64,000 nucleotides of DNA, taken from Halomarina ordinaria (GTDB lineage Archaea; Halobacteriota; Halobacteria; Halobacteriales; Haloarculaceae). The translations under genes and the position numbers were made by a program. The DNA lies in assembly GCF_030553305.1 (NCBI RefSeq), contig NZ_JARRAH010000001.1:1-64000 (forward strand). The letters are read 5' to 3'. Of this stretch, positions 1-64,000 are shown one piece after another. The notes beneath the pieces are model-generated. The model worked only from the letters and a program-made list of their open reading frames with translations. It made no database searches and was not told where the DNA came from. Position 1 is the first letter of the stretch, and every line of letters begins with the position of its first letter.

Positions 1-861
1 GTCGTCGAAGCCGTCCATCTCGGCGAGCAGTTGCATCATGGTGCGCTGGACCTCGGCGTCGCCCGACGTCTTCGAGTCCGTCCGTTTCGAGGCGATGGCG
101 TCGATCTCGTCGATGAAGATGACTGCCGGTTCGCGCTCGCTCGCCAACTGGAACAGGTCGCGGACGAGGCGCGACCCCTCGCCGATGAACTTCTGGACGA
201 GTTCGGAGCCGGCCATCTTGATGAACGTCGCGTCGGTCTCGTTGGCGACGGCCTTCGCGAGCATCGTCTTGCCCGTCCCCGGTGGGCCGTGCAACAGGAC
301 GCCCGAGGGTGGGTCGATGCCGACGCTCTCGAACTGCGTGGGGTTGAGCAGCGGCTCCTCGACGGCCTCCCGCACCTCGAGTATCTGGTCGTCGAGGCCG
401 CCGATGTCGTCGTAGACGACCTCGGGGTTGGCGGTGACCTCCATCGCCTGTGCGCGGGCGTCGGTCTCCTGTTCGAGGATGCGCTGGACGGTGAACGAGT
501 CGTTGATGGCGACGCGGTCGCCCGCTTCGAGGTCGTCGCGCAGGCGCGGCGGGATGTCCGTGAGCACCTCCTGGTTGTTGCCGTGCTGTTTCAGGACGGC
601 CTCGTCGCCCGATATCTCCTCGACGGTCGCGAGGTACTGGGCGGCGGCCTTCAGCGCCTCGTTCTCGCGCTGGAGTTCGTCGACGTCGCCTTCGAGGGCG
701 TCGCGCCGGGAGTTCGCGTCTTCGAGCTGGTCTTCGAGCTGGTCGTTGACGGCTGCGAGACGGGTGAAGTGGTCCCGCAGCGCGTCGAGTCGCTCGGCGG
801 GCGACATCTCCGGATCGAGTTCGAGTTGAGGGCGATCCGGCAACGAGGGGCTGCGTGACAT
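1..861 (-). CDS. pan: Proteasome-activating nucleotidase (PAN), C-terminal part beyond window
   Basis: AAA+ ATPase ring that unfolds substrates and feeds them to the archaeal 20S proteasome in the cytoplasm. The visible 287 residues show an N-terminal coiled coil (about residues 20-70), an OB-like linker, then the AAA module with Walker A GPPGTGKT (about 190-197) and Walker [10 protein letters not shown] (about 248-256). The frame is still open at base 1, so roughly the last third (sensor regions, HbYX tail) lies outside. ATG at 861 is chosen because a TATA-like element lies 27-33 bases upstream, fitting a leaderless mRNA. Family assignment is secure; which PAN paralogue (haloarchaea often have two) cannot be told. 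Confidence 0.95.
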
Positions 862-887
862 AGGGGTATCGACCGTACGCATCTGAG

Positions 888-894
888 CTAAAAG
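888..894 (-). promoter_or_regulatory. TATA-like promoter element of pan
   Basis: On the minus strand the bases read CTTTTAG, 27-33 bases before the pan ATG at 861, the spacing expected for a leaderless archaeal promoter. Inferred from spacing and AT content only. Confidence 0.5.
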
Positions 895-909
895 TGACTT
901 TGGGTCGCG

Positions 910-2700
910 TCAGGTGAGGCGCGCGAACTCCTCGACGTACTCCGCGTAGGTGCCGAGCGCCGTCTCGATGGGCGCGCGCGTCGACATGTCGACGCCCGCC
1001 TCCCGCAGGAGGTCGAGGGGGTACTCGCGCGACCCCGACCGGAGGAAGCGCAGGTAGTCCTCGGCGGCCGGTTCGCCCTCCTCGAGGATGCGGTCGACGA
1101 TGGCGACGGCGGCGCTGATGCCCGTGGCGTACTGGTAGACGTAGAACGCCCGGTAGAAGTGCGGGATGCGCATCCACTCCCGGGTGATGTGGTCGTCGAC
1201 GTGCGCCGGCTCGTAGTAGGCGCGCTTCAGGTCGCCGTAGAGGTCGTCGAGGCGGTCGGGCGTGAGGGGTTCGTCGTCCTCGACCAGTTCGTGGGCCGTG
1301 TGTTCGAACTCCGCGAACATCGTCTGGCGCAGCAGCGTCGAGCGGAACCGCTCGAGGTACTCGTCGAGGAGGTGCTGGCGGAAGTGCTCGTCCTCGACGG
1401 TCTCGAGCAGGTGGTGGGTGAGCAGCGCCTCGTTGACCGTGCTCGCCACCTCCGCGACGAAAATCTCGTACCCGCTGTAGACGTAGGGCTGTTCGTCGCT
1501 CGTGAGGTCGGAGTGCAGCGAGTGGCCGAGTTCGTGCGCCAGCGTGAACATCGACGCCATGTCGTCCTGGTAGTTCATCAGGATGTACGGCTGGGAGTCG
1601 TAGGTCCCGCCGCTGTAGGCGCCCGAGCGCTTGCCCTCGTTCTCGTAGACGTCGACCCAGCGCGAGTCGAGCCCCGCCGCGAGGCGCTGCTGGTAGTCCT
1701 CGCCCAGCGGGGCGACGGCCGCCACGATGTGCTCTTTCGCCTCCTCGTAGGGTATCTCGGGGCTCTCACCCTCGGCGATGGGGGCGTAGAGGTCCCACAT
1801 CTCCAGTTCCTCGACGTCCAGCGCCTCGCGCTTCAGTTCGGCGTGGTCGTGGAGCGTCCCGATGTTCTCGCGGACGGCGGTCACGAGCGTGTCGTACACC
1901 TCGACGGGGACGTTCGGGCCGTCGAGCGCCGCCGCGCGGGCGGTGTCGTAGTCGCGCGCACGGGCGAGCTTGACGTCGGCCTTCACGCTGTTCTTGAACG
2001 CCGCGCCGACGGCGTTGCGCACCGTCTCCCACTCCTCGTAGAACGACGCGTGGACCTCCTGGCGGAACTCGCGGTCCGGGTGCTTGAGGAGCTTCGTGAC
2101 GTTGCTCTGGGTGATGCGGACCTCCTCGCCGTCCGGGTGCTCGACGGCCGGGAACTCCATGTCGGCGTTCGTCAGCATCGTGTACACCTCGCCGGCCGCC
2201 CCCGTCACCTCGCCCAGTTCCGCGAGCAGGTTCTCGACCTCCGCCGAGCGGGTGTGGGGTTTCATCCGGAGCACGTCGTCGAAGTAGTGGTCGTACTCCG
2301 CGAGGTCGGGTTCGGCCTCGACGTAGGCGTCGATGGTCTCTCGCGAGGCCGACTGCAGTTCGGGTTCGAGGTAGCTCGACGCGCTCTGGGCGCGCGAGAC
2401 GAGCGACTGCGCCCGGGCGAACAGCGCCTGGTTCTCCTGGTCGCGCGTGTCCTCGTCCGAGCGCATCCGCGCGTAGGCGGCCACGTCCGAGACGACGCGC
2501 ATCGTCTCCTCGTAGGTCACGAGGACGTCGCGGAGGGTCGTTGCGTCCTCGGTCGCGCGCCCCTCGTAGGCGGCGAGGTCGTCGATTCGTTCGTCGGCCT
2601 CCTCGAAGGCCGCCTCCCACTCCTCCTCGCTGGCGAAGATGTCGCTGAGGTCCCAGGTGTACTCCTCGGGGACCTCGCTCCGGTCGGGGACGGAACTCAT
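910..2700 (-). CDS. pepF: Oligoendopeptidase F (M3B family metallopeptidase)
   Basis: Cytoplasmic zinc endopeptidase degrading short peptides, probably downstream of proteasome products. 596 residues, the normal family length. Zinc motif HELGH starts near residue 389 and the third ligand glutamate lies in the following helix (FVAEVASTVNE). The N-terminal half is the helical M3 oligopeptidase domain. It sits between truA and pan on the same strand, 48 bases from pan, so peptidase and unfoldase may be partly co-transcribed, although both have their own TATA-like element. Confidence 0.95.
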   Translation of the reverse strand: MSSVPDRSEVPEEYTWDLSDIFASEEEWEAAFEEADERIDDLAAYEGRATEDATTLRDVLVTYEETMRVVSDVAAYARMRSDEDTRDQENQALFARAQSLVSRAQSASSYLEPELQSASRETIDAYVEAEPDLAEYDHYFDDVLRMKPHTRSAEVENLLAELGEVTGAAGEVYTMLTNADMEFPAVEHPDGEEVRITQSNVTKLLKHPDREFRQEVHASFYEEWETVRNAVGAAFKNSVKADVKLARARDYDTARAAALDGPNVPVEVYDTLVTAVRENIGTLHDHAELKREALDVEELEMWDLYAPIAEGESPEIPYEEAKEHIVAAVAPLGEDYQQRLAAGLDSRWVDVYENEGKRSGAYSGGTYDSQPYILMNYQDDMASMFTLAHELGHSLHSDLTSDEQPYVYSGYEIFVAEVASTVNEALLTHHLLETVEDEHFRQHLLDEYLERFRSTLLRQTMFAEFEHTAHELVEDDEPLTPDRLDDLYGDLKRAYYEPAHVDDHITREWMRIPHFYRAFYVYQYATGISAAVAIVDRILEEGEPAAEDYLRFLRSGSREYPLDLLREAGVDMSTRAPIETALGTYAEYVEEFARLT

Positions 2701-2723
2701 GCGTGTGGGTTACCCCGTCTCAC

Positions 2724-2729
2724 ATTAAG
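2724..2729 (-). promoter_or_regulatory. TATA-like element of pepF
   Basis: ATTAAG on the plus strand (CTTAAT on the gene strand), 24-29 bases upstream of the pepF ATG at 2700; leaderless spacing. Confidence 0.4.
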
Positions 2730-2780
2730 ACCCTCGCTCTCGTCGTCGCGCGCGGCCCGGCTCGTATCGCACCCCTCGCG

Positions 2781-3584
2781 CTATCGCATCCCCTCAGCGA
2801 CGGTCCCCGCCACCCGTGCCCCCGTCAGGCGCTCGACGCGCCGGACCTCGAACACCTCGCTGGCGCGCCGGGCCGCCTCCGGGTCGACGGCGAACTCGAC
2901 GCCGGGATACTCGACGCGCGTGAGGACGAGCGGTTCCGGCGGCGCGGGGGCGACGCCCGCGGGGTCCGACAGCGTCTCCGCTGAGAGGACGCGTTCGACG
3001 AACGCGGGGTCGCGCTCCCCTCGCGCGACGCGCCCGACGAGGCCGACCAGCCGCCGGACGAGCTGTCGGGGGAACCCCGGCGAACGGACGTCGAAGACGA
3101 GGTACGGCCCGTCGACGTCGACCTCGGCCTCGACGGTCCGGCGCGTCCGCCCCTCGTCGGGCGTGAGGTTGTGGAGGTCGTGGGTCCCCGAGAGGGTGGA
3201 GAGCGCGCGGCGCGCCCGCTCTGAGTCGGCGTCGGGCGCGTGGAGGTGGTAGGTGTAGCCCCGGGAGGTGGCGTCGTGACGGGCGTGGAACGCCCCCGTG
3301 ACGTCCGCGCTCGCCCACGCCCGTACGGCCGCGGGGAGTTCGCTGTTCAGCGCACGCGGGGTGAGCCAGTCGGGGACCTCGCACGCGACGGTCTGTGCGA
3401 GCGCCGACACGCCGGCGTCCGTCCGGCCCGCGGCCGCGTACCCCGTCGGGCGGTGGTCCGCGGGGTCGTAGACGCCGAGGCGAGCGAGGGCCGCGAAGAG
3501 GTCCCCCTCGACGGTCCGGACGTCGGGCTGGCGCTGGAAGCCGGCGTAGTCGCTCCCGTCGTACGCGATGCGGAACGCGCGCAT
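2781..3584 (-). CDS. truA: tRNA pseudouridine(38-40) synthase TruA
   Basis: Isomerises uridines 38-40 in the tRNA anticodon arm. 267 residues; catalytic aspartate D56 lies in the signature GRTDAGVSALAQ (53-64). The N-terminal AYDGSDYAGFQRQ (7-19) is the usual TruA opening, supporting the ATG at 3584. Transcribed toward pepF with an 80-base gap. In other haloarchaea truA commonly neighbours hisS; here a pair of sulfatase genes lies between them (inference about insertion). Confidence 0.95.
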   Translation of the reverse strand: MRAFRIAYDGSDYAGFQRQPDVRTVEGDLFAALARLGVYDPADHRPTGYAAAGRTDAGVSALAQTVACEVPDWLTPRALNSELPAAVRAWASADVTGAFHARHDATSRGYTYHLHAPDADSERARRALSTLSGTHDLHNLTPDEGRTRRTVEAEVDVDGPYLVFDVRSPGFPRQLVRRLVGLVGRVARGERDPAFVERVLSAETLSDPAGVAPAPPEPLVLTRVEYPGVEFAVDPEAARRASEVFEVRRVERLTGARVAGTVAEGMR

Positions 3585-3766
3585 GGATGCCGTCGTCGTG
3601 CCGCGGTATTGAGCGCCTCGATGCCCACTCGTGCTTGCAGGTGCCGCCGCAAAGGCGAAGCGAGTGTAGCGTCAGTGCGATGATACACTATGGTCGCCAT
3701 CGACGCGAGCGGACGCGGCCCGGGGGGTAGCGCGGTCGAACGCCATCGGAACGCGGGCGAGCGACG

Positions 3767-5221
3767 ATGACCGGCGCTCGTCCGAACGTCGTCGTCACGG
3801 TACTCGACACCGTCCGGGCGCGCGACACCGTCCCGGCCGCCGAGTCGCCGATGCCGGAACTGGGGGCGCTCGCCGCCGAGGGCGCCGAGTTCACGAACGC
3901 GTTCGCGACGGCACCCTGGACGCTCCCCTCGCACGCCTCGCTGTTCACGGGGACGTACCCGTCACACCACGGCGCGCGCGGCGGCCACACCTACCTCGAC
4001 GAGTCGCTCCCGACGCTCGCGGAGGGCTTCCGCGACGCCGGCTACGAGACGGTCGGCGTCTCGAACAACACGTGGGTGACCGCCGAGTTCGGCTTCGACC
4101 GCGGCTTCGAGACGTTCCGGAAGGGCTGGCAGTACGTCCAGTCGGACGTCGACCTCGGCGCCGTCGTCCGCGCCGAACACCCGCTGGCGAAGGTGCGCGC
4201 GCTCCGCGAGCGCCTGTTCGACGGCAACCCCGTCGTGAACGCGACGAACGTCCTCTTCGGCGAACTCGCCGACGACCAGGGCGCGGAACGGACCACCTCG
4301 TGGGTCGAGGCGTGGCTCCGGAACCGGGACCGGACGCGCCCGTTCCTCTGCTTTCTCAACTACATCGAACCCCACATCCAGTACCACCCGCCCCGCGAGT
4401 ACGCGGAGGCGTTCCTGCCCGAGGACGCCAGCTACGAGGAGGCGGTCGCGCTCCGACAGGACCCCCGCGCGTTCGACGTCGGCGAGTACGACCTCACCGA
4501 CCGCGAGTTCGACCTGCTCCACGCGCTCTACCGGGGGGAACTCGCCGCGCTCGACGCCCACCTCGGGCGGTTGCGCGAGGCGCTCCGCGCCGCCGGCGAG
4601 TGGGAGGACACCCTGCTGGTCGTCCTCGGCGACCACGGCGAGAACATCGGTGACCACGGCTTCCTCGGTCACCAGTACGACCTCCACGACACCCTGCTAC
4701 ACGTCCCGCTGGTCGTCTGTGGTCCGGGCTTCCGCGAGCGGCGCGAGGACCTCGTCCAGCCACTCGACCTCGTCCCGACGCTGCTCGACGCCGCCGGTAT
4801 CGAGGCGCCCGAACTCCGCGAGCGCGCACAGGGGTACTCGCTCCACCCGGACGCCGACGCCCCGGCCCGCGACGCCGTCTTCGCCGAGTACCTCGGTCCG
4901 CAACCATCACCCGACTCGCTGGCCGAGCGCTTCGGCTCGATACCCGACCGGGTCCGCGCGTTCGACCGGACGCTCCGGGCGATTCGCACGGACGAGGAGA
5001 AGTACATCCGCGCCTCCGACGGAACGGAGTGGTACTACCGCGTCGCCGAGGACCCCGAGGAACGCGAGAACCTGGCGCGGGAGGCACCGCGACGGACGCG
5101 GGCGCTTGACGCCCGCCTCGACCGCTGGCTCGACTCCTTCGACCACGCCGACCCCGACGACGCGACCGTCTCGATGTCGGCGGGCACCCGCGAACGGCTC
5201 TCGGACCTCGGCTACCTCTAA
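3767..5221 (+). CDS. Sulfatase-family hydrolase lacking the formylglycine Cys/Ser
   Basis: Alkaline-phosphatase superfamily enzyme of 484 residues. Metal-binding aspartate D14 (VTVLDTVRARD), the sulfatase-like entry loop TLPSHASLFTG (52-62) and a metal-site motif GDHGENIGDHG (about 287-297) are visible. In true type I sulfatases the loop is C/S-x-P-S-R; here it is T-L-P-S-H, so the residue converted to formylglycine and the following arginine are both replaced. Threonine is the nucleophile in related phosphoglycerol transferases, so a phospho- or glycero-phosphotransferase/phosphodiesterase role is possible. No signal peptide is seen. It is convergent with the next sulfatase and shares four bases of stop codon with it. 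Confidence 0.8.
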   Translation: MTGARPNVVVTVLDTVRARDTVPAAESPMPELGALAAEGAEFTNAFATAPWTLPSHASLFTGTYPSHHGARGGHTYLDESLPTLAEGFRDAGYETVGVSNNTWVTAEFGFDRGFETFRKGWQYVQSDVDLGAVVRAEHPLAKVRALRERLFDGNPVVNATNVLFGELADDQGAERTTSWVEAWLRNRDRTRPFLCFLNYIEPHIQYHPPREYAEAFLPEDASYEEAVALRQDPRAFDVGEYDLTDREFDLLHALYRGELAALDAHLGRLREALRAAGEWEDTLLVVLGDHGENIGDHGFLGHQYDLHDTLLHVPLVVCGPGFRERREDLVQPLDLVPTLLDAAGIEAPELRERAQGYSLHPDADAPARDAVFAEYLGPQPSPDSLAERFGSIPDRVRAFDRTLRAIRTDEEKYIRASDGTEWYYRVAEDPEERENLAREAPRRTRALDARLDRWLDSFDHADPDDATVSMSAGTRERLSDLGYL

Positions 5222-6681
5222 TCGCCGAACGTCTTCGGGACCCACCCCCGCAGCGGGTCGTCGACGCGCTCCATCCACTCGACGAGCCGTCCCTCCAGCG
5301 CCTCGCGGACCGCGCGGTAGTCTGGGTGTTGCGAGAGGTTCCGGAGTTCGGCCGGGTCGTCCTCCAGGTCGTACAGTTCGTTCCGGTCGGGGCCGTTGTA
5401 GACGAACTTGTAGCGCGCCGTGCGCACCATCCGCTGGGAGTAGAGGCCGAACTCGTCGCCGTGGTACTGCGCGTAGACGGAGTCGGGCCAGTCGTCGGGG
5501 GTCTCGCCGGCGAGCAGCGGCGCGAGGCTCCGGGCGTGGAGGCCCTCCGGTATCGGGGCGTCGCCCCACTCGAGGAACGTGGGCGCGAGGTCGTGCAGGC
5601 GGACGAACGACTCCACCCGCGTGCCCGGTTCGGTGACGCCCGGGTAACGCACCACCAGCGGGACCCGGTAGGTCTCCTCGTACATCAGCGGCCCCTTGTT
5701 GAACTGGCGGTGACTCCCCGTGAAGTCGCCGTGGTCGGAGGCGTGGACGACGGCCGTCGACTCGGTCATCCCGAGGTCCTCCAGCGCGTCGAGGATTCGA
5801 CCGAGCTGCTCGTCGATGAACGTCATGAACCCGAAGTACTTCGCGACGGCCTCCGCCCACGTCTCCCAGTCGAACCCCTCGACGCCCCGGTAGTGGAGGT
5901 ACCGTTCGTGGACGCGCGGCTTCCCGTCGAACGTCTCGGCGTAGGTCGCCCACCGTTCGACCTCCTCGGGGTCGTACATCGATGCGTACGGTTCGGGGAC
6001 GACGTAGGGGTGGTGCGGCCCGAGGAAGTCCGTCCGGTGGAAGAAGGGTCCGGCGTCCGCGCCGCCGCCCCCTCTCGCCCCGTTCTCGACCCACCGCTCC
6101 AGCGCGTCGATGGTCCGCTCGGCGAGGAAGTAGGTGCGCGTCGCCTCGGGCGGGACGGTGGTGGTCGCGGCGACGAGCGTCGGGTTCTCGCCGTCGGTGT
6201 AGAGAGGGTCGACGAGGTCCTCCTCGTCCGGCGGGTCGACGTCGAGGTCGGCCCGGTAGCGCTCGAAGGCGTCGTCCAGGTCGTCGTGGTGGCGGTCGCT
6301 CCCTCCGAGGTACTCGAAGCCGAACCCCTCCGGGCCGCGGGGCTGGTCGACGTGCCACTTGCCGGCGTAGGTGAGGTCGTAGCCCTCGTCTCGCAGGCGT
6401 TCGCCGAACGTCGGGAGGTCCGGGGGGAGCGACGAGCGGATGGCGTCCGCCTCGTGGCTGTTGTTCAGCATCCCGTGCGCGTGCGGATAGAGACCCGTCA
6501 GCAGCGACGCCCGCGCGCTCGTACAGATGCTGGTGGGCGTGTACGCGCGGTCGAACCACGTCCCCTCGCTCCGGAGGCGGTCGACGGCCGGCGTCGCCAC
6601 GGACAGGCCGTCCGGTTCGACCAGGTCGGCGCGCTCCTGGTCGGTCAACAGCAACAGCACGTTCGGCCTCCCAGTTGGCAT
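5218..6681 (-). CDS. Type I sulfatase (arylsulfatase A family)
   Basis: Hydrolyses sulfate esters of a carbohydrate or aromatic substrate (substrate unknown). 487 residues. Metal ligand D14 (LLTDQERAD) and the loop C53-T-S-A-R57-ASLLTG carry the formylglycine-precursor cysteine and arginine of active sulfatases; a second metal motif SDHGDFTGSH is present about two thirds along. The C-terminal sulfatase region with the usual RYKFVYN strand is intact. No signal peptide, suggesting a cytoplasmic location. The gene is convergent with the other sulfatase-like gene, the stops overlapping at bases 5218-5221. Confidence 0.9.
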   Translation of the reverse strand: MPTGRPNVLLLLTDQERADLVEPDGLSVATPAVDRLRSEGTWFDRAYTPTSICTSARASLLTGLYPHAHGMLNNSHEADAIRSSLPPDLPTFGERLRDEGYDLTYAGKWHVDQPRGPEGFGFEYLGGSDRHHDDLDDAFERYRADLDVDPPDEEDLVDPLYTDGENPTLVAATTTVPPEATRTYFLAERTIDALERWVENGARGGGGADAGPFFHRTDFLGPHHPYVVPEPYASMYDPEEVERWATYAETFDGKPRVHERYLHYRGVEGFDWETWAEAVAKYFGFMTFIDEQLGRILDALEDLGMTESTAVVHASDHGDFTGSHRQFNKGPLMYEETYRVPLVVRYPGVTEPGTRVESFVRLHDLAPTFLEWGDAPIPEGLHARSLAPLLAGETPDDWPDSVYAQYHGDEFGLYSQRMVRTARYKFVYNGPDRNELYDLEDDPAELRNLSQHPDYRAVREALEGRLVEWMERVDDPLRGWVPKTFGD

Positions 6682-6762
6682 CGCAGAGTAACGGACCGGC
6701 GCGGAGGTAGGTCTGTCGGCCGACCGACACTCGTGGACGGTCGTCGCCCGCCCCCGACGGGT

Positions 6763-8067
6763 TCAGACGTAGTCGTCGTACGTCGGGCGCTGGCGCTCGC
6801 CGGGGAACGCCTCCAGCGGGACGGCCGTCTGGTCGCCGCTCGCCATCTCCTTGACCGTCACCTCGCCGTTCTCCAGGTCGCGTTCGCCGACGATGACGAC
6901 CGTCTCGGCGTTGATGGAGTCGGCGTAGCCCATCTGCGCGCCGAAGCTCCGCCCGGCGACGTCCGTCTCCACGACGTGTCCCCGCGCGCGCAGGTCGCGC
7001 GCGACACCGGCGGCCACCTCGCGGGTGTCACCCACCGAGAGGACGTAGTAGTCCGTCGAGACGGCCTCCTCGGGCCAGACGCCGGCGCGCTGGAGCAGGA
7101 GCGGGAGCGTCGAGTTCATCACGCCGACGGCGAAGCCGACCGCCGGGGTGGGCTGGCCGCCGAAGCTCTCGATGAGGTCGTCGTAGCGCCCGCCGCCGAA
7201 GACCGCGCGCCCGACCTCGCCGGTCGAGTCGAAGCACTCGAAGACGACGCCCGTGTAGTAGTCGAGACCGCGGGCGGTGTCGAGCGACAGCGTGCAGTAC
7301 TCGCGCGCGCCGAAGTCCTCGGTCGCGGCGAGCACCGCCCGGAGGTTCTCGACGGCCGCCGCCACCTCGTCGGTGCCGGCGAAGTCGACGACGGCGTCGA
7401 GGTCGCCCTCGGCCAGCAGGTCGGCGAACGCCTCCGCGCTCGCCAGGTCGAGGCCGGCGTCGACGAGCAGGTTGTGGTACTCGACGCGTTCGAGTTTCTC
7501 GCTCTTGTCGACCGCCCGGATGGCGGCCGCCACGTCGACGTCGGCGTCCATCGAACGCAGCACGCCGCCGAGGATGTCGCGGTGCGAGACGCGGAACTCG
7601 AAGTCGTCGCCGTCGAGGCCGAGGCCGGTGAGCGCGTCGGCCGCCACGGCGAGTATCTCGGCGTCGGATTCGGGTGCCGACGAGCCGAAGATGTCGACGT
7701 TCGTCTGGTAGAACTCCCGGAAGCGCCCCTGCTGGGGCTCCTCGTAGCGCCAGAACGGCCGCGTCGAGTACCACTTGATGGGCTTCGACAGTTCCTGCTG
7801 TTTCTCGACGACCATGCGGGCGACCGTCGGCGTCAGTTCGGGCGTGAGCGACACCTCGCGCCCGCCGTGGTCGGTGAAGGAGTAGAGTTCCTCGACGATC
7901 TCCTCGCCGCTCTTGTCGACGTAGAGCTGGGTGCGTTCGATGGCCGGCGTGGCTATCTCCCGGAACCCGTAGCGCCCCACCGTCGACTCGACCTCGTCTC
8001 TGACCGCCCGGTGGGCGGCCATCGCGCCGGGGTAGAAGTCACGGAACCCCTTGATGCGCTCGTACAT
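6763..8067 (-). CDS. hisS: Histidyl-tRNA synthetase
   Basis: Class II synthetase charging tRNA-His, 434 residues when started at MYERIKGFRDFYPG. The frame is open further upstream to 8364 but that extension reads through the divergent promoter and has no HisRS similarity, so ATG at 8067 is used. Visible motifs: class II motif 2 (RPFWRYEEPQQGRFREF), histidine-specific ARGLDYYTG, and motif 3 region GGGRYDDLIESFGG, followed by the anticodon-binding domain (VLSVGDTREV onward). Divergent from the PfpI-like gene. Confidence 0.97.
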   Translation of the reverse strand: MYERIKGFRDFYPGAMAAHRAVRDEVESTVGRYGFREIATPAIERTQLYVDKSGEEIVEELYSFTDHGGREVSLTPELTPTVARMVVEKQQELSKPIKWYSTRPFWRYEEPQQGRFREFYQTNVDIFGSSAPESDAEILAVAADALTGLGLDGDDFEFRVSHRDILGGVLRSMDADVDVAAAIRAVDKSEKLERVEYHNLLVDAGLDLASAEAFADLLAEGDLDAVVDFAGTDEVAAAVENLRAVLAATEDFGAREYCTLSLDTARGLDYYTGVVFECFDSTGEVGRAVFGGGRYDDLIESFGGQPTPAVGFAVGVMNSTLPLLLQRAGVWPEEAVSTDYYVLSVGDTREVAAGVARDLRARGHVVETDVAGRSFGAQMGYADSINAETVVIVGERDLENGEVTVKEMASGDQTAVPLEAFPGERQRPTYDDYV

Positions 8068-8203
8068 ACGCGAGAATCGCAAAGCGGACACTTCAACGAC
8101 GCGGTCGCACGTCACCGCGTGCCACGACGACACAGGCCGCCACCGGTCGGACTCGCGAGCGCAGGCCCGGTCTTGATTCGTCCTCGACCCCTCCCTGAAC
8201 TCG

Positions 8204-8761
8204 ATGACCGACCAACCGCTCGCCGAGAAGCGTATCGCCGTCCTCCTCGCCCCGAGAGGGACCGAGGAGGTCGAGTTCACCGACCCGAAGGCGGCCGTCG
8301 AGGACGCCGGCGCCAGCGTCGACGTCGTCGGGGCCGAGACCGGCGAGGTCGAGACCGTCACCAACGACCTCGAACCGGGCGAGACGTTCGCGGTCGAGAC
8401 GACGTTCGCCGAGGTCTCGCCCGGGGACTACGACGGCCTCGTCGTCCCCGGTGGCGCCGTGGGGGCGGACGAACTGCGGGCCGACGAGGACGCCGTGGAC
8501 CTGGTGCGCGGATTCGTCGAGGCGGGCGTCCCGGTGGGCGTCATCTGTCACGGCCCGTGGGTGCTGGTCGAGGCGGACGCGGTCGCGGGTCGGACGCTGA
8601 CCTCGTACCACAGCATCCGGACCGACGTGCGCAACGCGGGCGGCGAGTGGGTCGACGAGACGGTCGTCACCGACGACGGCCTGGTGACGAGTCGCAACCC
8701 CGACGACCTGCCCGCCTTCTGCGACGCCGTCGTCGAGGCGTTCGCCGGCGAGAGAACGTAA
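8204..8761 (+). CDS. DJ-1/PfpI family protein (type 1 glutamine amidotransferase fold)
   Basis: 185 residues with the class I glutaminase-like fold. The nucleophile elbow VICHGPW has C115 and the adjacent histidine H116; an acidic residue needed in this family lies early in the chain (APRGTEEVEF, about 22-31). Members act as glyoxalase III/deglycase or stress chaperones; the sequence does not decide between these. Start ATG 8204, 136 bases downstream of the divergent hisS start. The spacing suggests a stand-alone transcript. Confidence 0.88.
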   Translation: MTDQPLAEKRIAVLLAPRGTEEVEFTDPKAAVEDAGASVDVVGAETGEVETVTNDLEPGETFAVETTFAEVSPGDYDGLVVPGGAVGADELRADEDAVDLVRGFVEAGVPVGVICHGPWVLVEADAVAGRTLTSYHSIRTDVRNAGGEWVDETVVTDDGLVTSRNPDDLPAFCDAVVEAFAGERT

Positions 8762-8839
8762 CGCGACGGCTCGGTCCGTCCGAGTGCCGTCACTGGTCGG
8801 TTTCGGGAGACGCCGTCTCGGAAGGGCCGGCGACGGGCG

Positions 8840-9190
8840 TTATCGCCGCCGGATGTTGAAGCTCTTCGAGTCGGGCGTCAGTTCCTGGAGGAGCTGTTTC
8901 ATCTGCTCCTCGTCTATCTGGCCCTGCACGCGGCCGCTCTGGGCGAGCGCGACGAGTTGCTGTTCGATCTGCTCGCCCTGGTCGGGCTTTGACATCTTCA
9001 CCGTGTTGAGGCGCTTTCGCGCGCCGTCGGTGAGGTGCTGTCGGAGGATGGCCTTGCGCTGTGCCTCGGCCTGTTCCTGCTGGGCCTGCATCGCCTCCTC
9101 GTCGACCTCGCCACCGCCGCCCTGCTGCTGTTCGCGGAGCTGTTCCATCTTCTTGCGTCGGAGTTCCTCGATGTCGTCTTCCTCAGGCAT
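8840..9190 (-). CDS. DNA-binding protein of the PDCD5/TFAR19 family
   Basis: Small basic/acidic helical protein of 116 residues, [15 protein letters not shown] at the N-terminus, then a glutamine-rich linker and the triple-helix PDCD5 core ([20 protein letters not shown]). Archaeal members bind DNA, exact role unknown. ATG at 9190 is preferred over an upstream in-frame start because homologues begin with this MPEE-type acidic helix. It lies 45 bases downstream of rps19e on the same strand, a linkage common in archaea. Confidence 0.93.
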
Positions 9191-9235
9191 GGCTGGGTGT
9201 TGGTGAGTATGACACAAAACCGTGACGCCGTCGAG

Positions 9236-9685
9236 TTACGCGTAGCGTTCGAGTTCCGGACGGTCCAGATCCGACAGGACGTCGCTCGCCGTCGAGTCGA
9301 GCAGCGCGCGGCCCTCGCCGCTGACGCGGCGCCCTTCGCCGTCCGCGGTCTCGATGTACCCCGCCTCCTCCAGTTGCTGGAGGATGGTGCGGATGACCTT
9401 CCCGCTGGCGTCGGTCTTGCGGTCGGGCCGGACGCGGTAGCGCGTCGAGCCCTGCTTGGCGCCGCCGTAGTGGCGCTGCAGGCTGCCGATGCCGACGGGG
9501 CCGTCGATGGCGACGCGTCGCAGCAGGCTCGCCGCGCGCACGTTCCAGAAGTCCTCCTGTTCGGGGGGCAGTTCGCGCGAGACGCCCGTCTTCGCGATGG
9601 CGGCCCACTCCGGTTCCTCGAGGTCGAGTTCCTCGGCGACGGCCTGGATGAGCGCGTCGGCCGGGACGTCGTAGAACGTCGTCAT
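9236..9685 (-). CDS. rps19e: 30S ribosomal protein S19e
   Basis: Archaeal/eukaryotic small-subunit protein, 149 residues, starting MTTFYDVPADALIQ. The winged-helix core contains FWNVRAASLLRRVAIDGPVG and the conserved LQRHYGGAKQGSTR. The upstream in-frame extension to 9772 is rejected because a TATA-like TTTAAA sits 26-31 bases before ATG 9685. Upstream of the PDCD5-like gene and probably co-transcribed. Confidence 0.97.
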   Translation of the reverse strand: MTTFYDVPADALIQAVAEELDLEEPEWAAIAKTGVSRELPPEQEDFWNVRAASLLRRVAIDGPVGIGSLQRHYGGAKQGSTRYRVRPDRKTDASGKVIRTILQQLEEAGYIETADGEGRRVSGEGRALLDSTASDVLSDLDRPELERYA

Positions 9686-9710
9686 TAGGTGTATCCTCCG
9701 GCGCGCGCCG

Positions 9711-9716
9711 TTTAAA
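9711..9716 (-). promoter_or_regulatory. TATA-like element of rps19e
   Basis: TTTAAA, 26-31 bases upstream of ATG 9685; leaderless spacing, and it fixes the chosen start. Confidence 0.5.
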
Positions 9717-9749
9717 CACATCGATGACTCACGAATCGGTGCGGCGCGG

Positions 9750-10406
9750 TCACACGAGCCACCCCTCCACACCGAGCCAGCACCCGAGCGCCAGGAGGAC
9801 CCATCCGCTCGCCACCCGGAGGCGATTCGCGTTGGCCGAGAGGAGCGTCCGGACCCGTCCCGAGAGGAGTGCCACGGCGCTCAGGTAACAGAGCGTCAGG
9901 GCGGCGTAGACGACGCCGAGCGCCAGCAGCGACGCCCGGACGGCCTCCCCGACCACGAACTGCGGGAGGAACGCGAGGAAGAACAGCGCCACCTTCGGGT
10001 TGAGGACGTTCACCAGCACGCCCCGCCGGTAGGCGGAGGCGGCGGGTGGGTCGTCGGTACTCGCCGTGGTGGGCCCTGTCTCGCCCGTCACCGCCGCCTC
10101 GAACTCCCCGCCGGCATCGTCGAGGAGCGTCCGGACGCCGAGGTAACAGATGTACGCCGCGCCGACGCCCTTCACGAGCGCGTAGACGGTCGGGGACTCC
10201 CGGACGAGGACCGCGAGGCCGAGAGCGGCGAGGGTGGCGTGGACGAGGACGCCCGTGCTCACGCCGGCGGCGGAGCGCACGCCCGCCGCTCGCCCGCGGC
10301 CGACGCCCTGCGAGAGGACGAAGACCGTGTCGGGCCCGGGTGTGAGGATGAGCGCGACGGCCGCCGGGAGGAACAGCGCGAACGAGTCGAGGGCGGCGTC
10401 GAACAT
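9750..10406 (-). CDS. LysE/RhtB family amino-acid exporter
   Basis: 218-residue membrane protein with about six hydrophobic segments. The family signature LTPGPDTVFVLSQG lies near residues 21-34 right after the first helix. Family members export lysine, homoserine, threonine or leucine; the substrate cannot be predicted. A charged acidic loop (about 105-135) separates two membrane halves. The gene ends 64 bases before the rps19e start. Confidence 0.9.
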   Translation of the reverse strand: MFDAALDSFALFLPAAVALILTPGPDTVFVLSQGVGRGRAAGVRSAAGVSTGVLVHATLAALGLAVLVRESPTVYALVKGVGAAYICYLGVRTLLDDAGGEFEAAVTGETGPTTASTDDPPAASAYRRGVLVNVLNPKVALFFLAFLPQFVVGEAVRASLLALGVVYAALTLCYLSAVALLSGRVRTLLSANANRLRVASGWVLLALGCWLGVEGWLV

Positions 10407-10448
10407 GCGCGAGTGTGGACAGGGCGCTCGGTCGCTTACGACCTCCGG

Positions 10449-11471
10449 TCACTCCAGCCCGTTCACGCCCCACGTCGCCGTGGCGACGCCGCCGGCGGCC
10501 GTCGGGAGCCAGTAGGTCGCGACGCGGTGGACGAGGACGGCCCCGCCGGCGACGACGGGCGTCGCACCGGTGGCGACCAGCAGGGTGATGAGGACCGTCT
10601 CGACGCCCCCGAGGCCGCCGGGCAGGGGGGTGACGCTCGCGACGCCCGCGATGGGGATGACGAGCAGCGTCGCCGCGAACGAGACGGGCGCGTCGGGCGC
10701 GAGGGCGTACACCGAGAGCCACAGCGAGGCGGCGAGCGCCAGCCACCCGACGGTCGAGCAGCCGAGCGCGACGACGAGCCGGTTCCGGTCCAGCGCGACG
10801 CGCTCGACGGCGACGAAGAACCCCCCGATTCGGGCGGTGACCGCCTCGCGCGGCGGCGGCTCCCGCCGGGGGAGGAGGCGGGCGACGCCGCCGGCGAGCG
10901 CGGTCAGGACGTCGGCGAGGCGGCTCTCGACCGTCTCGCGGTACCGCCAGCCGACGACCAGCGCGGTGACGAGCAGGCCGGCGACGACGACGAGCGAGAG
11001 CGCGGCGACGCGCAGTCGCCGGCCGAGCGCCGTCGTCGCGGCGAAGTAGCCGATGCCGACGGCCGCGAGCGAGAGCGAGGGGACGAAGTTGAGCGCGTCG
11101 GCGCTCGCGATGGCCGCCAGCCCGGACTCGTACCGGTCGTCGGTGACGTCGGCGATGAGGTAGGCGGTGATGGGTTCCCCGCCGGCCTGTCCGAAGGGCG
11201 TGACGTTGTTGGCGAACGTCGCCGCGAGGAAGACGAGGACGGCCGTCGTGGCCCGGACGGGCGTGCCGATGACGCCGAGGATGACGTACAGCGACAGCCC
11301 CCACGCCACCACCCAGGCCGCGGCGACGAACGGGAGCGCCGCGAGGACCACCGGGTCCGCCTGCCGAATCGTGTCGAGGACCGGCCCGATGCCGACGAAG
11401 CCGAACACCACGAGGAGGACCGCCAGCGCCGCGAGAAACCCGAGCAACGTGGCGCGCCGGTCGATGTCCAT
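10449..11471 (-). CDS. Flippase-like / UPF0104 family integral membrane protein
   Basis: 340 residues, about eight transmembrane helices, beginning MDIDRRATLLGFLAAL. It belongs to the lysylphosphatidylglycerol synthase transmembrane-region superfamily; conserved elements are NNVTPFGQAGGEP (about 85-97), the charged loop after RRLRVAALS, and TPLPGGLGGVETV (about 285-297). In other organisms such proteins flip lipid-linked sugars or make up the membrane half of MprF; no synthase domain is attached here. Start ATG 11471 is preferred over one five codons upstream because the latter places charged/Trp residues outside the family pattern. Confidence 0.85.
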   Translation of the reverse strand: MDIDRRATLLGFLAALAVLLVVFGFVGIGPVLDTIRQADPVVLAALPFVAAAWVVAWGLSLYVILGVIGTPVRATTAVLVFLAATFANNVTPFGQAGGEPITAYLIADVTDDRYESGLAAIASADALNFVPSLSLAAVGIGYFAATTALGRRLRVAALSLVVVAGLLVTALVVGWRYRETVESRLADVLTALAGGVARLLPRREPPPREAVTARIGGFFVAVERVALDRNRLVVALGCSTVGWLALAASLWLSVYALAPDAPVSFAATLLVIPIAGVASVTPLPGGLGGVETVLITLLVATGATPVVAGGAVLVHRVATYWLPTAAGGVATATWGVNGLE

Positions 11472-11547
11472 ACCTCCCCAGTGCACGAACGGTTATTCAA
11501 GCCACCGAACCACAACGGGTTTTCGCGCGCCGGGCGGTAGCCGGCAC

Positions 11548-12414
11548 ATGGACGAACGCGCCGCCCTCGCGCTCATCGACGAGACGCTCCCGGCTGCCGG
11601 TGACGACGCCGCGGTCGTCGACTCGCTCGTCGTCACGACGGACATGCTCCACGAGACGACGGACTTCCCCGGGGGGACGACGCGCTACACCGCCGGCTGG
11701 CGCGCCGTCGGCGCCTCCCTCTCGGACGTGGCGGCGATGGGCGCGCGCGCGACGGCGGCCGTCGCGGTCTACGCCGCCCCCGAGTTCGACCCCGACGACC
11801 TCGCCGCGTTCCTCCGGGGCGCGCGAGACGTCTGCGCCGACGTGGGCGCGGAGTACGTCGGCGGCGACCTCGACGGCCACGAGGAGTTCACCGTGGCCAC
11901 CACCGCCATCGGGGAGACGGACGCCCCGGTCCGCCGGTCGGGCGCCACCCCCGGCGAGGCGCTCTGCGTGACGGGGACGCTCGGTCGGAGCGCGGCCGCC
12001 GTCCGGCTCTTCCCCGACGCGCCCGACCGCGCGAACGACCTCTTTCGGTTCTCGCCGCGGGTCGACGCCGGCCTCGCCGTCGCCCCCCACGCCGGCGCGA
12101 TGATGGACTCGAGCGACGGCCTCGCGCGCTCGCTCCACCAGCTAGCGGAGGCGAGCGACTGCGGCTTCCGGGTCGACGGCGACGCCCTCCCCGTCGACGA
12201 CGCGGTGCGCGAGGTCGCCGCGGACGGGGACCCGACGGACCTCGCGGTCACCTTCGGCGAGGACTTCGAACTCGTGTTCACGACCGACGACCCCGGGGCG
12301 GTCGCGGCCGCCACGTCGACGCCCGTGTCCGTGGTGGGCGACGTCGTGGAACGGGACGAGGGCGTCTCGCTCGACGGCGAGGCGCTCCCCGACCGCGGCT
12401 TCACCCACAACTAG
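11548..12414 (+). CDS. thiL: Thiamine-monophosphate kinase
   Basis: Phosphorylates thiamine monophosphate to the diphosphate cofactor. 288 residues. Conserved PurM-like features: GDDAAVVDSLVVTTDML (magnesium/nucleotide loop, about 18-34), VGASLSDVAAMGARA (about 55-69), GGDLDGHEEFT, MMDSSDGLARSLHQLAE (about 172-188) and FGEDFELVFT near the end. N-terminus is shorter than bacterial ThiL, as in other haloarchaea. Start ATG 11548. Its stop codon overlaps the stop of the convergent site-2 protease gene. Confidence 0.95.
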   Translation: MDERAALALIDETLPAAGDDAAVVDSLVVTTDMLHETTDFPGGTTRYTAGWRAVGASLSDVAAMGARATAAVAVYAAPEFDPDDLAAFLRGARDVCADVGAEYVGGDLDGHEEFTVATTAIGETDAPVRRSGATPGEALCVTGTLGRSAAAVRLFPDAPDRANDLFRFSPRVDAGLAVAPHAGAMMDSSDGLARSLHQLAEASDCGFRVDGDALPVDDAVREVAADGDPTDLAVTFGEDFELVFTTDDPGAVAAATSTPVSVVGDVVERDEGVSLDGEALPDRGFTHN

Positions 12415-13553
12415 ACGAGCTGGAAGGGGACCGGCGTGAAACAGAGCAGGCCGAGGACGAACGTGAGCGCGCCGACGGCCACCCGCTTGCGGTCGAGTGG
12501 GTCCTCGTGGACCGGGCGGGCGGGGCCGGCGTAGGCGAGTCCGACCGCGATGAACCCCCAGAAGAACCACAGCAGGATGGACTCGACGGCCTCCCCGCGG
12601 ACGAACAGGAGGTAGGCGCCGAGGGCGAACAGGCCGGCGGGGACGAGCGCCGCGACCGTCTCCTGGCGCTCGCCGAGCATCGCCCGCACGAGGTGCCCGC
12701 CGTCGAGTTGTCCCACCGGCAGGAGGTTGAGGAAGGTGACGAACATGCCCACCCACCCGCCGACGACGACGGGATTGACGCGCAGTCCCCCGGCGTAGCG
12801 CAGCGGCTGGCCGGTGGCCGCCGCGATGAGCTGGATGAGCGGCGGATAGTTCAGCGACGCTATCTGGAAGATGGGACCGGTGGTGACCGGCTCCAGCCGG
12901 AGGCCGACGGCGGTGACGACGACGGCCGCGACCAGCCCCGCCAGCGGCCCGGCGACTCCGATGTCGAACAGGGCGCGCCGGTCGGGGATGCGCCCGTCCA
13001 TCTTGATGACGGCACCCATCGTCCCGAAGACGGTCGGGATGGGGATGAAGTAGGGGAGGCTGGCGTCGACGCGGTGGTACCGGCTCATGGCGTAGTGACC
13101 GAGTTCGTGGACGCCGAGGACGCCGAGGACGGCGGCGGCGAACGGCCAGGCGCGGAACAGGCTCGCCGGGTCTGCGAGTCCCCACTCGTAGCCGTACCAC
13201 TCCAGCCCGGCGAACAGCGTGGTACAGACGGTGAGGAGCGCGAACAGGAGGTTGAACCACGGTACCCCGTCGATGCCGACGGAGTGCGGTTCGGCGACGA
13301 GTGCCGTCCGGTGGTCGGCGACGGCCACGCCGGTTATCGGGTCGTCCTCGCCGTCGTCGACGGTCGCCAGCCGGACCTCGTACCCGGCGTCGCGGAACAG
13401 GGGCCAGACGTGTCGTTCGAGGGCCTCCGGTGGGGCGGTGGGTTCGCCGAAGTAGAGCAGCGTCCCGTTCTCGCGTCGGGTCTCGGAGACGCGAAACACG
13501 GGGCGGAGCCGTTCGGCGGGGGGGCCCGCCGCAGGCTCGTCGACGTCGGCCAT
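12411..13553 (-). CDS. Site-2 protease family protein (M50), haloarchaeal type
   Basis: Intramembrane metalloprotease, 380 residues. An N-terminal soluble domain of about 90 residues (LLYFGEPTAPPEALERHVWPLF) precedes the membrane core. The zinc motif H149-E-L-G-H153 lies in a hydrophobic helix and the third ligand region LLPVGQLDGGH occurs near residue 275. Such proteases cut membrane-bound regulators; the substrate is unknown. ATG at 13553 is chosen because a TATA-like element lies 25-30 bases upstream. Convergent with thiL, sharing four bases. Confidence 0.93.
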   Translation of the reverse strand: MADVDEPAAGPPAERLRPVFRVSETRRENGTLLYFGEPTAPPEALERHVWPLFRDAGYEVRLATVDDGEDDPITGVAVADHRTALVAEPHSVGIDGVPWFNLLFALLTVCTTLFAGLEWYGYEWGLADPASLFRAWPFAAAVLGVLGVHELGHYAMSRYHRVDASLPYFIPIPTVFGTMGAVIKMDGRIPDRRALFDIGVAGPLAGLVAAVVVTAVGLRLEPVTTGPIFQIASLNYPPLIQLIAAATGQPLRYAGGLRVNPVVVGGWVGMFVTFLNLLPVGQLDGGHLVRAMLGERQETVAALVPAGLFALGAYLLFVRGEAVESILLWFFWGFIAVGLAYAGPARPVHEDPLDRKRVAVGALTFVLGLLCFTPVPFQLV

Positions 13554-13577
13554 TGCCGGAACGTAGGGAGGAGGAGG

Positions 13578-13583
13578 TATAAA
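13578..13583 (-). promoter_or_regulatory. TATA-like element of the site-2 protease gene
   Basis: TATAAA on the plus strand (TTTATA on the gene strand), 25-30 bases upstream of ATG 13553; supports that start over one 81 codons upstream. Confidence 0.5.
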
Positions 13584-13750
13584 CACCGTGTTAGGGTGGG
13601 TCGGTCGCGTCCGACGCGGGGGGGTCGGTTCGTCCGGGACGCCGGGTCGGTCGGGGACCTGTCGACGTGTGCCTGTCGTGCGACGGTACGTCGCTGGGTG
13701 TGTGCTCGTGCTGCGGGGCGTTCGCGTGCGTGTGTGGTATCGCCGTCCGT

Positions 13751-14002
13751 TCAGGCGAGGGCGACGCGCCACGTCGTCGCGCTCGTGTACGACCACTTCT
13801 CGATCTCGAGGTCCGAGGGGGCGTCGCGGAGCTTGACCATCAGGGCGCCGATCTCCTTGGGCGAGAGGTCGACGTCGTCGCTGATGAACTTGCCCTTGAA
13901 GTAGATCTCTCCGTCCTCGACGCGGTCGCGCAGGTAGTTACGGAGGCGTTCTTCTTTGGTATCGACGGTCGGTTGGTCGGCGGCGGGTGCAGTTGCGCTC
14001 AT
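13751..14002 (-). CDS. Small conserved haloarchaeal protein, possible winged-helix fold
   Basis: 83 residues, soluble, starting MSATAPAADQPTVDTKEERL. The middle (LRNYLRDRVEDGEIYFKGKF) and end (LSPKEIGALMVKL, WSYTSATTWRVAL) look like a compact helix-helix-strand domain of the winged-helix type often seen in small haloarchaeal regulators. I believe it corresponds to a DUF7123-type family but cannot verify this. Upstream lies an AT-rich region with TAATATA about 36-42 bases before ATG, a plausible promoter. Function unknown. Confidence 0.85.
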   Translation of the reverse strand: MSATAPAADQPTVDTKEERLRNYLRDRVEDGEIYFKGKFISDDVDLSPKEIGALMVKLRDAPSDLEIEKWSYTSATTWRVALA

Positions 14003-14040
14003 GTGCTTGACCTCAACCGCCGCTTTCGGTCAGGGGGTAA

Positions 14041-14230
14041 TATACGGGGGCGAATTTTCGTTTCGATTCACGTTTACAGTGTGCAAAAAAGACTGAAAGG
14101 TGAGCTTACACGATACGCACAGAATCCTTTAGAACTTTTATCGAGCACGCTAACGTTTCTTTTTGGTGTAATTCTCACAGTTTCTTATAAGATGCGTGGT
14201 GGTCATATATGTATATACTTTCTGATTATT
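14041..14230. other. AT-rich intergenic island
   Basis: About 190 bases between moaE-like gene end and the small conserved gene that are strikingly AT-rich (runs of A6, TTTTTGG, TATATGTATATAC) against surrounding DNA near 70 percent GC. No convincing ORF, tRNA or strong hairpin is visible. It could hold the promoter of the 13751-14002 gene, a small RNA, or a scar of an acquired element. Confidence 0.6.
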
Positions 14231-14275
14231 CCACCCTCGTCCGGCCGGTCGCGTCCCTCACGCCGCGACGGCGCG

Positions 14276-15085
14276 TCACTGGCGCTCGTGGACCCAGAAC
14301 TCCTCGTCGACCGTCACCTCGCGCTTGAAGATGGGGACTTCGGCCTTCAGGCGGTCGATTCCGTCCTCGACCGTCCGGAACGCCTCGCCCCGGTGGCCGG
14401 CGAGGACGACCACGAAGACGATGTCCTCGCCGTCGGGGATGACGCCCGTCCGGTGGTGCATGCGCACCTCGAAGACACCCTCGCGTTCCTCCAGTTCCCG
14501 GGAGATAGCCTCCATCCGCCCCTCGGCGACCTCCTCGTACGTCTCGAACTCCAGCAGTTCGGTCCGCGGGTCGTCGTCCCCGTCCTTCGCGCGTACCCGC
14601 CCGGTGAACGTGGCGATGGCGCCCGACCGGTCGGCGTGCGGCGACCGCTTCACCCGCGCGACGAGCGACCCGAGCGTCTCGTGGGGTTCGGTCCCCTCGA
14701 TGGCGGCGACGAGTGCGTCGAGGTCCGCGTCGGCCGCGCGCTCGACGCGCGCGAGCGGGTCGTCTGCGTCGCCTTCGCCCGCGACGACGGTCGGGAGGCC
14801 GGTCCCCTCGACGCCGTCGACGACGCAGTACGTCGCGGACGGTGCGAGGTCGTCGAGCGTCTCGCCCAGCGTCCGGGCGCCGGAACGGGTGGTCGTCCCC
14901 TCCGGCCCGAGGCCGACGACGGTCCCCGCGCCCGCCGCGCGGAGGTCGTCGCCCGCCTCGAACCCGGGGTCGGGGTCGGTCGGGAGCGACGAGACGGTGG
15001 CGACGCGCCCGGAGCGCGCGAGTCGCGAGACGAGCCGTTCGGTGAGCACCGTCGACTCCGCGCCGACGACGGCGACCGTGTACAT
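14276..15085 (-). CDS. moaE: MobB-MoaE fusion: molybdopterin synthase catalytic subunit with N-terminal MobB-like domain
   Basis: 269 residues. Residues 1-130 resemble a MobB-like GTPase/guanine-dinucleotide helper (MYTVAVVGAESTVLTERLV), but the P-loop is degenerate (VGAESTVLTER lacks GKT). Residues 140-269 are MoaE: IATFTGRVRAKDGD, VRMHHRTGVIPDGEDIVFVV, AFRTVEDGIDRLK and the active-site PIFKREVTVDEEFWV. MoaE converts cyclic pyranopterin monophosphate to molybdopterin with thiocarboxylated MoaD (SAMP-type partners in haloarchaea). Start ATG 15085, 46 bases from the divergent-side neighbour's stop. Confidence 0.9.
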   Translation of the reverse strand: MYTVAVVGAESTVLTERLVSRLARSGRVATVSSLPTDPDPGFEAGDDLRAAGAGTVVGLGPEGTTTRSGARTLGETLDDLAPSATYCVVDGVEGTGLPTVVAGEGDADDPLARVERAADADLDALVAAIEGTEPHETLGSLVARVKRSPHADRSGAIATFTGRVRAKDGDDDPRTELLEFETYEEVAEGRMEAISRELEEREGVFEVRMHHRTGVIPDGEDIVFVVVLAGHRGEAFRTVEDGIDRLKAEVPIFKREVTVDEEFWVHERQ

Positions 15086-15131
15086 ACTTCGTTCACGTGC
15101 CCGCGGAGGCTTTACGGTTACCCCCGCGGCC

Positions 15132-16907
15132 TCAGCCGAACAGCTGTGGGCCGAACACCATGAGGAAGACGCCGGCGAGCATCGTGACGCTCACCACCGT
15201 CGTGACGGCGCTCGTGAGGCGACGACGGCCGCCCGCCGGCAGCGGCACGCGCGAGGTGATGGCCTCGGTGCTCGTCCGGAGGATGTGCCCGCCGTCGAGC
15301 GGGAACGCCGGGATGCAGTTGAAGAAGCCCAGGTTGAGGTTTATCCACGCGGTCCAGAACAGCGCGTTCGCCAGCAGGAACACCCCGCCACCGAGGCTCG
15401 CGAGGGGCCCCTGGACGACGTAGAAGTTGGTGATGGGCTCGACGAACCCGGCGAAGTTGTACGTCAGCCCCGGGGCGCCGGCCGCGCCGGCCAGCGGCAG
15501 GAACAGGGCGAACGCGACGCGCTGGAGGAACGACTGGACGCTCAGGTCCGTCTGGGTGAGCGCAGAGAGGTACTGTCCCGCCGGGTAGGCGTCCACGCCC
15601 AGGTCGTCGACCGCGAGGCCGCCGTATCCCTGCTGGAGGACGACGCCGAGGACGCCACCCTCGGTGTCGGTCGAGGACCCGAGGGTCACGTCGACGGTGC
15701 GGCTCTCGCCGTCGACGAACACCTCGACGGCGACGGTGTCGCCGGGGCTGGTCTCCTGGCGGAGCGCGTCGAGTTCGTCGTAGCTCAGGACGCGCTCGCC
15801 CGCGAAGCGCGTGATGACGACCTGGTCTGCGTCCGTTGGGACGCCCGCCTCGGCGAGGCCGCCGTCGGGGTCGACCGTCGCGACGTAGGCGCCGCCGACC
15901 ATCTCGAAGTCGCCGCCGGTCGTCTCGACGCCGACGGGACCGTCCGCGCGGAGCGCCTCCGTGAACTCGCCCTCGGTCGCGACCTCCTGGCCGCCGACGG
16001 CCGTCACTCGTGGCGGTCCCTCGCTCGTGTCGAGGTCTCCGACCACGCTCGGCGTCGTCCGTGTCAGGATGAGTTCGCGCTCGACGGTCGCCCGCTCCTC
16101 GCCGTCGACCGTCACCTCCACGGAGCGGTCGGCGTCGGCGAGCGCCGCGTCCAGGGCCGCCTCGTCTCCGACCCGCTGGCCGTCGACGGCGGTGATGCGG
16201 TCGCCGCGTTCGAGACCCGCGCTCGCGGCCGGGCCGTCCGCGACGACGTCGCCGACGGCGACGCCCGGCGCGACGGCGATGGACCCCGCCACGGGGCCGA
16301 ACAGGAGCGCGAACGCGAGCACCGTCACCGCGAAGTTGTTCGTCACGCCCGCGGCGAACATGCGCGTCTGGGCGCCGCGGTCGGCGCGGTTCCGCGACTC
16401 CTCGTCCGGTTCGACGAACGCCCCGACGGGGACGAACGCGAACAGCGCGAGGCCCATCGACTCGATGTCGATGTCGCCCACCCGACAGAACAGGCCGTGA
16501 CCGCCCTCGTGGACCACGAGGCCGACGAGCAGGCCGAGGATGATTTCGGGTGCCACGGAGAGGGGGAGGAACTCGTTGACACCGGGGATGACGAGGACGT
16601 TCTGCGGTTCGGAGACGGGACTCGGTTGCGGGTTCGTCATCGCGCTGAAGCCGGCGAAGAGGACGAGGAAGAACGACCCGAACATGATGACGAGGGCGAT
16701 GCCGATGCCGAAGTTCCCCCACGCGCGCCAGAGGCGCTTGGGGCGCGCCAGTCGGTCGAGGAACACCTTCCCGCGCTGGGTGTGTATCGTCGTTATCGGC
16801 CCGGAGATACGGACGGCGTCGGGCAACAGACCGCGTGCGCGAAGCGCCATCGCGAGAACCGTGTAGAGGACCACCCCGGCGACCACCAGGGTCAGCGTAC
16901 TGACCAT
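15132..16907 (-). CDS. Site-2 protease (M50) with internal PDZ-like regions
   Basis: 591-residue intramembrane protease. The order is: one N-terminal helix, a soluble stretch, two helices, zinc motif H133-E-G-G-H137, then two PDZ-like regions in the long extracytoplasmic middle (EVAVGDVVADGPAAS-type, GLERGDRITAVDGQRV, and a second after GGLAEAGVPTDADQVV), and C-terminal helices with the third zinc ligand in IPAFPLDGGHIL near residue 540. Family role: regulated intramembrane proteolysis. A TATA-like GATTAAG lies 25-31 bases upstream of ATG 16907. It follows lysS on the same strand. Confidence 0.93.
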   Translation of the reverse strand: MVSTLTLVVAGVVLYTVLAMALRARGLLPDAVRISGPITTIHTQRGKVFLDRLARPKRLWRAWGNFGIGIALVIMFGSFFLVLFAGFSAMTNPQPSPVSEPQNVLVIPGVNEFLPLSVAPEIILGLLVGLVVHEGGHGLFCRVGDIDIESMGLALFAFVPVGAFVEPDEESRNRADRGAQTRMFAAGVTNNFAVTVLAFALLFGPVAGSIAVAPGVAVGDVVADGPAASAGLERGDRITAVDGQRVGDEAALDAALADADRSVEVTVDGEERATVERELILTRTTPSVVGDLDTSEGPPRVTAVGGQEVATEGEFTEALRADGPVGVETTGGDFEMVGGAYVATVDPDGGLAEAGVPTDADQVVITRFAGERVLSYDELDALRQETSPGDTVAVEVFVDGESRTVDVTLGSSTDTEGGVLGVVLQQGYGGLAVDDLGVDAYPAGQYLSALTQTDLSVQSFLQRVAFALFLPLAGAAGAPGLTYNFAGFVEPITNFYVVQGPLASLGGGVFLLANALFWTAWINLNLGFFNCIPAFPLDGGHILRTSTEAITSRVPLPAGGRRRLTSAVTTVVSVTMLAGVFLMVFGPQLFG

Positions 16908-16931
16908 CGAGCGGAGAGAGGGTCGTTCCGA

Positions 16932-16938
16932 TTAAGAG
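16932..16938 (-). promoter_or_regulatory. TATA-like element of the PDZ site-2 protease gene
   Basis: ATTAAGA on the plus strand in the 55-base gap between lysS and the protease gene, 25-31 bases before ATG 16907; indicates that the protease can be transcribed independently of lysS. Confidence 0.4.
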
Positions 16939-16962
16939 GGTTTGGTTCGCCTCGCTCCCCGT

Positions 16963-18678
16963 CTACGCCTCGCGTCGGAGGCGACGCAGGACGAACTCGC
17001 GTTCGAGCGCGGCGAGGAACGGCCCCAGCCGCGGCCCCTGTTCCTCGTCGAGGAACAGCCGGTAGCCGAGCGAGAAGAACTCCCCGACGGGGACGTCGTT
17101 CTCCCGGGCCGCCTCGTAGATGGCCGACTGGACCGCCTCGTCGTCCGTCGCCCCGGCCTCGATGTCGTCGGCCAGTCGCCGGAGGGCGGCCGCCTCCGCC
17201 TCGCTCACCTCGACGTCGGGCAGGTCCTCGGCGAGGCGGTAGTTGTACTCGTTGTCGGTGCGCTCGGCCCACGTCCGGGCGCACTCGACGCGCGCGAGCG
17301 CCGTCTCGACGGCCCACCCCGGGGTACCGTCGGGAACGTGCCCGGCCCGGCGGGCCATCGCCTCGCGCAGGTCGACGTCGTCGGTCATCCCGAGGACGGC
17401 CGCGAAGGTGTACGGCAGGCGCACGCGCGCCGTCCCCGCCTCCCCGTCGACCGCCTCGTCGACGACCATCGGGTAGGCGCGCTCGGCGACCGCGCGCGTC
17501 CGCTCGGCGTCCTCGACCTCGCCGTAGTAGGCGGCCTCGAAGCGGTCGAACTCGTCGACGAGCTGGTCGAGCGTCCGGACGTCGAAGTCGCGCGCGCGCT
17601 TCGGCGGCTTCGTGAAGAAGTACCGGAACACCTCGACTTCGAGCATCGACAGCACCTCGTCGACGGTGATGACGTTCCCCTTCGAGGAGGAGAGCGCGTC
17701 GCCGTTGTAGGTGAACCACTCGTAGACCATCGGCACGGGCGGCTCAACGTCGAACACCTCGCGGGCGATGCGCTCGCCGCTCGGCCAGGAGCCCTCCGCG
17801 TGGTCCTTGCCGAACGGTTCGAAGTCGACGCCGAGGACCTTCCACTGGGCGGGCCACTCGAAGCGCCAGGGGAGCTTCCCCTCGCGGAACGTCGCCGTCC
17901 CCTCGTGACCGCAGCCCTCGATGGTGCGCCCGCCGGCTTCCATGTCCGTACAGACGTAGTCGACGGTGCCGGCGTCGAGGTCGACGGCCGTCACCGTCTC
18001 GGTGAGCTTTCCGCAGTCCTCGCAGACGGGGTTGAACGGGACGTACGTCTCGTCGACCTTGTCCTGGTAGTCGGCGAGCACCTCGCGCGCGCGTTCGCGC
18101 TTCGAGAGCACCTCGCGGGTGACGGCCTCGAACTCGCCGGCCTCGTAGTACGCCGTGTTCGAGACGACGTCGATGGGGACGCCCATCGCCTCGGCCATCC
18201 GCTCCAGGAGGCGGGTCTGGTGGGCGCCGAAGGAGTCACAGCAGCCGAAGGGGTCGGAGATGGCCGTCAGGGGCTTGCCGAGGTTCCGCCCCAGCGCGCC
18301 GGGGTTCTCGGTGTCGCCGAGCGAGACGACCTCCCAGTCGAGCGTCGCGAGCGTCCGGGGGACCGCGCGGAGGGGGTCGCGGTCGTCGGCGGTGAACACC
18401 TGTCTCACCTCGTACCCGCGGTCGCGCAGCGCCTCCGCGACGAAGTAGCCGCGCATCACCTCGTTGAGGTGGCCGATGTGGGGGACGCCGGAGGGGGAGA
18501 CGCCGCCCTTCACGACGACCGGCTCCTCGGGGTCGCGGGCCTCGACTTCGTCGGCGACGGCGTCGGCCCAGAACGCGCGGTGGACGTCGCCGCGCTCCTC
18601 CTCGCGCGCGTCGTAGCCGCTCGCGAGGGCGTCGTCGATGGTGTCGGTGGTCCCCTCCTCTTCGGGCCCGGAGCTCAC
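16963..18678 (-). CDS. lysS: Lysyl-tRNA synthetase, class I (archaeal)
   Basis: Charges tRNA-Lys. 571 residues. Class I signatures HIGH (PHIGHLNEVMRG, about residue 65) and KMSKS-like SSSKGN (ALSSSKGNVITV, about 325) are present, with a zinc-binding CEDCGKL/CGHEG region between. No ATG lies near the N-terminus; the GTG at 18676-18678 overlaps the pyrH stop as GTGA and gives a normal-length protein (MSSGPEEEGTTDT). Longer upstream reading frame to 19458 is merely antisense-free read-through of pyrH. Translational coupling with pyrH is likely. Confidence 0.95.
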   Translation of the reverse strand: MSSGPEEEGTTDTIDDALASGYDAREEERGDVHRAFWADAVADEVEARDPEEPVVVKGGVSPSGVPHIGHLNEVMRGYFVAEALRDRGYEVRQVFTADDRDPLRAVPRTLATLDWEVVSLGDTENPGALGRNLGKPLTAISDPFGCCDSFGAHQTRLLERMAEAMGVPIDVVSNTAYYEAGEFEAVTREVLSKRERAREVLADYQDKVDETYVPFNPVCEDCGKLTETVTAVDLDAGTVDYVCTDMEAGGRTIEGCGHEGTATFREGKLPWRFEWPAQWKVLGVDFEPFGKDHAEGSWPSGERIAREVFDVEPPVPMVYEWFTYNGDALSSSKGNVITVDEVLSMLEVEVFRYFFTKPPKRARDFDVRTLDQLVDEFDRFEAAYYGEVEDAERTRAVAERAYPMVVDEAVDGEAGTARVRLPYTFAAVLGMTDDVDLREAMARRAGHVPDGTPGWAVETALARVECARTWAERTDNEYNYRLAEDLPDVEVSEAEAAALRRLADDIEAGATDDEAVQSAIYEAARENDVPVGEFFSLGYRLFLDEEQGPRLGPFLAALEREFVLRRLRREA

Positions 18679-19355
18679 GGCACGACCTCCGTCCCGTCGT
18701 GTTCGCCCGTGTCGATGGCGCGACGGACGGCCTCGGGGTCGTCGCCGTCGAGGACGACCGTCCGGGTGCCCGAGCGCTGGATGATCTTCGCCGCGAGCAG
18801 GTCGACGGGGGCGTTGCTCCCCGCGCTCATGTCTATCTCCGCGATGATGTCGACGAGGTCGTCGGTCGATATCTCCTCGTAGCGCGAGGCGTCGGGGTTC
18901 TCGTCGGGGTCGGCGCTGTAGACGCCGGGGACGCTCGTCGCGTAGACGAGGCGGTCGGCGCCGACCGTCTCCGCGAGCGCGGCGGCCACCGCGTCCGTCG
19001 TCTGGCCGGGGACCATCCCGCCCATCACGGGGACGTCGCCACGCGAGATGACGGCGGCGGCCTCCTCGTAGTCCTCGGGGGGCGTCGGCGCGGCCTGCCC
19101 CTCCATCGCCGCGACGAGCAGTCGGGCGTTCAGCCGGGTGACGCCGATGCCGAGCTGGTCGAGCGCCATCTCGTTCGCGCCGAGGACGCGCCCCGCGCGG
19201 ATGTAGTCGCGCGCGACGCGCCCGCCGCCGACGACGAGGCCGAGTTCGTGGCCGGCCCCGAGGAGCGATTCGACCACCTCGGCGTAGGCTGCGACCCGTT
19301 CTCCGTCGAGCTCCGGCACGAGGACGCTCCCCCCGATAGAAACGACTGCTCTCAT
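18675..19355 (-). CDS. pyrH: Uridylate kinase, archaeal type
   Basis: Phosphorylates UMP to UDP in pyrimidine nucleotide synthesis; amino-acid kinase fold, 226 residues. The N-terminal VSIGGSVLVPE holds the phosphate-binding glycines, LVVGGGRVARDYI the second loop, ADRLVYATSVPGVYSADP the uracil/phosphate region and DMSAGSNAPVDLLAAKII the C-terminal signature of archaeal PyrH. Its TGA overlaps the lysS GTG. A TATA-like CTTAAG lies 26-31 bases upstream of ATG 19355. Confidence 0.95.
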   Translation of the reverse strand: MRAVVSIGGSVLVPELDGERVAAYAEVVESLLGAGHELGLVVGGGRVARDYIRAGRVLGANEMALDQLGIGVTRLNARLLVAAMEGQAAPTPPEDYEEAAAVISRGDVPVMGGMVPGQTTDAVAAALAETVGADRLVYATSVPGVYSADPDENPDASRYEEISTDDLVDIIAEIDMSAGSNAPVDLLAAKIIQRSGTRTVVLDGDDPEAVRRAIDTGEHDGTEVVP

Positions 19356-19380
19356 TGCCCCTGCGTAACCCGGTGGCCCG

Positions 19381-19386
19381 CTTAAG
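19381..19386 (-). promoter_or_regulatory. TATA-like element of the pyrH-lysS operon
   Basis: CTTAAG, 26-31 bases upstream of ATG 19355; palindromic, so it reads the same on the gene strand. Confidence 0.45.
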
Positions 19387-19456
19387 AATTGTCAAGCGCG
19401 GACGCCGCGGACGGGAACTCCAAACGCCCTTATCCGGTCGCTCCCAACCGACACCC

Positions 19457-21202
19457 ATGCCGAGACCCCCCCAGACGGACGAGGGCTGGTACGCCCTCCA
19501 CGACTTCCGGAGCGTAGACTGGGACGCGTGGCGGGCCGCGAGCGACGACGAGCGCGAACGGGCCGTCGAGGAGGGCGTCGCCTACCTCGAAACCCACGAG
19601 GCGCTCGACGACGTCGACGGCGAGGAGGGCGCCACCGCCGTCTTCTCGGTCCTCGGGCACAAGGCGGACCTGCTCGTCTTCCACCTGCGGCCGACGACGG
19701 CGGCCCTCGACACCGCCGAACGCCGCTTCGAGGGCACCGCACTCGCCCGGTTCACCGACCGCGCCTCGTCGTACGTCTCCGTGACGGAGGCCTCCGGGTA
19801 CTCCGAGTCCGGCCGGGCGTACTTCGAGGAGGGGCCGGAGGCGGTCGACGCCGGCCTCCGCCGCTACATCGAGTCGCGCATCCGCCCGTCCATCCCCGAC
19901 GCCGAACACGTCTGTTTCTACCCGATGGACAAGCGCCGCGAGGAACCGCACAACTGGTACGACCTCCCGTTCGACGAGCGCGCCGACCTCATGAGCGCGC
20001 ACGGCGACATCGGGCGCGGCTACGCGGGAAAGGTCTCCCAGATAATCACCGGGAGCCTCGGGTTCGACGACCACGAGTGGGGCGTCACCCTCTTCGCCGA
20101 CGACCCCACGGAGATAAAACACCTCCTCTACGAGATGCGCTTCGACCCCTCCTCCTCGCGCTACGCCGAGTTCGGCCCCTTCTACTTCGGCCGGCGCATT
20201 CCACCGGCGGACCTCGGTGCCCTGCTCGCCGGCGCCCCCGTCCCGACGGGCGAGCACGCCATCGGGGCCCCCGACGACACCCTCGACGCCGACGTCGACG
20301 CCCTCGGCGCGGACGTCCCCGACGGCTCGCACGTCGCGCTCGTGCGCTCCGAAGCGGAGCACCGGGAGGTCGATTCGGCCGTCGCCGACCTGCGCGAGAG
20401 CTTCGACCACTACGACAGCCACCGCGGGACGACCGTCCACGAGGCCGACGGCGAGACGGCCGTCGTCAGCGCGTGGGAGACCGAACGCGCCGTCGACACC
20501 GCCGCGGGCTTTCTGGAGGACCTCCCCGGTGTGACCGGCCTGACGGTCGGCGTCGTCGGCGGTGAGGCCGGTGACGACGGCGCGGACGAGCGTGCGGTCG
20601 ACACCGACGCCGACGCGGTCGACGACATCCGTGGCGAACTCGCGGACCTCGACATCTACGCCGGCAAGCCCCACGGCGAGGACGTCTACGCGCTCGTGCT
20701 CTACTCCGACGCCGACGAGGCGACGTTCGTCCCCGAGGTGGACTCGCTGGCCGACGGCTTCGACCGCTACGATACGCACGTCAAGACGGCGGTGTACGCG
20801 GCCCGCGAGCGCGAGCGCCTCGCCGTCGTCAGCATCTGGGAGACCCAGAGCGCGGCCGACACCGCGAGCGGGTACCTCGCCGACCTCCCCGGCATCGTCG
20901 CCCGGGCGGGTGAGGAGTCCGGCTTCGGGACGATGGGGATGTTCTACACGACGAAACCGGAGTACCGCGAGGAGTTCGTCGAGCGCTTCGACGCCGTCGG
21001 CGACCTGCTCGCCGACATGGAGGGACACGTCGAGACGGACCTGATGGTGAACGTCGAGGCGGCGACCGACATGTTCATCGCGAGCCAGTGGCGCGCCCGC
21101 GAGGACGCCATGGCCTTCTTCCGGTCGGACGCCTTCCGCGACACCGTCCAGTGGGGCCGCGACGTGCTGGCCGACCGCCCGCGACACGTCTTCCTCGCCT
21201 GA
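19457..21202 (+). CDS. pitA: PitA-type heme protein: chlorite-dismutase/HemQ-like domain fused to ABM domains
   Basis: 581 residues. Residues 1-270 are the Cld/HemQ fold: FSVLGHKADLLVFHLRP, FYPMDKRREEPHNWYDLP, AHGDIGRGYAGKVSQIITG with the likely proximal heme ligand H182, and FDDHEWGVTLFADD. Residues about 290-580 carry ABM-type ferredoxin-like domains, with two similar blocks (SFDHYDSHRGTTVHE/VVSAWETERAVDTAAGFL and FDRYDTHVKTAVYA/VVSIWETQSAADTASGYL) showing internal duplication. Haloarchaeal PitA binds heme and is thought to serve coproheme decarboxylation or heme handling; the ABM role is not settled. Start ATG 19457, divergent from pyrH, with TATA-like CTTATCC at 19429-19435. Confidence 0.92.
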   Translation: MPRPPQTDEGWYALHDFRSVDWDAWRAASDDERERAVEEGVAYLETHEALDDVDGEEGATAVFSVLGHKADLLVFHLRPTTAALDTAERRFEGTALARFTDRASSYVSVTEASGYSESGRAYFEEGPEAVDAGLRRYIESRIRPSIPDAEHVCFYPMDKRREEPHNWYDLPFDERADLMSAHGDIGRGYAGKVSQIITGSLGFDDHEWGVTLFADDPTEIKHLLYEMRFDPSSSRYAEFGPFYFGRRIPPADLGALLAGAPVPTGEHAIGAPDDTLDADVDALGADVPDGSHVALVRSEAEHREVDSAVADLRESFDHYDSHRGTTVHEADGETAVVSAWETERAVDTAAGFLEDLPGVTGLTVGVVGGEAGDDGADERAVDTDADAVDDIRGELADLDIYAGKPHGEDVYALVLYSDADEATFVPEVDSLADGFDRYDTHVKTAVYAARERERLAVVSIWETQSAADTASGYLADLPGIVARAGEESGFGTMGMFYTTKPEYREEFVERFDAVGDLLADMEGHVETDLMVNVEAATDMFIASQWRAREDAMAFFRSDAFRDTVQWGRDVLADRPRHVFLA

Positions 21203-21258
21203 CGACTCCGGGTTCACGTACGAGGACGCGCCCACCGACCCCATGCGTTGACGAGTCG

Positions 21259-21312
21259 CCGTCGACGGTGTCGCGGGTGCGTGACACACCCGTCGACGGG
21301 GGGTAGTGTCAC
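21259..21312. repeat. Nested inverted repeat downstream of pitA
   Basis: CCGTCGACGG occurs at 21259-21268 and again inside CCCGTCGACGGG at 21289-21300; the latter is bracketed by GTGACAC (21281-21287) and GTGTCAC (21306-21312). Together they can form a strong two-part hairpin or present symmetric protein-binding sites. It lies 57-110 bases after the pitA stop and 72 bases before the DMT start, so terminator or operator are both possible. Confidence 0.6.
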
Positions 21313-21383
21313 CTGTTCGCACGCTCGTGAGCGGCGCGCAACCGGCGGACAGAAGTAGCCCGCCCGACTCGGACTCGCCACCG

Positions 21384-22280
21384 ATGGCCACGCGCGAGGA
21401 GGTGTCCGGTGGGGAGACACTCGGCGTGGCCCTCGTCGTCCTCTCGGCGGTCGGCTTCGGGACGCTCGCCGTCCTCGGCGAGTACGCCTTCGCCGCCGGC
21501 CTGAACGTCACGTCCGTACTCGCGCTGCGCTTCTCGATAGCGGCCGCCGTCGTCTGGCCGGTCCTGTTCGTCGCCCGCGCGCGCAGCGGCGACCTCGACT
21601 CGCTGCGCCTGCGCGGTCGGACCCTCGTGGCCGCCGTCCTGCTCGGCCTCGTCGGCTACACCGGCCAGAGCGCGCTGTTCTTCCTCGGCCTCGAACGGCT
21701 CACGGCGGGGATGACGACCATCGTCCTCTACACCTACCCGGTGTTCGTCCTCGCCCTCTCGGTGACCCTCCTCGGCGAGTCGCTCGACGCGCGGGACGCG
21801 CTCGCGCTCCCCCTGTCGCTCGGTGGCGTCCTCCTCATCACCGGTGCGGACCCGGCGGGCGTCGACCCGCGCGGCGTGTTCACGGTCCTCGGTGCCGCCG
21901 CCGTCTACTCGGTGTACATCGTCGTCGGCCGCGTGGCGCTCGACTCGACCGACGGCGTCGTGTTGAGCGCCTACGTCATGCCGGCGGCCGCGCTCTCGTT
22001 TCTGACGTTCGGGACGGCGACCGGCCGACTCGCGCTCCCGGAGAGCGCCCTGGGCTGGGCGGCCGCCGTCGGCATCGCCGTGCTAGCGACCGCGCTCGCC
22101 GTCTCGACGTTCTTCGCCGGCCTCCGGCGCATCGGAGCGAGCCGTGCGGGTATCGTCAGCACCGTCGAACCGGCCGTCGCGGTCGTCCTCGGCGCGTTCC
22201 TGCTCGGCGAACCGGTCACCGTCGTCACCGTCGTCGGTGGGGCGCTCGTCCTGGTCGGCGTCGTCCTCGTCCAGCGGTGA
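21384..22280 (+). CDS. DMT superfamily (EamA) permease
   Basis: 298 residues, ten predicted membrane helices in two EamA repeats (GTLAVLGEYAFAAGLNVTSVLALRF in the first; YSVYIVVGRVAL opening the second; ASRAGIVSTVEPAVAVVLGAFLLGEP in the second). Family members export metabolites or nucleotide sugars. ATG 21384 (MATREEVSGGETLG) is chosen because the longer frame adds 26 hydrophilic residues with poor haloarchaeal N-terminal character. Substrate unknown. Confidence 0.87.
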   Translation: MATREEVSGGETLGVALVVLSAVGFGTLAVLGEYAFAAGLNVTSVLALRFSIAAAVVWPVLFVARARSGDLDSLRLRGRTLVAAVLLGLVGYTGQSALFFLGLERLTAGMTTIVLYTYPVFVLALSVTLLGESLDARDALALPLSLGGVLLITGADPAGVDPRGVFTVLGAAAVYSVYIVVGRVALDSTDGVVLSAYVMPAAALSFLTFGTATGRLALPESALGWAAAVGIAVLATALAVSTFFAGLRRIGASRAGIVSTVEPAVAVVLGAFLLGEPVTVVTVVGGALVLVGVVLVQR

Positions 22281-22287
22281 GTCACGC

Positions 22288-22776
22288 TCACTCGACGGCC
22301 GCGCCGGGCGCGTTGCGCTTGACGCTCCGGATGCCCCGGACCGCCCCGGTCCGCGAGGCGTAACTCCCACCCGAGTCGGCGATGATGTTGCCGTTCTCGT
22401 GGCGGAGCCGCCACCGCCAGCGGCCGGCACGGTCCTCGTACACCTCGAACGCCGTCTGCGAGTCGACCAGCGGCGCCTCGAACGCCTCGCGCTCGGCCAG
22501 CGCGGCGAACGAGCGGACCGCCTCGTTCTCGACGTTCGGCGGTCCCTCGTCGTCCTCCGTCGACGTTCCCGCGGACGCCTCCTCGCTCGTCCCACCGGGA
22601 GTCGGCTCGGCCGCACCGTCGGTGCCCTCGGTGTCGACCGTCAGACGAATCTCCCCGGCGAGACCGTCGGTCGCCAGTTCCGTCGTTGCCTCCTCTATCT
22701 CGTCGAGCACGACGCTCAGCCGTTCCTCGTCGAGCGAGACGTCGACGTCGACGGTGAGCCGCGTCCGTTCAGTCAT
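22288..22776 (-). CDS. DUF1508 (YegP-like) domain protein
   Basis: 162 residues. The N-terminal 50 residues form a strand-helix domain of unknown type (RTRLTVDVDVSLDEERLSVV), followed by an acidic low-complexity linker (about 55-85) and a C-terminal DUF1508 repeat, AFEVYEDRAGRWRWRLRHEN then IIADSGGSYASRTGAVRGI. DUF1508 domains occur in halophile and bacterial stress-linked small proteins; function unknown. Seven bases separate its stop from the stop of the convergent DMT gene. Confidence 0.85.
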   Translation of the reverse strand: MTERTRLTVDVDVSLDEERLSVVLDEIEEATTELATDGLAGEIRLTVDTEGTDGAAEPTPGGTSEEASAGTSTEDDEGPPNVENEAVRSFAALAEREAFEAPLVDSQTAFEVYEDRAGRWRWRLRHENGNIIADSGGSYASRTGAVRGIRSVKRNAPGAAVE

Positions 22777-22820
22777 ATCTCACGGAAGGCGACGCATGGG
22801 CTTAGTTCGTGTGTGGCGGA

Positions 22821-23462
22821 TCAGTCGCTCGCGTTCGCGCCCCCGTGGCGGTCGGCGCGCGACGGCGGGGGGATCTGCGTGTGGTCGGGGTCGGCGAGGC
22901 TCTCCCTCGGGATGACGCAGCGCGCCGGTTCGCGGTTGACGTGGGCGTACTGTCTCGGCGCGTTGGCGAGGGAGTGCGCCGGGTTCTCCCCGCTGTCGAT
23001 GCGCGCGGCGCGGAGTTCGCGGAACCCGGCGATGCGCGCGCGGATGCCCCGCCAGTGGTGGCGGGTCGCCGACGGCACGCGGTAGGGGTGGGGCGGGCCG
23101 AGCGCCGGCTGGCGCGTCGCGATGGTCGCGCGGTTGACGTTCGCGGCGAGGTCGTCGTGGTCGACGAGGACGCCCACCCGGGCGTCGGACGGCGCGCGAG
23201 CGGCGAGCAGGTCCAGCCCGAGGTGGAGCGCGCGGTACTCGGCGACGTTGTTGTCCGGGACCCGGTCCGGGAGCGACCGGCGAGCGACGAGCTCGCCGTC
23301 GCGGGTCTCGATGACGACGCCCAGTCCGCCGCCGCCGTCGCGGAACGACCCGTCGCACGCGACGTAATAGTCTCGGTGGTGCGTGCGCGGGGGGTGCGCG
23401 ATGTGCGGTGTGGGGGACTCGTCGAACAGGTCACGCAGGGTCGGCCGACCGTATGCGGCCAT
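22821..23462 (-). CDS. Ribonuclease HI-like protein
   Basis: 213 residues. The RNase H fold spans about 30-125: first strand YVACDGSFRDGGGGLGVVIE with catalytic aspartate (CDGS), the helix glutamate in NNVAEYRALHLGLDLL, and VLVDHDDLAANV with another catalytic aspartate. The C-terminal ~90 residues, rich in Arg, Pro and His, are an extension not typical of RNase HI. Likely removes RNA from RNA-DNA hybrids. Divergent from the DMT gene at 23549. Confidence 0.88.
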   Translation of the reverse strand: MAAYGRPTLRDLFDESPTPHIAHPPRTHHRDYYVACDGSFRDGGGGLGVVIETRDGELVARRSLPDRVPDNNVAEYRALHLGLDLLAARAPSDARVGVLVDHDDLAANVNRATIATRQPALGPPHPYRVPSATRHHWRGIRARIAGFRELRAARIDSGENPAHSLANAPRQYAHVNREPARCVIPRESLADPDHTQIPPPSRADRHGGANASD

Positions 23463-23548
23463 ATCCCGTATACGTCACCACGTGGATATAAACGTGTGCC
23501 CCGCTCCGGTGTCGAAACGTTGACCGACGTTCACCGCACACGCTCACT

Positions 23549-24502
23549 GTGCGCTACCGAAACCTCGCGCTGTTCCTGGTCCTCGCGGCCGTCTGGGGCT
23601 CCGCGTTCATGGCCATCAAGGCCGGTCTCGACCTCTACGGGTTCCCACCGGTGCTGTTCGCGGCTGTCCGTTACGACGTCGCCGGCGTCCTCATGCTCGG
23701 GTACGCAGCGTACGTCCTCGACGACCCCCTCCCGCGGACCCGGGCGCAGGTCGCGGACGTCGCCGTCGGTGCCGTCTTCCTCATCGCGGGTTACCACACG
23801 TTCCTCTTCGTCGGCGAACAGAACACGACGAGCGCCGCCGCGGCGGTCATCGTCTCGCTCTCGCCGGTGCTCACCACCGCCATCGCCCGCGCGTTCCTCC
23901 CCAGCGAACGCCTCGGGACCGTCGGCGTCGCCGGCCTCCTGCTCGGCCTGCTCGGCGTCGGTATCCTCTCGGTACGGGACCCCTCGAACCTGCTGACGGC
24001 GGAGGTGGTCGGCAAACTGCTCGTCTTCACCGCGGCGCTGGCGTTCGCCTTCGGAAGCGTCCTCAGCCGCCGCCTCGACTCCGGCCTCCCCATCGAGTCG
24101 ATGGAGGCGTGGTCGATGCTCGGCGGGGCGCTCCTGATGCACGTCCTGAGCCTCGCGCGCGGGGAGTCGCTCGCCCCGATGGTCGACGCCTTCACCGGGC
24201 CGGAGGCGCTGGGTGCGCTCGCGGCGCTCGGGTACCTCTCGCTCGCGGCGAGCGCGCTCGGCTTCCTCATCTACTTCGACCTGCTCGACCGACTGGGACC
24301 CATCGAGATCAACCTCGTCTCCTACGTCGCGCCCGCCTTCGCCGCCGTGACCGGCTACCTCTTCCTCGACGAACTCATCACGGCGCGGACCGCGCTCGGC
24401 TTCCTCGTCATCCTCGTCGGGTTCGCGCTCATCAAGCGGACGGCCATCCGCGCCGAACTGCGCTCGATGCGTGCGCGTCGCTCGGCGGCGGCCGACGACT
24501 AG
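23549..24502 (+). CDS. DMT superfamily (EamA) permease, GTG start
   Basis: 317 residues starting at GTG 23549 (MRYRNLALFLVLAAVWGSAF), ten helices in two EamA halves. FFGEQN-type loop VGEQNTTSAAAAVIVSLSPVL and YFDLLDRLGPIEINLVSYVAP are characteristic. It resembles the 30782-31723 permease closely (same VWGSAFMAIKAGL / FWGTSFVAIEIGL opening and closing INLVSYV / INLIGYV segments), so the two are paralogues. No ATG precedes the first helix, supporting GTG. Substrate unknown. Confidence 0.88.
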   Translation: MRYRNLALFLVLAAVWGSAFMAIKAGLDLYGFPPVLFAAVRYDVAGVLMLGYAAYVLDDPLPRTRAQVADVAVGAVFLIAGYHTFLFVGEQNTTSAAAAVIVSLSPVLTTAIARAFLPSERLGTVGVAGLLLGLLGVGILSVRDPSNLLTAEVVGKLLVFTAALAFAFGSVLSRRLDSGLPIESMEAWSMLGGALLMHVLSLARGESLAPMVDAFTGPEALGALAALGYLSLAASALGFLIYFDLLDRLGPIEINLVSYVAPAFAAVTGYLFLDELITARTALGFLVILVGFALIKRTAIRAELRSMRARRSAAADD

Positions 24503-24527
24503 CCGAAAAAACCGTCAAAGAGCCGTC

Positions 24528-25193
24528 TCAGGCGTCGAACGACTCGTGGTGGACGAACTCGTCGACGGGACGGCGGAACTTCCGGTCGTTCTCGCGGTCG
24601 GCGGCACCCTCGGCGGGGTAGCCGAGCGTGAGGAGCATGACCGGTTCGTAGCCGTCGTCGACGTCGAAGGTGTTCCGGACGGCGTCGGCGTCGAAGCCCT
24701 CCATCGGGCACGTCGAGAGCCCGAGGCTGCGCGCGGCGTGCATGAGCGTCATCGCCGCGAGCGCCGTGCTCCGGGTCGTCCAGACGCGGTTCTCCTCCGC
24801 CGAGCGGTCGCGGAACCCCTCGACGTGCTCGACGAGGCCGTCGCGGGTCTCCTCGTCGGGGATGTAGCCCTTGTCCAGCCAGTCGTCGAAGACGCGGTCG
24901 GCGTGGGCCGCGGGGTCGGTGTTGCCCAGGACGACGATAGCGGCGGGAGCGTCGGTGACGTGCTCCTGGCCGCCGGCGCACTCCTGGAGCGCCTGTCGGT
25001 TCTCGTCGTCGCGCAGGACGAGGAACTCCCACGGCTGGAGGTTGAACCCCGAGGGACTGTAGCGGACGAGGTCGAACAGGTCGTCGAGGGTCGCGTCGTC
25101 GACCGGGTCGTCGCTGTAGTCGTGGACGGACCGCCGGTCGCGGACCACCTCCTCGAACGTCTCCGGTCGCTCGCTGACCTCTGTGGTTGCCAT
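24528..25193 (-). CDS. Nitroreductase family flavoprotein
   Basis: 221 residues, FMN-binding fold. N-terminal RDRRSVHDYSDDPVDDATL holds the FMN-phosphate arginines; SPSGFNLQPWEFLVLRDDEN is the flavin loop; MTLMHAARSLGLSTCPMEGF and VMLLTLGYPAE complete the pattern. Family enzymes reduce nitro, quinone or enone substrates with NAD(P)H. Convergent with the DMT gene (25-base gap). Confidence 0.92.
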   Translation of the reverse strand: MATTEVSERPETFEEVVRDRRSVHDYSDDPVDDATLDDLFDLVRYSPSGFNLQPWEFLVLRDDENRQALQECAGGQEHVTDAPAAIVVLGNTDPAAHADRVFDDWLDKGYIPDEETRDGLVEHVEGFRDRSAEENRVWTTRSTALAAMTLMHAARSLGLSTCPMEGFDADAVRNTFDVDDGYEPVMLLTLGYPAEGAADRENDRKFRRPVDEFVHHESFDA

Positions 25194-25278
25194 CGTCGTC
25201 GAGAGGGGCGCGCGCCGTTTGAACCCCCCAAAGGCGGCGACGATAACCGGTTTCAGTGTGTTACCACGTATCCGAGCG

Positions 25279-25920
25279 TCACCGCCCGGTGCCGGGGTGC
25301 TCGCGCAGGTACCGGTCGACGAGCGCCCCCTCGGCGCGGTGGAGCACCTCGCTGACGGTCGACTTCGCCAACCCGACCTCGGAGGCGAGTGCGGTCAGCG
25401 TGCAGGCCCGGGGCGTGTCGTAGTAGCCGAGCGCCGCCGCCCGCGCGACCAGTTCGTGCTGGCGGTCGGTGAGCGGTCGTTCCGCGCTCGTGTCGTGGTG
25501 GACCGACTCGACGGAGTGCTCGAGGCCGAAACTGTCGAGCGACGCCGAGAGCGTCGGGAGGCGTTCGTGGGGCAGCGTCACCGACAGCGTCGCCTCCCCG
25601 TCGACGATGTCGACGGGCGGTTCGATGGGGACGCCGGCGGCGCCGCTCGCGAACGCCAGCAGCGGGTCCGGCGTCTCGAACCGGACCAGCGCGCGGTCCT
25701 CGTCGCGTTCGATTACGTCGAGCGTGACGACGCCCTCGTGGTCGTCCATCGCGCCCACGACGGCGTCGAGGTCGGGTGCGTCGACGGCGACGAGGCCGAC
25801 GCCGCCGGAGGGACGAGAGAGCACCGCGAGCACGCGGACGTGGGCGTCGGGGTAGTCGGTCGAGACGTCGCGAATCCACGTTCCCTCGGGGAGGACGACG
25901 CGGAGTCGAGCGTGAGCCAT
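25279..25920 (-). CDS. Bat-like (bacterio-opsin activator type) HTH transcription regulator
   Basis: 213 residues starting MAHARLRVVLPEGTWI. Residues 1-150 form the haloarchaeal Bat-like sensor/ligand region without PAS or GAF signature; the C-terminal HTH_10 domain (PLTDRQHELVARAAALGYYD, TALASEVGLAKSTVSEVLHR) is typical of this family. An alternative ATG at 25947 would add nine residues. It follows the MoaD-like gene by 38 bases on the same strand, suggesting one transcript. Target genes unknown. Confidence 0.88.
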   Translation of the reverse strand: MAHARLRVVLPEGTWIRDVSTDYPDAHVRVLAVLSRPSGGVGLVAVDAPDLDAVVGAMDDHEGVVTLDVIERDEDRALVRFETPDPLLAFASGAAGVPIEPPVDIVDGEATLSVTLPHERLPTLSASLDSFGLEHSVESVHHDTSAERPLTDRQHELVARAAALGYYDTPRACTLTALASEVGLAKSTVSEVLHRAEGALVDRYLREHPGTGR

Positions 25921-25958
25921 GTCCTCAACCCGCTCGTTAATCGGCATAGCCCTGTCGA

Positions 25959-26363
25959 CTAACAGCAGTAGATGAACGGGAAGAGCAGCGACACCCGGTC
26001 GCCCTCCTCGAGGTCGGTGTCGAGTCCGTCGAGGTGCTCGTTGAACCGGCCGTTGACGAGGACGCGCGCGTAGGCGCGGGTCTGTTCGCCCTCGGGGTTC
26101 TTCCGCCACGTCCCCGGGAGCGGTCCCTCGTGGCGCGCCCAGCCGTGGGCCGTCGCGTCGGCCTCGGTCTCCGCGATGAGCAGTTCACGCAACTCGGGGT
26201 GGTCGTCGAACAGCGCCTCCAGGAACGCCCGCAGGTCGCTCCCCTCGAAGGTATACTCGAACCGTGGCGTCCCCAGCGCCGTCCGGACGTGGCCGGTACA
26301 GCGCACGTTCACCGTGGTCGCTCCCCGGTCGTCGCTGCGTTCGCGGAGGTCGGTCGTCTCCAT
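25959..26363 (-). CDS. MoaD/ThiS-like beta-grasp protein ending in Cys-Cys
   Basis: 134 residues: about 85 residues of mixed strand-helix sequence, then a ubiquitin-like end, ARVLVNGRFNEHL...LEEGDRVSLLFPF, typical of MoaD/ThiS/SAMP proteins. These normally end in Gly-Gly for adenylation and thiocarboxylation; this one ends FPFIYCC with a stop right after. It therefore cannot be activated in the usual way. ATG 26363 (METTDLRERS) is preferred over a start nine codons upstream. It precedes the Bat-like regulator in the same direction. Confidence 0.75.
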   Translation of the reverse strand: METTDLRERSDDRGATTVNVRCTGHVRTALGTPRFEYTFEGSDLRAFLEALFDDHPELRELLIAETEADATAHGWARHEGPLPGTWRKNPEGEQTRAYARVLVNGRFNEHLDGLDTDLEEGDRVSLLFPFIYCC

Positions 26364-26415
26364 GGGTGAGCGGTGGCGCTCGAACGACAACTCTCACTCC
26401 CCGAACTGGTTCGGG

Positions 26416-26838
26416 TTACGGGACGACGGTCACCGGGACGGACGAGCGCCGGACCACCGACTCGGCGACGCTTCCGAGCAGGAGGCGCGAGACGCCCCGG
26501 CGGCCGTGACTCCCCATGACGATACTCTCGGCGCCGTGTTTCTCGGCGTAGTCGACGATGGTCGCCGCGGGCCGCCCCGTCTCGACGACGGTGTCGACGC
26601 GCAGGCCACGGGCCTCGGCCTCCGCGCGCGCCTCCGCGAGGTTCGTCTCCGCGCGCTCGCGGACCGACTCGTACCACACCTCGGCGGTGCCCGGTGTGCC
26701 GGCTCCCGTGGCGAACCCCGCGCTCGGGTCGATGACGGTCAACAGGGTGACGCGCGCGTCGGGGAACTGCGCTGCGACGTGGTCGAGTGCCCGCTCGGCG
26801 GGTTCCGACCCGTCGAACGGGACGAGTACGTGTCGCAT
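26416..26838 (-). CDS. Universal stress protein, UspA family
   Basis: 140 residues, single Usp domain of the ATP-binding type: N-terminal VLVPFDGSEPAERALDHV and the C-terminal nucleotide loop GSHGRRGVSRLLLGSVAESVV (about 110-130) matching G-2x-G-9x-G(S/T). Start ATG 26838 (MRHVLVPFDG); an upstream in-frame start adds only a charged stretch. ATTATC lies about 28-33 bases upstream as possible TATA box. Role in general stress tolerance, not further specified. Confidence 0.93.
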   Translation of the reverse strand: MRHVLVPFDGSEPAERALDHVAAQFPDARVTLLTVIDPSAGFATGAGTPGTAEVWYESVRERAETNLAEARAEAEARGLRVDTVVETGRPAATIVDYAEKHGAESIVMGSHGRRGVSRLLLGSVAESVVRRSSVPVTVVP

Positions 26839-26893
26839 ACTCGTCTCTCGGTCGTCACGGCACATTATCCTTGCGCCGTGTTATCACACTACG

Positions 26894-28708
26894 CTACCCG
26901 CGGCCGTGGCGCGTCAGACAGTTCGAGAGGCCGATTATCTCGACGGGTTCGGAGTTGTCCGGCGAGTAGACCACCATCTGCCCCTTCTCCATGTAGGGCA
27001 CCTTCGACTCGAGGTTCGAGGGGATGTTCACCGACTTGATGGCGTCCTCGTCGCCGAGGTTGAGGACCACCGTGGTGTTCACCTGCTTGAACACGGCGTC
27101 GGCGATGTCCTGGGGGTCCTGCGTGATGAGGAAGAGTCCGAGGCGCTCCTTTCTGCCCTGTTTCGCCGCCTCGGTGAACTTCGTGATGACCTTCCCGGCC
27201 TGAACGCTCTCGGCGTCCGTGAGGAAGTTGTGCGCCTCGTCCATCCCGAGGACGAGCGGCGTCTCCTTGATGCGCTCGTAGCGCGGGTCGTTCGAGAGCT
27301 TCTGGTCGATGAGGAGCGTCGAGAGCGCGAGCACCACCGTCTCCTTCGCCCGACTCGCCGTGATGTGGTAGGTCGGCACGACCGTCAGGCCGCCGGGGCG
27401 AACGAACTCGTGGACGAGGTCGGTGATGGGCGGCGCGTCCTGGTCGAAGACGTCGCCGAAGCCGTAGATACGGCGCTTGACGGCGTCGAACGTCGCCTCG
27501 TGGACGCGCCCGGACTCGTGGAGTTCCTCGCGCAGCGCCGGGTCGTCGAGGAAGCCGACGAACTGGCGGTAGGTGGCGCCGTCGCCGTAGTTCCGGAAGA
27601 ACCGGTTCAGGAGGTGTGAGAGCGCGCCATACTGGTTGTCGTTGAGGCCGCCGCCGGCGACCAGCCACGTGTTGTCCCGGACCATCGAGAACGGGACGGT
27701 GAACTCGACCTGCTCGGCGCGGTGGTGACTCGCCGCGTAGGAGGCGTCGCCCACCTTCGGGACGAACGCGACGGTGTCGTCGTGGCCACCGTGGGCGATC
27801 CCCTCGCGCTCGTAGCGCCGGGCCGTCTCGGCGTCGAGGTCCGGGTTGTCGTCGTGCATCTGGGCGTACTCGTCCTGCGGGTCGAACTGGACGACGGCCG
27901 GCCGGACCGTCCGCCCGCCGGCCTCGATGGGGTAGGCGCGGTCCTCGGCGAGGTACTGTCGGAGGACGTTCTTCGCGCCGTGGGTCTTGCCCGACCCCGT
28001 CCCGCCGGCGACGAGCGTGTGGCGGAAGACCAGCGGGTCGCCCGCGTCGTAGTCGTCCTTCAGGCGGTAGTCGATGGTCGGCGGTTCGGCGGCCGTCCGG
28101 ACCTTCTCCCCCCCGACGGCGAGGTGTCCCAGGAAGACCCCCTCGCCCGGCATCTTCAGGCCGGTCTTTATCTCCTCGGGGTCGGTCGCCGGCCGGACGA
28201 CCGTCTCCGGGCGCGGCACCCGGTCGGTCATCCGCCGGCGCAACTCGTCGTCCTGTCGATAGAGGACGGCGACGGGGTCGAGCGTCGCCATGAACTTGTA
28301 GTCCTGCTCGTCGATGCCGCGCGAGCGCATCGCGCGCCGCGCGTGTATCTCGGTGGCGTCGTCGGCGTGGAACTCCTGGGCGTACTCGAGGGCGGTGATG
28401 CGCGCGAACAGGCGCTCGCCGTCGGGGTACTGCGCGAGCAGGTAGGTGCCGATGCGGACCTGTCGGCGGTTCTCGACGGTGACGTACGCGCGCAGGCAGG
28501 TGTCGCGCTCGTCCTCGCTGATGACGAGGCCCTCGGAGGCCGAGAGCGTCCCGATGCCGCGATCCGACCCCACGTCGGGTACCTCCACGCGCTCGAAGTC
28601 GTCACGGTCGTCACCCGACTCGCGCCCGTCGCCACCGTCGCTCGACCGCTCCGGCGTCGCCTCGCCCGCGTCGGACTGGAAGTCGGAGAAGTCTCCGAGG
28701 TCGGTCAT
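26894..28708 (-). CDS. herA: HerA-type DNA translocase/helicase (FtsK-HerA superfamily)
   Basis: 604 residues. After an acidic N-terminal region (about 1-60) comes a HAS-barrel-like beta domain, then the RecA-like motor: Walker A GGTGSGKTHGAKN (about 232-244), Walker B LVLGMDEAHNFL (about 485-496) and the C-terminal ITQDPQDIADAVFKQ with arginine-finger region. HerA hexamers work with NurA nuclease in double-strand-break end resection; a NurA gene lies 3.4 kb away. ATG 28708 is fixed by a TATA-like TAAAAC 24-29 bases upstream. Confidence 0.92.
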   Translation of the reverse strand: MTDLGDFSDFQSDAGEATPERSSDGGDGRESGDDRDDFERVEVPDVGSDRGIGTLSASEGLVISEDERDTCLRAYVTVENRRQVRIGTYLLAQYPDGERLFARITALEYAQEFHADDATEIHARRAMRSRGIDEQDYKFMATLDPVAVLYRQDDELRRRMTDRVPRPETVVRPATDPEEIKTGLKMPGEGVFLGHLAVGGEKVRTAAEPPTIDYRLKDDYDAGDPLVFRHTLVAGGTGSGKTHGAKNVLRQYLAEDRAYPIEAGGRTVRPAVVQFDPQDEYAQMHDDNPDLDAETARRYEREGIAHGGHDDTVAFVPKVGDASYAASHHRAEQVEFTVPFSMVRDNTWLVAGGGLNDNQYGALSHLLNRFFRNYGDGATYRQFVGFLDDPALREELHESGRVHEATFDAVKRRIYGFGDVFDQDAPPITDLVHEFVRPGGLTVVPTYHITASRAKETVVLALSTLLIDQKLSNDPRYERIKETPLVLGMDEAHNFLTDAESVQAGKVITKFTEAAKQGRKERLGLFLITQDPQDIADAVFKQVNTTVVLNLGDEDAIKSVNIPSNLESKVPYMEKGQMVVYSPDNSEPVEIIGLSNCLTRHGRG

Positions 28709-28731
28709 TGCCCTGTCGTCGTCGTCCTCGG

Positions 28732-28737
28732 TAAAAC
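28732..28737 (-). promoter_or_regulatory. TATA-like element of herA
   Basis: TAAAAC on the plus strand, 24-29 bases upstream of ATG 28708; leaderless spacing. Confidence 0.45.
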
Positions 28738-28740
28738 GCT

Positions 28741-28860
28741 TTCCCCGTCGACGCCGGCTGCGTCCCTCGCCCTCGCTCCCTGTCTCCCCGCTCTCGTCCC
28801 CTGCTCCGCCTTCGCCCTCTCGCCTCCTCTCCCCGCCTGCCCCGACCCGCACCGCTATCC
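28741..28860 (+). other. Strand-asymmetric polypyrimidine tract
   Basis: About 120 bases between herA and the divergent MFS gene consist overwhelmingly of C and T on the plus strand (blocks such as CCCTCGCTCCCTGTCTCCCC), with purine mirror on the other strand. No ORF or hairpin explains it. Confidence 0.5.
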
Positions 28861-28893
28861 CCGTCGGGCGCCACGAACTGTTGGTGTAGTATC

Positions 28894-30114
28894 ATGACGT
28901 GGGCGTTTCGGGGGTCGCGGTGGTCGGTCGTCGTGGGCGCGGCGCTCGCCGCCGGTCTGGCGGGGACCTACCAGTACGGCTGGTCGGTGATTCGCGGGCC
29001 GCTCGGGGAGACGACGGGAGCGCCGGGGACGACCCTCGGGACGCTCTTTACCCTCCTCGTCGTCGCACAGACGCTCACGGGGTTTCCGGCGGGGTGGGTG
29101 CGCGACCGGCGCGGACCGCGTCTCCCCTTCCTCTGTAGCGCCCTCCTCCTCGCCGCCGGGTTCGCGGGCGTCGCGCTCGCGCCGACGTTTCCGGCGCTCT
29201 ACCTGTGGTTCGCGCTCGGGGGTGCGGGCGTCGGCGTCGCCTACGACGTGGCGATAAACACGCCGTCGCGGTGGTTCGCCGGGCGGCGGGGGATGGTCAC
29301 CGGCGCGGTGAGCATGGGGTTCAGCGCGACGAGTTTCCTGCTCATCCCGCTCATCGGCCGCGGCGTCGAGACGGCGTTCACCCCGACGCTTCTCGTGCTC
29401 GCGGTCCTCGCGGGCGGCGGGTCGCTGCTCGCCGCCCGGGTCGTCCGGGACCCGACGGGGTCGAGGGAGGGACCATCGAGCGGTTCCGGGGGGTCGACGG
29501 ACGACCGACCCGTGCGCGCTCCGGACGACGGTACGAGCGCGGCCGTCACCTGGCGGTCGATGGTCCGTGACCCGCGCTTCTGGCTGCTGTACGTCCTCTT
29601 CGCCGTGGTCAACGGCGTCGGTCTGATGCTCATCGAGAAGGTGGTCGCGTACGCGGGGCGACTCGGCCTCTCCCCGACGGCGGCGGTGGCGGCGGCATCG
29701 CTGGTCGCGCTGGGACAGGCCTCCGGCGTCCTCGTCGTCGGGACGGTCTCTGACAGGGTAGGACGCGAGCGGGTCCTCGGCGGGTCGCTCGCGCTCTGCG
29801 GCCTGGCGCTCGTCGCCTGCGTGGTCGCCGGTAGCCGGGGGTTCGAGTGGGCGTTCGTCGCGTGCGCGGGCGTGACGATGTTCTTCCGCAGTCCGTCGTT
29901 CTCCGTCTTGTCGGTGCTCGTCGGTGAGTACTACGGCGAGCGCTACTCCTCGGAGAACTACGCCGTGCTCCTCACGGCGAAGCTCTGGGGCGGCGTCTTC
30001 GGCGGGACGCTGACGAGCCTGCTCGTCCTCTCGCTGGGGTGGTCATCGACGTTCCTCTTCACGGCCGCGCTGGCGTCCGCCACGGGCGTCGTCGCGCTCT
30101 TCTCGCTTCGGTAG
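28894..30114 (+). CDS. Major facilitator superfamily permease (OFA-like)
   Basis: 406 residues, twelve helices with a charged central loop (about 195-220). GWVRDRRGPR (about 67-76) is the MFS A-motif between helices 2 and 3, and SDRVGRERVLGG its counterpart in the second half. The AAAGLAGTYQYGWSVIRGPL opening resembles oxalate/formate antiporter-like MFS members. Substrate unknown. Start ATG 28894. It ends one base before the convergent Lrp-family gene. Confidence 0.9.
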   Translation: MTWAFRGSRWSVVVGAALAAGLAGTYQYGWSVIRGPLGETTGAPGTTLGTLFTLLVVAQTLTGFPAGWVRDRRGPRLPFLCSALLLAAGFAGVALAPTFPALYLWFALGGAGVGVAYDVAINTPSRWFAGRRGMVTGAVSMGFSATSFLLIPLIGRGVETAFTPTLLVLAVLAGGGSLLAARVVRDPTGSREGPSSGSGGSTDDRPVRAPDDGTSAAVTWRSMVRDPRFWLLYVLFAVVNGVGLMLIEKVVAYAGRLGLSPTAAVAAASLVALGQASGVLVVGTVSDRVGRERVLGGSLALCGLALVACVVAGSRGFEWAFVACAGVTMFFRSPSFSVLSVLVGEYYGERYSSENYAVLLTAKLWGGVFGGTLTSLLVLSLGWSSTFLFTAALASATGVVALFSLR

Positions 30115-30115
30115 T

Positions 30116-30601
30116 CTACTCGTCGGCCAGTTCCTCGACGAGCGTCTCCAGACTGTAGCTCTGGAGGGCGTTGTGCGTGTCGCGCATCGTCGCGATGACG
30201 TACGTCGAGTTGGTGCGCTCGACCTCGTCGATGGTCTCGAAGTCGCGGATGAGCCGCTCGACCATGTCCGAGTCGGTGAGTCGAGCGATGACGACGAAGT
30301 CCGTCTCGCCCATCGTGAAGTGCGCCTGGGTCACCCCCTCGACGGCGAGCAGTTTCTCGCCCACCTCCTCGTAGGGGCCGGCGTAGTCCGCGAGCACCTC
30401 GACGATGACGGTCACGCCGAGGCCGAACGCCTCCAGGTCCACGTCGTAGAGGTCGTTCTCGATGACTCCCGCCTCCTTCAGGTTGTTGAGCCGGTAGTGA
30501 ATCGTCGAGACGGGGATGTCCGTCTCCTCGTGGAGTCGCTCGGGACTGCCCGTGCCGAGGTCGGCGATGGCCTTCAGCAGCCGGATGTCGCGCTCGTCCA
30601 T
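30116..30601 (-). CDS. Lrp/AsnC family transcription regulator
   Basis: 161 residues: N-terminal HTH (RDIRLLKAIADLGTGSPERL, STIHYRLNNLKEAGVIEND) and C-terminal RAM/AsnC ligand domain (VTVIVEVLADYAGPYEEV, GETDFVVIARLTDSDMV). It is divergent from a DMT permease; Lrp proteins often control neighbouring amino-acid or drug transporters, so autoregulation and permease control through the shared AT-rich 180-base region are likely. Confidence 0.92.
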   Translation of the reverse strand: MDERDIRLLKAIADLGTGSPERLHEETDIPVSTIHYRLNNLKEAGVIENDLYDVDLEAFGLGVTVIVEVLADYAGPYEEVGEKLLAVEGVTQAHFTMGETDFVVIARLTDSDMVERLIRDFETIDEVERTNSTYVIATMRDTHNALQSYSLETLVEELADE

Positions 30602-30687
30602 CGCACGTCCCCTGTGCGTACAGCCGGTTCAATCTACCCCTCCCCGTGTCATCGACATCCATCGTGTTCTTCTATTATAGATGCAAC

Positions 30688-30710
30688 AATAGGATACTAT
30701 TCAGTATAAA
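30688..30710. promoter_or_regulatory. Inverted repeat and TATA-like element between lrp and DMT genes
   Basis: Perfect palindromic arms AATAG-GATA-CTATT (30688-30701) immediately precede TATAAA (30705-30710). A second TATA-like TCTTTAAC lies nearer the permease start (about 30741-30748). The AT-rich repeat is a plausible operator for the Lrp-family protein. Confidence 0.5.
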
Positions 30711-30781
30711 TCTCTCAACTGAGGTCGAATAGTTGTAGAAGTCTTTAACAACCTCCGGTGCAGAGTGTTGGACAGAACTCC

Positions 30782-31723
30782 ATGAGTCTCACAACTACTT
30801 GCAGAGGACTCCCACGGGACGGCCTCCTGTTCGCCCTCCTGGCCGCCTTCTGGGGGACGTCCTTCGTCGCCATCGAGATCGGACTGGAACACTTCCCGCC
30901 GCTGCTGTTCGCCGGCCTGCGCTACGTCGTCGCCGGGGGCATCATCCTCGGCTACGCCGTCCTCACCGCCGACCGGTTGCTCCCGGCGACCCGCGGCGAC
31001 TGGGCGGCCGTCGGCGTCGTCGGCGCGTTCATCATCGCGGGCTACCACGGCCTGCTCTACCTCGGCGAACTGTACGTCTCCGGCGCCGTCGCGAGCGTCG
31101 TCATCAGCCTCTCGCCGGTGCTGACGGCGGTGTTCGCGAGCGTCCTGCTCGCCGACGACTACCTCGGCCCCGTCGAGGCCGGCGGCCTCGCGTTCGGCCT
31201 GCTCGGCGTCGTCGTGGTGGCGGCGCCGACGCCCGGCGCGGTCGCCGGGACGAACCTCCTCGGCGTCGGCCTCGTCTTCCTCGGGGGCGCCTGCTTCGCG
31301 CTCGGCGCCGTCCTCACCCGGCCCGTCCAGTCGACGATGCCGCTCAGTTCGCTCGAGGGGTGGGGGATGGTCGTCGGCAGCGCCCTGCTGTTCGCCGGTG
31401 CCGACCTCCGCGGCGAGTCGCTGGCCGCCATCGACTGGTCCGGGCCGGCGCTCCCCGCGCTCGTCTACCTCACGCTCGTCTCGGGCGTCGTCGCCTTCCT
31501 CATCTACTTCACGCTGCTGGACCGCGTCGGCCCCACCGAGATAAACCTCATCGGCTACGTCGAACCGGCCGTCGCGGCGCTCGTGAGCTGGGCCGTCCTC
31601 GGCCACCTCGTCGACGCCACGACGCTCGCCGGCTTCGTCGCCATCTTCGTCGGCTTCGCGCTCATCAAACGCGACACGCTGTCCTCGCTCGCGGGGCGGT
31701 CGCGCTCGCTCCCCGCCGAGTGA
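30782..31723 (+). CDS. DMT superfamily (EamA) permease
   Basis: 313 residues from ATG 30782 (MSLTTTCRGLPRDG), ten helices in two repeats. WGTSFVAIEIGLEHFPPLLF, YHGLLYLGELYVSGAVASVV and YFTLLDRVGPTEINLIGYVEP define the fold. Paralogue of the permease at 23549. An upstream ATG at 30758 would be eight codons longer but lies before a weaker context. Probably regulated by the divergent Lrp-family gene. Confidence 0.88.
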   Translation: MSLTTTCRGLPRDGLLFALLAAFWGTSFVAIEIGLEHFPPLLFAGLRYVVAGGIILGYAVLTADRLLPATRGDWAAVGVVGAFIIAGYHGLLYLGELYVSGAVASVVISLSPVLTAVFASVLLADDYLGPVEAGGLAFGLLGVVVVAAPTPGAVAGTNLLGVGLVFLGGACFALGAVLTRPVQSTMPLSSLEGWGMVVGSALLFAGADLRGESLAAIDWSGPALPALVYLTLVSGVVAFLIYFTLLDRVGPTEINLIGYVEPAVAALVSWAVLGHLVDATTLAGFVAIFVGFALIKRDTLSSLAGRSRSLPAE

Positions 31724-31805
31724 CGGCGGCCACGAGCGCGCGCGAGACGCTATCGACGCACACGACGCACGCTTTTTCCGACGCGCGCGCCTACAGCAAC
31801 GAGAT

Positions 31806-32150
31806 ATGCTCCTCATCCGCGGTCACGGTGGCGGCACCGCCCTCACCGGGACCCTCTACGAGCGCGGCGAACGCGCCCCGGAGTTCCGGGGCGCCCCCGA
31901 CGAGGACGCCCCCTACGTCTGGGTGTGCGACGCCTTCTACGAGGTCGAGAGCGGCGGCCAGCTCCAGCGCATCGACGACCGGGAGGTCCGCGTCGCCTTC
32001 GAGGCTCCCTCCCCGCACGGGTTCGACACCCGCGACCAGGCCGTCGCCGCCGCGAAGGACCACCTCCGGACCCAGTTCGCCCGCGTCGGCGTCCCCGAGA
32101 AGGACGTCGACATCGAGGTGATAAAGGTCGACCCCGAGAACCACCCCTGA
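31806..32150 (+). CDS. Conserved haloarchaeal protein of unknown function
   Basis: 114 residues, soluble and acidic. MLLIRGHGGGTALTGTLYER, YVWVCDAFYEVESGGQL and a final FDTRDQAVAAAKDHLRTQFA helix give a small alpha/beta protein. I suspect a DUF7113-type family but cannot confirm. No catalytic motif. It is convergent with nurA (one base between stops). Confidence 0.82.
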   Translation: MLLIRGHGGGTALTGTLYERGERAPEFRGAPDEDAPYVWVCDAFYEVESGGQLQRIDDREVRVAFEAPSPHGFDTRDQAVAAAKDHLRTQFARVGVPEKDVDIEVIKVDPENHP

Positions 32151-32151
32151 C

Positions 32152-33426
32152 TCAGTCCGCGTTCGCGCTCCCCCGCCCGAACGGTCCCCACCGCTCCTCG
32201 TCGTACCCCGTGTCGAGTTCCGTCTCGAAGGCGCGTTCGAGCGCCGCCCGGAGCGCCGTCGTCTCCGCTCTGCCGATACCGGCGAGGCTGTCGGCCTTTC
32301 CGACGGCCTTCGGCGGGCCGCGCTCGACGGCGACGCCCTTCAGCACCTGTAACAACAACCGCTCGCGGTGCTCGGCGTCGCGCGTGAACACCGCCGGCGC
32401 CTCCACCCGGTAGACGACGTCCGTCCGGGGGTCGTAGACGACGCAGAAGGTCACCTCGTAGTCGGCGGGGTCGAGGCGGCGTTCGAGGCCGAAGGCGTCG
32501 CCGAGCGTCGAGAGTTCGCGGTCCGCGCCGCCCCGCGAGACGAACCAGTTGGTGAACGTGAGCGCGTCCGTGAGGCGCTCCCACTCCCCGTCGACCTCCT
32601 CGCGGCGTTCGAGCACCTTCGAGAAGAAGGCGGCGTCGTTGACCCACGGCGCGTTGCCCGCCCCCTCGCGGACCGTTCGCGTGATGGAGCGCGAGATGGG
32701 CGTCTTCACGAACCCGACGAGCGGGACGTCGCGCTCGACGAACGTCTCGACCAGGCGGAGGTAGTTCCCGATGACGTCGCGCGGTCGCTCGTCTTCCACG
32801 AGCAGGGTGGCGAGTTCGGGCTCGCGGTCGGCCCAGTTGAGCAGGCCCTTCGGGTAGATGGGGCCGTCCATCACCAGCAGGTCCTCGACGATGCCGGCGT
32901 TGTCGAGCGCGTGGCTGCTCTCGGCGAGGTAGAGCGCGAGTTCGTGGACCACGGCCGCCTCGTAGCGACTCACCCGCGGCGCGTGGAGGACGCGCTGGCG
33001 GGTGTAGCCCTCGTCGGCCATCGTCCACTCGTCGCCGAGCGTCGTCGTCGCGTCGTTCGAGTGGACCGTCATCACCACCGTCCGGCCCCGGTGGAGGTCG
33101 AGGTCCGAGGGGACGGCGCTCATCGCCGCCTGCGCCACGTCGAGGACGAGGCCGTTCTTGAACGTCGTCGGGTTGATGGTCCCCGAGTCGAGGCCGTGGC
33201 GCGTCGAGAAGGGGTCGTCCTGCAGGGCGGCCTCGGTGACGTCGACCATCCGTCGCCGGCGCTCTCCGAGCGGTTCGACGATGACGTCGCCGTCGTCAGA
33301 GAGGGGGTCGAGCCACTCCTCCCACACCGTCTCGGCGAACGCCCGGTGGTCGCTCGTGTCCACGTCCTGCCCGAGACGGGCGGCGAGACGGGTGATGCCG
33401 TCGAAGTGCACCGGGTCGAGAGTCAT
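32152..33426 (-). CDS. nurA: NurA-domain 5'-3' nuclease
   Basis: 424 residues. The nuclease fold has a first metal-binding strand region GLDSGTINPTTFKNGLVLDV (about 78-97), a central LLVMDGPIYPKGLLNW (about 190-205) and a late VVYDPRTDVVYRVEAP. NurA resects double-strand-break ends with HerA and Mre11-Rad50. Start ATG 33426 (MTLDPVHFDG); an AAAAAG tract lies about 27-31 bases upstream. HerA is 3.4 kb upstream with four unrelated genes between, unlike the adjacent pairing in many archaea. Confidence 0.85.
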   Translation of the reverse strand: MTLDPVHFDGITRLAARLGQDVDTSDHRAFAETVWEEWLDPLSDDGDVIVEPLGERRRRMVDVTEAALQDDPFSTRHGLDSGTINPTTFKNGLVLDVAQAAMSAVPSDLDLHRGRTVVMTVHSNDATTTLGDEWTMADEGYTRQRVLHAPRVSRYEAAVVHELALYLAESSHALDNAGIVEDLLVMDGPIYPKGLLNWADREPELATLLVEDERPRDVIGNYLRLVETFVERDVPLVGFVKTPISRSITRTVREGAGNAPWVNDAAFFSKVLERREEVDGEWERLTDALTFTNWFVSRGGADRELSTLGDAFGLERRLDPADYEVTFCVVYDPRTDVVYRVEAPAVFTRDAEHRERLLLQVLKGVAVERGPPKAVGKADSLAGIGRAETTALRAALERAFETELDTGYDEERWGPFGRGSANAD

Positions 33427-33520
33427 TCGACCGATGGTCGGGGGGCCGCGAGAAAAAGCCATCGCGGCTCCGCCCGCGAAAGCCGAAGGGTAGTTGCCCC
33501 TCCGTCGTCACCGTCCACCA

Positions 33521-35053
33521 ATGAGAGCGGCGCTCGTCATCCTCGACGGCTGGGGCCTCGGCGCGGGAAGCGGGTTCGTCGACGACGGCGGCCGGGACGC
33601 CGTCTCGGCGGCCGAGACGCCGACCGTCGACCGTCTGCGCGAGACCGGCGCGTTCACCACCCTCGAGACCCACGGCCGGTGGGTCGGCCTCCCCGAGGGG
33701 CAGATGGGCAACAGCGAGGTCGGCCACCTCACCATCGGGGCGGGACGGGTGGTCGAACAGGACGCCGCGCGCATCGACGACGCCGTCGAGGACGGTACGC
33801 TCAGGGAGAACACGGCCGTCCGCGCCGCCCTCCGCTTCGCCCACCAGCACGGCGGGCGCGTCCACTTCATGGGCCTCGTCAGCGACGGCGGGGTCCACTC
33901 CATGCAGACCCACCTCCACGCGCTCGTCCACCTCGCCGCCGAGCGGGGCGTCGAGGCGGTCACGCACGCCTTCACTGACGGGCGCGACACGGCGCCGACC
34001 GGCGGGTCGGGCTACCTCGCCGACCTCGAATCCGCGGTGGAGGCGGCCGGCACGGGCGACGTGGCGACGGTCTGCGGGCGCTACTACGCGATGGACCGCG
34101 ACGAGAACTGGGAGCGGACGAAGCGCGCCTACGACGCCATCGTCGACCGGGAGGCCCCCCACGAGGCCGAGAGCGCCGTCGCGGCCGTCGAGGCGGCCTA
34201 CGACCGCGGCGAGACCGACGAGTACGTCGAACCCACGCTCGTCGCGGGCGGACCCGCCCTGACGGACGGCGACAGCGTCGTCTTCGTCAACTTCCGGGCC
34301 GACCGCGCCCGCCAGCTCGTCCGGCTGCTCGCCGACATCGACCCCGTCTGGGCGTTCGAGACTCGCTCGCCGGACGTCCACCTCACGACGATGACGGAGT
34401 ACGACGCGACGTTCGACCTGCCCGTCGCCTTCCCGCCCCGCCAGCCCGCGGACACCCTCGGGGAGGTCGTCTCCGAAGCCGGACTGACACAGGCGCGTCT
34501 CGCCGAGTCGGAGAAGTACGCCCACGTCACCTACTTCCTCAACGGCGGGCGCGAGGTGGAGTTCGACGGCGAGATTCGACGCATCGTGAAGAGTCCCGAC
34601 GTCCCGACGTACGACCGGCGACCGGCGATGAGCGCCCCCGAACTGACCGACACCGCAGTCGAGGTGGTCGAGACGAGCGACCCCGACCTCCTCGTGCTCA
34701 ACTACGCGAACCCCGACATGGTGGGCCACTCGGGTGACTTCGACGCCGCCGTCGACGCCTGCGAGGCCGTCGACGCCCAGCTGGACCGCCTCCTCGACGC
34801 GCTCCGGGGGGCCGGCGCGAACGTGCTCGTCACAGCCGACCACGGCAACGCCGACGACATGGGGACCGAGGACGACCCCCACACCGCCCACACCCTCAAC
34901 CCGGTGCCCGCGATGCTCGTCGGCCCCGGTGAGGTGGAAGACCGGACGCTCCGCGAGGGGGCGGGGCTGGACGCCGTCGCGCCGACGCTCCTCGAACTGC
35001 TGGACCTCCCGCGACCCGAGGCGATGACCGGCGAGTCGCTCGTCGAGCGGTGA
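33521..35053 (+). CDS. gpmI: 2,3-bisphosphoglycerate-independent phosphoglycerate mutase
   Basis: Interconverts 3- and 2-phosphoglycerate in glycolysis/gluconeogenesis. 510 residues, normal for the cofactor-independent enzyme. Metal aspartate D9 (VILDGWG), phospho-serine nucleophile S65 in GQMGNSEVGHL, the DGRDTAPTGG loop, HFMGLVSDGGVHS, and the second metal site ITADHGNADDM-type near residue 440 are visible. ATG 33521 gives the standard MRAALVILDGWG start. Divergent from nurA. Confidence 0.97.
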   Translation: MRAALVILDGWGLGAGSGFVDDGGRDAVSAAETPTVDRLRETGAFTTLETHGRWVGLPEGQMGNSEVGHLTIGAGRVVEQDAARIDDAVEDGTLRENTAVRAALRFAHQHGGRVHFMGLVSDGGVHSMQTHLHALVHLAAERGVEAVTHAFTDGRDTAPTGGSGYLADLESAVEAAGTGDVATVCGRYYAMDRDENWERTKRAYDAIVDREAPHEAESAVAAVEAAYDRGETDEYVEPTLVAGGPALTDGDSVVFVNFRADRARQLVRLLADIDPVWAFETRSPDVHLTTMTEYDATFDLPVAFPPRQPADTLGEVVSEAGLTQARLAESEKYAHVTYFLNGGREVEFDGEIRRIVKSPDVPTYDRRPAMSAPELTDTAVEVVETSDPDLLVLNYANPDMVGHSGDFDAAVDACEAVDAQLDRLLDALRGAGANVLVTADHGNADDMGTEDDPHTAHTLNPVPAMLVGPGEVEDRTLREGAGLDAVAPTLLELLDLPRPEAMTGESLVER

Positions 35054-35054
35054 C

Positions 35055-35240
35055 CTACCGACCGTCGCGTCCCTCGCGCCCGTCGCGGGTGTCCCGCCGC
35101 GCGGCGCGTTCGGCGCTCTCCCAGTCGGTCGCCGCCACCTCGCGGCGCTCGCGCTCCTCGCTCACGAACGCGTAGAGGGCGAGCGACCCGCCGACCGCCA
35201 CCGCGAGGAACAGTCCGAAGAGGAGGGCTTCGGTGGCCAT
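35055..35240 (-). CDS. Small single-span membrane protein
   Basis: 61 residues: MATEALLFGLFLAVAVGGSL forms one helix followed by a basic/acidic cytoplasmic tail (RERREVAATDWESAERAAR). No known domain recognised. Convergent with gpmI by one base, and 24 bases before the end of the amidohydrolase gene upstream on its own strand. Codon use is typical, so it is probably real. Confidence 0.65.
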   Translation of the reverse strand: MATEALLFGLFLAVAVGGSLALYAFVSEERERREVAATDWESAERAARRDTRDGREGRDGR

Positions 35241-35264
35241 ACGAGCTATCGAATGTTCGAGCAG

Positions 35265-36800
35265 TTAATCGTTCCGCCGGTAGACCACCTCGCCGTCGAC
35301 GACGGTGTGGGTCACGTCGATGTCGGCGATTTCCTCGGGGGCGACCGCCCACGGCGACTCGGCGAGGACGGCGAAGTCGGCGCGCTTGCCCACCTCGACG
35401 GTGCCCAGTTCGTCCTCGTCGAAGCCGGCGTAGGCCGCGCCGGCCGTGTACGCGCGCAGCGCCTCGGTGACGGTGAGGCGCTGGCGCTCGTCGGGGGCGG
35501 TGACGACCTGCTCGACGCCGAACAGCGGATCCATCGGCATGCAGTCGCTCCCGAACGCGAGGGGGACGCCCGCGTCCAGCAGGTCGCGGTAGCGGTTCGT
35601 CGCGCGGGCGCGCTCCGGCCCGAGTCGGTCGTCGTAGAGGCCGCCCTCGCGCGCCCACTTGAGGAAGTTCGGCTGGACGGAGGCGACCACGTCGAGGTCG
35701 GCGAAGCGCTCGACGAGGTCCTCGCGCAGCAGTTCGACGTGCTCGACGCGGTGGCGTCGCTCGCCGGGTGCCTCGCACTCCGCGTAGGCGTCGAGGACGG
35801 CCTCGATGGCCGCGTCACCGATGGCGTGGGCGGTGAACTGCAGGCCGGCGCCGTCGGCCCGGGCGACGAGTGCGTCGAGTTCCTCGGGCGCGACGACCCA
35901 CTGGCCGCGCCCGTCGCCCTCCCGGTAGGGTTCCGAGAGCTTCGCGGTGCGCGCGCCGAAGCTCCCGTCGGTGAAACTCTTGACCGCGCCGACGCGCACC
36001 ATGTCGCTCCCGGCGTTCGTCCGGAGGCCGAGCTCGACGAGCGAGTCGAGGTGGTCGCTCCAGTAGTTGATGCGCACCCGGAGGTCGAGGGCGTCGGCCG
36101 CGTCGAGGTCGCGGTAGACGGCCGGCGCCGCCGAGTTGCGCACCATGTCGTGGACGCCCGTGACGCCCAGTTCGTGCGCCCGGTCCCTGGCGGCCGTCAC
36201 CAGCGCGCGCGTCCCCGACTCGTCCGGTTCGACCGCGGCGGCGACGGCGGTCGCGGCGTCCTCGACGACGACGCCCGTGGCGACGCCGCCCTCGCGTTGC
36301 ACGTCGCCGTCCGGCAGGTCGTCGGCGAGTCGCTCCAGGGCGACGCCGTTGAGGCTCGCGGTGTGGAGGTCCTCGCGGAAGGCGGCGACGGGGCGCTCCT
36401 CGCTCACCGCGTCGAGGTCCTCGCGGGTGAGGTAGCGCGCCTCGGCCCACGTGCTCTCGTCGTAGCCGTAGCCCAGTATCCATCCCTCGTCGTCGCGGGC
36501 GTTCTCCGCGAGCAGGTCGACGGCGTCGGCGGGTGCCGCCGCCGCGGAGAGGTCGGCGTGGACGAGCGAGCGCCCGACCATCGGGAGGTGGGTGTGGGCG
36601 TCGACGAACCCCGGCAGGACGACGCCGCCGTCGAGGTCGAGGACGGTCGTCGCGGCACCCACGAGGAAGTCGACCTCGTAGGCGGCGTCCACCCGGACGA
36701 TGCGACCGTCGCGGACCGCGACCGCCTCGTACGTCTCGTCGGGGTCGGCGAGCGTGTGTACCGTCGCGTTCGTGAGCACGAGGTCGGCGGGCGTCGTCAT
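35265..36800 (-). CDS. Amidohydrolase family protein (YtcJ-like)
   Basis: 511 residues, metal-dependent hydrolase fold. VVLPGFVDAHTHLPMVGR carries the HxH metal site (about 62-79), QFTAHAIGDAAIEAVLDAYA and HRVEHVELL supply further histidines, and FGSDCMPMDPLFGVEQVV the catalytic aspartate. YtcJ/NfdA-type enzymes hydrolyse N-substituted formamides or related amides; true substrate unknown. ATG 36800 (MTTPADLVLTNATV) is chosen over one nine codons upstream because homologues begin with the metal-domain strand. Confidence 0.88.
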   Translation of the reverse strand: MTTPADLVLTNATVHTLADPDETYEAVAVRDGRIVRVDAAYEVDFLVGAATTVLDLDGGVVLPGFVDAHTHLPMVGRSLVHADLSAAAAPADAVDLLAENARDDEGWILGYGYDESTWAEARYLTREDLDAVSEERPVAAFREDLHTASLNGVALERLADDLPDGDVQREGGVATGVVVEDAATAVAAAVEPDESGTRALVTAARDRAHELGVTGVHDMVRNSAAPAVYRDLDAADALDLRVRINYWSDHLDSLVELGLRTNAGSDMVRVGAVKSFTDGSFGARTAKLSEPYREGDGRGQWVVAPEELDALVARADGAGLQFTAHAIGDAAIEAVLDAYAECEAPGERRHRVEHVELLREDLVERFADLDVVASVQPNFLKWAREGGLYDDRLGPERARATNRYRDLLDAGVPLAFGSDCMPMDPLFGVEQVVTAPDERQRLTVTEALRAYTAGAAYAGFDEDELGTVEVGKRADFAVLAESPWAVAPEEIADIDVTHTVVDGEVVYRRND

Positions 36801-36851
36801 TGGGTGAACCGCGTCGCCGTCCGGCAAAAGGTTAGCTCATCGCGCCGCCGC

Positions 36852-37061
36852 TCACTCCTCGTAGACGCCGCCCTCGTCGACGACGAACCGGTACGTCTCG
36901 GGGACCATGTAGTAGTCGTTGCCGCAGTGCTGTGCCCGGTAGGTCGTCCCGTCGGCGTCGAGGTTCACCTGCCAGACGACGGTCGCACCGCACTCCGGAC
37001 AGCGGGCCTCCTCCAGCGCGCTCACGAACGGGACGACGGTGTCGTCCTCGATGTCGACCAT
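36852..37061 (-). CDS. Small zinc-ribbon-like protein
   Basis: 69 residues starting MVDIEDDTVVPFVSALEEAR. CPECGATVVWQVN and HCGNDYYMVPETY provide a CxxC plus HC pair, a likely single zinc site. Soluble, acidic; typical haloarchaeal zinc microprotein. ATG 37061 gives a compact protein; the longer frame upstream would read antisense through the divergent frame at 37062-37307. Function unknown. Confidence 0.75.
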   Translation of the reverse strand: MVDIEDDTVVPFVSALEEARCPECGATVVWQVNLDADGTTYRAQHCGNDYYMVPETYRFVVDEGGVYEE

Positions 37062-37130
37062 ACCACGACTTGCGCGCGGCGGGGCTTCAACCCCGGCGGT
37101 CCGCACCCGGTCGGCGAGCGATACGACACC

Positions 37131-37307
37131 ATCAGCGCCGACGGCCACACGCTCGTCGGGCGGGTCGGAGACGACTACGACGCCTTCGAGTTCACCGGTC
37201 GCATCACGCGACTCGACCGCTCGGGCGTCGCGGTGGTGAAGGTCGACGGCGAGGTGGTCGCGCGAGACGGCGGTGCCGTCGACCAGCGCCCCCAGACCGG
37301 CGACTGA
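37131..37307 (+). CDS. Coding-like small ORF without a recognisable start codon
   Basis: Frame ISADGHTLVGRVGDDYDAFEF and onward (about 58 residues to TGA at 37305) has haloarchaeal codon bias and acidic character, and its stop directly abuts the stop of the convergent FNT gene, typical of compact real gene pairs. Yet no ATG, GTG or TTG occurs in frame between the divergent gene's start at 37061 and this segment; ATC at 37131 is only a near-cognate candidate. Either an unusual start, a sequencing error or a decayed gene. Confidence 0.5.
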   Translation: MSADGHTLVGRVGDDYDAFEFTGRITRLDRSGVAVVKVDGEVVARDGGAVDQRPQTGD

Positions 37308-38150
37308 TTACTCGATGTTCTCGGGGTCGACGTCGACCGAGTCGGGCGTGTCGCCGTAGTATATCTGGCCGTAGTTGAGCAGCGCGACGAAGACGAACCC
37401 GCCGACGATGTTCCCGAGGGTCGTCCACAGGAGGAAGTGCCCGAACTGCGCGAGGGTCACGCCGGTCCCGAGGAACATCGCGCCGAGCACCTCCGTCGTC
37501 CCCAGCAGGCTGTGGTGGAACGGCCCGAAGCCGATGCCGGCGGTAACGACGAACACGACGAGCACGCCGCTCACGGTCTCGCGGCTGGCGGCGAGCAGCC
37601 ACGTCGCCAGCCCCATCAGCCAGCCGGCGACGACGCCGCTCAGGAGTATCGTCCACCACGAGAAGGGGAGCAACGCCTCCGCGAGCGACCCGAACGACGA
37701 CGGCGAGACGATGCCGAGGGCGGGGCCGAGCACGGAGACCAGCCCCGCGAACACGGTACAGCCGACGAGGTTCGCGGCGTAGATGATGCTCCAGAGCCGG
37801 CCCAGGTCGCGGAGGTCCGCGTGCCCGCTCAGCACGGGGAGCCACGCCATCGTGGTGTGGGCCGTGAACAGTTCGGTCTGGCCGATCATCACGAGGAGGA
37901 AGCCGACGGCGGAGACGCTCGCCAGGGTGAGCTGTTTCGCGAGGTCGGAGCCGAACTCCGGCATGAAGGTGAGCGCCATCGCCATGAACAGCGCGCCGAA
38001 GCTCACGTTCATCCCGGCGGCGAGGCCGGAGACGACGAGCGCACCGTTCGAGCGCCTGAGCTCCCGAATCGCGTTCTCCACCTGCTTCTCCAGTATCTGT
38101 TTGAAGTTCCGGGAGTCGGTCGTCGACCCCGCCGTCTGTTGGTCCACCAT
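37308..38150 (-). CDS. Formate/nitrite transporter (FNT) family channel
   Basis: 280 residues, six helices, FocA/NirC pentameric channel type. Signature elements GALVVSGLAAGMNVSFGALF, MIGQTELFTAHTTMAWLPVL and GIGFGPFHHSLLGTTEVLGA include the family's conserved helix-break regions; GGFVFVALLNYGQIYYG closes the core. Conducts formate, nitrite or hydrosulfide. Start ATG 38150 (MVDQQTAGSTTDSRN) preferred over longer forms because homologous N-termini are short and soluble. Divergent from hmgA. Confidence 0.9.
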   Translation of the reverse strand: MVDQQTAGSTTDSRNFKQILEKQVENAIRELRRSNGALVVSGLAAGMNVSFGALFMAMALTFMPEFGSDLAKQLTLASVSAVGFLLVMIGQTELFTAHTTMAWLPVLSGHADLRDLGRLWSIIYAANLVGCTVFAGLVSVLGPALGIVSPSSFGSLAEALLPFSWWTILLSGVVAGWLMGLATWLLAASRETVSGVLVVFVVTAGIGFGPFHHSLLGTTEVLGAMFLGTGVTLAQFGHFLLWTTLGNIVGGFVFVALLNYGQIYYGDTPDSVDVDPENIE

Positions 38151-38250
38151 GGTGGCTGTCGGATGCGTACACGAGTTCCCCATATGAGTGTACTCACCCG
38201 TGGACGTCCCGAAGGGCAACCCTTAGCCCCTCCCCGGCCGACCCCCGCGT

Positions 38251-39462
38251 ATGACCACTGCCGAGGACCTCGCGGCGCGCGTGCGCGAGGGCGACCTCAG
38301 ACTGCACGAACTCGAAGCACACGCGGACGCCGACACGGCCGCGGCCGCCCGCCGCCACCTGCTCGAAACGGAGACCGGGGCCGACCTCTCGACGGTCGGC
38401 GACTACTCGTTCGACGCCGCGGACGCCGACTCCGCCATCGAGAACATGGTCGGCGCGGCGCAGATTCCGATGGGGGTCGTCGGTCCCGTCCGCCTCGACG
38501 GCGGCGCCGCGACCGGCGAGCGCTACCTCCCGCTGGCGACGACCGAGGGGGCGCTCCTGGCGAGCGTCAACCGCGGCTGTACGGCCATCAGGCGGGCGGG
38601 CGGCGCGACGGCGCGCGTCCTGAAGTCGGCGATGACACGTGCGCCGGTGTTCCGCGTCGCGGACGTCGGCGAGGCCGACGCGGTGGTGTCGTGGGTCCGC
38701 GCCAACGAGGCGGCGCTCCGCGACGCCGCCGAGGGTACCACGAGCCACGGCGAACTGCGCGAGGTGACGCCCTACGTCGTCGGCGACAACGTCTTCCTCC
38801 GGTTCGCCTACGACACGAAGGACGCGATGGGGATGAACATGGCCACCATCGCCACGCAGGCGGCCTGCGAGGTCGTCGAGGCGGAGACGCCCGCCTCGCT
38901 CGTCGCCCTCTCGGGCAACCTCTGTTCGGACAAGAAACCCGCCGCTGTCAACGCCGTCGAGGGCCGCGGGCGCACCGTCGCCGCCGACGTCGTCCTCCCC
39001 CGGGACCTCGTCGCCGACGTGCTGAAGACGACGCCGGAGGCCATCGCGGAGGCCAACACGCGCAAGAACCTCGTCGGGAGCGCGAAGGCGGGGGCGCTGG
39101 GGTTCAACGCCCACGCCGCGAACGTCGTCGCCGCCGCCTTCCTCGCGCTGGGGCAGGACCCCGCACAGGTCGTCGAGGGGAGCAACACCATCACCACGGC
39201 GGACGTGCGCGACGGCGACCTCTACGCCAGCGTGACGCTCGCCTCGCTGGAGGTCGGCACCGTCGGCGGCGGGACGAAACTCCCCACCCAGTCGGAGGCG
39301 CTCTCGGTCCTCGGCGTCGGCGGCGGCGGCGACCCGCCGGGGTCGAACGCGGACGCGCTGGCGGAGGTCATCGCCACCGCGACGCTCGCGGGCGAACTCT
39401 CGCTGCTCGGCGCGCTCGCCTCCAGCCACCTCGCCAGCGCCCACGAGGAACTCGGTCGGTAA
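38251..39462 (+). CDS. hmgA: Hydroxymethylglutaryl-CoA reductase (class I)
   Basis: NADPH-dependent reduction of HMG-CoA to mevalonate, the committed step to archaeal isoprenoid lipids and the statin target. 403 residues. IENMVGAAQIPMGVVGPV (catalytic Glu, about 65-82), AYDTKDAMGMNMAT, GNLCSDKKPAAVNAV (catalytic Lys, about 229-243), GGGTKLPTQSEAL and a C-terminal ASSHLASAHEEL with the catalytic histidine are all present. Start ATG 38251, TATA-like CTTAG about 22-30 bases before. A key essential gene for membrane lipid synthesis. Confidence 0.98.
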   Translation: MTTAEDLAARVREGDLRLHELEAHADADTAAAARRHLLETETGADLSTVGDYSFDAADADSAIENMVGAAQIPMGVVGPVRLDGGAATGERYLPLATTEGALLASVNRGCTAIRRAGGATARVLKSAMTRAPVFRVADVGEADAVVSWVRANEAALRDAAEGTTSHGELREVTPYVVGDNVFLRFAYDTKDAMGMNMATIATQAACEVVEAETPASLVALSGNLCSDKKPAAVNAVEGRGRTVAADVVLPRDLVADVLKTTPEAIAEANTRKNLVGSAKAGALGFNAHAANVVAAAFLALGQDPAQVVEGSNTITTADVRDGDLYASVTLASLEVGTVGGGTKLPTQSEALSVLGVGGGGDPPGSNADALAEVIATATLAGELSLLGALASSHLASAHEELGR

Positions 39463-39468
39463 CTCGGC

Positions 39469-39849
39469 TCAGCCCTCGACCGCCCGCGCCTCCCGCTCGG
39501 AGACGACGACGGCGTCCCAGACCACGAGCGCGCCGCCGCCGAGCAGGCAGGCGACGAAGCCGGCGAGCACCAGCGTGTTCCCCGCTATCCCCACCACCGT
39601 GAGCAGTCCCACCGCGACGACGAACAGCATCCACCCGACCGCAGCGAGGGTGTTCCCCGCCCGGACCTGCAGTATCGAGAGCGTGAGGTAGACCGCGCCG
39701 AGGACGCCCCCCGTCGCCGCCGGCGAGAGGCCTACCTCGTCACCCAACAGGGCGAGCGGGAGGACGAGGAGGGCGACGCCGAGCGTAAGCCAGCGGGTCC
39801 GGCCGCGGTCCCCCCTCCGTCGCTTCGCGTCTGTCTCGTCCGATGACAT
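39469..39849 (-). CDS. Small membrane protein, four helices
   Basis: 126 residues with a basic N-terminus (AKRRRGDRGRTR) and about four hydrophobic segments (WLTLGVALLVLPLALL, GVLGAVYLTLSILQVR, MLFVVAVGLLTVVGIA, LVLAGFVACLLGGGALVVW). No recognised domain. Upstream ATG at 39876 would add nine residues. It ends six bases after the convergent hmgA stop. It lies downstream of another small membrane protein (39890-40249) on the same strand. Confidence 0.7.
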   Translation of the reverse strand: MSSDETDAKRRRGDRGRTRWLTLGVALLVLPLALLGDEVGLSPAATGGVLGAVYLTLSILQVRAGNTLAAVGWMLFVVAVGLLTVVGIAGNTLVLAGFVACLLGGGALVVWDAVVVSEREARAVEG

Positions 39850-39889
39850 CACCGGAGACGGGCTTCGGGTGGACATGAGCGTTTCCCCC

Positions 39890-40249
39890 CTACCGCCGGC
39901 GCGTCTCGCTCACGAGGAAGAGGGTGCCCCCGAGGACGACCGCGAACCCGACGAAGAGGACGAGGACGCTCCCGACGCCCGCCGCGAGGACGACGAGTCC
40001 CCACCCGAGCGCGCCGACGCCGTGGGCCAGCGCGACGAACCGCCGGCCGCGGCGGTGGTAGACGACGGCACCGAGCGCGAACCCCGCCGTCAGCGCCACC
40101 GTCGAGAGCACCATCGGCATCACCCGTCGCCCCGCCAGCGAGAACGGTCCGAGGGGCTGGGCGAGGACGAGCGCCCCCGCCAGGCCGACGAGGACGCCGA
40201 CGGCCGTTCCCCACGGGTCGAACCGTCGCTCCTCGCGCTCGGCGCTCAC
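39890..40249 (-). CDS. Small membrane protein, GTG start overlapping previous stop
   Basis: 119 residues, about four helices (WGTAVGVLVGLAGALVLAQP, VLSTVALTAGFALGAVVY, LAHGVGALGWGLVVLAAGV, VLVLFVGFAVVLGGTLF). GTG at 40247-40249 is used because it overlaps the TGA of the 40246-40770 gene as GTGA, the same coupling seen for pyrH-lysS, and gives a start SAEREERRFDPW right before the first helix. Unknown function. Confidence 0.65.
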   Translation of the reverse strand: MSAEREERRFDPWGTAVGVLVGLAGALVLAQPLGPFSLAGRRVMPMVLSTVALTAGFALGAVVYHRRGRRFVALAHGVGALGWGLVVLAAGVGSVLVLFVGFAVVLGGTLFLVSETRRR

Positions 40250-40770
40250 AGCCGCCGGTAGCGCCCGCCGCTCTCGCTCACCTCGCCCGCGCGGCGGAGC
40301 TTCTCCAGAGCGGTCCGCGCGTAGTCGGCGGGGACGCCGTCGTCGGTCGCGTAGTCGACGACCTCCGCCTCGGTCGGCCGGTCGAGGTCCGAGAGCGCGT
40401 CGAGGACGACCTGCTTTCGGCTCCGCGAACTTCCCCGCCCGCGCTCGGCGCGCGCGCCCGCCTCGCGCACCGCGTCGGTATCGACGCCCCCCGACTGGAG
40501 GTACGCCTCGTCGGTCACGACCGCCTCGTCCGCGTCGGCGTCGGTGGCCGCGAACGTCCCGACGTTCGCGTACGCCGCCTCGTTCCCGCTCCGCTCGGCG
40601 AGCAGACGCGCGCGCACCTCGCGGGCGGCGTCCACGTCGTCGCTCCGGTAGAGCGCGCGCAGTTTCTCGAAGCGCGTCGTCCGGCGACACCGGGGACACC
40701 GCGTCGTCTCGGGGCGCCCCTCGACGATGTTCAGCGCCGAGCAGCGCGAACAGCCGACCACCGTGTACAT
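40246..40770 (-). CDS. Zinc-ribbon plus winged-helix protein (DUF5817-like)
   Basis: 174 residues. Two CxxC pairs in the first 33 residues (GCSRCSALN, TRCPRCRRT) form a zinc ribbon; the C-terminal 60 residues (KQVVLDALSDLDRPTEAEVV, TALEKLRRAGEVSESGGRYR) are a winged-helix domain. The combination suggests a DNA- or RNA-binding regulatory protein. I associate it with the haloarchaeal DUF5817 family. First gene of a three-gene minus-strand run with two membrane proteins. Confidence 0.8.
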   Translation of the reverse strand: MYTVVGCSRCSALNIVEGRPETTRCPRCRRTTRFEKLRALYRSDDVDAAREVRARLLAERSGNEAAYANVGTFAATDADADEAVVTDEAYLQSGGVDTDAVREAGARAERGRGSSRSRKQVVLDALSDLDRPTEAEVVDYATDDGVPADYARTALEKLRRAGEVSESGGRYRRL

Positions 40771-40839
40771 ACCCGTGCTACTTTCCGGACAATCGAAAAC
40801 CCTCCGAACGCTTAGGGTGGTGCCCCGCGAGCGACGGAC

Positions 40840-41178
40840 ATGGACGTCATGTCACGAAGCGACCGGGACCTGGTCGACGCCGTCGAGGGCGTCTCCCTCG
40901 GGCAACTCGTCGTCGGCGAGGAGATGAGCGTACAGTACTTCCGCATCGAACCGGGCGCGGAGGTGCCCGAACACAGCCACCCCCACGAACAGACCGGCTA
41001 CGTGACGGCGGGCGTGCTCACGTTCGTCGTCGACGGCGAGGAGCGCGAGGTGGGCGTCGACGACGCCTACGTCATCCCCGGCGGGGAACCCCACGCGGCG
41101 CGCAACGACGGCGACGACGCCGTCGAGGGCGTCGACGTCTTCTCGCCGCCGCGGCTGAACGCCGACTGGTCGGAGTAG
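40840..41178 (+). CDS. Cupin-domain protein
   Basis: 112 residues, single small beta-barrel cupin. Motif 1 is HSHPHEQTGYVTAG (histidines plus glutamate ligands, about 47-60), motif 2 PGGEPHAARN (about 84-93). Metal-dependent, but reaction unknown; similar proteins act as dioxygenases, isomerases or sensors. Alternative ATG three codons in. Divergent from the DUF5817-like gene. Confidence 0.88.
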   Translation: MDVMSRSDRDLVDAVEGVSLGQLVVGEEMSVQYFRIEPGAEVPEHSHPHEQTGYVTAGVLTFVVDGEEREVGVDDAYVIPGGEPHAARNDGDDAVEGVDVFSPPRLNADWSE

Positions 41179-41271
41179 GGGGGCGAGTGCCGCGGGGCGT
41201 CGCTCGGGGCGAGGAACGCGAGGCCGACGACGAAGACGAAAAGGAACGACGAGCCTCGGGGTTCGTCCGGC

Positions 41272-42534
41272 TCAGGCGCGGTCGCGGATGTTCTCGGCGA
41301 CCTTCTCGGCGAACTCGCTGGTGGCGAGTTTCTCGCCGCCCTCGATCTGGCGCTCGATGTCGTAGGTGACCTGCTTCGAGGAGATGGTCTCCTCGAGGGC
41401 GTCCTTCACGAGGTCGGCGGCGTCGGTCCAGCCGAGATACTCGAGCATGATGCGGCCCGAGAGGATCATCGCGGAGGGGTTGACCTTGTCCTGGCCGGCG
41501 TACTTCGGCGCGCTGCCGTGGACGGGTTCGGCGAGCATGCGCCCGTCGCCGATGTTGGCGCCGGGGGCGATGCCGAGGCCGCCGATCTGCGCGCCCGCGG
41601 CGTCCGAGAGGTAGTCGCCGTTGAGGTTGGGCATGGCGAGCACGTCGTACTGGTCCGTGCGCGTCAGTAGCTGCTGGAGCATGTTGTCGGCGATGCGGTC
41701 GTTGACGACGACGGCGTCCTCGGGGGCGTCACCGTCGCGCTCCTCCCAGAGCGTGTCCTCGGTGATGACCTCCTCGCCGTACTCCTCCTCGGCGACCTCG
41801 TAGCCCCAGTCGCGGAAGGTGCCCTCGGTGAACTTCATGATGTTGCCCTTGTGGACGAGCGTCACCGAGTCGCGGCCGTTCTCCAGCGCGTAGTCGATGG
41901 CCTTGCGGACGAGGCGCTTCGTGCCGAACTCCGTGATGGGCTTGATGCCGATGCCGACCGGGCCGTCGTGGATGGTCGAGTCGAAGCCCATCTCCTCCTC
42001 GATGAACGTGCGGACCTGTTCGACCTCCTCGGTGCCGGCCTCCCACTCGATGCCGGCGTAGACGTCCTCCGTGTTCTCGCGGAAGTTGACCATGTCCATC
42101 TGCTCGGGGTGTTTGACCGGCGAGGGGACCCCGTCGAGGTGGTAGGTCGGCCGCATGTTCGTGTAGAGGTCGAGCTTCTTTCGGAGCGCGACGTTCAGCG
42201 AGCGGAAGCCGGCGCCGACGGGCGTCGTCAGGGGGCCCTTGATGGCGACGCGGAACTCCTTGATGGCCTCGATGGTGTCGTTCGGGAGGTTCTCGTCGTA
42301 CATCTCGCGGGCGGACTCGCCGGCGTAGAGGCGCATCCAGTGTATCTCACGCCCGGTCGCCTCCGCGGCCGCCTCGAGGACCGTCTGGGCCGCCGGCCCG
42401 ACGTCCTGCCCGATGCCGTCCCCGTAGATGATGGGGATGACGGGGTTGTCGGGGACCTCCAGTTCGTCGCTCTCGGCGTCCGCTACGGTGATGGATTCGC
42501 CGCCTTCGGGCACCTCGACCTTCTCGTAGCTCAT
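41272..42534 (-). CDS. icd: NADP-dependent isocitrate dehydrogenase
   Basis: TCA-cycle oxidative decarboxylation of isocitrate to 2-oxoglutarate. 420 residues from MSYEKVEVPEGGESI. IPIIYGDGIGQDVG, GFRSLNVALRKKLDLYTNMR (substrate phosphate-like arginines and serine), AMPNLNGDYLSDAAGAQIGG and EPVHGSAPKYAGQDKVNP are the isocitrate/isopropylmalate family signatures. TATA-like CTAAAATG lies 23-30 bases upstream of ATG 42534. Divergent from the E2 gene, whose substrate class is also 2-oxoacids. Confidence 0.97.
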   Translation of the reverse strand: MSYEKVEVPEGGESITVADAESDELEVPDNPVIPIIYGDGIGQDVGPAAQTVLEAAAEATGREIHWMRLYAGESAREMYDENLPNDTIEAIKEFRVAIKGPLTTPVGAGFRSLNVALRKKLDLYTNMRPTYHLDGVPSPVKHPEQMDMVNFRENTEDVYAGIEWEAGTEEVEQVRTFIEEEMGFDSTIHDGPVGIGIKPITEFGTKRLVRKAIDYALENGRDSVTLVHKGNIMKFTEGTFRDWGYEVAEEEYGEEVITEDTLWEERDGDAPEDAVVVNDRIADNMLQQLLTRTDQYDVLAMPNLNGDYLSDAAGAQIGGLGIAPGANIGDGRMLAEPVHGSAPKYAGQDKVNPSAMILSGRIMLEYLGWTDAADLVKDALEETISSKQVTYDIERQIEGGEKLATSEFAEKVAENIRDRA

Positions 42535-42556
42535 ACGTTGACCTCCCAGTGTCTGG

Positions 42557-42564
42557 CTAAAATG
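42557..42564 (-). promoter_or_regulatory. TATA-like element of icd
   Basis: CTAAAATG on the plus strand (CATTTTAG on the gene strand), 23-30 bases before ATG 42534. Confidence 0.5.
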
Positions 42565-42642
42565 TCTGCCGTTATCCCCGCGGGCCCCCGGTCGGTTGAC
42601 ACGTCCGCTCTCGGTCGGTTCCCCGCTCCGCTCGCCGCCCGG

Positions 42643-42652
42643 TTTTATGATA
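42643..42652 (+). promoter_or_regulatory. TATA-like element of the E2-OsmC fusion gene
   Basis: TTTTATGATA, 22-31 bases upstream of ATG 42674, giving a leaderless transcript independent of the E1 genes. Confidence 0.5.
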
Positions 42653-42673
42653 CTTGCCAACTGGTACCACGTC

Positions 42674-44509
42674 ATGGCGTACATCGTTCGGATGCCGAAG
42701 CTCGGACTGGAGATGGAACGGGGGGTGCTGCTCGAGTGGTACGTCGCCGAGGGCGGCGAGTGCGAGGAGGGGGACCCCGTCGCGGAGATAGAGTCGGAGA
42801 AGACCACCGCCGAGGTCGACGCCCGCGAGGGCGGCGTCCTCCGGGCGACCTACCTGGAGGAGGGCGAGGAGGTCGAACCGGGGACGCCCATCGGCATCAT
42901 CGCGGGCGCCGACGAGGACGTCTCGGACCTCGAAACGCAGGTGCGGGCGGACCTGGGCGACGGCGACGTGGCCGAGGGGGGCGAACCGGCGTCGGAGGAG
43001 GCCACCACGGAGGCGGACGAGAGCGCCCCGAAGTCGGCGGTCAAGCACGCCGGAAACGGTGCGAGCGAATCGGCCACCGGGGTGGAGGAGGTCCGCGCCT
43101 CCCCCCGCGCCCGCAAGCGGGCCGAGGAACTGGGCGTCGACCTGACGAGCGTCGAGGGGACCGGACCGCAGGAGTCGATAACCGCCGAGGACGTCGCGGC
43201 GGCGGCCGAATCGACGGGGGACGCGGCCGAGGTGAAGGCGAGTCCCCGGGCGCGAAAGCGCGCCGACGAACTCGGGGTGGACCTGGCGAGCGTCGAGGCG
43301 ACGGGGCCGCAGGGGTCGGTCACCGAGGAGGACGTGGAGGCGGCCGCGGAGTCCGCGGACGAACCCGTGACCGAGACGCCGGCCGGCCTCACCCTCCGCG
43401 AGGAGCGCCCGTTCGACGGGATGCGCCGGACCATCGCCCGGCGACTGGGCGAGAGCTATCGCGAGGCCGTCCACGTCACCGCCCACCGGACCATCGACGC
43501 GGAGGAACTCGTCGCCGCGCGCGAGGCGGCGAGCGAGGCGCTCTCGGCGGACCTGTCGCTCACCGACCTGCTGCTCGTGGCGCTCTCGGACGCGCTCGAC
43601 GACCACCCCGAGTTCAACGCCCACTTCGAGGACGGCTCCCACCGCCTCTACGAGGAACACAACATCTGCCTCGCGGTCGACGTCGAGGCGGGGCTCATCG
43701 CCCCCGTGGTCCGCGACGTCGACTCCACCCCGTTGCCGGAACTCGCCGACGCCCGCCGCGACCTGACCGAGCGGGTCCTCGACGGCGACTACACGATGGA
43801 CGACCTCTCTGGCGGCACGTTCACCGTCTCGAACCTGGGCGTCCTCGGCGTCGAGTCGTTCGACCCCGTCATCAATCCGCCGCAGGTCGCCATCCTCGGC
43901 GTCGACGCCCTCCAGCGTCGCCCCGTCGCCACCGAGTCGGGCGTCTCGGTCCGACGGGTGCTCCCGGTCGACCTCTCGTTCGACCACCGGGTCGTCGACG
44001 GGGCCGACGCCGCGCGCTTCCTCGGGTCGCTGAAGGAGGCCGCCGAGGACCCGTGGTCGCTGCTCCCCGAGGCGGTCGAACGGGTCCCGGCCGGGGAGGC
44101 GCTCGACCTGCCCGAGCGCGACGTGACCGCGCGGATGCGCGACGATACCGCGGGAACCGTCGGCGTCGGTCCCGTCGAGTGGGACTTCGACGTCCCCGAG
44201 GACCTCGGCGGCGGGGCGACGGGGCCGACGCCGGTGGACATGTTCCTCGGGTCGCTCGGCGCGTGTCTCTCGCTCAGCCTCCGGATGCAGGCCGACCGGA
44301 GCGACACGCCGCTCTCGGACGTCGACGTCCGCGTCCGGGGGTCGCCCGAACGCGGCTGGCTCGAAGAGGTGGCGGTGACGGTGACACTCGAATCGAGCGC
44401 GGACGACGCGGCCCTCGACCGACTGGTCGAACTCGGCGAGCGCAACTGCTACGTCACGGCCGCGCTGGCCGACGACGTCCCCCTCGAGATATCGTGGCGG
44501 CGCGCCTGA
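42674..44509 (+). CDS. Dihydrolipoamide acyltransferase (E2) fused to an OsmC/Ohr-like thiol-peroxidase domain
   Basis: 611 residues. Lipoyl domain 1-80 with lipoyl lysine K43 (EIESEKTTAEV); acidic linker; two tandem peripheral-subunit-binding domains (139-176 and 187-224, each starting ASPRARKRA); catalytic E2 domain 240-455 with the active-site DHRVVDG (437-443). A further domain, 485-611, is OsmC-like: GPTPVDMFLGSLGACLSLSL with C531 and GERNCYVTA with C592, 61 residues apart as in Ohr/OsmC. E2 moves acyl groups on a swinging lipoyl arm between E1 and E3. The genes for E1 lie 1.6-3.6 kb away, convergent; no E3 is in the window. The fused OsmC domain and the doubled subunit-binding domain are unusual. 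Confidence 0.93.
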   Translation: MAYIVRMPKLGLEMERGVLLEWYVAEGGECEEGDPVAEIESEKTTAEVDAREGGVLRATYLEEGEEVEPGTPIGIIAGADEDVSDLETQVRADLGDGDVAEGGEPASEEATTEADESAPKSAVKHAGNGASESATGVEEVRASPRARKRAEELGVDLTSVEGTGPQESITAEDVAAAAESTGDAAEVKASPRARKRADELGVDLASVEATGPQGSVTEEDVEAAAESADEPVTETPAGLTLREERPFDGMRRTIARRLGESYREAVHVTAHRTIDAEELVAAREAASEALSADLSLTDLLLVALSDALDDHPEFNAHFEDGSHRLYEEHNICLAVDVEAGLIAPVVRDVDSTPLPELADARRDLTERVLDGDYTMDDLSGGTFTVSNLGVLGVESFDPVINPPQVAILGVDALQRRPVATESGVSVRRVLPVDLSFDHRVVDGADAARFLGSLKEAAEDPWSLLPEAVERVPAGEALDLPERDVTARMRDDTAGTVGVGPVEWDFDVPEDLGGGATGPTPVDMFLGSLGACLSLSLRMQADRSDTPLSDVDVRVRGSPERGWLEEVAVTVTLESSADDAALDRLVELGERNCYVTAALADDVPLEISWRRA

Positions 44510-44518
44510 GCGGGGACT

Positions 44519-45025
44519 TCAGTCGGGGTACGTCCGGTCGGGGTCGGGGAGCGCGTCCACGTTGTCGGCCGTCTCGAAGATGACCCCGTTCAGGTCGTCT
44601 GCCGTGTCGAAGTACCAGTAGGGCGTCTCCTCGAAGACGCCGCTCTGGACGACGGGCATCCCGTTCTCCTCGAACGCCTCGACCACCGCCGGCGGGTCCT
44701 CGAAGGCGAAGCAGGCGACGTGGTGGAGCCCCTCGCCGTGTTCCTCCAGGTGTTCCGTGTAGAGGCTCGGCCCCTCCAGCGGTTCGATGAGCTCTATCAT
44801 CGTGTCGCCGACCGTCGCCAGCGCCAGTATCATCGAGTAGTCGTGGTCCTCGCCGCGGAAGGTGGTGTCGTGGAGCGCGGGCGGTTCGAAGCGGTACAGT
44901 TGCCACGGCCCGACGCCGAGGAGCGCCCCGAAGCGGTCCATCCCGTCCTCGATGTCCTCGACGACGAACGCCACCTGGCTGATCTCGGGCACGTCGACGC
45001 CGATGTCAGGTACGACTGGAGACAT
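44519..45025 (-). CDS. VOC (glyoxalase/epimerase) superfamily protein
   Basis: 168 residues, two beta-alpha-beta-beta-beta modules. ISQVAFVVEDIEDGMDRFGA starts the first, GLHHVACFAFEDPPAVVEAF the second; acidic ligands lie in TMIELIEPL and LNGVIFETAD. The usual first metal histidine in the first strand is glutamine here (SQVAF), leaving three canonical ligands. Resembles methylmalonyl-CoA epimerase-type proteins. ATG 45025; GATAAACAAT lies about 27-36 bases upstream. Its stop lies ten bases after the E2-OsmC stop, convergent. Confidence 0.85.
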   Translation of the reverse strand: MSPVVPDIGVDVPEISQVAFVVEDIEDGMDRFGALLGVGPWQLYRFEPPALHDTTFRGEDHDYSMILALATVGDTMIELIEPLEGPSLYTEHLEEHGEGLHHVACFAFEDPPAVVEAFEENGMPVVQSGVFEETPYWYFDTADDLNGVIFETADNVDALPDPDRTYPD

Positions 45026-45109
45026 GACGGACACTGTTCGTCGGTAGCACACATCATTGTTTATCAGCGATTCCTGACTATCCGGCGAGCGAGGCGGTTC
45101 GTGGACCGC

Positions 45110-46102
45110 TCACTCGACGAACAGTCCCTCGGCCGCCGCGCGGTCGAACACGCTCGGGAAGTCGACGAACCGCGGTCCCTCGGCGCGGGCGCGGACCTCG
45201 ACGCGGGCGTCTCTCACCTCCAGTTCGCGCTCGCCGTCCGCGCTCAGCACCCCCTCGGGAACGTCGAAGACGACCGCTTCGCCGTCGTCGAGGCGGCGGT
45301 GGTCGGTGACGCCGATACGGCCGACGACGCCGGGGGTGCTCATCGCCCGGACGACGGTGGGGGCGTCCTCGGCGGGCCCGAGTCGGAGGCCGACGCCGCC
45401 CGGGTCGTCGGGCGCCACCGCGCCGAGCGTGCCCGCGATGCCCGAGAGGCCGACGTCGCCCGGCGAGGCGCGCGAGACGACGCCCCCGACGAAGTCGCCC
45501 GGGTCGAGGACGGCGCGCGTCCCGACGAACGGCCGGTCGAGCACCGAGAGGGTGGCGAGGCCGACGAACTCGCGCCGCCCGCCGTTGTCGTCGACGGACG
45601 CGACGACGGTCCGGTGGCGGACCGTCACCGCGTCGCTCGGGACCGCCCCGGCTGCCACGAGGGCGGCGGCGGCCCCCGCGGGCGTGCCGTCGATGGCCGT
45701 CGGGACGACGTTGTTCGTCCCCGTCGAGATGCTCGCCACGGGGACGTCCCCGACGGCGGCCGCCACGTCGCGGTTCGTCCCGTCACCGCCGAGGACGACG
45801 ACGCAGTCGGCGCGCTCGGCGAACGCCGCGGCCGCCGTCCGGGTGTCCTCGCCCGAACCGGTGACCGGCTGGTCGAGCAGTTCGCCGTCGACGTCCTCCG
45901 CCTCCTCGACGACCTCCTGCCCGATGTTCGCCTTGTCCGGCATCGCCAGCAGGTCGGGCGTCGACGGGACGGTCGTCATCCCGGCGAGGACGCACCGGGC
46001 GGTCTGGAGCTTCGCGTAGCGGTCGCTGACGGTGGCGCCGCCGGTGAGCCGCCTGATGTCGCGGCCCGCCGACGGGTTCACGACGAGTCCAACGGTCGCC
46101 AC
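45110..46102 (-). CDS. acoX: AcoX-like protein (ATP-NAD kinase fold)
   Basis: 330 residues. N-terminal VGLVVNPSAGRDIRR and VVVLGGDGTNRDVA (about 93-106) plus STGTNNVVPT are the NAD/diacylglycerol-kinase GGDGT/TNN signatures. AcoX occurs with acetoin and related 2-oxoacid dehydrogenase operons; its biochemical role is unsettled. Its start is one base downstream of the E1 beta stop, so it is co-translated with E1. Presence of AcoX favours an acetoin- or unusual 2-oxoacid-type substrate over plain pyruvate. Confidence 0.85.
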   Translation of the reverse strand: MATVGLVVNPSAGRDIRRLTGGATVSDRYAKLQTARCVLAGMTTVPSTPDLLAMPDKANIGQEVVEEAEDVDGELLDQPVTGSGEDTRTAAAAFAERADCVVVLGGDGTNRDVAAAVGDVPVASISTGTNNVVPTAIDGTPAGAAAALVAAGAVPSDAVTVRHRTVVASVDDNGGRREFVGLATLSVLDRPFVGTRAVLDPGDFVGGVVSRASPGDVGLSGIAGTLGAVAPDDPGGVGLRLGPAEDAPTVVRAMSTPGVVGRIGVTDHRRLDDGEAVVFDVPEGVLSADGERELEVRDARVEVRARAEGPRFVDFPSVFDRAAAEGLFVE

Positions 46103-46103
46103 G

Positions 46104-47114
46104 TCAGGTGATACGCTGGACCGCCCGACGGACGTCGGCCGCGTCGGGGAGGACTTCCCCTTCGAGCGCCGGACTGAACGGGATGTGCGTGTCGGGCACG
46201 CCGACGCGCTCGATGGGTGCGTCGATGCTGAAGAACGCGTTCTCCATGACGCGCGCGACGACCTCCGAGTGGACGCCGTAGGAGAGCGGGCTCTCGTCGG
46301 CGACGACCATCCGGCCGGTCTTGTTCAGGCTCTCGACGAGCGTGTCGGTGTCGAGCGGGTAGAGCGAGCGCAGGTCGATGACCTCCAGACTCACGTCGCC
46401 GTCGAGTTCGTCGGCCGCGCTGAGCGACTCCCCGACGAGGCGCTGGGTGGCGACGACGGTGACGTCCTCGCCCTCGCGCTCGACGTTCGCCTCGCCGAGC
46501 GGGATGGTGAACTCCTCGTCGGTGGGGACCTCCCCCTGCTGCTCGTAGGTCATCTTGTTCTCGAAGAAGAACACCGGGTCGTCCGAGCGGATGGCCGTCT
46601 TGAGCAGGCCCTTCGCCGCGGCCGGGGTCCCGGGCGTCACCGCGAGCAGGCCGGGGAAGTGCGCGAACCAGGTGTGGACGGTGCCGGAGTGCTGGCTCGC
46701 GGCGCCCATGCCGCCACCCTCGGTGGTGCGGACGGTGATGGGCATCTCCGTCTTCCCGCCGAACATGTAGCGCATCTTCGCCATCTGGTTCATCACCTGC
46801 TCCATGCTGACGCCGAGGAAGTCGCTGAACATGATCTCGACGACGGGGCGAGAGCCGGTGGCGGCCGCACCGACGCCCGCGCCCATGAAGCCCGCCTCGC
46901 TGATTGGGGTGTCGCGCACGCGCGTGTCACCGAACTCGTCGTAGAGGCCGTCGGTCACGTCGAGGACGCCCCCGAAGTGGCCGACGTCCTCGCCCATGAG
47001 GAAGACGTCCTCGTCGCGGTCGAGTTCCTCGCGAAGCGCCTGTCGTATCGCCTCGCGCATGGTCATCGTCGTCGTCTGGTCCGGGTCGTAGCTGGTCTGG
47101 GTCTCCGTGCTCAT
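46104..47114 (-). CDS. 2-oxoacid dehydrogenase E1 component, beta subunit
   Basis: 336 residues, transketolase-like pyrimidine-binding half of the thiamine diphosphate E1. FLMGEDVGHFGGVLDVTDGL, VEIMFSDFLGVSMEQVMNQM, EGGGMGAASQHSGTVHTWFA and the C-terminal LRSLYPLDTDTLVESLNKTG region are typical of branched-chain/acetoin E1 beta. It lies six bases downstream of E1 alpha and one base before acoX. Substrate not decided by sequence. Confidence 0.93.
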   Translation of the reverse strand: MSTETQTSYDPDQTTTMTMREAIRQALREELDRDEDVFLMGEDVGHFGGVLDVTDGLYDEFGDTRVRDTPISEAGFMGAGVGAAATGSRPVVEIMFSDFLGVSMEQVMNQMAKMRYMFGGKTEMPITVRTTEGGGMGAASQHSGTVHTWFAHFPGLLAVTPGTPAAAKGLLKTAIRSDDPVFFFENKMTYEQQGEVPTDEEFTIPLGEANVEREGEDVTVVATQRLVGESLSAADELDGDVSLEVIDLRSLYPLDTDTLVESLNKTGRMVVADESPLSYGVHSEVVARVMENAFFSIDAPIERVGVPDTHIPFSPALEGEVLPDAADVRRAVQRIT

Positions 47115-47120
47115 GCCGTC

Positions 47121-48152
47121 TCACCTCGTGCCGCCGTCGGCGCGCATGCGGTCTGCGAACTGTTCTATCTCCGGGACCGGGACGGCGAACATGTCGTCGT
47201 ACGCCTCCGCGGGCGCCGGGTCCTCGGCGTTCCGGGCGTAGTCGACGGCCTCCTCGATGGTCGACTCGGCCTCCTCGCGCAACGCCTCGTACTCCTCCTC
47301 GGTCAACTCCCCGCGGTCGACGAGGCGGTCCTTGAACGTCTCTATGGGGTCGCGCTCGCGCCAGCGGGCGACGTCGTCGTCGTCGCGGTAGGGTTGTGGG
47401 TCGCCCTCGAAGTGCCCCCGGTAGCGATACGTCTCCGCCTCGATGAACGTCGGGCCGTCGCCGCTGGCGGCGCGTTCGCGGGCCTGCCCGACCGCCTCGT
47501 ACACCGCCGTGATGTCCATCCCGTCGATGGTGAACCCGGGGATGTCGTACGCCTCCGCGGTCTCGGAGAGCGCCTGGACGTTGTGCTGGAGGTCCACCGG
47601 CGTCCCTTCGCCGAACTGGTTGTTCTCGACGAGGAACACCGCCGGCAGGTCCCACGTCGCCGCGAGGTTGATGGCCTCGTGGACCTGCCCCTGTGCGACC
47701 GCGCCGTCACCGAAGAAGGCGAGGGCGATGCGGTCCTCGCCCTTCTGCTGGGCGGTGAGCGCCGCCCCCGTCGCCAGCGGCGGGCCCGCACCGACGATGC
47801 CGTTCGCGCCGAGCATCCCCGCGTCGACGTCCGCGATGTGCATCGACCCGCCTTTGCCGTTGCAGTAGCCGTCGCGCTTGCCGAACAGTTCGGCCATCAT
47901 GTACTTCGGGTCGAGGCCCTTCGCGATGCAGTGGCCGTGGCCGCGGTGGGTGCTCGTGATGTAGTCCTGGTCCTCCAGGGCGGCACAGGCGCCCGTGCCG
48001 ACCGCCTCCTCGCCGATGTAGAGGTGGACGAACCCCGGTATCTCGCCGTCCGCGAAGTAGTCCGACGCGGTGCTGTCGAACGCCCGGATGGTGAGCATCC
48101 GGCGGAGCGCCTCGCGTCGGCCGTCCTCCGTCTCGATGTCTATTGTTACCAT
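47121..48152 (-). CDS. 2-oxoacid dehydrogenase E1 component, alpha subunit
   Basis: 343 residues. Thiamine diphosphate motif GDG...NN: FFGDGAVAQGQVHEAINLAA followed by ENNQFGEGTP, with STHRGHGHCIAKGLDPKYMM and a phosphorylation-loop-like region RYRGHFEGDPQPYRDDDDV. First gene of the E1 alpha-beta-acoX operon. AACTATAACC on the gene strand about 30-38 bases upstream of ATG 48152 is a candidate TATA box. Compare the three TGTCAC boxes in the divergent upstream region. Confidence 0.93.
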   Translation of the reverse strand: MVTIDIETEDGRREALRRMLTIRAFDSTASDYFADGEIPGFVHLYIGEEAVGTGACAALEDQDYITSTHRGHGHCIAKGLDPKYMMAELFGKRDGYCNGKGGSMHIADVDAGMLGANGIVGAGPPLATGAALTAQQKGEDRIALAFFGDGAVAQGQVHEAINLAATWDLPAVFLVENNQFGEGTPVDLQHNVQALSETAEAYDIPGFTIDGMDITAVYEAVGQARERAASGDGPTFIEAETYRYRGHFEGDPQPYRDDDDVARWRERDPIETFKDRLVDRGELTEEEYEALREEAESTIEEAVDYARNAEDPAPAEAYDDMFAVPVPEIEQFADRMRADGGTR

Positions 48153-48190
48153 ACGACGGTTCGTGCCTTCGCCTCGGGGCGGTTATAGTT

Positions 48191-48297
48191 TGTCACGGAC
48201 TATCAGATATTTTCTAGAGAGCTGAAGGTAACTCTGATTGTCACCTCGGTCCGTGGCTGGACCGGAAGGCGAAGCGCTATTCGCTCGCGGGTGACAG
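48191..48297. promoter_or_regulatory. Three TGTCAC boxes in the E1/asparaginase divergent promoter
   Basis: TTGTCAC occurs at 48190-48196 and 48238-48244 in the same orientation, and GTGACA (its inverse) at 48292-48297. The boxes span the 153-base region between the E1 alpha start and the peptidase start. A 7-base CACGGAC/GTCCGTG pair (48194-48200, 48249-48255) is also present. Possible operator cluster. Confidence 0.4.
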
Positions 48298-48305
48298 TCC
48301 CGGCC

Positions 48306-49199
48306 ATGCACGTCATCACACACGGCGGGGCCGGCGGGACGGTCGACGAACCGGCGGCGCGGCAGGCGGTCCTCGACGAGGCGACGGAGGCGGGCGCGCG
48401 GGCCGACACACCCGTCGACGCCGTCGTCGAGACGGTTCGCGTCCTCGAGTCCTCCCCGCGGTTCAACGCGGGCGTCGGCGGGGCGCGACAGTCCGACGGC
48501 GTCGTCCGGACCGACGCGGGCATCATGACGAACGACCGCGCCGTCGGGGCGGCCTGCGCGATGCCGGGGGTCGAACACGCCTGCGAGGTGGCCCGCGTCG
48601 TCATGGAGGAGACGCCGCACGTCTGTCTCTCGGGCGTCCACGCGGTCGACCTCGCGGCCGCCTTCGGGATAGAGACGGGCGTCGACCTGGAGAGCGAGGC
48701 CACCCGCGAGCGGTGGGCCGCCCTCGACCCCGCGCCGCCCGCGGCCGACGACCTGCGGGGGCAACTCGCGTGGCTCACCGGGACGTTCGGCGGGAGCGCG
48801 CCGACCGGCGCCGACGCCCGCCCGGAGGACTACGACACGGTCGGCGCCGTCGCCACCGACGGCGAGCGGGTGGCGACCTGTACCTCGACCGGCGGGCGGT
48901 GGGCCGCGCTCGCCGGGCGCGTCGGCGACGTCCCCCAGGTCGGGTCGGGGTTCTTCGCCACGCACGCGGGCGGCGCGAGCGCCACCGGCGCCGGCGAGGA
49001 CATCGTCCGCGTCACCCTCGCCCGCCGGGCGGTCGACCACCTCGAACTCGGCCGCGACGCCGAGACGGCCGCCACGCTGGCCGTCGAGGAGTTCGAGGAC
49101 ATCACCGGGAGCGAGGCGGGCGTCGTCGTCATGGACCGCGACGGCGAGGCCGGCAGCGCGTTCAACTCCTCGGGGATGCAGACGAGTCGCGCTCCGTAG
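48306..49199 (+). CDS. Isoaspartyl peptidase/L-asparaginase (N-terminal nucleophile hydrolase)
   Basis: 297 residues. HVITHGGAGGTVDEPAAR, FNAGVGGARQSDGVVRTDAG and the autocleavage site YDTVGAVATDG with nucleophile T178 (T2 family; cleavage before Thr) are seen. Removes isoaspartyl residues or deaminates asparagine. ATG 48306 (MHVITHGGAGG) preferred over the one five codons upstream because homologues start right at the first strand. GGSGFFATHAGGASATGAGE-type second half is intact. Confidence 0.93.
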   Translation: MHVITHGGAGGTVDEPAARQAVLDEATEAGARADTPVDAVVETVRVLESSPRFNAGVGGARQSDGVVRTDAGIMTNDRAVGAACAMPGVEHACEVARVVMEETPHVCLSGVHAVDLAAAFGIETGVDLESEATRERWAALDPAPPAADDLRGQLAWLTGTFGGSAPTGADARPEDYDTVGAVATDGERVATCTSTGGRWAALAGRVGDVPQVGSGFFATHAGGASATGAGEDIVRVTLARRAVDHLELGRDAETAATLAVEEFEDITGSEAGVVVMDRDGEAGSAFNSSGMQTSRAP

Positions 49200-49311
49200 C
49201 GCGGCGGACGGAGACGGCCCGGTACCGTCGGTCCATCAGCGCGTCGAGGTCGACCCCCGACCGTTCGACGAACGGGACGCGCGCGGGCGGCCGGGACGGG
49301 CGTTCCGACAT
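49162..49311 (-). CDS. Possible microprotein with leaderless promoter
   Basis: 49 residues from ATG 49311, starting MSERPSRPPARVPFVERSGV and rich in Arg. Third-position GC is high through most of the frame, and ATAAAC at 49336-49341 lies 25-30 bases upstream, exactly leaderless spacing. It overlaps 38 bases of the asparaginase 3' end. Alternatively the TATA match is chance. No homologue recognised. Confidence 0.4.
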   Translation of the reverse strand: MSERPSRPPARVPFVERSGVDLDALMDRRYRAVSVRRATERDSSASPRS

Positions 49312-49335
49312 CGTCCCGGCTTCGAGGGGCCGTCG

Positions 49336-49341
49336 ATAAAC
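49336..49341 (-). promoter_or_regulatory. TATA-like element before the 49311 microprotein
   Basis: ATAAAC (GTTTAT on the gene strand) 25-30 bases upstream of ATG 49311. Confidence 0.35.
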
Positions 49342-49458
49342 CGTTGCTAGGAGCGTCGGTGTACGGTCCGCACTCACGGGGAGGGCCGCTGCCCCCCGGT
49401 TCGGGCGTCGCTCGCGTGCAACACAAGCCCTATCTCTCGGACCTGCGCACCTCGATGT

Positions 49459-50352
49459 ATGAGCGACGTCGACCTCTCGACCGAGTCGTACGAGAACCAC
49501 CGCGAGGCGGGGCGCATCCTCGCGCAGGTGCGGGACGAGGCCGCGGAGCGCACCGAGGTCGGGTCCGGCTACCTCGAACTCAGCGAGTGGATAGAGGACC
49601 GCATCCGGGAACTGGGCGGCGCGCCCGCCTTCCCGGTCAACATCAGCGTCGACCACGAGGCGGCCCACGGCGCCGCGGGCGTCGACGACGAGCGGACCAT
49701 CGGCGAGGAGATGGTGAAACTCGACATCGGCGTCCACATCGACGGCTGGCTGGCGGACACCGCCGTCACGGTCGACCTCTCGGGACACGCCGAACTGACG
49801 GAGGCGAGCGAACAGGCACTGGAGGCCGCTCTCGAACTCGTCGAACCCGGTGTGAGCACCGGCGACCTCGGCGCCGAAATCGAGCACGTCATCGACGGCT
49901 ACGGCTACAACCCCGTCGTCAACCTGACGGGCCACGGCCTCGGTCACTGGGAGCAACACACCCCCCCGAACATCCCCAACCGGGCGGTCGACACCGGCGT
50001 CGAACTCTCCGTGGGCGACGTCGTCGCCGTCGAACCGTTCGCCACCGACGGCAGCGGGAAGGTGAGCGAGGGTGCCACGGAGGAGATCTACTCGCTCGAA
50101 CGGGACCGCTCGGTCCGCAACCGGCAGGCCCGCCAGGCGCTCGAACAGATAACCGAGCAGTTCCGGACGCTCCCGTTCGCCACCCGGTGGCTCGACGTCG
50201 ACCGCCCCGAGATGGTCATCCGACGGCTCAAACAGCAGGGCATCGTCCACGGCTACCCCGTCCTCCAGGAGGCGGCGGGGACCCTCGTGAGCCAGCGAGA
50301 ACACACCGTCATCGTCACCGAGGACGGGTGCGAGGTGACGACGCGACAGTGA
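49459..50352 (+). CDS. map: Methionine aminopeptidase, type II (archaeal)
   Basis: Removes N-terminal methionine co-translationally. 297 residues. Metal ligands: KLDIGVHIDGWLADTAVTVD (two aspartates, about 93-112), GHGLGHWEQH (histidine, about 157-166), VVAVEPFAT (Glu) and SQREHTVIVTEDG (Glu). The insert between the last two ligands marks type II. ATG 49459 gives the standard MSDVDLSTESYENH opening. Codon-frame extension upstream lacks coding character. Confidence 0.97.
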   Translation: MSDVDLSTESYENHREAGRILAQVRDEAAERTEVGSGYLELSEWIEDRIRELGGAPAFPVNISVDHEAAHGAAGVDDERTIGEEMVKLDIGVHIDGWLADTAVTVDLSGHAELTEASEQALEAALELVEPGVSTGDLGAEIEHVIDGYGYNPVVNLTGHGLGHWEQHTPPNIPNRAVDTGVELSVGDVVAVEPFATDGSGKVSEGATEEIYSLERDRSVRNRQARQALEQITEQFRTLPFATRWLDVDRPEMVIRRLKQQGIVHGYPVLQEAAGTLVSQREHTVIVTEDGCEVTTRQ

Positions 50353-50510
50353 GTGAGCCAGTCGGGGCGTCAGAGCGGAACCAGTACTGACGCTCGGACT
50401 CGGTCGGCGAACCGTGAGCCTATCCCTTCGTCTACGTGCTCGGCGTCAGATACACGTGGTTTCACCTGTCGACAAGGTTTATGACACGTGCCTTATTACT
50501 GTGTGTCCAT

Positions 50511-50624
50511 ATGTCTCCCCCCCTGCAAATCCCCGTTGGCATCGAGATAATCGTCATCGCGATAATACTGCTCGTCGTCCTCGTCCCGCTCTCGTACGTT
50601 ATCTACAGTTTCGTCGGGAATTGA
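50511..50624 (+). CDS. Very small single-span membrane protein
   Basis: 37 residues: MSPPLQIPVGIEIIVIAIIL followed by LVVLVPLSYVIYSF and a short polar end. One strongly hydrophobic helix with a short tail. A longer frame to 50436 exists but begins with a non-hydrophobic, poorly biased segment. CTTATTAC lies about 19-27 bases upstream. Haloarchaea have many such small TM proteins; function unknown. Confidence 0.55.
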   Translation: MSPPLQIPVGIEIIVIAIILLVVLVPLSYVIYSFVGN

Positions 50625-50907
50625 CGTCGAGGGTCGCTGTGTGACTACTGGCGGAGCGCCGGAACCGTGGATACGACCCGTAGAGAAGCACCCCCCGACG
50701 GCAGCGACACGGTGGGATGACGGGTGTACTCGCGGCTCCGCTCACGTCAACTAGCACTATCGTCGAGCGTCGACCGTTGCGCGTCCGTACGCAGGTGGAT
50801 TCTGGGGGTGCGCTCGTGGAGACGGAGACGCGACGGGGACCGTCCGGTCCACGGTGAGCGACGTCACGGTACACGTCCCGAAAACCACCCGGAGTGCGTC
50901 AGGTACG

Positions 50908-51108
50908 CTACGCGTTGTTCATGCGCAGCGCCGTCTCCGTCCCGCATACCCGGCAGGTGCTGACACGGTAGGGCTCGCGCGAGAACTGTGCGTTCTCCGA
51001 CTTCTGGCTCTCGGTGCGTATCTCGAGGCGGACGCCGTGGGGAGTCTCACGGCCGCACTCCGCACAGCCCTCGTTCATGTCGTCCGATTGATTTCGTGTT
51101 GCTGCCAT
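50908..51108 (-). CDS. Four-cysteine zinc microprotein
   Basis: 66 residues: MAATRNQSDDMNEGCAECGR and a second pair STCRVCGTETALRMNNA form a CxxC/CxxC zinc site around a conserved EIRTESQKSENAQFSREPYR. I associate it with a haloarchaeal DUF7835-type family (unverified). ATG 51108 is chosen over a GTG two codons upstream because a TATA-like TATAAAAA lies 26-33 bases before it. Confidence 0.8.
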   Translation of the reverse strand: MAATRNQSDDMNEGCAECGRETPHGVRLEIRTESQKSENAQFSREPYRVSTCRVCGTETALRMNNA

Positions 51109-51133
51109 CGACACGGCGTACTCCCGTCGGGGG

Positions 51134-51141
51134 TATAAAAA
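51134..51141 (-). promoter_or_regulatory. TATA-like element of the zinc microprotein gene
   Basis: TATAAAAA on the plus strand (TTTTTATA on the gene strand), 26-33 bases upstream of ATG 51108. Confidence 0.55.
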
Positions 51142-51248
51142 CCGAGAGTCGTTGGGGGTTGTTTACAGCTGAAATCGACTTCCGTCGTTCGGTTTTCAGA
51201 GTGACGAATCGAGAGGGACTTAGACTGTTCAATATTGTTGCTCGTGAC

Positions 51249-51311
51249 GTTTCGTCGCTCTCGGATGGAAACAGGCCAATACCTTTAAAAGGAGCTCCGG
51301 TGCGACGAAAC
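51249..51311. repeat. Inverted repeat GTTTCGTCGC / GCGACGAAAC
   Basis: Perfect 10-base arms at 51249-51258 and 51302-51311 flank a 43-base loop containing the AT-rich CCTTTAAAAGG. Lies in the divergent region between the zinc microprotein and the HIT gene. Possible regulator-binding site. Confidence 0.4.
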
Positions 51312-51326
51312 CGTCGAATGCGTACG

Positions 51327-51331
51327 TTTTA
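51327..51331 (+). promoter_or_regulatory. TATA-like element of the HIT gene
   Basis: TTTTA 25-29 bases upstream of ATG 51356. Confidence 0.4.
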
Positions 51332-51355
51332 CGCCCCGCCCCTCGTCGCGCCGGT

Positions 51356-51904
51356 ATGGAGCAACTAGTCGCCCCGTGGCGCATCGAGTGGGTCGAGCGC
51401 GACGATTCGGCGTCGGCGGAGGCGGACGAAGGGTGTGTCTTCTGTCGCCTGCCCGAACGTGGCGACGACCGGGAGACCCTCGTCGTGGCTCGCTCGGCGC
51501 ACGCCTTCGTCCTCCTCAACAACTACCCCTACAACCCCGGCCACGCGATGGTCATCCCCTACGACCACGCCGGCGACTACCGTGCCCTCGACGACGCGAC
51601 CCTCCTCGACCACGCCCGTCTGAAACAGCGGACGTTCGACGCTATCGAGGACGCCCTCGGTCCCGACGCGTTCAACGCCGGCCTGAACCTCGGCGGTCCC
51701 GCCGGCGGGTCGGTCGCGGACCACCTCCACACGCACGTCGTCCCCCGCTGGGAGGGCGACACGAACTTCATGCCCGTCGTCTCGGGGACGAAGGTCATCG
51801 TCGAGGCCGTCGAGGAGACGTACGACCGCGTCCACGAGGCGTTCGCCGCCCAGTCGGACGCGACGGTGACGGAGACCGGGGCGGTCCGCGTCGACTTCGA
51901 CTGA
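51356..51904 (+). CDS. HIT family nucleotide hydrolase/transferase
   Basis: 182 residues. N-terminal zinc-like GCVFCRLPERGDDRETLVVA, central LLNNYPYNPGHAMVIPYDH and the histidine triad HLHTHVVPRW (about 125-134). The order resembles archaeal diadenosine polyphosphate (Ap4A) hydrolase/HIT proteins. Hydrolyses nucleotidyl-amine or dinucleotide substrates. Start ATG 51356 with TATA-like element. Confidence 0.93.
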   Translation: MEQLVAPWRIEWVERDDSASAEADEGCVFCRLPERGDDRETLVVARSAHAFVLLNNYPYNPGHAMVIPYDHAGDYRALDDATLLDHARLKQRTFDAIEDALGPDAFNAGLNLGGPAGGSVADHLHTHVVPRWEGDTNFMPVVSGTKVIVEAVEETYDRVHEAFAAQSDATVTETGAVRVDFD

Positions 51905-51987
51905 ACCGCCGTTTCGACGCATCTAAACGCCGGATTCGACGGATGAACGCGAAGCGTCTTTAGCCCCCTTCGCATACGGGGCAGTAC

Positions 51988-52914
51988 ATGGACCGCGTCG
52001 CCGCCCTCCGCCGCGTGGGCCTCGTCGTCCTCGGGGTCAACGCGCTGCTCGCGCTCGCGAAGGGCGGCGTCTACGTCTCGACGGGGAGCCTCGCGGTCGG
52101 TTCGGAGGCCGTCAATAGCCTCGGCGACGCCGTCTACAGTCTCGTCATCGTCGCGGGGCTCTACGTCACGACCCAGCCGCCCGACGAGGTCCACCCGCAC
52201 GGCCACGAGCGCATCGAACCGTTCGTCTCGCTGTTCGTCGCCCTCGGCCTCTTCGCCGCCGGCGGGGCCGTCCTCTGGCAGTCGCTGGAGGCGGCGCTCG
52301 CCGGCGGGACCACGGGCGCCCCCGGTGTCCTCGCGGTCGCCGTCCTCGCGGGCGGCGCGGGCGCGAAGTACCTCCTCTATCGCTACTGCCTCCGGGCGGC
52401 CGAGGTCCACCGCTCGCCCGCCCTCCGCGCGGCGGCGCTCGACAACCGCGCCGACATCCTCACCGCGCTGGCCGCGCTGGCCGGCGTCCTCGGCGCGAGC
52501 GTCGGCCTCCCGGTGCTCGACCCGCTCGCGGGTGCGGTGGTCGCCCTCGGCATCCTCTACACCGGCCTCGACATCGTCCGCGACAACGTCGCCTACCTCG
52601 TCGGCGCCGCCCCGCCCGAGGACCTCCAGGACGAGATCGTCGCCCGCGCGCTCTCCCATCCCGACGTCGAGGGCGTCCACGACGTCGTCGCACACTACGT
52701 CGGCCCGGAGATAGACGTGAGCCTGCACGTCGAGGTCGAGGGCAAGCGGACGGTCCGCGAGGCCCACGACATCGAGACGGCCATCGTCGCGACCATCGGC
52801 GACATCGACGAGGTCGACGACGTGTTCGTCCACGTCGACCCGCGGGAACTGGGCGAGTGGAAGGACGGCGAGCGCGTCGGACCCGACCGCGGGGAGTTCG
52901 GCGAGGCCGACTGA
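51988..52914 (+). CDS. Cation diffusion facilitator (CDF) metal exporter, Mn/Fe-like site
   Basis: 308 residues, six helices and C-terminal cytoplasmic ferredoxin-like domain (HPDVEGVHDVVAHYVGPEID). Metal site A appears as N43-x3-D47 in helix 2 (AVNSLGD) and D-x3-D in helix 5 (ALDNRADIL); the Asn in place of Asp/His and the Asp in place of His favour Mn or Fe rather than Zn. PHGHERIEP loop histidines are present. Exports a divalent cation; neighbours give no clue. Start ATG 51988. Confidence 0.9.
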   Translation: MDRVAALRRVGLVVLGVNALLALAKGGVYVSTGSLAVGSEAVNSLGDAVYSLVIVAGLYVTTQPPDEVHPHGHERIEPFVSLFVALGLFAAGGAVLWQSLEAALAGGTTGAPGVLAVAVLAGGAGAKYLLYRYCLRAAEVHRSPALRAAALDNRADILTALAALAGVLGASVGLPVLDPLAGAVVALGILYTGLDIVRDNVAYLVGAAPPEDLQDEIVARALSHPDVEGVHDVVAHYVGPEIDVSLHVEVEGKRTVREAHDIETAIVATIGDIDEVDDVFVHVDPRELGEWKDGERVGPDRGEFGEAD

Positions 52915-52946
52915 GGTCGAATACGCGTGCTGGTACGGGCTATCTT

Positions 52947-54599
52947 CTATCGAGTTCTCCGCTCTTGGGCGAGACGGCGTACGTGCTGCCAATCGCCGTC
53001 CGTGTCGAGGACGGCCGCAATCAGCCCCCTGATAACGACCGCGGAGAGAAAGACTCGGTAGACCGTGAACGCGAGTGGAGCGTATAGCAGGTGACGAGGC
53101 GTCTCTGCCTCAAGCGTGAGGGCAACACCGACGATTGCGACCATCAGGACGAAGAACAACGAAAGTACGGTCGCTATCTCATCCACGCGACCCTGACGTA
53201 TCCAGGTTGGAACGAGTATCAGCACAGAGAGCGTTACTAACGGGAGGAAGACTGACGAGAGGAGCGTGAACGGGAAGACGAATCGGTGGAGAAGCCTCGA
53301 ACGGTCGTCGGCGAAGACATCGACGTGCTTGAACATCGTCTGGAAACTCCCCTGATACCATCGGAGCCGCTGGCGGTAGAGGTCACGCCACGTGAACGGC
53401 GCTTCTGTCGACACAGTGGCCTCACTCGTTTTGACTCGCCAGCCGTGTTTGATGAGCTGGACGGTCACGTCGTAATCCTCAGTCACCGTGTCCGGGTCGT
53501 AGCCGAACACGTCCTCGAGCGCTTCCCGTCGGAACCCCCCGAGACACCCCGGTATGACGGGCACAGAACCGAGAAGTCCGAACATCCGTCGGAATGTGTT
53601 GATGCTGACGATATACTCCAGTGACTGTAGCCACGTAACCACGTTGTCCCGGTTGGTCACCTTGACGTTCCCCGCGACGGCACCAGCCCCGGGGTGCGCT
53701 TCCAGGTCTCGAACTAGCCGCGTGATTGCGGTGGGTGTGACATGGCTATCAGCGTCGATGGCGACGACGTACTCGCCGGTCGAACAGAGCAGTCCGTAAT
53801 TGAGCGCCGAGTGCTTCCCGCCGTTCGACTTGTGGTAGACCGACACCCCGCGGTCCCGGTACTGGGCGGCTTCCTCGTACGTCCCGTCGGAACTACCGTC
53901 GTTGACGACGACGATTTCGAGGCGCTGGTCGGGATAGTCGCTATCCAAGACGGCCTCGATACAGGGTCCAACGTACCCCGCTTCGTTGTATGCGGGTATC
54001 AGCACGCTAACCGTCGGAAACGGCTCGTTGAGCGGTGGGCTCCGAACGTGTGTACTCTTCTGAACGACTGCGAGGGGAACCAGCAACGCTGCGCAGATCA
54101 ACAAGTAGATCAGCCCGAGGAACAGTAACCCAGCGATATAGACTGGTGTCTGAGCCTCCCAGTACGTGAGTACAAGTCCGCCCACCATCGGTGATAACAC
54201 GACCATGGGCCAGAGTGGAATCTCGAACCGGTGCGATATGCTGGGGTCGCGATGGCGGAGTAGAAACTGTAGCAGAACCGTAACCGACACAACGGTCAAC
54301 GTCGCGTATACCGTCGACAGAGGTGAGAGCGCATCGAGTTTCCATATCCCGTAGAGCAGGACGGCTGTTACAGCGACGGGAGCAACGACGGATGGTTGTA
54401 CCGAATACCGCCGCTCAAACAGGCTGTTAGCACTGGTCCCTCCCACGAGCGACACGACCACTACCAGTCCGACTGCGCTCGTGGTCACGATTCCAGCGAG
54501 GAACACTAGCGGTGAGTAGAACACGAGGCCGATAGTGAACGCAATACCGGTCAGTACCATCGCTACGACAAGTCCCGTCGCGTATGCACGTACTCGCAT
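52947..54599 (-). CDS. Membrane family 2 glycosyltransferase (beta-glycan synthase, PgaC/hyaluronan-synthase-like)
   Basis: 550 residues. Five to seven N-terminal helices (MRVRAYATGLVVAMVL onward to about 175), then a GT-A domain: VSVLIPAYNEAGYVGPCIEA, VVVNDGSSDGTY, AIDADSHV (DxD, about 282), VTEDYDVTVQL and the acceptor motif QRLRWYQG (about 408), followed by three C-terminal helices. Processive synthase type: makes and probably exports a beta-linked polysaccharide. Start 3 bases downstream of the zinc-ribbon gene, so co-transcribed. Lower GC than neighbours. Divergent from a GH26-like glycanase. Confidence 0.9.
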   Translation of the reverse strand: MRVRAYATGLVVAMVLTGIAFTIGLVFYSPLVFLAGIVTTSAVGLVVVVSLVGGTSANSLFERRYSVQPSVVAPVAVTAVLLYGIWKLDALSPLSTVYATLTVVSVTVLLQFLLRHRDPSISHRFEIPLWPMVVLSPMVGGLVLTYWEAQTPVYIAGLLFLGLIYLLICAALLVPLAVVQKSTHVRSPPLNEPFPTVSVLIPAYNEAGYVGPCIEAVLDSDYPDQRLEIVVVNDGSSDGTYEEAAQYRDRGVSVYHKSNGGKHSALNYGLLCSTGEYVVAIDADSHVTPTAITRLVRDLEAHPGAGAVAGNVKVTNRDNVVTWLQSLEYIVSINTFRRMFGLLGSVPVIPGCLGGFRREALEDVFGYDPDTVTEDYDVTVQLIKHGWRVKTSEATVSTEAPFTWRDLYRQRLRWYQGSFQTMFKHVDVFADDRSRLLHRFVFPFTLLSSVFLPLVTLSVLILVPTWIRQGRVDEIATVLSLFFVLMVAIVGVALTLEAETPRHLLYAPLAFTVYRVFLSAVVIRGLIAAVLDTDGDWQHVRRLAQERRTR

Positions 54600-54602
54600 G
54601 GA

Positions 54603-54947
54603 TTACCGACACCGGGACGACGGCGCCGTCCGTTTCGGGTCGACATCGTACGTCGCGTCGCAGACGTCACAGCGGAACACCACGCCGACTGTGACGAGGG
54701 GACTGCCGCTGGCCGCTGCCGGCCTCTCCCCGCACTTCGGACAGTCCGGCTCCGCGGGCGACTCTTCGAGCGCAAGGTAGCCACAGACGGGGTGTTCGAC
54801 CACCGGTCGCCGGCTGACGGTACCGGCCCCGCAGGCGGGACAGCCGTGCAGCGTATCGACTCCACCGCCGACCGAGGTCCCTTCTTTGACGAACTCCGGT
54901 GCGAGTATGTCGGTGTCCGGAGCGAACGCGTCTTCCAGTGTAGTCAT
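54603..54947 (-). CDS. Zinc-ribbon protein co-transcribed with the glycan synthase
   Basis: 114 residues with three CxxC pairs: HGCPACGAG, PDCPKCGER and FRCDVCDAT, separated by a hydrophobic patch HPVCGYLALEESP. Two zinc sites are likely. No known domain. Its stop is 3 bases before the glycosyltransferase ATG, implying translational linkage; a role in synthase control is inference only. Confidence 0.75.
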   Translation of the reverse strand: MTTLEDAFAPDTDILAPEFVKEGTSVGGGVDTLHGCPACGAGTVSRRPVVEHPVCGYLALEESPAEPDCPKCGERPAAASGSPLVTVGVVFRCDVCDATYDVDPKRTAPSSRCR

Positions 54948-55064
54948 CTACGACGTCATTACGAATCTGGATTCATTGTTAGCAGCGGATATATCCCGGA
55001 CGTTCGAGCCTGTATCTCTCTAACGCGAGAATAACAATGGCCCGTGCGGGTGATGTCTGGATAG

Positions 55065-56261
55065 ATGGACAGACGGCAGTACGTGAAAGCGTGTGGAGGG
55101 GTGGCGGGCGCGGCGGTCGGACTGGTCGGCCTCCACGAGTCGGTGTCTGGCACGCGCATACGCGCCATCCCGTCCCGGACCGACGTGACCGAGGACGAAC
55201 CGTCGGAGCGACCGGAACAGAAGGAACGACCCGCCCGGACCTTCGACCCCCGCGACGGTCGGACGCTGATCGGTACATCGCCACCGTCCGTCGACGACGG
55301 CCACTTCGACGCCTTCGAGGCGTGGCAGGACGGACCCAGCGCCGTCGTCACGCTCTTCGCCGACGTGGGACAGCCCACGGCCGCCATCGAAGCCTTCGTC
55401 CACGGGATGCTCACCTACGTCTGGGAGCGCGGGAGCGTCCCGAACGTCGTCTGGCAGCCGTACTTCGTGTCGCGCGAGGCGACGCCGCCGACCGTCGAGG
55501 CAGACGTCGCCGGGGGGCGCTACGACGACCCACTCGACGACTGGACCAGCGCGCTGACGCGGTGGCTCCGCCCCGACGAGGGGCCGGACCGACGGCTCTA
55601 CCTCACGTTCGCCCCGGAGATGAACGGCGACTGGGTCCCCTGGGACGCCTCCGACGGCGAGTCGACGTCCGAGGACTACGTCGCGATGTGGCGGACCGTC
55701 TACGACCGGGTGAGCGCCGACCTCACCCCCGACCACCTCCGGTGGGTGTGGTCCGTCAACAACGGGAGCCGCTGGAACTGGGCGGACGAACCCGTCGGCA
55801 TCGACCGTTACTACCCCGGCGACGCGTACGTCGACTGGGTCGGCGTCCACGGCTACAACTGGGACGCCTGGGGTGGGTGGAAGCAGCCGGACGGTGTGTA
55901 CGACGCGATGGTCGAGAACGTCCGCGAGGTCTCGGACAAACCGCTCGCGTTCACCGAGTGTGCCTGCTCCTCGCGCTACGGCGACGGCTACCGGCCCGAC
56001 CTGAAGGACGAGTGGATAACGGCGTTCTTCGCGTACGTCGACGAACGCGACGTGCGGATGGTCTGCTGGTTCGACAAGGAGAAGGAGACCGACTGGGCGG
56101 TCTTCGGGGGGTCGCGCGGGACCGAGACCGTCGAGTTCGATGGCACCTCCGTCCCCGCGTACGAGGCCTACCGGACGGCTGCGAGCGAGTCGGGGATACT
56201 GCTCGCGTACCCGGACCACCCGCGGGTCCTCACCGATGCCGAGTTCGCGGGGTCGTTCTGA
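55065..56261 (+). CDS. Tat-exported GH26-like glycoside hydrolase
   Basis: 398 residues. N-terminal MDRRQYVKACGGVAGAAVGL has a twin-arginine pattern followed by a hydrophobic stretch, so export is expected. The catalytic TIM-barrel shows APEMNGDWVPWD with acid/base E185 (family 26 pattern HEMNG/PEMNG) and FTECACSSRYGDGY with nucleophile E298. VWSVNNGSRWNWADEPVGID and VGVHGYNWDAWGGWK are substrate-site aromatics. Likely cleaves a beta-mannan, beta-glucan or similar polymer, perhaps the one made by the adjacent synthase. Confidence 0.85.
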   Translation: MDRRQYVKACGGVAGAAVGLVGLHESVSGTRIRAIPSRTDVTEDEPSERPEQKERPARTFDPRDGRTLIGTSPPSVDDGHFDAFEAWQDGPSAVVTLFADVGQPTAAIEAFVHGMLTYVWERGSVPNVVWQPYFVSREATPPTVEADVAGGRYDDPLDDWTSALTRWLRPDEGPDRRLYLTFAPEMNGDWVPWDASDGESTSEDYVAMWRTVYDRVSADLTPDHLRWVWSVNNGSRWNWADEPVGIDRYYPGDAYVDWVGVHGYNWDAWGGWKQPDGVYDAMVENVREVSDKPLAFTECACSSRYGDGYRPDLKDEWITAFFAYVDERDVRMVCWFDKEKETDWAVFGGSRGTETVEFDGTSVPAYEAYRTAASESGILLAYPDHPRVLTDAEFAGSF

Positions 56262-56363
56262 GTCCGAGTCGTCGTCCATCCCGAAGCCGTCGAGACAGCC
56301 GGCGAGACCGGCCGAGAGGGCGAGCGCGCTGGCTTTCAGGAGGGTCCGTCCTCGGGGACGCAT
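56259..56363 (-). pseudogene. Orphan Tat-lipoprotein leader (decapitated gene remnant)
   Basis: Minus-strand frame from ATG 56363 reads MRPRGRTLLKASALALSAGL then AGCLDGFGMDDD: a basic start, hydrophobic h-region and lipobox LAGC followed by an acidic tether, as in haloarchaeal Tat lipoproteins. The frame then runs antisense into the glycosidase gene and encodes no sensible protein. Interpreted as the 5' end of a gene whose body was lost. Confidence 0.6.
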
Positions 56364-56492
56364 ACCGTCGTCTGCTCGGGAGGCCGGCGTCGGCTTTCCC
56401 GTGGCTACGACGTCCGTTTCAGTTCGCTGTAGAGACCCTCGCAGGCGAGTGAGGAACGGTCGTCGTCGCGGGGTTCGGCGGACGAGCGACGC

Positions 56493-57743
56493 TCAGACGA
56501 GGTCGCCGAAGCAGTAGACCGTCTCCGCGCTCGTTATCTCGACCTCGTGGAACTGGCCCGGTTCGAGGCCGCGTTCGCTCGCGTTCGTGAGGACGACCTG
56601 TCGGTAGGCCTCGTCGTAGCACTTCACGGAGTCGCCGGTGCCCTCCTCTACGACGAGCACCTCGTGGGTCTCGCCGACCATCGACTCGTGGGCCGCCCCC
56701 ACGACGTCCATCTTCAGGTCGACCATCTCCTTCGAGCGCTCCTTCTTCAGCGTCCCGCCGAGGCCCTTCATCGCCGCGGCGTCCGTCCCGGGACGCTTCG
56801 AGAACCGGGTGACGTTCACCTTCTCCGGGCGGACCCGCTCGAACAGGTCGAGGCTCTCGCGGTGGTCCTCGTCGGTCTCCGTGGGGAAGCCGACGATGAA
56901 GTCCGTCGAGAGCGTCCAGTGGTCGAGGTGGCGGTCGAACGTCTCGACTACCTCGACGAACTCGCGGACCTGGTGCTGGCGGCGCATGTCGCCGAGGACG
57001 TCGTTCGACCCCGACTGGACGGGGATGTGCAGGAAGTTGTAGAGCTTCTCGTTCTCGGCGAACACCTCGGCCAGTTCCTCGCGGATGCCGTGGACCCCCT
57101 TCGGGTTCGCCATCCCGACGCGCACCCGGAAGTCGCCCTCGATGTCGCAGATGCGGTCGAGGAGCGTGTGGAGCTTCCGTTCGCCCGTGTCCCAGCCGTA
57201 GACGCCGGTGTCCTGGCCGGTGACGCGTATCTCCTTCGCGCCCGCGTGGACGAGCGCGCGCGCCTTCTCGACGTTCTCCTCGACCGGCGGGGAGTCTATC
57301 TTGCCCGTCGCGTGCTTCGTGATGCAGTACGAGCAGTCGCTCATGCACCCCCGGGCGATGGGGAGGATGCCGACGACGCCGTCGAGGACGGGTTCCGAGT
57401 CGGGCGTCGGCGTCGGGCACTCGCCGTTCAGCACCGCGCCGGGGACGTCGTCCCAGTGGAGGACCCGCGCGTCGAGGCCGGCCTCGCGGAACTGCTCGCC
57501 CTGCGCCAGCGCCATGCAGCCGGTGACGATGAGGTCGGCCGTCTCGCGTTCGAGTTCCTCGGCCCGCCGGAGCATGTTGCGTTCGGTCTTCTCGACCACG
57601 GTGCAGGTGTTGAGGATGGCCACGTCGGCCTCCTCGACGCCGCCCGCGGGGTGATGCCCGCCGTCGCGGAGCGCCTGCTCGATGATGCGGCTCTCCCCCT
57701 GGTTCGAGGTACAGCCGTACGTCTCGATGTGGTAGCGGGCCAT
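56493..57743 (-). CDS. tRNA (N6-L-threonylcarbamoyladenosine(37)-C2)-methylthiotransferase, e-MtaB/CDKAL1 type
   Basis: Radical-SAM enzyme adding a methylthio group to t6A37 of tRNAs. 416 residues. N-terminal UPF0004 domain with cluster cysteines (YGCTSNQGES, LNTCTVV, VTGCMALAQ), radical SAM CxxxCxxC in ARGCMSDCSYCITK (about 139-152), and a C-terminal TRAM-type domain (HEVLVVEEGTGDSVKCYD...). MARYHIETYGC (ATG 57743) matches the archaeal N-terminus; the longer frame is antisense of the divergent gene. Confidence 0.94.
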   Translation of the reverse strand: MARYHIETYGCTSNQGESRIIEQALRDGGHHPAGGVEEADVAILNTCTVVEKTERNMLRRAEELERETADLIVTGCMALAQGEQFREAGLDARVLHWDDVPGAVLNGECPTPTPDSEPVLDGVVGILPIARGCMSDCSYCITKHATGKIDSPPVEENVEKARALVHAGAKEIRVTGQDTGVYGWDTGERKLHTLLDRICDIEGDFRVRVGMANPKGVHGIREELAEVFAENEKLYNFLHIPVQSGSNDVLGDMRRQHQVREFVEVVETFDRHLDHWTLSTDFIVGFPTETDEDHRESLDLFERVRPEKVNVTRFSKRPGTDAAAMKGLGGTLKKERSKEMVDLKMDVVGAAHESMVGETHEVLVVEEGTGDSVKCYDEAYRQVVLTNASERGLEPGQFHEVEITSAETVYCFGDLV

Positions 57744-57849
57744 CGATACTCGCGTTCGGTCGCGCGCGGGCAAAAGCGCGGCGTTCCGCGGAGGGTGAGC
57801 TGTCTGTGACCCGAACGTATTTGCAGATAGACACCTACGCACTCGGACG

Positions 57850-59019
57850 ATGCCCTCCAGACGACGGTTCCTCGCGCATTCGAGTGCGCTCGGACTCGGT
57901 GCCCTCGGCGGATGTGTCGACGCCCTCGGCAGCGACCGACCGACGTACACGACGCCCGGTACCGACGGCCCGCCGCCGCCCCCGGAGCACCACGCCTTCG
58001 GGAGCGACGGTCAGTGGTCGAGTCCCGGGTTCGACGCGTCGAACACCCGCTGGGACTACCGCGGGAGCGCCCCTCGCGACGACGCGCGGGTGCGGTGGCG
58101 CTACCCGGTCCAGGAGGGACGCGCACCCACCGTGAGCAACGGGCAGGTCTTCGTCTCGGCCCCGGGGGAACTGGTCGTCCTCGACGCGATGGAGGGGGAG
58201 GAACTGTGGACCGCCCCGACCGAACCGTCGTGGGTCGGCGTGCCGCTCGTCCGGAACGCGACGGCGTACGTCCCCGTCGAGACCGACCTGCGGGCACTCG
58301 ACGCCGTGACTGGTGAAGAACTGTGGTCCCGGTCCGCGGACGAGCGATTCACCCCGCCCGCGACGGTCGGCGGTGAGGAACTCGTCGTCGGCAACGGCGA
58401 GTACGTCCGCGCTCTCGACGCCGAAACCGGCGAGGAACGCCGGTCACGGCGGCTGTACGGCACGGTGAACGCTCCGGCACTCGGTACCACCCGGTCCCCG
58501 ACCACGACGACGCAGGCCGGTGAAGTGTACGTCCTCGAACGCGACGGCACCGGTGTCTGGCGGCGAACCCTCCGGGCGTCCATCGAGGCACCGGTCACCC
58601 TCGGCCGCGACTACGCCTACGTCACCGAGGTGGACGACACCCTGCGCGCGCTCGACCACGGCGGCGAGACGGTCTGGCGCGCGGAGGGCGTCGCGGACTT
58701 CCGGTTCGGGGTGGCCTACACCGACGCCTACGTGTACGCCGTCGATGGTTCTACCCTCCACGCCCTCGACAGTGACTCCGGCGAGGAACACTGGGCGCAC
58801 CACCTCGGCGAACGAGCCGGCGTCCCCGCCGTCGTCGACGACACGGTGTACGTCGGCGGGGACCGCCTCCACGCGCTCGACCCGGAGGGGACCGGCGAGC
58901 GGTTCTCGGTGGACCTCGGCGGGCGGGTCGGTCCCGACGTTTCGGCCGGCGACGGCGCCCTCTACGTCCCGGTGACGGACGACGAGGGCACCGACCTGGT
59001 CGCTCTCGAAACCGCCTAG
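57850..59019 (+). CDS. PQQ-like beta-propeller lipoprotein (Tat)
   Basis: 389 residues. Leader [20 protein letters not shown] with lipobox GGC gives a Tat-exported lipid-anchored protein. After a proline-rich linker come about six to seven propeller blades with repeated LDAxTGEELW motifs ([35 protein letters not shown]). Such proteins bind surfaces or assist envelope proteins; no enzyme residue seen. Stop overlaps the stop of convergent deoC. Confidence 0.9.
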
Positions 59020-59645
59020 CGCTCTGGCGCACCCTCCACGATGGCGACGCCGGAGGACGCCCCGATGCGCTCGGCGCCCGCCTCGACCATCGCCACCGCC
59101 TCCTCGTAGCTCCCTACCCCGCCGCTGGCCTTCACCGGGAGGTACTCGCTCATCAGTTCGACGTCCGCGACGGTCGCGCCCCCGTCGGCGAACCCGGTCG
59201 AGGTCTTGACCATCGCGGCGTCCGCCGCGACGGCCGCCTCGCAGGCGCGGTGTTTCTCGTCGTCGTTCAGGAGCGCCGTCTCGACGATGACCTTCACGGG
59301 CAGCGGCGTCGCCGCGACGACTTCGGCGAGGTCCTCGCGGACGACGTCGTCCTCGCCGGCCGTCAACCGGCCGACGTTGACGACCACGTCGAGTTCGTCG
59401 GCGCCGTCGCGCCAGGCGGTCTCCGCCTCGTCGCGCTTGACGACCGTCGCGTGCTGGCCGTGGGGGAAGCCGACGACGGTGGCGACGGTGACGTCGGTGT
59501 CCACCTCGGCGAGGTAACACGGGGGGATGCAGACGTTCATGCCGTGGGTCTCGGCCTCGCGCACGACGCGCTCGACGTCGGCGAGCGTCGTCTCGGGACC
59601 GAGGACGGTGTGGTCGATGCGGGCGGCGACCTCCTCGCGGTTCAT
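59016..59645 (-). CDS. deoC: Deoxyribose-phosphate aldolase
   Basis: Cleaves 2-deoxyribose 5-phosphate to glyceraldehyde 3-phosphate and acetaldehyde. 209 residues from ATG 59645 ([15 protein letters not shown]). [33 protein letters not shown] and VKTSTGF with the Schiff-base lysine are all present, as is VKASGGV. Belongs with the nearby uridine phosphorylase and PfkB kinase to nucleoside catabolism. Confidence 0.96.
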
Positions 59646-59716
59646 ACCCCACCCAGCGACTCCCGGTACAAAAACCGATAGTAAAGCTTTACGAGCGGTC
59701 GGTCCCCCCGCCCTGT

Positions 59717-60568
59717 ATGTTCCTCCCGGCCGGGTTCGCACTGCCACCGCTCCCGTACCTCCTCGCCGTCCTCGCGGCGCTCGCGCTCGCGGGCGGGGCG
59801 CTGGCGGTGGCCCGCCCGGCGGTGACGGAGGTGACCGTCCTCGCGTTCGCACCGTGGATGGTGACGGGCGCCGGCCTCTACGCGCTCTACCAGGTCGACG
59901 CCGTCCTCGACCCCGTCGAACCGCTGTTCGGGTCGCCGACGGTCTACCTCACCACCTTCGCGGTGATGGGGGTCGTCTGGGCGCTCGCCTCGCTCGCCAG
60001 CCCCGACGCCCGGTTCGGGACGGCCGTCCTGCTCGTCGCGGGGCTGGGTGCGATGAGCGCCGTCCTCGGCCTCTCGTTCGTCGTCGCGTTCGCCACCCCA
60101 CCGGTCCGGGCGCTCTGGCCCGCCATCGGGTTGCTCGCCGCGCTCGTCGCCGCCCTCGTCGCGTGGGTCGGCCTCCTGCAGGTCCGCCCGGACGTCGGGC
60201 GAATCGTCGGCGCCGCGGGCTTCCTCGGCGTCTTCGCGCACACCCTCGACGGCGTCTCCACCGCCGTCGGCATCGACGTCCTCGGGTTCGGCGAGCAGAC
60301 GCCGCTCTCACAGGTCATCATCGACGTCGGGGCGGCCCTCCCCACCGAGCCCTATCTCGGCGCGGCGTGGCTGTTCGTCCTCGTGAAGGTGGCGCTCGCG
60401 CTCGTCGTCGTCACCGTCCTCGCGGAGTACGTCGAGGAGGACCCGACGGCGGGGTGGCTCCTGCTCGCGGCCGTCACCGCCGTCGGCCTCGGTCCCGGCG
60501 CGCACAACCTCGTCCTCTTCACGATGGCCGACCCGACGCCGACTGTCGCGGCCGCGCTGGTCCACTGA
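59717..60568 (+). CDS. DUF63 family integral membrane protein
   Basis: 283 residues, about nine helices: [60 protein letters not shown] and [20 protein letters not shown]. The AHTLDG..TA and conserved GPGAHNLV region near the C-terminus mark the archaeal DUF63 family; function unknown. Start ATG 59717. Divergent from deoC. Confidence 0.87.
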
Positions 60569-60613
60569 GCGGGAGTCAGCAGGGTTTTGCCCCGTCGCCC
60601 CCCGGCGTGGAGT

Positions 60614-61480
60614 ATGCGCGTCGTCTGCGCCGGACACGTCAACTGGGACGTCACCCTGTTCGTGGACGCCCTCCCCGGACCGGACGCCGAGGCCACCATC
60701 CGCGACCGGCGCGAGGGGGGCGGCGGGAGCGCCGCGAACGTCGCCACCCACCTCGCTCGCCTCGACGTGGACGTCGGCCTCGTCGGAAGTGTCGGCGACG
60801 ACCGCGACGGCGTCGACACCCGCGAGGAACTGGTGGCCGCGGGCGTCGACACGCGTGGCGTCCGCGTCGTCGAGGGGATGACCGCCGTGAAGTACCTCCT
60901 CGTCACGCCGGACGGCGAGACGTACGTCCTCGGCACCCACGGGGTCAACGAGTCGTACGCCGCCGAGCACGTCCCCGGGGAGTACCTCGCGCGCGCCGAC
61001 TACCTCCACCTGACGGGCCAGCACCCCGAGACGGCCGCCCGCCTCGCCGAACGCGCCCGCGAGGCGGGCCTGCGCGTCAGCTTCGACCCCGGTCGCCGTC
61101 TCTCGGCGCGGGACTACTCTGCGGCGCTCTCGCACGCCGACGTGGTCTTCCTCAACAGCCGCGAGGCCGAACAGCGCCGCGAGCGGGTGCCCGACCAGGT
61201 CGTGGTCACGAAACACGGCGCGGGCGGCGCCACCGTCGAGTCGCCCGACGGCCGCGTCACTCACCCCGGCTACCCAGTCGAGGCGGTCGACTCGACGGGC
61301 GCGGGCGACGCCTTCGCCGCCGGCTTCCTCGCGGCGCTCCTCGACGACGGCGACTACGCCCGCGCGCTCGCCGTCGCCAACGCCTGCGGCGCCCTCGTCG
61401 CGAGCGCGCCCGGGACGCGCCCGACGCTCGACCACGAGCGCCTCGACGCCCTCGTCGGGTCGGACGTCGAGTCGGAGTGA
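60614..61480 (+). CDS. PfkB-family carbohydrate kinase
   Basis: 288 residues. N-terminal VVCAGHVNWDVTLFVDALPG with GGGGSAANVATHLARL (substrate cap), C-terminal active site DSTGAGDAFAAGFLAALL with catalytic aspartate. Substrate could be ribose, adenosine or a ribose-1-phosphate-type sugar; the next gene is a uridine phosphorylase, so a ribose-phosphate kinase of nucleoside breakdown is plausible. ATG 60614 chosen over one nine codons upstream. Confidence 0.9.
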   Translation: MRVVCAGHVNWDVTLFVDALPGPDAEATIRDRREGGGGSAANVATHLARLDVDVGLVGSVGDDRDGVDTREELVAAGVDTRGVRVVEGMTAVKYLLVTPDGETYVLGTHGVNESYAAEHVPGEYLARADYLHLTGQHPETAARLAERAREAGLRVSFDPGRRLSARDYSAALSHADVVFLNSREAEQRRERVPDQVVVTKHGAGGATVESPDGRVTHPGYPVEAVDSTGAGDAFAAGFLAALLDDGDYARALAVANACGALVASAPGTRPTLDHERLDALVGSDVESE

Positions 61481-61550
61481 GCGACGGGACCAGATGGAAC
61501 GGGACGGGACGATTCCGCGGGCTTTTACCCGCCCGGCCGGAGGCGGGGGT

Positions 61551-62276
61551 ATGGCGAAACAGCCCCACATCCTCTGTGAACCGGGCGACGTCAACGACAT
61601 CGCGCTCGTTCCCGGCGACCCGGGTCGCGTCGACCGCATCGCCGCCCAGTGCGACGACTCGACGGTCGTCGCGGAGAACCGCGAGTACAAGGTCGTCAAC
61701 GCGACGTTCGAGGGCCGCGACCTCACCATCTGCTCGACGGGTATCGGCTGTCCCTCCGCGGCCATCGCCGTCGAGGAACTCTCGAACGTGGGCTGTGAGA
61801 CGTTCGTCCGCGTCGGCACCACCGGTGCGCTCCAGTCCGGCATCGAGATCGGCGACATGGTCGTCGCCACCGGCGCGGCGAAGAACGAGGGGACGACCAG
61901 GCGCTACGAGGCCGTCGAGTACCCCGCGGTCCCCGACTACGAGGTGCTGACGGCGCTCGTCGACGGGGCCGAAGCGAACGACGAGGACGTCCACGTCGGC
62001 CCCATCGCCAGCGACGACGCCTTCTACGCCGAGGACGACGCCTACGTCCGCGACTGGGAGGACGCCGGCCTGCTCGCCGTCGAGATGGAGGCTGCCGCGG
62101 TCTTCACGCTCGCCCGACGCAAGGGCCTCCGCGCCGGCGCCATCTGCACCGTCGACGGCAACCTCGTCGAGGGGACCCAGAAGGGCGAGACCGAGGGCGA
62201 GGAACTCCCCGAGAAGGCGAAGGACAACGTCGAGCGCGCCATCCGCATCGCGCTGACGGCGGCGACCGAGCTGTAG
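61551..62276 (+). CDS. udp: Uridine phosphorylase-type nucleoside phosphorylase
   Basis: 241 residues, PNP/UDP fold. ALVPGDPGRVDRIA (phosphate loop), CSTGIGCPSAAIAVEEL, RVGTTGALQSGIEIGDMVVA, AVEMEAAAVFTLARR (ribose/base site) are conserved. Releases base and ribose 1-phosphate. Start ATG 61551, 70 bases after the kinase stop, same strand. Confidence 0.94.
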   Translation: MAKQPHILCEPGDVNDIALVPGDPGRVDRIAAQCDDSTVVAENREYKVVNATFEGRDLTICSTGIGCPSAAIAVEELSNVGCETFVRVGTTGALQSGIEIGDMVVATGAAKNEGTTRRYEAVEYPAVPDYEVLTALVDGAEANDEDVHVGPIASDDAFYAEDDAYVRDWEDAGLLAVEMEAAAVFTLARRKGLRAGAICTVDGNLVEGTQKGETEGEELPEKAKDNVERAIRIALTAATEL

Positions 62277-62315
62277 ACGAAACACCCAATACGGCCGCTC
62301 GACCGACGTACTGTC

Positions 62316-63794
62316 GTGATTCGAGGACGGCTCCGCCGACTGCTCGCCCGACTGCGCCGCGTCGAACGGCGCGAACTCCGCGAGTTCCGCGCGTGGCTCG
62401 AAGCCACGCACAACCTCGTCCACCTCTCGGCGCTCGTCCTCGTCCCCCTGTTGCTCGCGCTCGTCACGAAGGCGTCGAACACCTTCGAGGGGTTCTCGTT
62501 CCTGTTGTTCCCCCCGCTCGCGGCCGGCGCCTACACGCTGTTCGCGAACCCCAGGGGCAAGTACTCCTCTCCCGTCCGGTTCGTCGTCGGTCTCACCGTC
62601 GGCGCGCTCTGTGGCTGGGCGGCGTTCGTCGTCGGGACCTACGTCTACGTCGTCGACCCGATGGACGTCCACGCGGGGAGCGCCGCGCTCGCCGTCTTCC
62701 TCACGGGGGCGGTGACGTGGGCGTTCGACGTGGAGGAGCCGGCGGCGTTCTCCAGCGCGCTGCTGGTCCTCGTGGCGGACGTCTCCGGCGGAAGTGGCCT
62801 CGCGTTCGACGGTCGCTTCCTCTACGTCGCGAGCATCTTCGCCTCCAGTTCGCTCATCGCGGTGGCGTTCGTCCTCTGGCGGCGCCACCTCTACAGCGCC
62901 CGCTCGCGCTACCTCTACCTCTCGACACGCGGTGACGACCACGTGCTCGTCCCGATGCGGGGCGACGCTCCGGACGCGACGGCCGTCCTCGGTGCCCGCC
63001 TCGCCGCGGCCCACGACGCGGGGAAGGTGGTGCTGCTCGACCTCGTGACCGACGCCGACCGCGAGGCGGCGGAGGCGGACGACGAGACGCGGCCGGCGAC
63101 CGACGGCGGGCGCTCGTCCGCGGACGCCGTCGACGCGGCGAGCGAGCGGACGCGTCGGGCGGCCGCGCAGGCGGCGACCGACCTCGAGCAGCGCGCGGCC
63201 CGTATTCGGACGCACGTGGGTGTCCCCTGCGAGGTGATGGTCGCCGAGGCGGGCGGTTCACCGGCGCGGACGGTCCTCGACGCGGCCCACGAGGCGAACT
63301 GCGACCTCGTCGCGACGCCCTACGAGACGGCCCGCGACGGCCTCGCGCCGTTCGTCCGCGACCTCTTTCGCGGCGACGTCGACGTGCTCGTGCACCGTAC
63401 GTGCGACGAGCGGACGCACTGGAAGCGCGTACTCGTCCCGGTCCGGCAGACCGGCGACGTCGCCCACGAGATGGCCGACTTCGCCGCCCGACTGGCCGGC
63501 CCGACCGGACGCGTGGCGGTCTGTCACTGCATCGACGACGAGGGCGACCGACGGGCGGCCGAGGGGATGCTCGCGGACATCGCCGAGACGGTCGACGTCC
63601 CCGTCGAGACGCGCGTGGCGCGCGCCTCCATCGAGGCGTTTCTGGCGGCGAACGCCGCGGGCTACGACCTCGTCATCATTGGGGCGAGTCGCGACCGGAG
63701 CGCGGCCTCCCGCTTCGTCTCCCGTCCGACCTTCGAGCGCGTCCCACACCTCGACTGTGACGTGACCATCCTCGACCGTAACCACCGCCTGTGA
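62316..63794 (+). CDS. HPP-like membrane domain fused to two USP domains
   Basis: 492 residues from GTG 62316 (MIRGRLRRLLARLRRVERRE). Five or six helices (residues about 35-200: LVHLSALVLVPLLLALVTKA, FPPLAAGAYTLFANPRGKYS, ALAVFLTGAVTWAFDV) resemble the HPP transmembrane family; then two UspA-like modules (VLVPMRGDAPDATAVLGARL and RVLVPVRQTGDVAHEMADFA ... DLVIIGASRDRSAASRFV). The first Usp half contains a linker loop of acidic repeats. Probably a stress-linked transport or sensing protein. GTG precedes the membrane segment naturally. Confidence 0.85.
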   Translation: MIRGRLRRLLARLRRVERRELREFRAWLEATHNLVHLSALVLVPLLLALVTKASNTFEGFSFLLFPPLAAGAYTLFANPRGKYSSPVRFVVGLTVGALCGWAAFVVGTYVYVVDPMDVHAGSAALAVFLTGAVTWAFDVEEPAAFSSALLVLVADVSGGSGLAFDGRFLYVASIFASSSLIAVAFVLWRRHLYSARSRYLYLSTRGDDHVLVPMRGDAPDATAVLGARLAAAHDAGKVVLLDLVTDADREAAEADDETRPATDGGRSSADAVDAASERTRRAAAQAATDLEQRAARIRTHVGVPCEVMVAEAGGSPARTVLDAAHEANCDLVATPYETARDGLAPFVRDLFRGDVDVLVHRTCDERTHWKRVLVPVRQTGDVAHEMADFAARLAGPTGRVAVCHCIDDEGDRRAAEGMLADIAETVDVPVETRVARASIEAFLAANAAGYDLVIIGASRDRSAASRFVSRPTFERVPHLDCDVTILDRNHRL

Positions 63795-63807
63795 CCCCGC
63801 GGGCGGC

Positions 63808-63847
63808 CTGCAACAGTCATACTACGCTACATGTACGACTGTTGCAG
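63808..63847. repeat. Near-perfect stem-loop after the HPP-USP gene
   Basis: CTGCAACAGTC (63808-63818) and GACTGTTGCAG (63837-63847) are perfect inverse complements; extended to 15 bases on each side only one position mismatches, leaving a 10-base loop. It begins 14 bases after the gene stop. No T-run follows, so it may be a processing hairpin or a protein site rather than a simple terminator. Confidence 0.7.
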
Positions 63848-63906
63848 CGGGAAACAGACGCAAACATCGGCGGGCTTGAAACGTACTCCGCGCGACCCAC
63901 CAGTAG

Positions 63907-64000
63907 ATGACGGCATTCCGGTGGGAGGTGTTGATTCTCCGCGGTCCAGTGATGGGAACGCGAGAGCTTCGACTGATGCACCACTCGGGGCGGGTCGAGG
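63907..64000 (+). CDS. Truncated ORF at window end
   Basis: ATG at 63907 opens MTAFRWEVLILRGPVMGTRE and stays open to base 64000 (31 codons). GTRELRLMHHSGRVE hints at a flavin/F420-binding nitroreductase-like N-terminus, but this is too short to classify. Confidence 0.35.
   Translation, partial: MTAFRWEVLILRGPVMGTRELRLMHHSGRVE

What the first reader, a model, noticed from the sequence alone, without database searches (positions are those of the whole stretch)
42674..44509. Lipoyl E2 acyltransferase fused to an OsmC/Ohr-like thiol peroxidase, with both cysteines kept
The sequence shows, in one 611-residue polypeptide, a lipoyl domain (K43), two tandem subunit-binding domains, a complete E2 catalytic domain (DHRVVDG at 437-443) and a C-terminal OsmC-like domain whose two cysteines (C531, C592) have the 61-residue spacing of Ohr/OsmC. 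In bacteria, Ohr-type peroxidases are known to be re-reduced by lipoylated proteins and dihydrolipoamide dehydrogenase. Fusing the peroxidase to its own lipoyl arm would let 2-oxoacid oxidation directly power organic-peroxide removal. The electron-path idea is inference; the domain order is seen. Residue pattern differs from classic Ohr (D522 where Ohr has Glu).
Basis: partly seen in the sequence, partly recalled or inferred. Interest (0 to 1): 0.82.

Follow-up and report, generated by a model that had tools for sequence, protein, structure and literature searches.

The report
Redox domain fused to dehydrogenase E2
Many salt-loving archaea weld a two-cysteine OsmC-type redox domain onto the swinging-arm E2 subunit of a 2-oxoacid-dehydrogenase-like complex; the fusion is real, old and widespread, but when lineages lose the rest of the complex they repeatedly keep the redox domain and lose the arm's lipoyl attachment site, so the redox domain has a job that does not need its own arm.

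Summary
Window 42674-44509 (+) encodes one 611-aa protein: lipoyl domain (K43), two E3-binding domains, intact E2 core (DHRVVDG) and a C-terminal OsmC domain (PF02566, 61.7 bits, cut-off 27.5). Of 391 haloarchaeal genomes 50 encode it (51 proteins). Both cysteines occur in 51/51, the lipoyl lysine in 50/51. It usually faces E1alpha-E1beta-AcoX(-VOC). All fusions found are haloarchaeal. The E2 tree suggests the fusion is old in this E2 group.

(1) The Ohr catalytic Glu aligns with V521, not D522, and the Ohr Arg with T492 (mostly Met/Leu); neither is conserved. The domain is YhfA-like, a type without known biochemistry; "peroxidase" is unproven. (2) In 12 loci the gene is cut down to lipoyl-OsmC. 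All 12 keep both cysteines and lost the lipoyl lysine. Eight sit between the same flanking genes as intact fusions; one origin is rejected (p-AU 2e-8; the eight alone 0.003). In the ten such genomes searched, E2, E3-family, H-protein-type and lipoate-ligase-type genes remain. So the OsmC function does not need its own lipoyl arm.

Best reading: a two-cysteine thiol-redox domain tethered to E2, able to take electrons from dihydrolipoyl groups, but functionally separable.

The parts
42674..44509 (+). E2-OsmC fusion gene, 611 aa
   Evidence: open frame; Pfam architecture; AF2 full-length model with separate folded domains
42686..42901 (+). lipoyl domain (residues 5-76); lipoyl lysine K43 at 42800-42802
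   Evidence: PF00364 52.1 bits; K43 in 50/51 fusions
43091..43207 (+). first peripheral subunit (E3)-binding domain, about residues 140-178
   Evidence: PF02817, one of two stretches; helices 144-153 and 171-180 in the model; boundaries approximate
43232..43339 (+). second peripheral subunit (E3)-binding domain, residues 187-222
   Evidence: PF02817 best stretch
43400..44065 (+). E2 acyltransferase core, residues 243-464, DHRVVDG at 43982-44002
   Evidence: PF00198 230.9 bits; catalytic His in 51/51 fusions
44111..44506 (+). OsmC domain, about residues 480-611; C531 at 44264-44266, C592 at 44447-44449
   Evidence: PF02566 61.7 bits on 513-606; both Cys 51/51; AF2 pLDDT 91.3; Foldseek OsmC/Ohr/YhfA
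44519..45052 (-). VOC/glyoxalase-fold protein, convergent neighbour, present in part of the clusters
   Evidence: PF13669; recurs beside the fusion
45110..46102 (-). AcoX-like protein (NAD-kinase fold)
   Evidence: PF01513 and PF00781; adjacent in most clusters; the AcoX name rests on gene order and recalled knowledge
46104..47114 (-). E1 beta subunit
   Evidence: NF006667 340.4 bits over cut-off; PF02779, PF02780
47121..48152 (-). E1 alpha subunit
   Evidence: PF00676 311.8 bits
41272..42534 (-). NADP isocitrate dehydrogenase, divergent neighbour; not part of the complex
   Evidence: TIGR00183 611.5 bits over cut-off; same neighbour in the closest relative, MAG QS_5_70_17

Best explanation
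The gene encodes the E2 subunit of an E1(alpha-beta)/E2/AcoX 2-oxoacid- or acetoin-dehydrogenase-like complex that carries, at its C-terminus, a two-cysteine OsmC domain of YhfA-like active-site type. The domain most likely works as a thiol-disulfide redox unit: C531 reacts with an oxidised small-molecule substrate (organic peroxide or disulfide; identity unknown), C592 resolves it, and dihydrolipoyl groups with E3 re-reduce the pair. Fusion places it within reach of the complex's lipoyl arms. The reductant need not be the arm of the same chain: after loss of the dehydrogenase, the trimmed proteins would be reduced in trans by the lipoyl proteins that remain (other E2s, glycine-cleavage H protein) or by another thiol system. 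Shown: architecture, conservation, distribution, predicted fold, repeated trimming with loss of the lipoyl lysine but not of the cysteines. Inferred: redox activity, substrate, reductant.
For: Invariant Cys pair in 51 fusions and in 12/12 trimmed proteins, aligned with the two Ohr cysteines. OsmC fold. Gene clustering with E1alpha/E1beta/AcoX in most loci. E2 core and lipoyl lysine intact in the fusions. E3 and lipoate-ligase-type genes present in the window's genome. Separability: trimmed forms in the same chromosomal context as intact fusions, not one clade (p-AU 2.3e-8 for 12, 0.003 for 8), lipoyl part relaxed (mean pairwise identity 0.47 against OsmC 0.68; in intact Natrialbaceae fusions 0.80 and 0.77). 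The one genus with a separate OsmC gene also keeps it beside E1/AcoX. Precedent: dihydrolipoamide-dependent Ohr activity (PMC5962072), Ohr crystallised with dihydrolipoamide (6ebg), and OsmC working with the glycine-decarboxylase system in Trichomonas (title cited in PMC10332631; paper not read).
Against: No biochemical data exist. The catalytic Arg and Glu of Ohr/OsmC are missing, so peroxide reactivity may be poor or absent. Sister clusters (types B and C) run without OsmC, so the domain is not needed for the dehydrogenase. OsmC enzymes act as dimers; a dimer on an E2 core assembly was not modelled.
Confidence: 0.5

Rival explanations
1. One reading: an Ohr-type organic-peroxide reductase powered in cis by the lipoyl arm of its own chain, so that 2-oxoacid oxidation drives peroxide removal.
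For: Cis lipoyl lysine and both cysteines conserved together in 50/51 fusions; known lipoyl dependence of Ohr (PMC5962072).
Against: Ohr Arg/Glu absent at aligned positions; Ohr model score 16 against cut-off 88.85; trimmed lipoyl-OsmC proteins lose the lysine in 12/12 cases although a lysine-bearing version could still be fed by NADH and E3.
Confidence: 0.2
2. The OsmC domain is a YhfA-like enzyme with a non-peroxidase thiol chemistry (for example persulfide, disulfide or thioester handling); it sits on E2 for localisation, and its reductant is not lipoate (for example gamma-glutamylcysteine, the haloarchaeal thiol).
For: YhfA-like residue pattern; retention without lipoyl lysine; biochemical activity of YhfA unknown (PMC5962072, PMC8945050); gamma-glutamylcysteine at mM level in haloarchaea (PMC7278568).
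Against: Does not explain why the partner is a lipoyl enzyme in every fusion and why the separate copy in one genus also lies beside E1/AcoX.
Confidence: 0.25
3. The OsmC domain is mainly a dimerisation or assembly module for the E2 core.
For: Ohr/OsmC proteins are tight homodimers (PMC5962072); C-terminal position.
Against: Cysteines invariant in 51 fusions and 12 trimmed proteins, and the domain is kept after the E2 core is deleted.
Confidence: 0.05

Closest known systems
Ohr (organic hydroperoxide resistance protein), lipoyl-dependent peroxidase
   Same: fold, two aligned cysteines, possible electron supply by dihydrolipoyl proteins
   Different: stand-alone 14-kDa protein with catalytic Arg19/Glu51; here both are missing and the domain is fused to E2
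YhfA branch of the OsmC family (E. coli YhfA; Aquifex Aq_1549)
   Same: no catalytic Arg/Glu pair; acidic residue two positions after the conserved Pro (Aq_1549 PME, here PVD); close fold match (1ml8 rmsd 2.2, 2egt rmsd 2.3)
   Different: stand-alone, biochemistry unknown; here tied to a 2-oxoacid dehydrogenase E2
Thermoplasma Ta0195 (2onf)
   Same: best sequence-profile and fold match in the PDB
   Different: stand-alone; its alignment shows Arg and Glu at the Ohr positions
Acetoin/pyruvate dehydrogenase E2 (AcoC/PDH E2) with acoX-acoA-acoB type gene order
   Same: lipoyl-PSBD-core layout, E1alpha/E1beta/AcoX neighbours
   Different: two PSBDs and the C-terminal OsmC domain; substrate untested
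Stand-alone OsmC fed by glycine-cleavage H and L proteins in Trichomonas (Nyvltova 2016, cited in PMC10332631; not read)
   Same: OsmC working with a lipoyl protein and dihydrolipoamide dehydrogenase
   Different: separate proteins, not a fusion
AhpD/SucB/Lpd peroxidase system
   Same: 2-oxoacid dehydrogenase E2 lipoyl group as electron donor to a peroxidase chain (PMC8945050)
   Different: unrelated AhpD fold, separate polypeptides

Membership tests
2-oxoacid dehydrogenase E2 | lipoyl domain with lipoyl lysine | tested here: met
   PF00364 52.1 bits; K43 in 50/51
2-oxoacid dehydrogenase E2 | peripheral subunit-binding domain | tested here: met
   PF02817, two stretches; 20/20 homologues
2-oxoacid dehydrogenase E2 | catalytic core with DHRxxDG | tested here: met
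   PF00198 230.9 bits, H438 51/51, D442 48/51
OsmC superfamily (PF02566) | profile match and fold | tested here: met
   61.7 bits against 27.5; Foldseek 2onf TM 0.82
OsmC superfamily (PF02566) | two conserved cysteines | tested here: met
   C531 and C592 51/51
Ohr / OsmC peroxidase subfamilies | catalytic Arg (Arg19 in XfOhr) | tested here: not met
   aligned position is T492, Met/Leu in 44/51 of the family
Ohr / OsmC peroxidase subfamilies | catalytic Glu (Glu51 in XfOhr) | tested here: not met
   aligned position is V521 (Val 48/51); D522 is one residue later
Ohr / OsmC peroxidase subfamilies | curated Ohr model score | tested here: not met
   TIGR03561 16 bits against cut-off 88.85
Ohr / OsmC peroxidase subfamilies | dihydrolipoamide-dependent hydroperoxide reduction | not testable with these tools
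   needs purified protein
YhfA-like OsmC proteins | OsmC fold with two Cys but without the Arg/Glu pair | tested here: met
   definition from PMC8945050
YhfA-like OsmC proteins | phylogenetic grouping with YhfA | not tested
   no tree with bacterial YhfA sequences was built
Acetoin dehydrogenase (AcoXABC) | E1alpha, E1beta, AcoX and E2 in one cluster | tested here: met
   the NAD-kinase-fold protein is taken as AcoX from gene order, not from a dedicated model
Acetoin dehydrogenase (AcoXABC) | acetoin as substrate | not testable with these tools
   E1 models do not separate substrates

The most novel reading that the evidence does not exclude
A 2-oxoacid-dehydrogenase complex with a built-in second electron outlet: the lipoyl arm can pass electrons either to E3/NAD or directly to a YhfA-like OsmC domain on the same E2, giving the YhfA-like type its first known partner; when the complex is lost, lineages repeatedly salvage the outlet domain and re-wire it to other lipoyl proteins.
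Probability: 0.35. Interest if true: 0.8.

Novelty: new variant of a known kind. Interest (0 to 1): 0.6.

Why it matters
Lipoyl-dependent peroxidases are known as separate proteins that borrow electrons from dehydrogenase complexes. Here the likely acceptor domain is part of E2 in many haloarchaea, which makes the coupling directly testable in one polypeptide. The repeated trimming in nature, always with loss of the lipoyl lysine and never of the cysteines in the cases seen, is a natural experiment that separates the two functions. It also offers a genetic handle on the YhfA-like type of OsmC protein, whose chemistry is unknown.

Tried and rejected
Chance or frameshift artefact: rejected (51 homologous fusions). 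Plasmid-borne or bacterial fusion: none found. In the plasmid collection the listed best E2 matches end before or just into the OsmC region; the best-covering one examined (H3) is a plain E2 gene by annotation. A scan of genome contigs with two OsmC peptide patterns gave fusions only in haloarchaea; the bacterial hits are stand-alone OsmC frames. This scan is limited by its patterns. Lipoate deficiency as the cause of lysine loss in trimmed proteins: not supported, since the ten such genomes searched carry E2 cores, E3-family enzymes (over the curated cut-off in all but one, G321), H-protein-type matches (weak in G362) and ligase-type genes. Single origin of the trimmed forms: rejected. Number of OsmC losses in the B-type E2s: not decided (B one clade p-AU 0.078; B+C 0.127; the test for A did not finish). 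Literature: four searches combining OsmC with lipoyl, dihydrolipoamide, archaea or haloarchaea terms gave no description of the fusion; open-access papers only. A viral fold search was started and not collected.

Full report
What is there. The 611-codon frame at 42674-44509 (+) is intact. Pfam finds Biotin_lipoyl 5-76, two E3_binding stretches, 2-oxoacid_dh 243-464 and OsmC 513-606, all above their curated cut-offs. A full-length AlphaFold2 model shows a folded lipoyl domain, a low-confidence linker (96-138), two small helical domains, the E2 core and the OsmC domain. The OsmC domain alone is modelled with pLDDT 91.3, and its best solved relatives are OsmC/Ohr/YhfA proteins. The gene is convergent with VOC, AcoX-like, E1beta and E1alpha genes and divergent from isocitrate dehydrogenase.

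Recurrence. Residues 440-611 were searched in 391 genomes of the class and the loci were read. Fifty genomes carry 51 E2-OsmC fusions (one genome has two). In the sampled genomes of the window's own family only the window's genome has it. Most fusions face E1alpha-E1beta-AcoX, with VOC in part of them; a few lie with more distant E1 genes (L043, L068, L071, L072, L075) or with no complete partner set nearby (L044, L058, L073, L094). Named carriers include Natronococcus, Natronorubrum, Natrinema, Haloterrigena, Halobiforma, Halobellus, Halogranum and Halegenticoccus. The nearest relative is a MAG, QS_5_70_17, with the same isocitrate dehydrogenase neighbour; its frames are broken. In 51 fusions the counts are K43 50, H438 51, C531 51, C592 51, R482 46.

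Three E2 versions in one cluster. AcoX was found in 82 of 391 genomes. Reading the further loci gave three E2 types at the same place: A, intact core plus OsmC; B, intact core, no OsmC, in the sequences read with an extra PSBD-like stretch before the core; C, lipoyl lysine and PSBDs present but a core in which the DHRxxDG motif is replaced by YDxR-type sequence, no OsmC. In the E2-core tree the most basal branches are fused and C is one clade, which suggests that the fusion is old and OsmC was later lost; whether B was lost once or twice is not decided. The tree is a quick one with several long branches.

What kind of OsmC. The profile alignment with a solved Ohr (6mjn) puts Ohr Pro-Glu-Gln on Pro520-Val521-Asp522, and the Ohr Arg on T492. 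V521 is Val in 48/51 and position 492 is Met or Leu in 44/51. D522 is acidic in 51/51 and aligns with the Glu of the PME motif of Aq_1549. R19A and E51A leave only residual activity in XfOhr (PMC5962072), and YhfA proteins are described as lacking this Arg and Glu, with unexplored biochemistry (PMC8945050). The Ohr model scores 16 bits against 88.85. So the domain belongs to the OsmC superfamily, is not an Ohr by these tests, and resembles the YhfA type.

The natural experiment. Twelve proteins have only a lipoyl-like domain and OsmC. At the lipoyl lysine position they carry S, A, T, R, S, A, G, T, G, H, S, T; both OsmC cysteines are kept in all. Eight of the loci have the same flanks as intact fusions, a korAB-like pair on one side and PHP-domain and/or aroC-like genes on the other, with E1alpha, E1beta, AcoX and VOC gone (the gene names there are my reading of the sequences, not a database result). 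In the OsmC tree the trimmed forms lie at several places among the fused ones: 7 changes on the tree, at least 3 forced by strongly supported branches. A single clade is rejected for all 12 (p-AU 2.3e-8) and for the eight (0.003). Gene conversion could also scatter them, but the in-place deletion pattern favours repeated trimming. Their lipoyl part is relaxed (0.47 mean identity against 0.68 for OsmC in the eight; 0.80 and 0.77 in intact Natrialbaceae fusions), and in L069 and L185 it is eroded further. Nine of the ten searched genomes are at least 90% complete; all ten hold E2 cores, E3-family enzymes, H-protein-type matches and ligase-type genes, with G321 lacking an E3 hit over the curated cut-off and G362 having only a weak H-protein match. 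In one genus (L048, L049, L078, L079, and Haloterrigena salina L177) OsmC is a separate gene beside E1alpha, with a type C E2.

Reading. The cysteine pair is under strong constraint with or without the dehydrogenase; the lipoyl lysine only with it. The lysine in the fusions therefore cannot be cited as evidence that it serves OsmC. What remains for a link to lipoyl chemistry is the fusion itself, its age and recurrence, the adjacency in the split case, and the known lipoyl dependence of Ohr/OsmC. A model with reduction by dihydrolipoyl groups in cis or in trans covers all facts; a strictly cis, Ohr-type peroxidase covers them less well.

Limits. No activity, expression or lipoylation data. Whether AcoX marks an acetoin enzyme is not known. 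The OsmC dimer and its contact with the lipoyl arm were not modelled. The negative result outside haloarchaea depends on two peptide patterns, one plasmid collection and one sample of genomes. The literature search covered open-access text only.

Noticed in passing
L048, L049, L079, L126-L129, L131-L135, L137, L138, L140-L143 and others (type C): E2 proteins in the same E1alpha-E1beta-AcoX cluster keep lipoyl lysine and PSBDs but lack the catalytic DHRxxDG motif (YDTR-type sequence instead); one strongly supported clade. A dehydrogenase-like cluster with an apparently dead acyltransferase.
   Followed up: partly
L116-L125, L136, L139, L144, L145 (type B): Same cluster with intact E2 core, no OsmC, and in the sequences read a third PSBD-like stretch before the core.
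   Followed up: partly
L045, L053, L054, L059-L063, L065-L067, L080-L092, L095, L097-L101, L106: In the Natrialbaceae-type loci the fusion or trimmed gene is divergent from a 2-oxoacid:ferredoxin-oxidoreductase-like gene pair; in the window it is divergent from isocitrate dehydrogenase.
   Followed up: partly
L068, L071, L072, L043: E2-OsmC fusions also occur with more distant E1alpha/E1beta genes in the same direction; in L068, L071 and L072 the core motif reads DHRVVNG.
   Followed up: no
L096 and L070 (both G317): One genome carries both a full fusion and a trimmed lysine-less lipoyl-OsmC gene.
   Followed up: no
L087:6587-8557 (-), same gene as in L161: The lipoyl domain of this fusion holds an apparent tandem duplication (EGETLEEGEVVAEGETLEEGEVVAE).
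   Followed up: no
L058 and L146 (G213): AcoX in this genome is in fragments with a stop inside, near an intact fusion gene.
   Followed up: no
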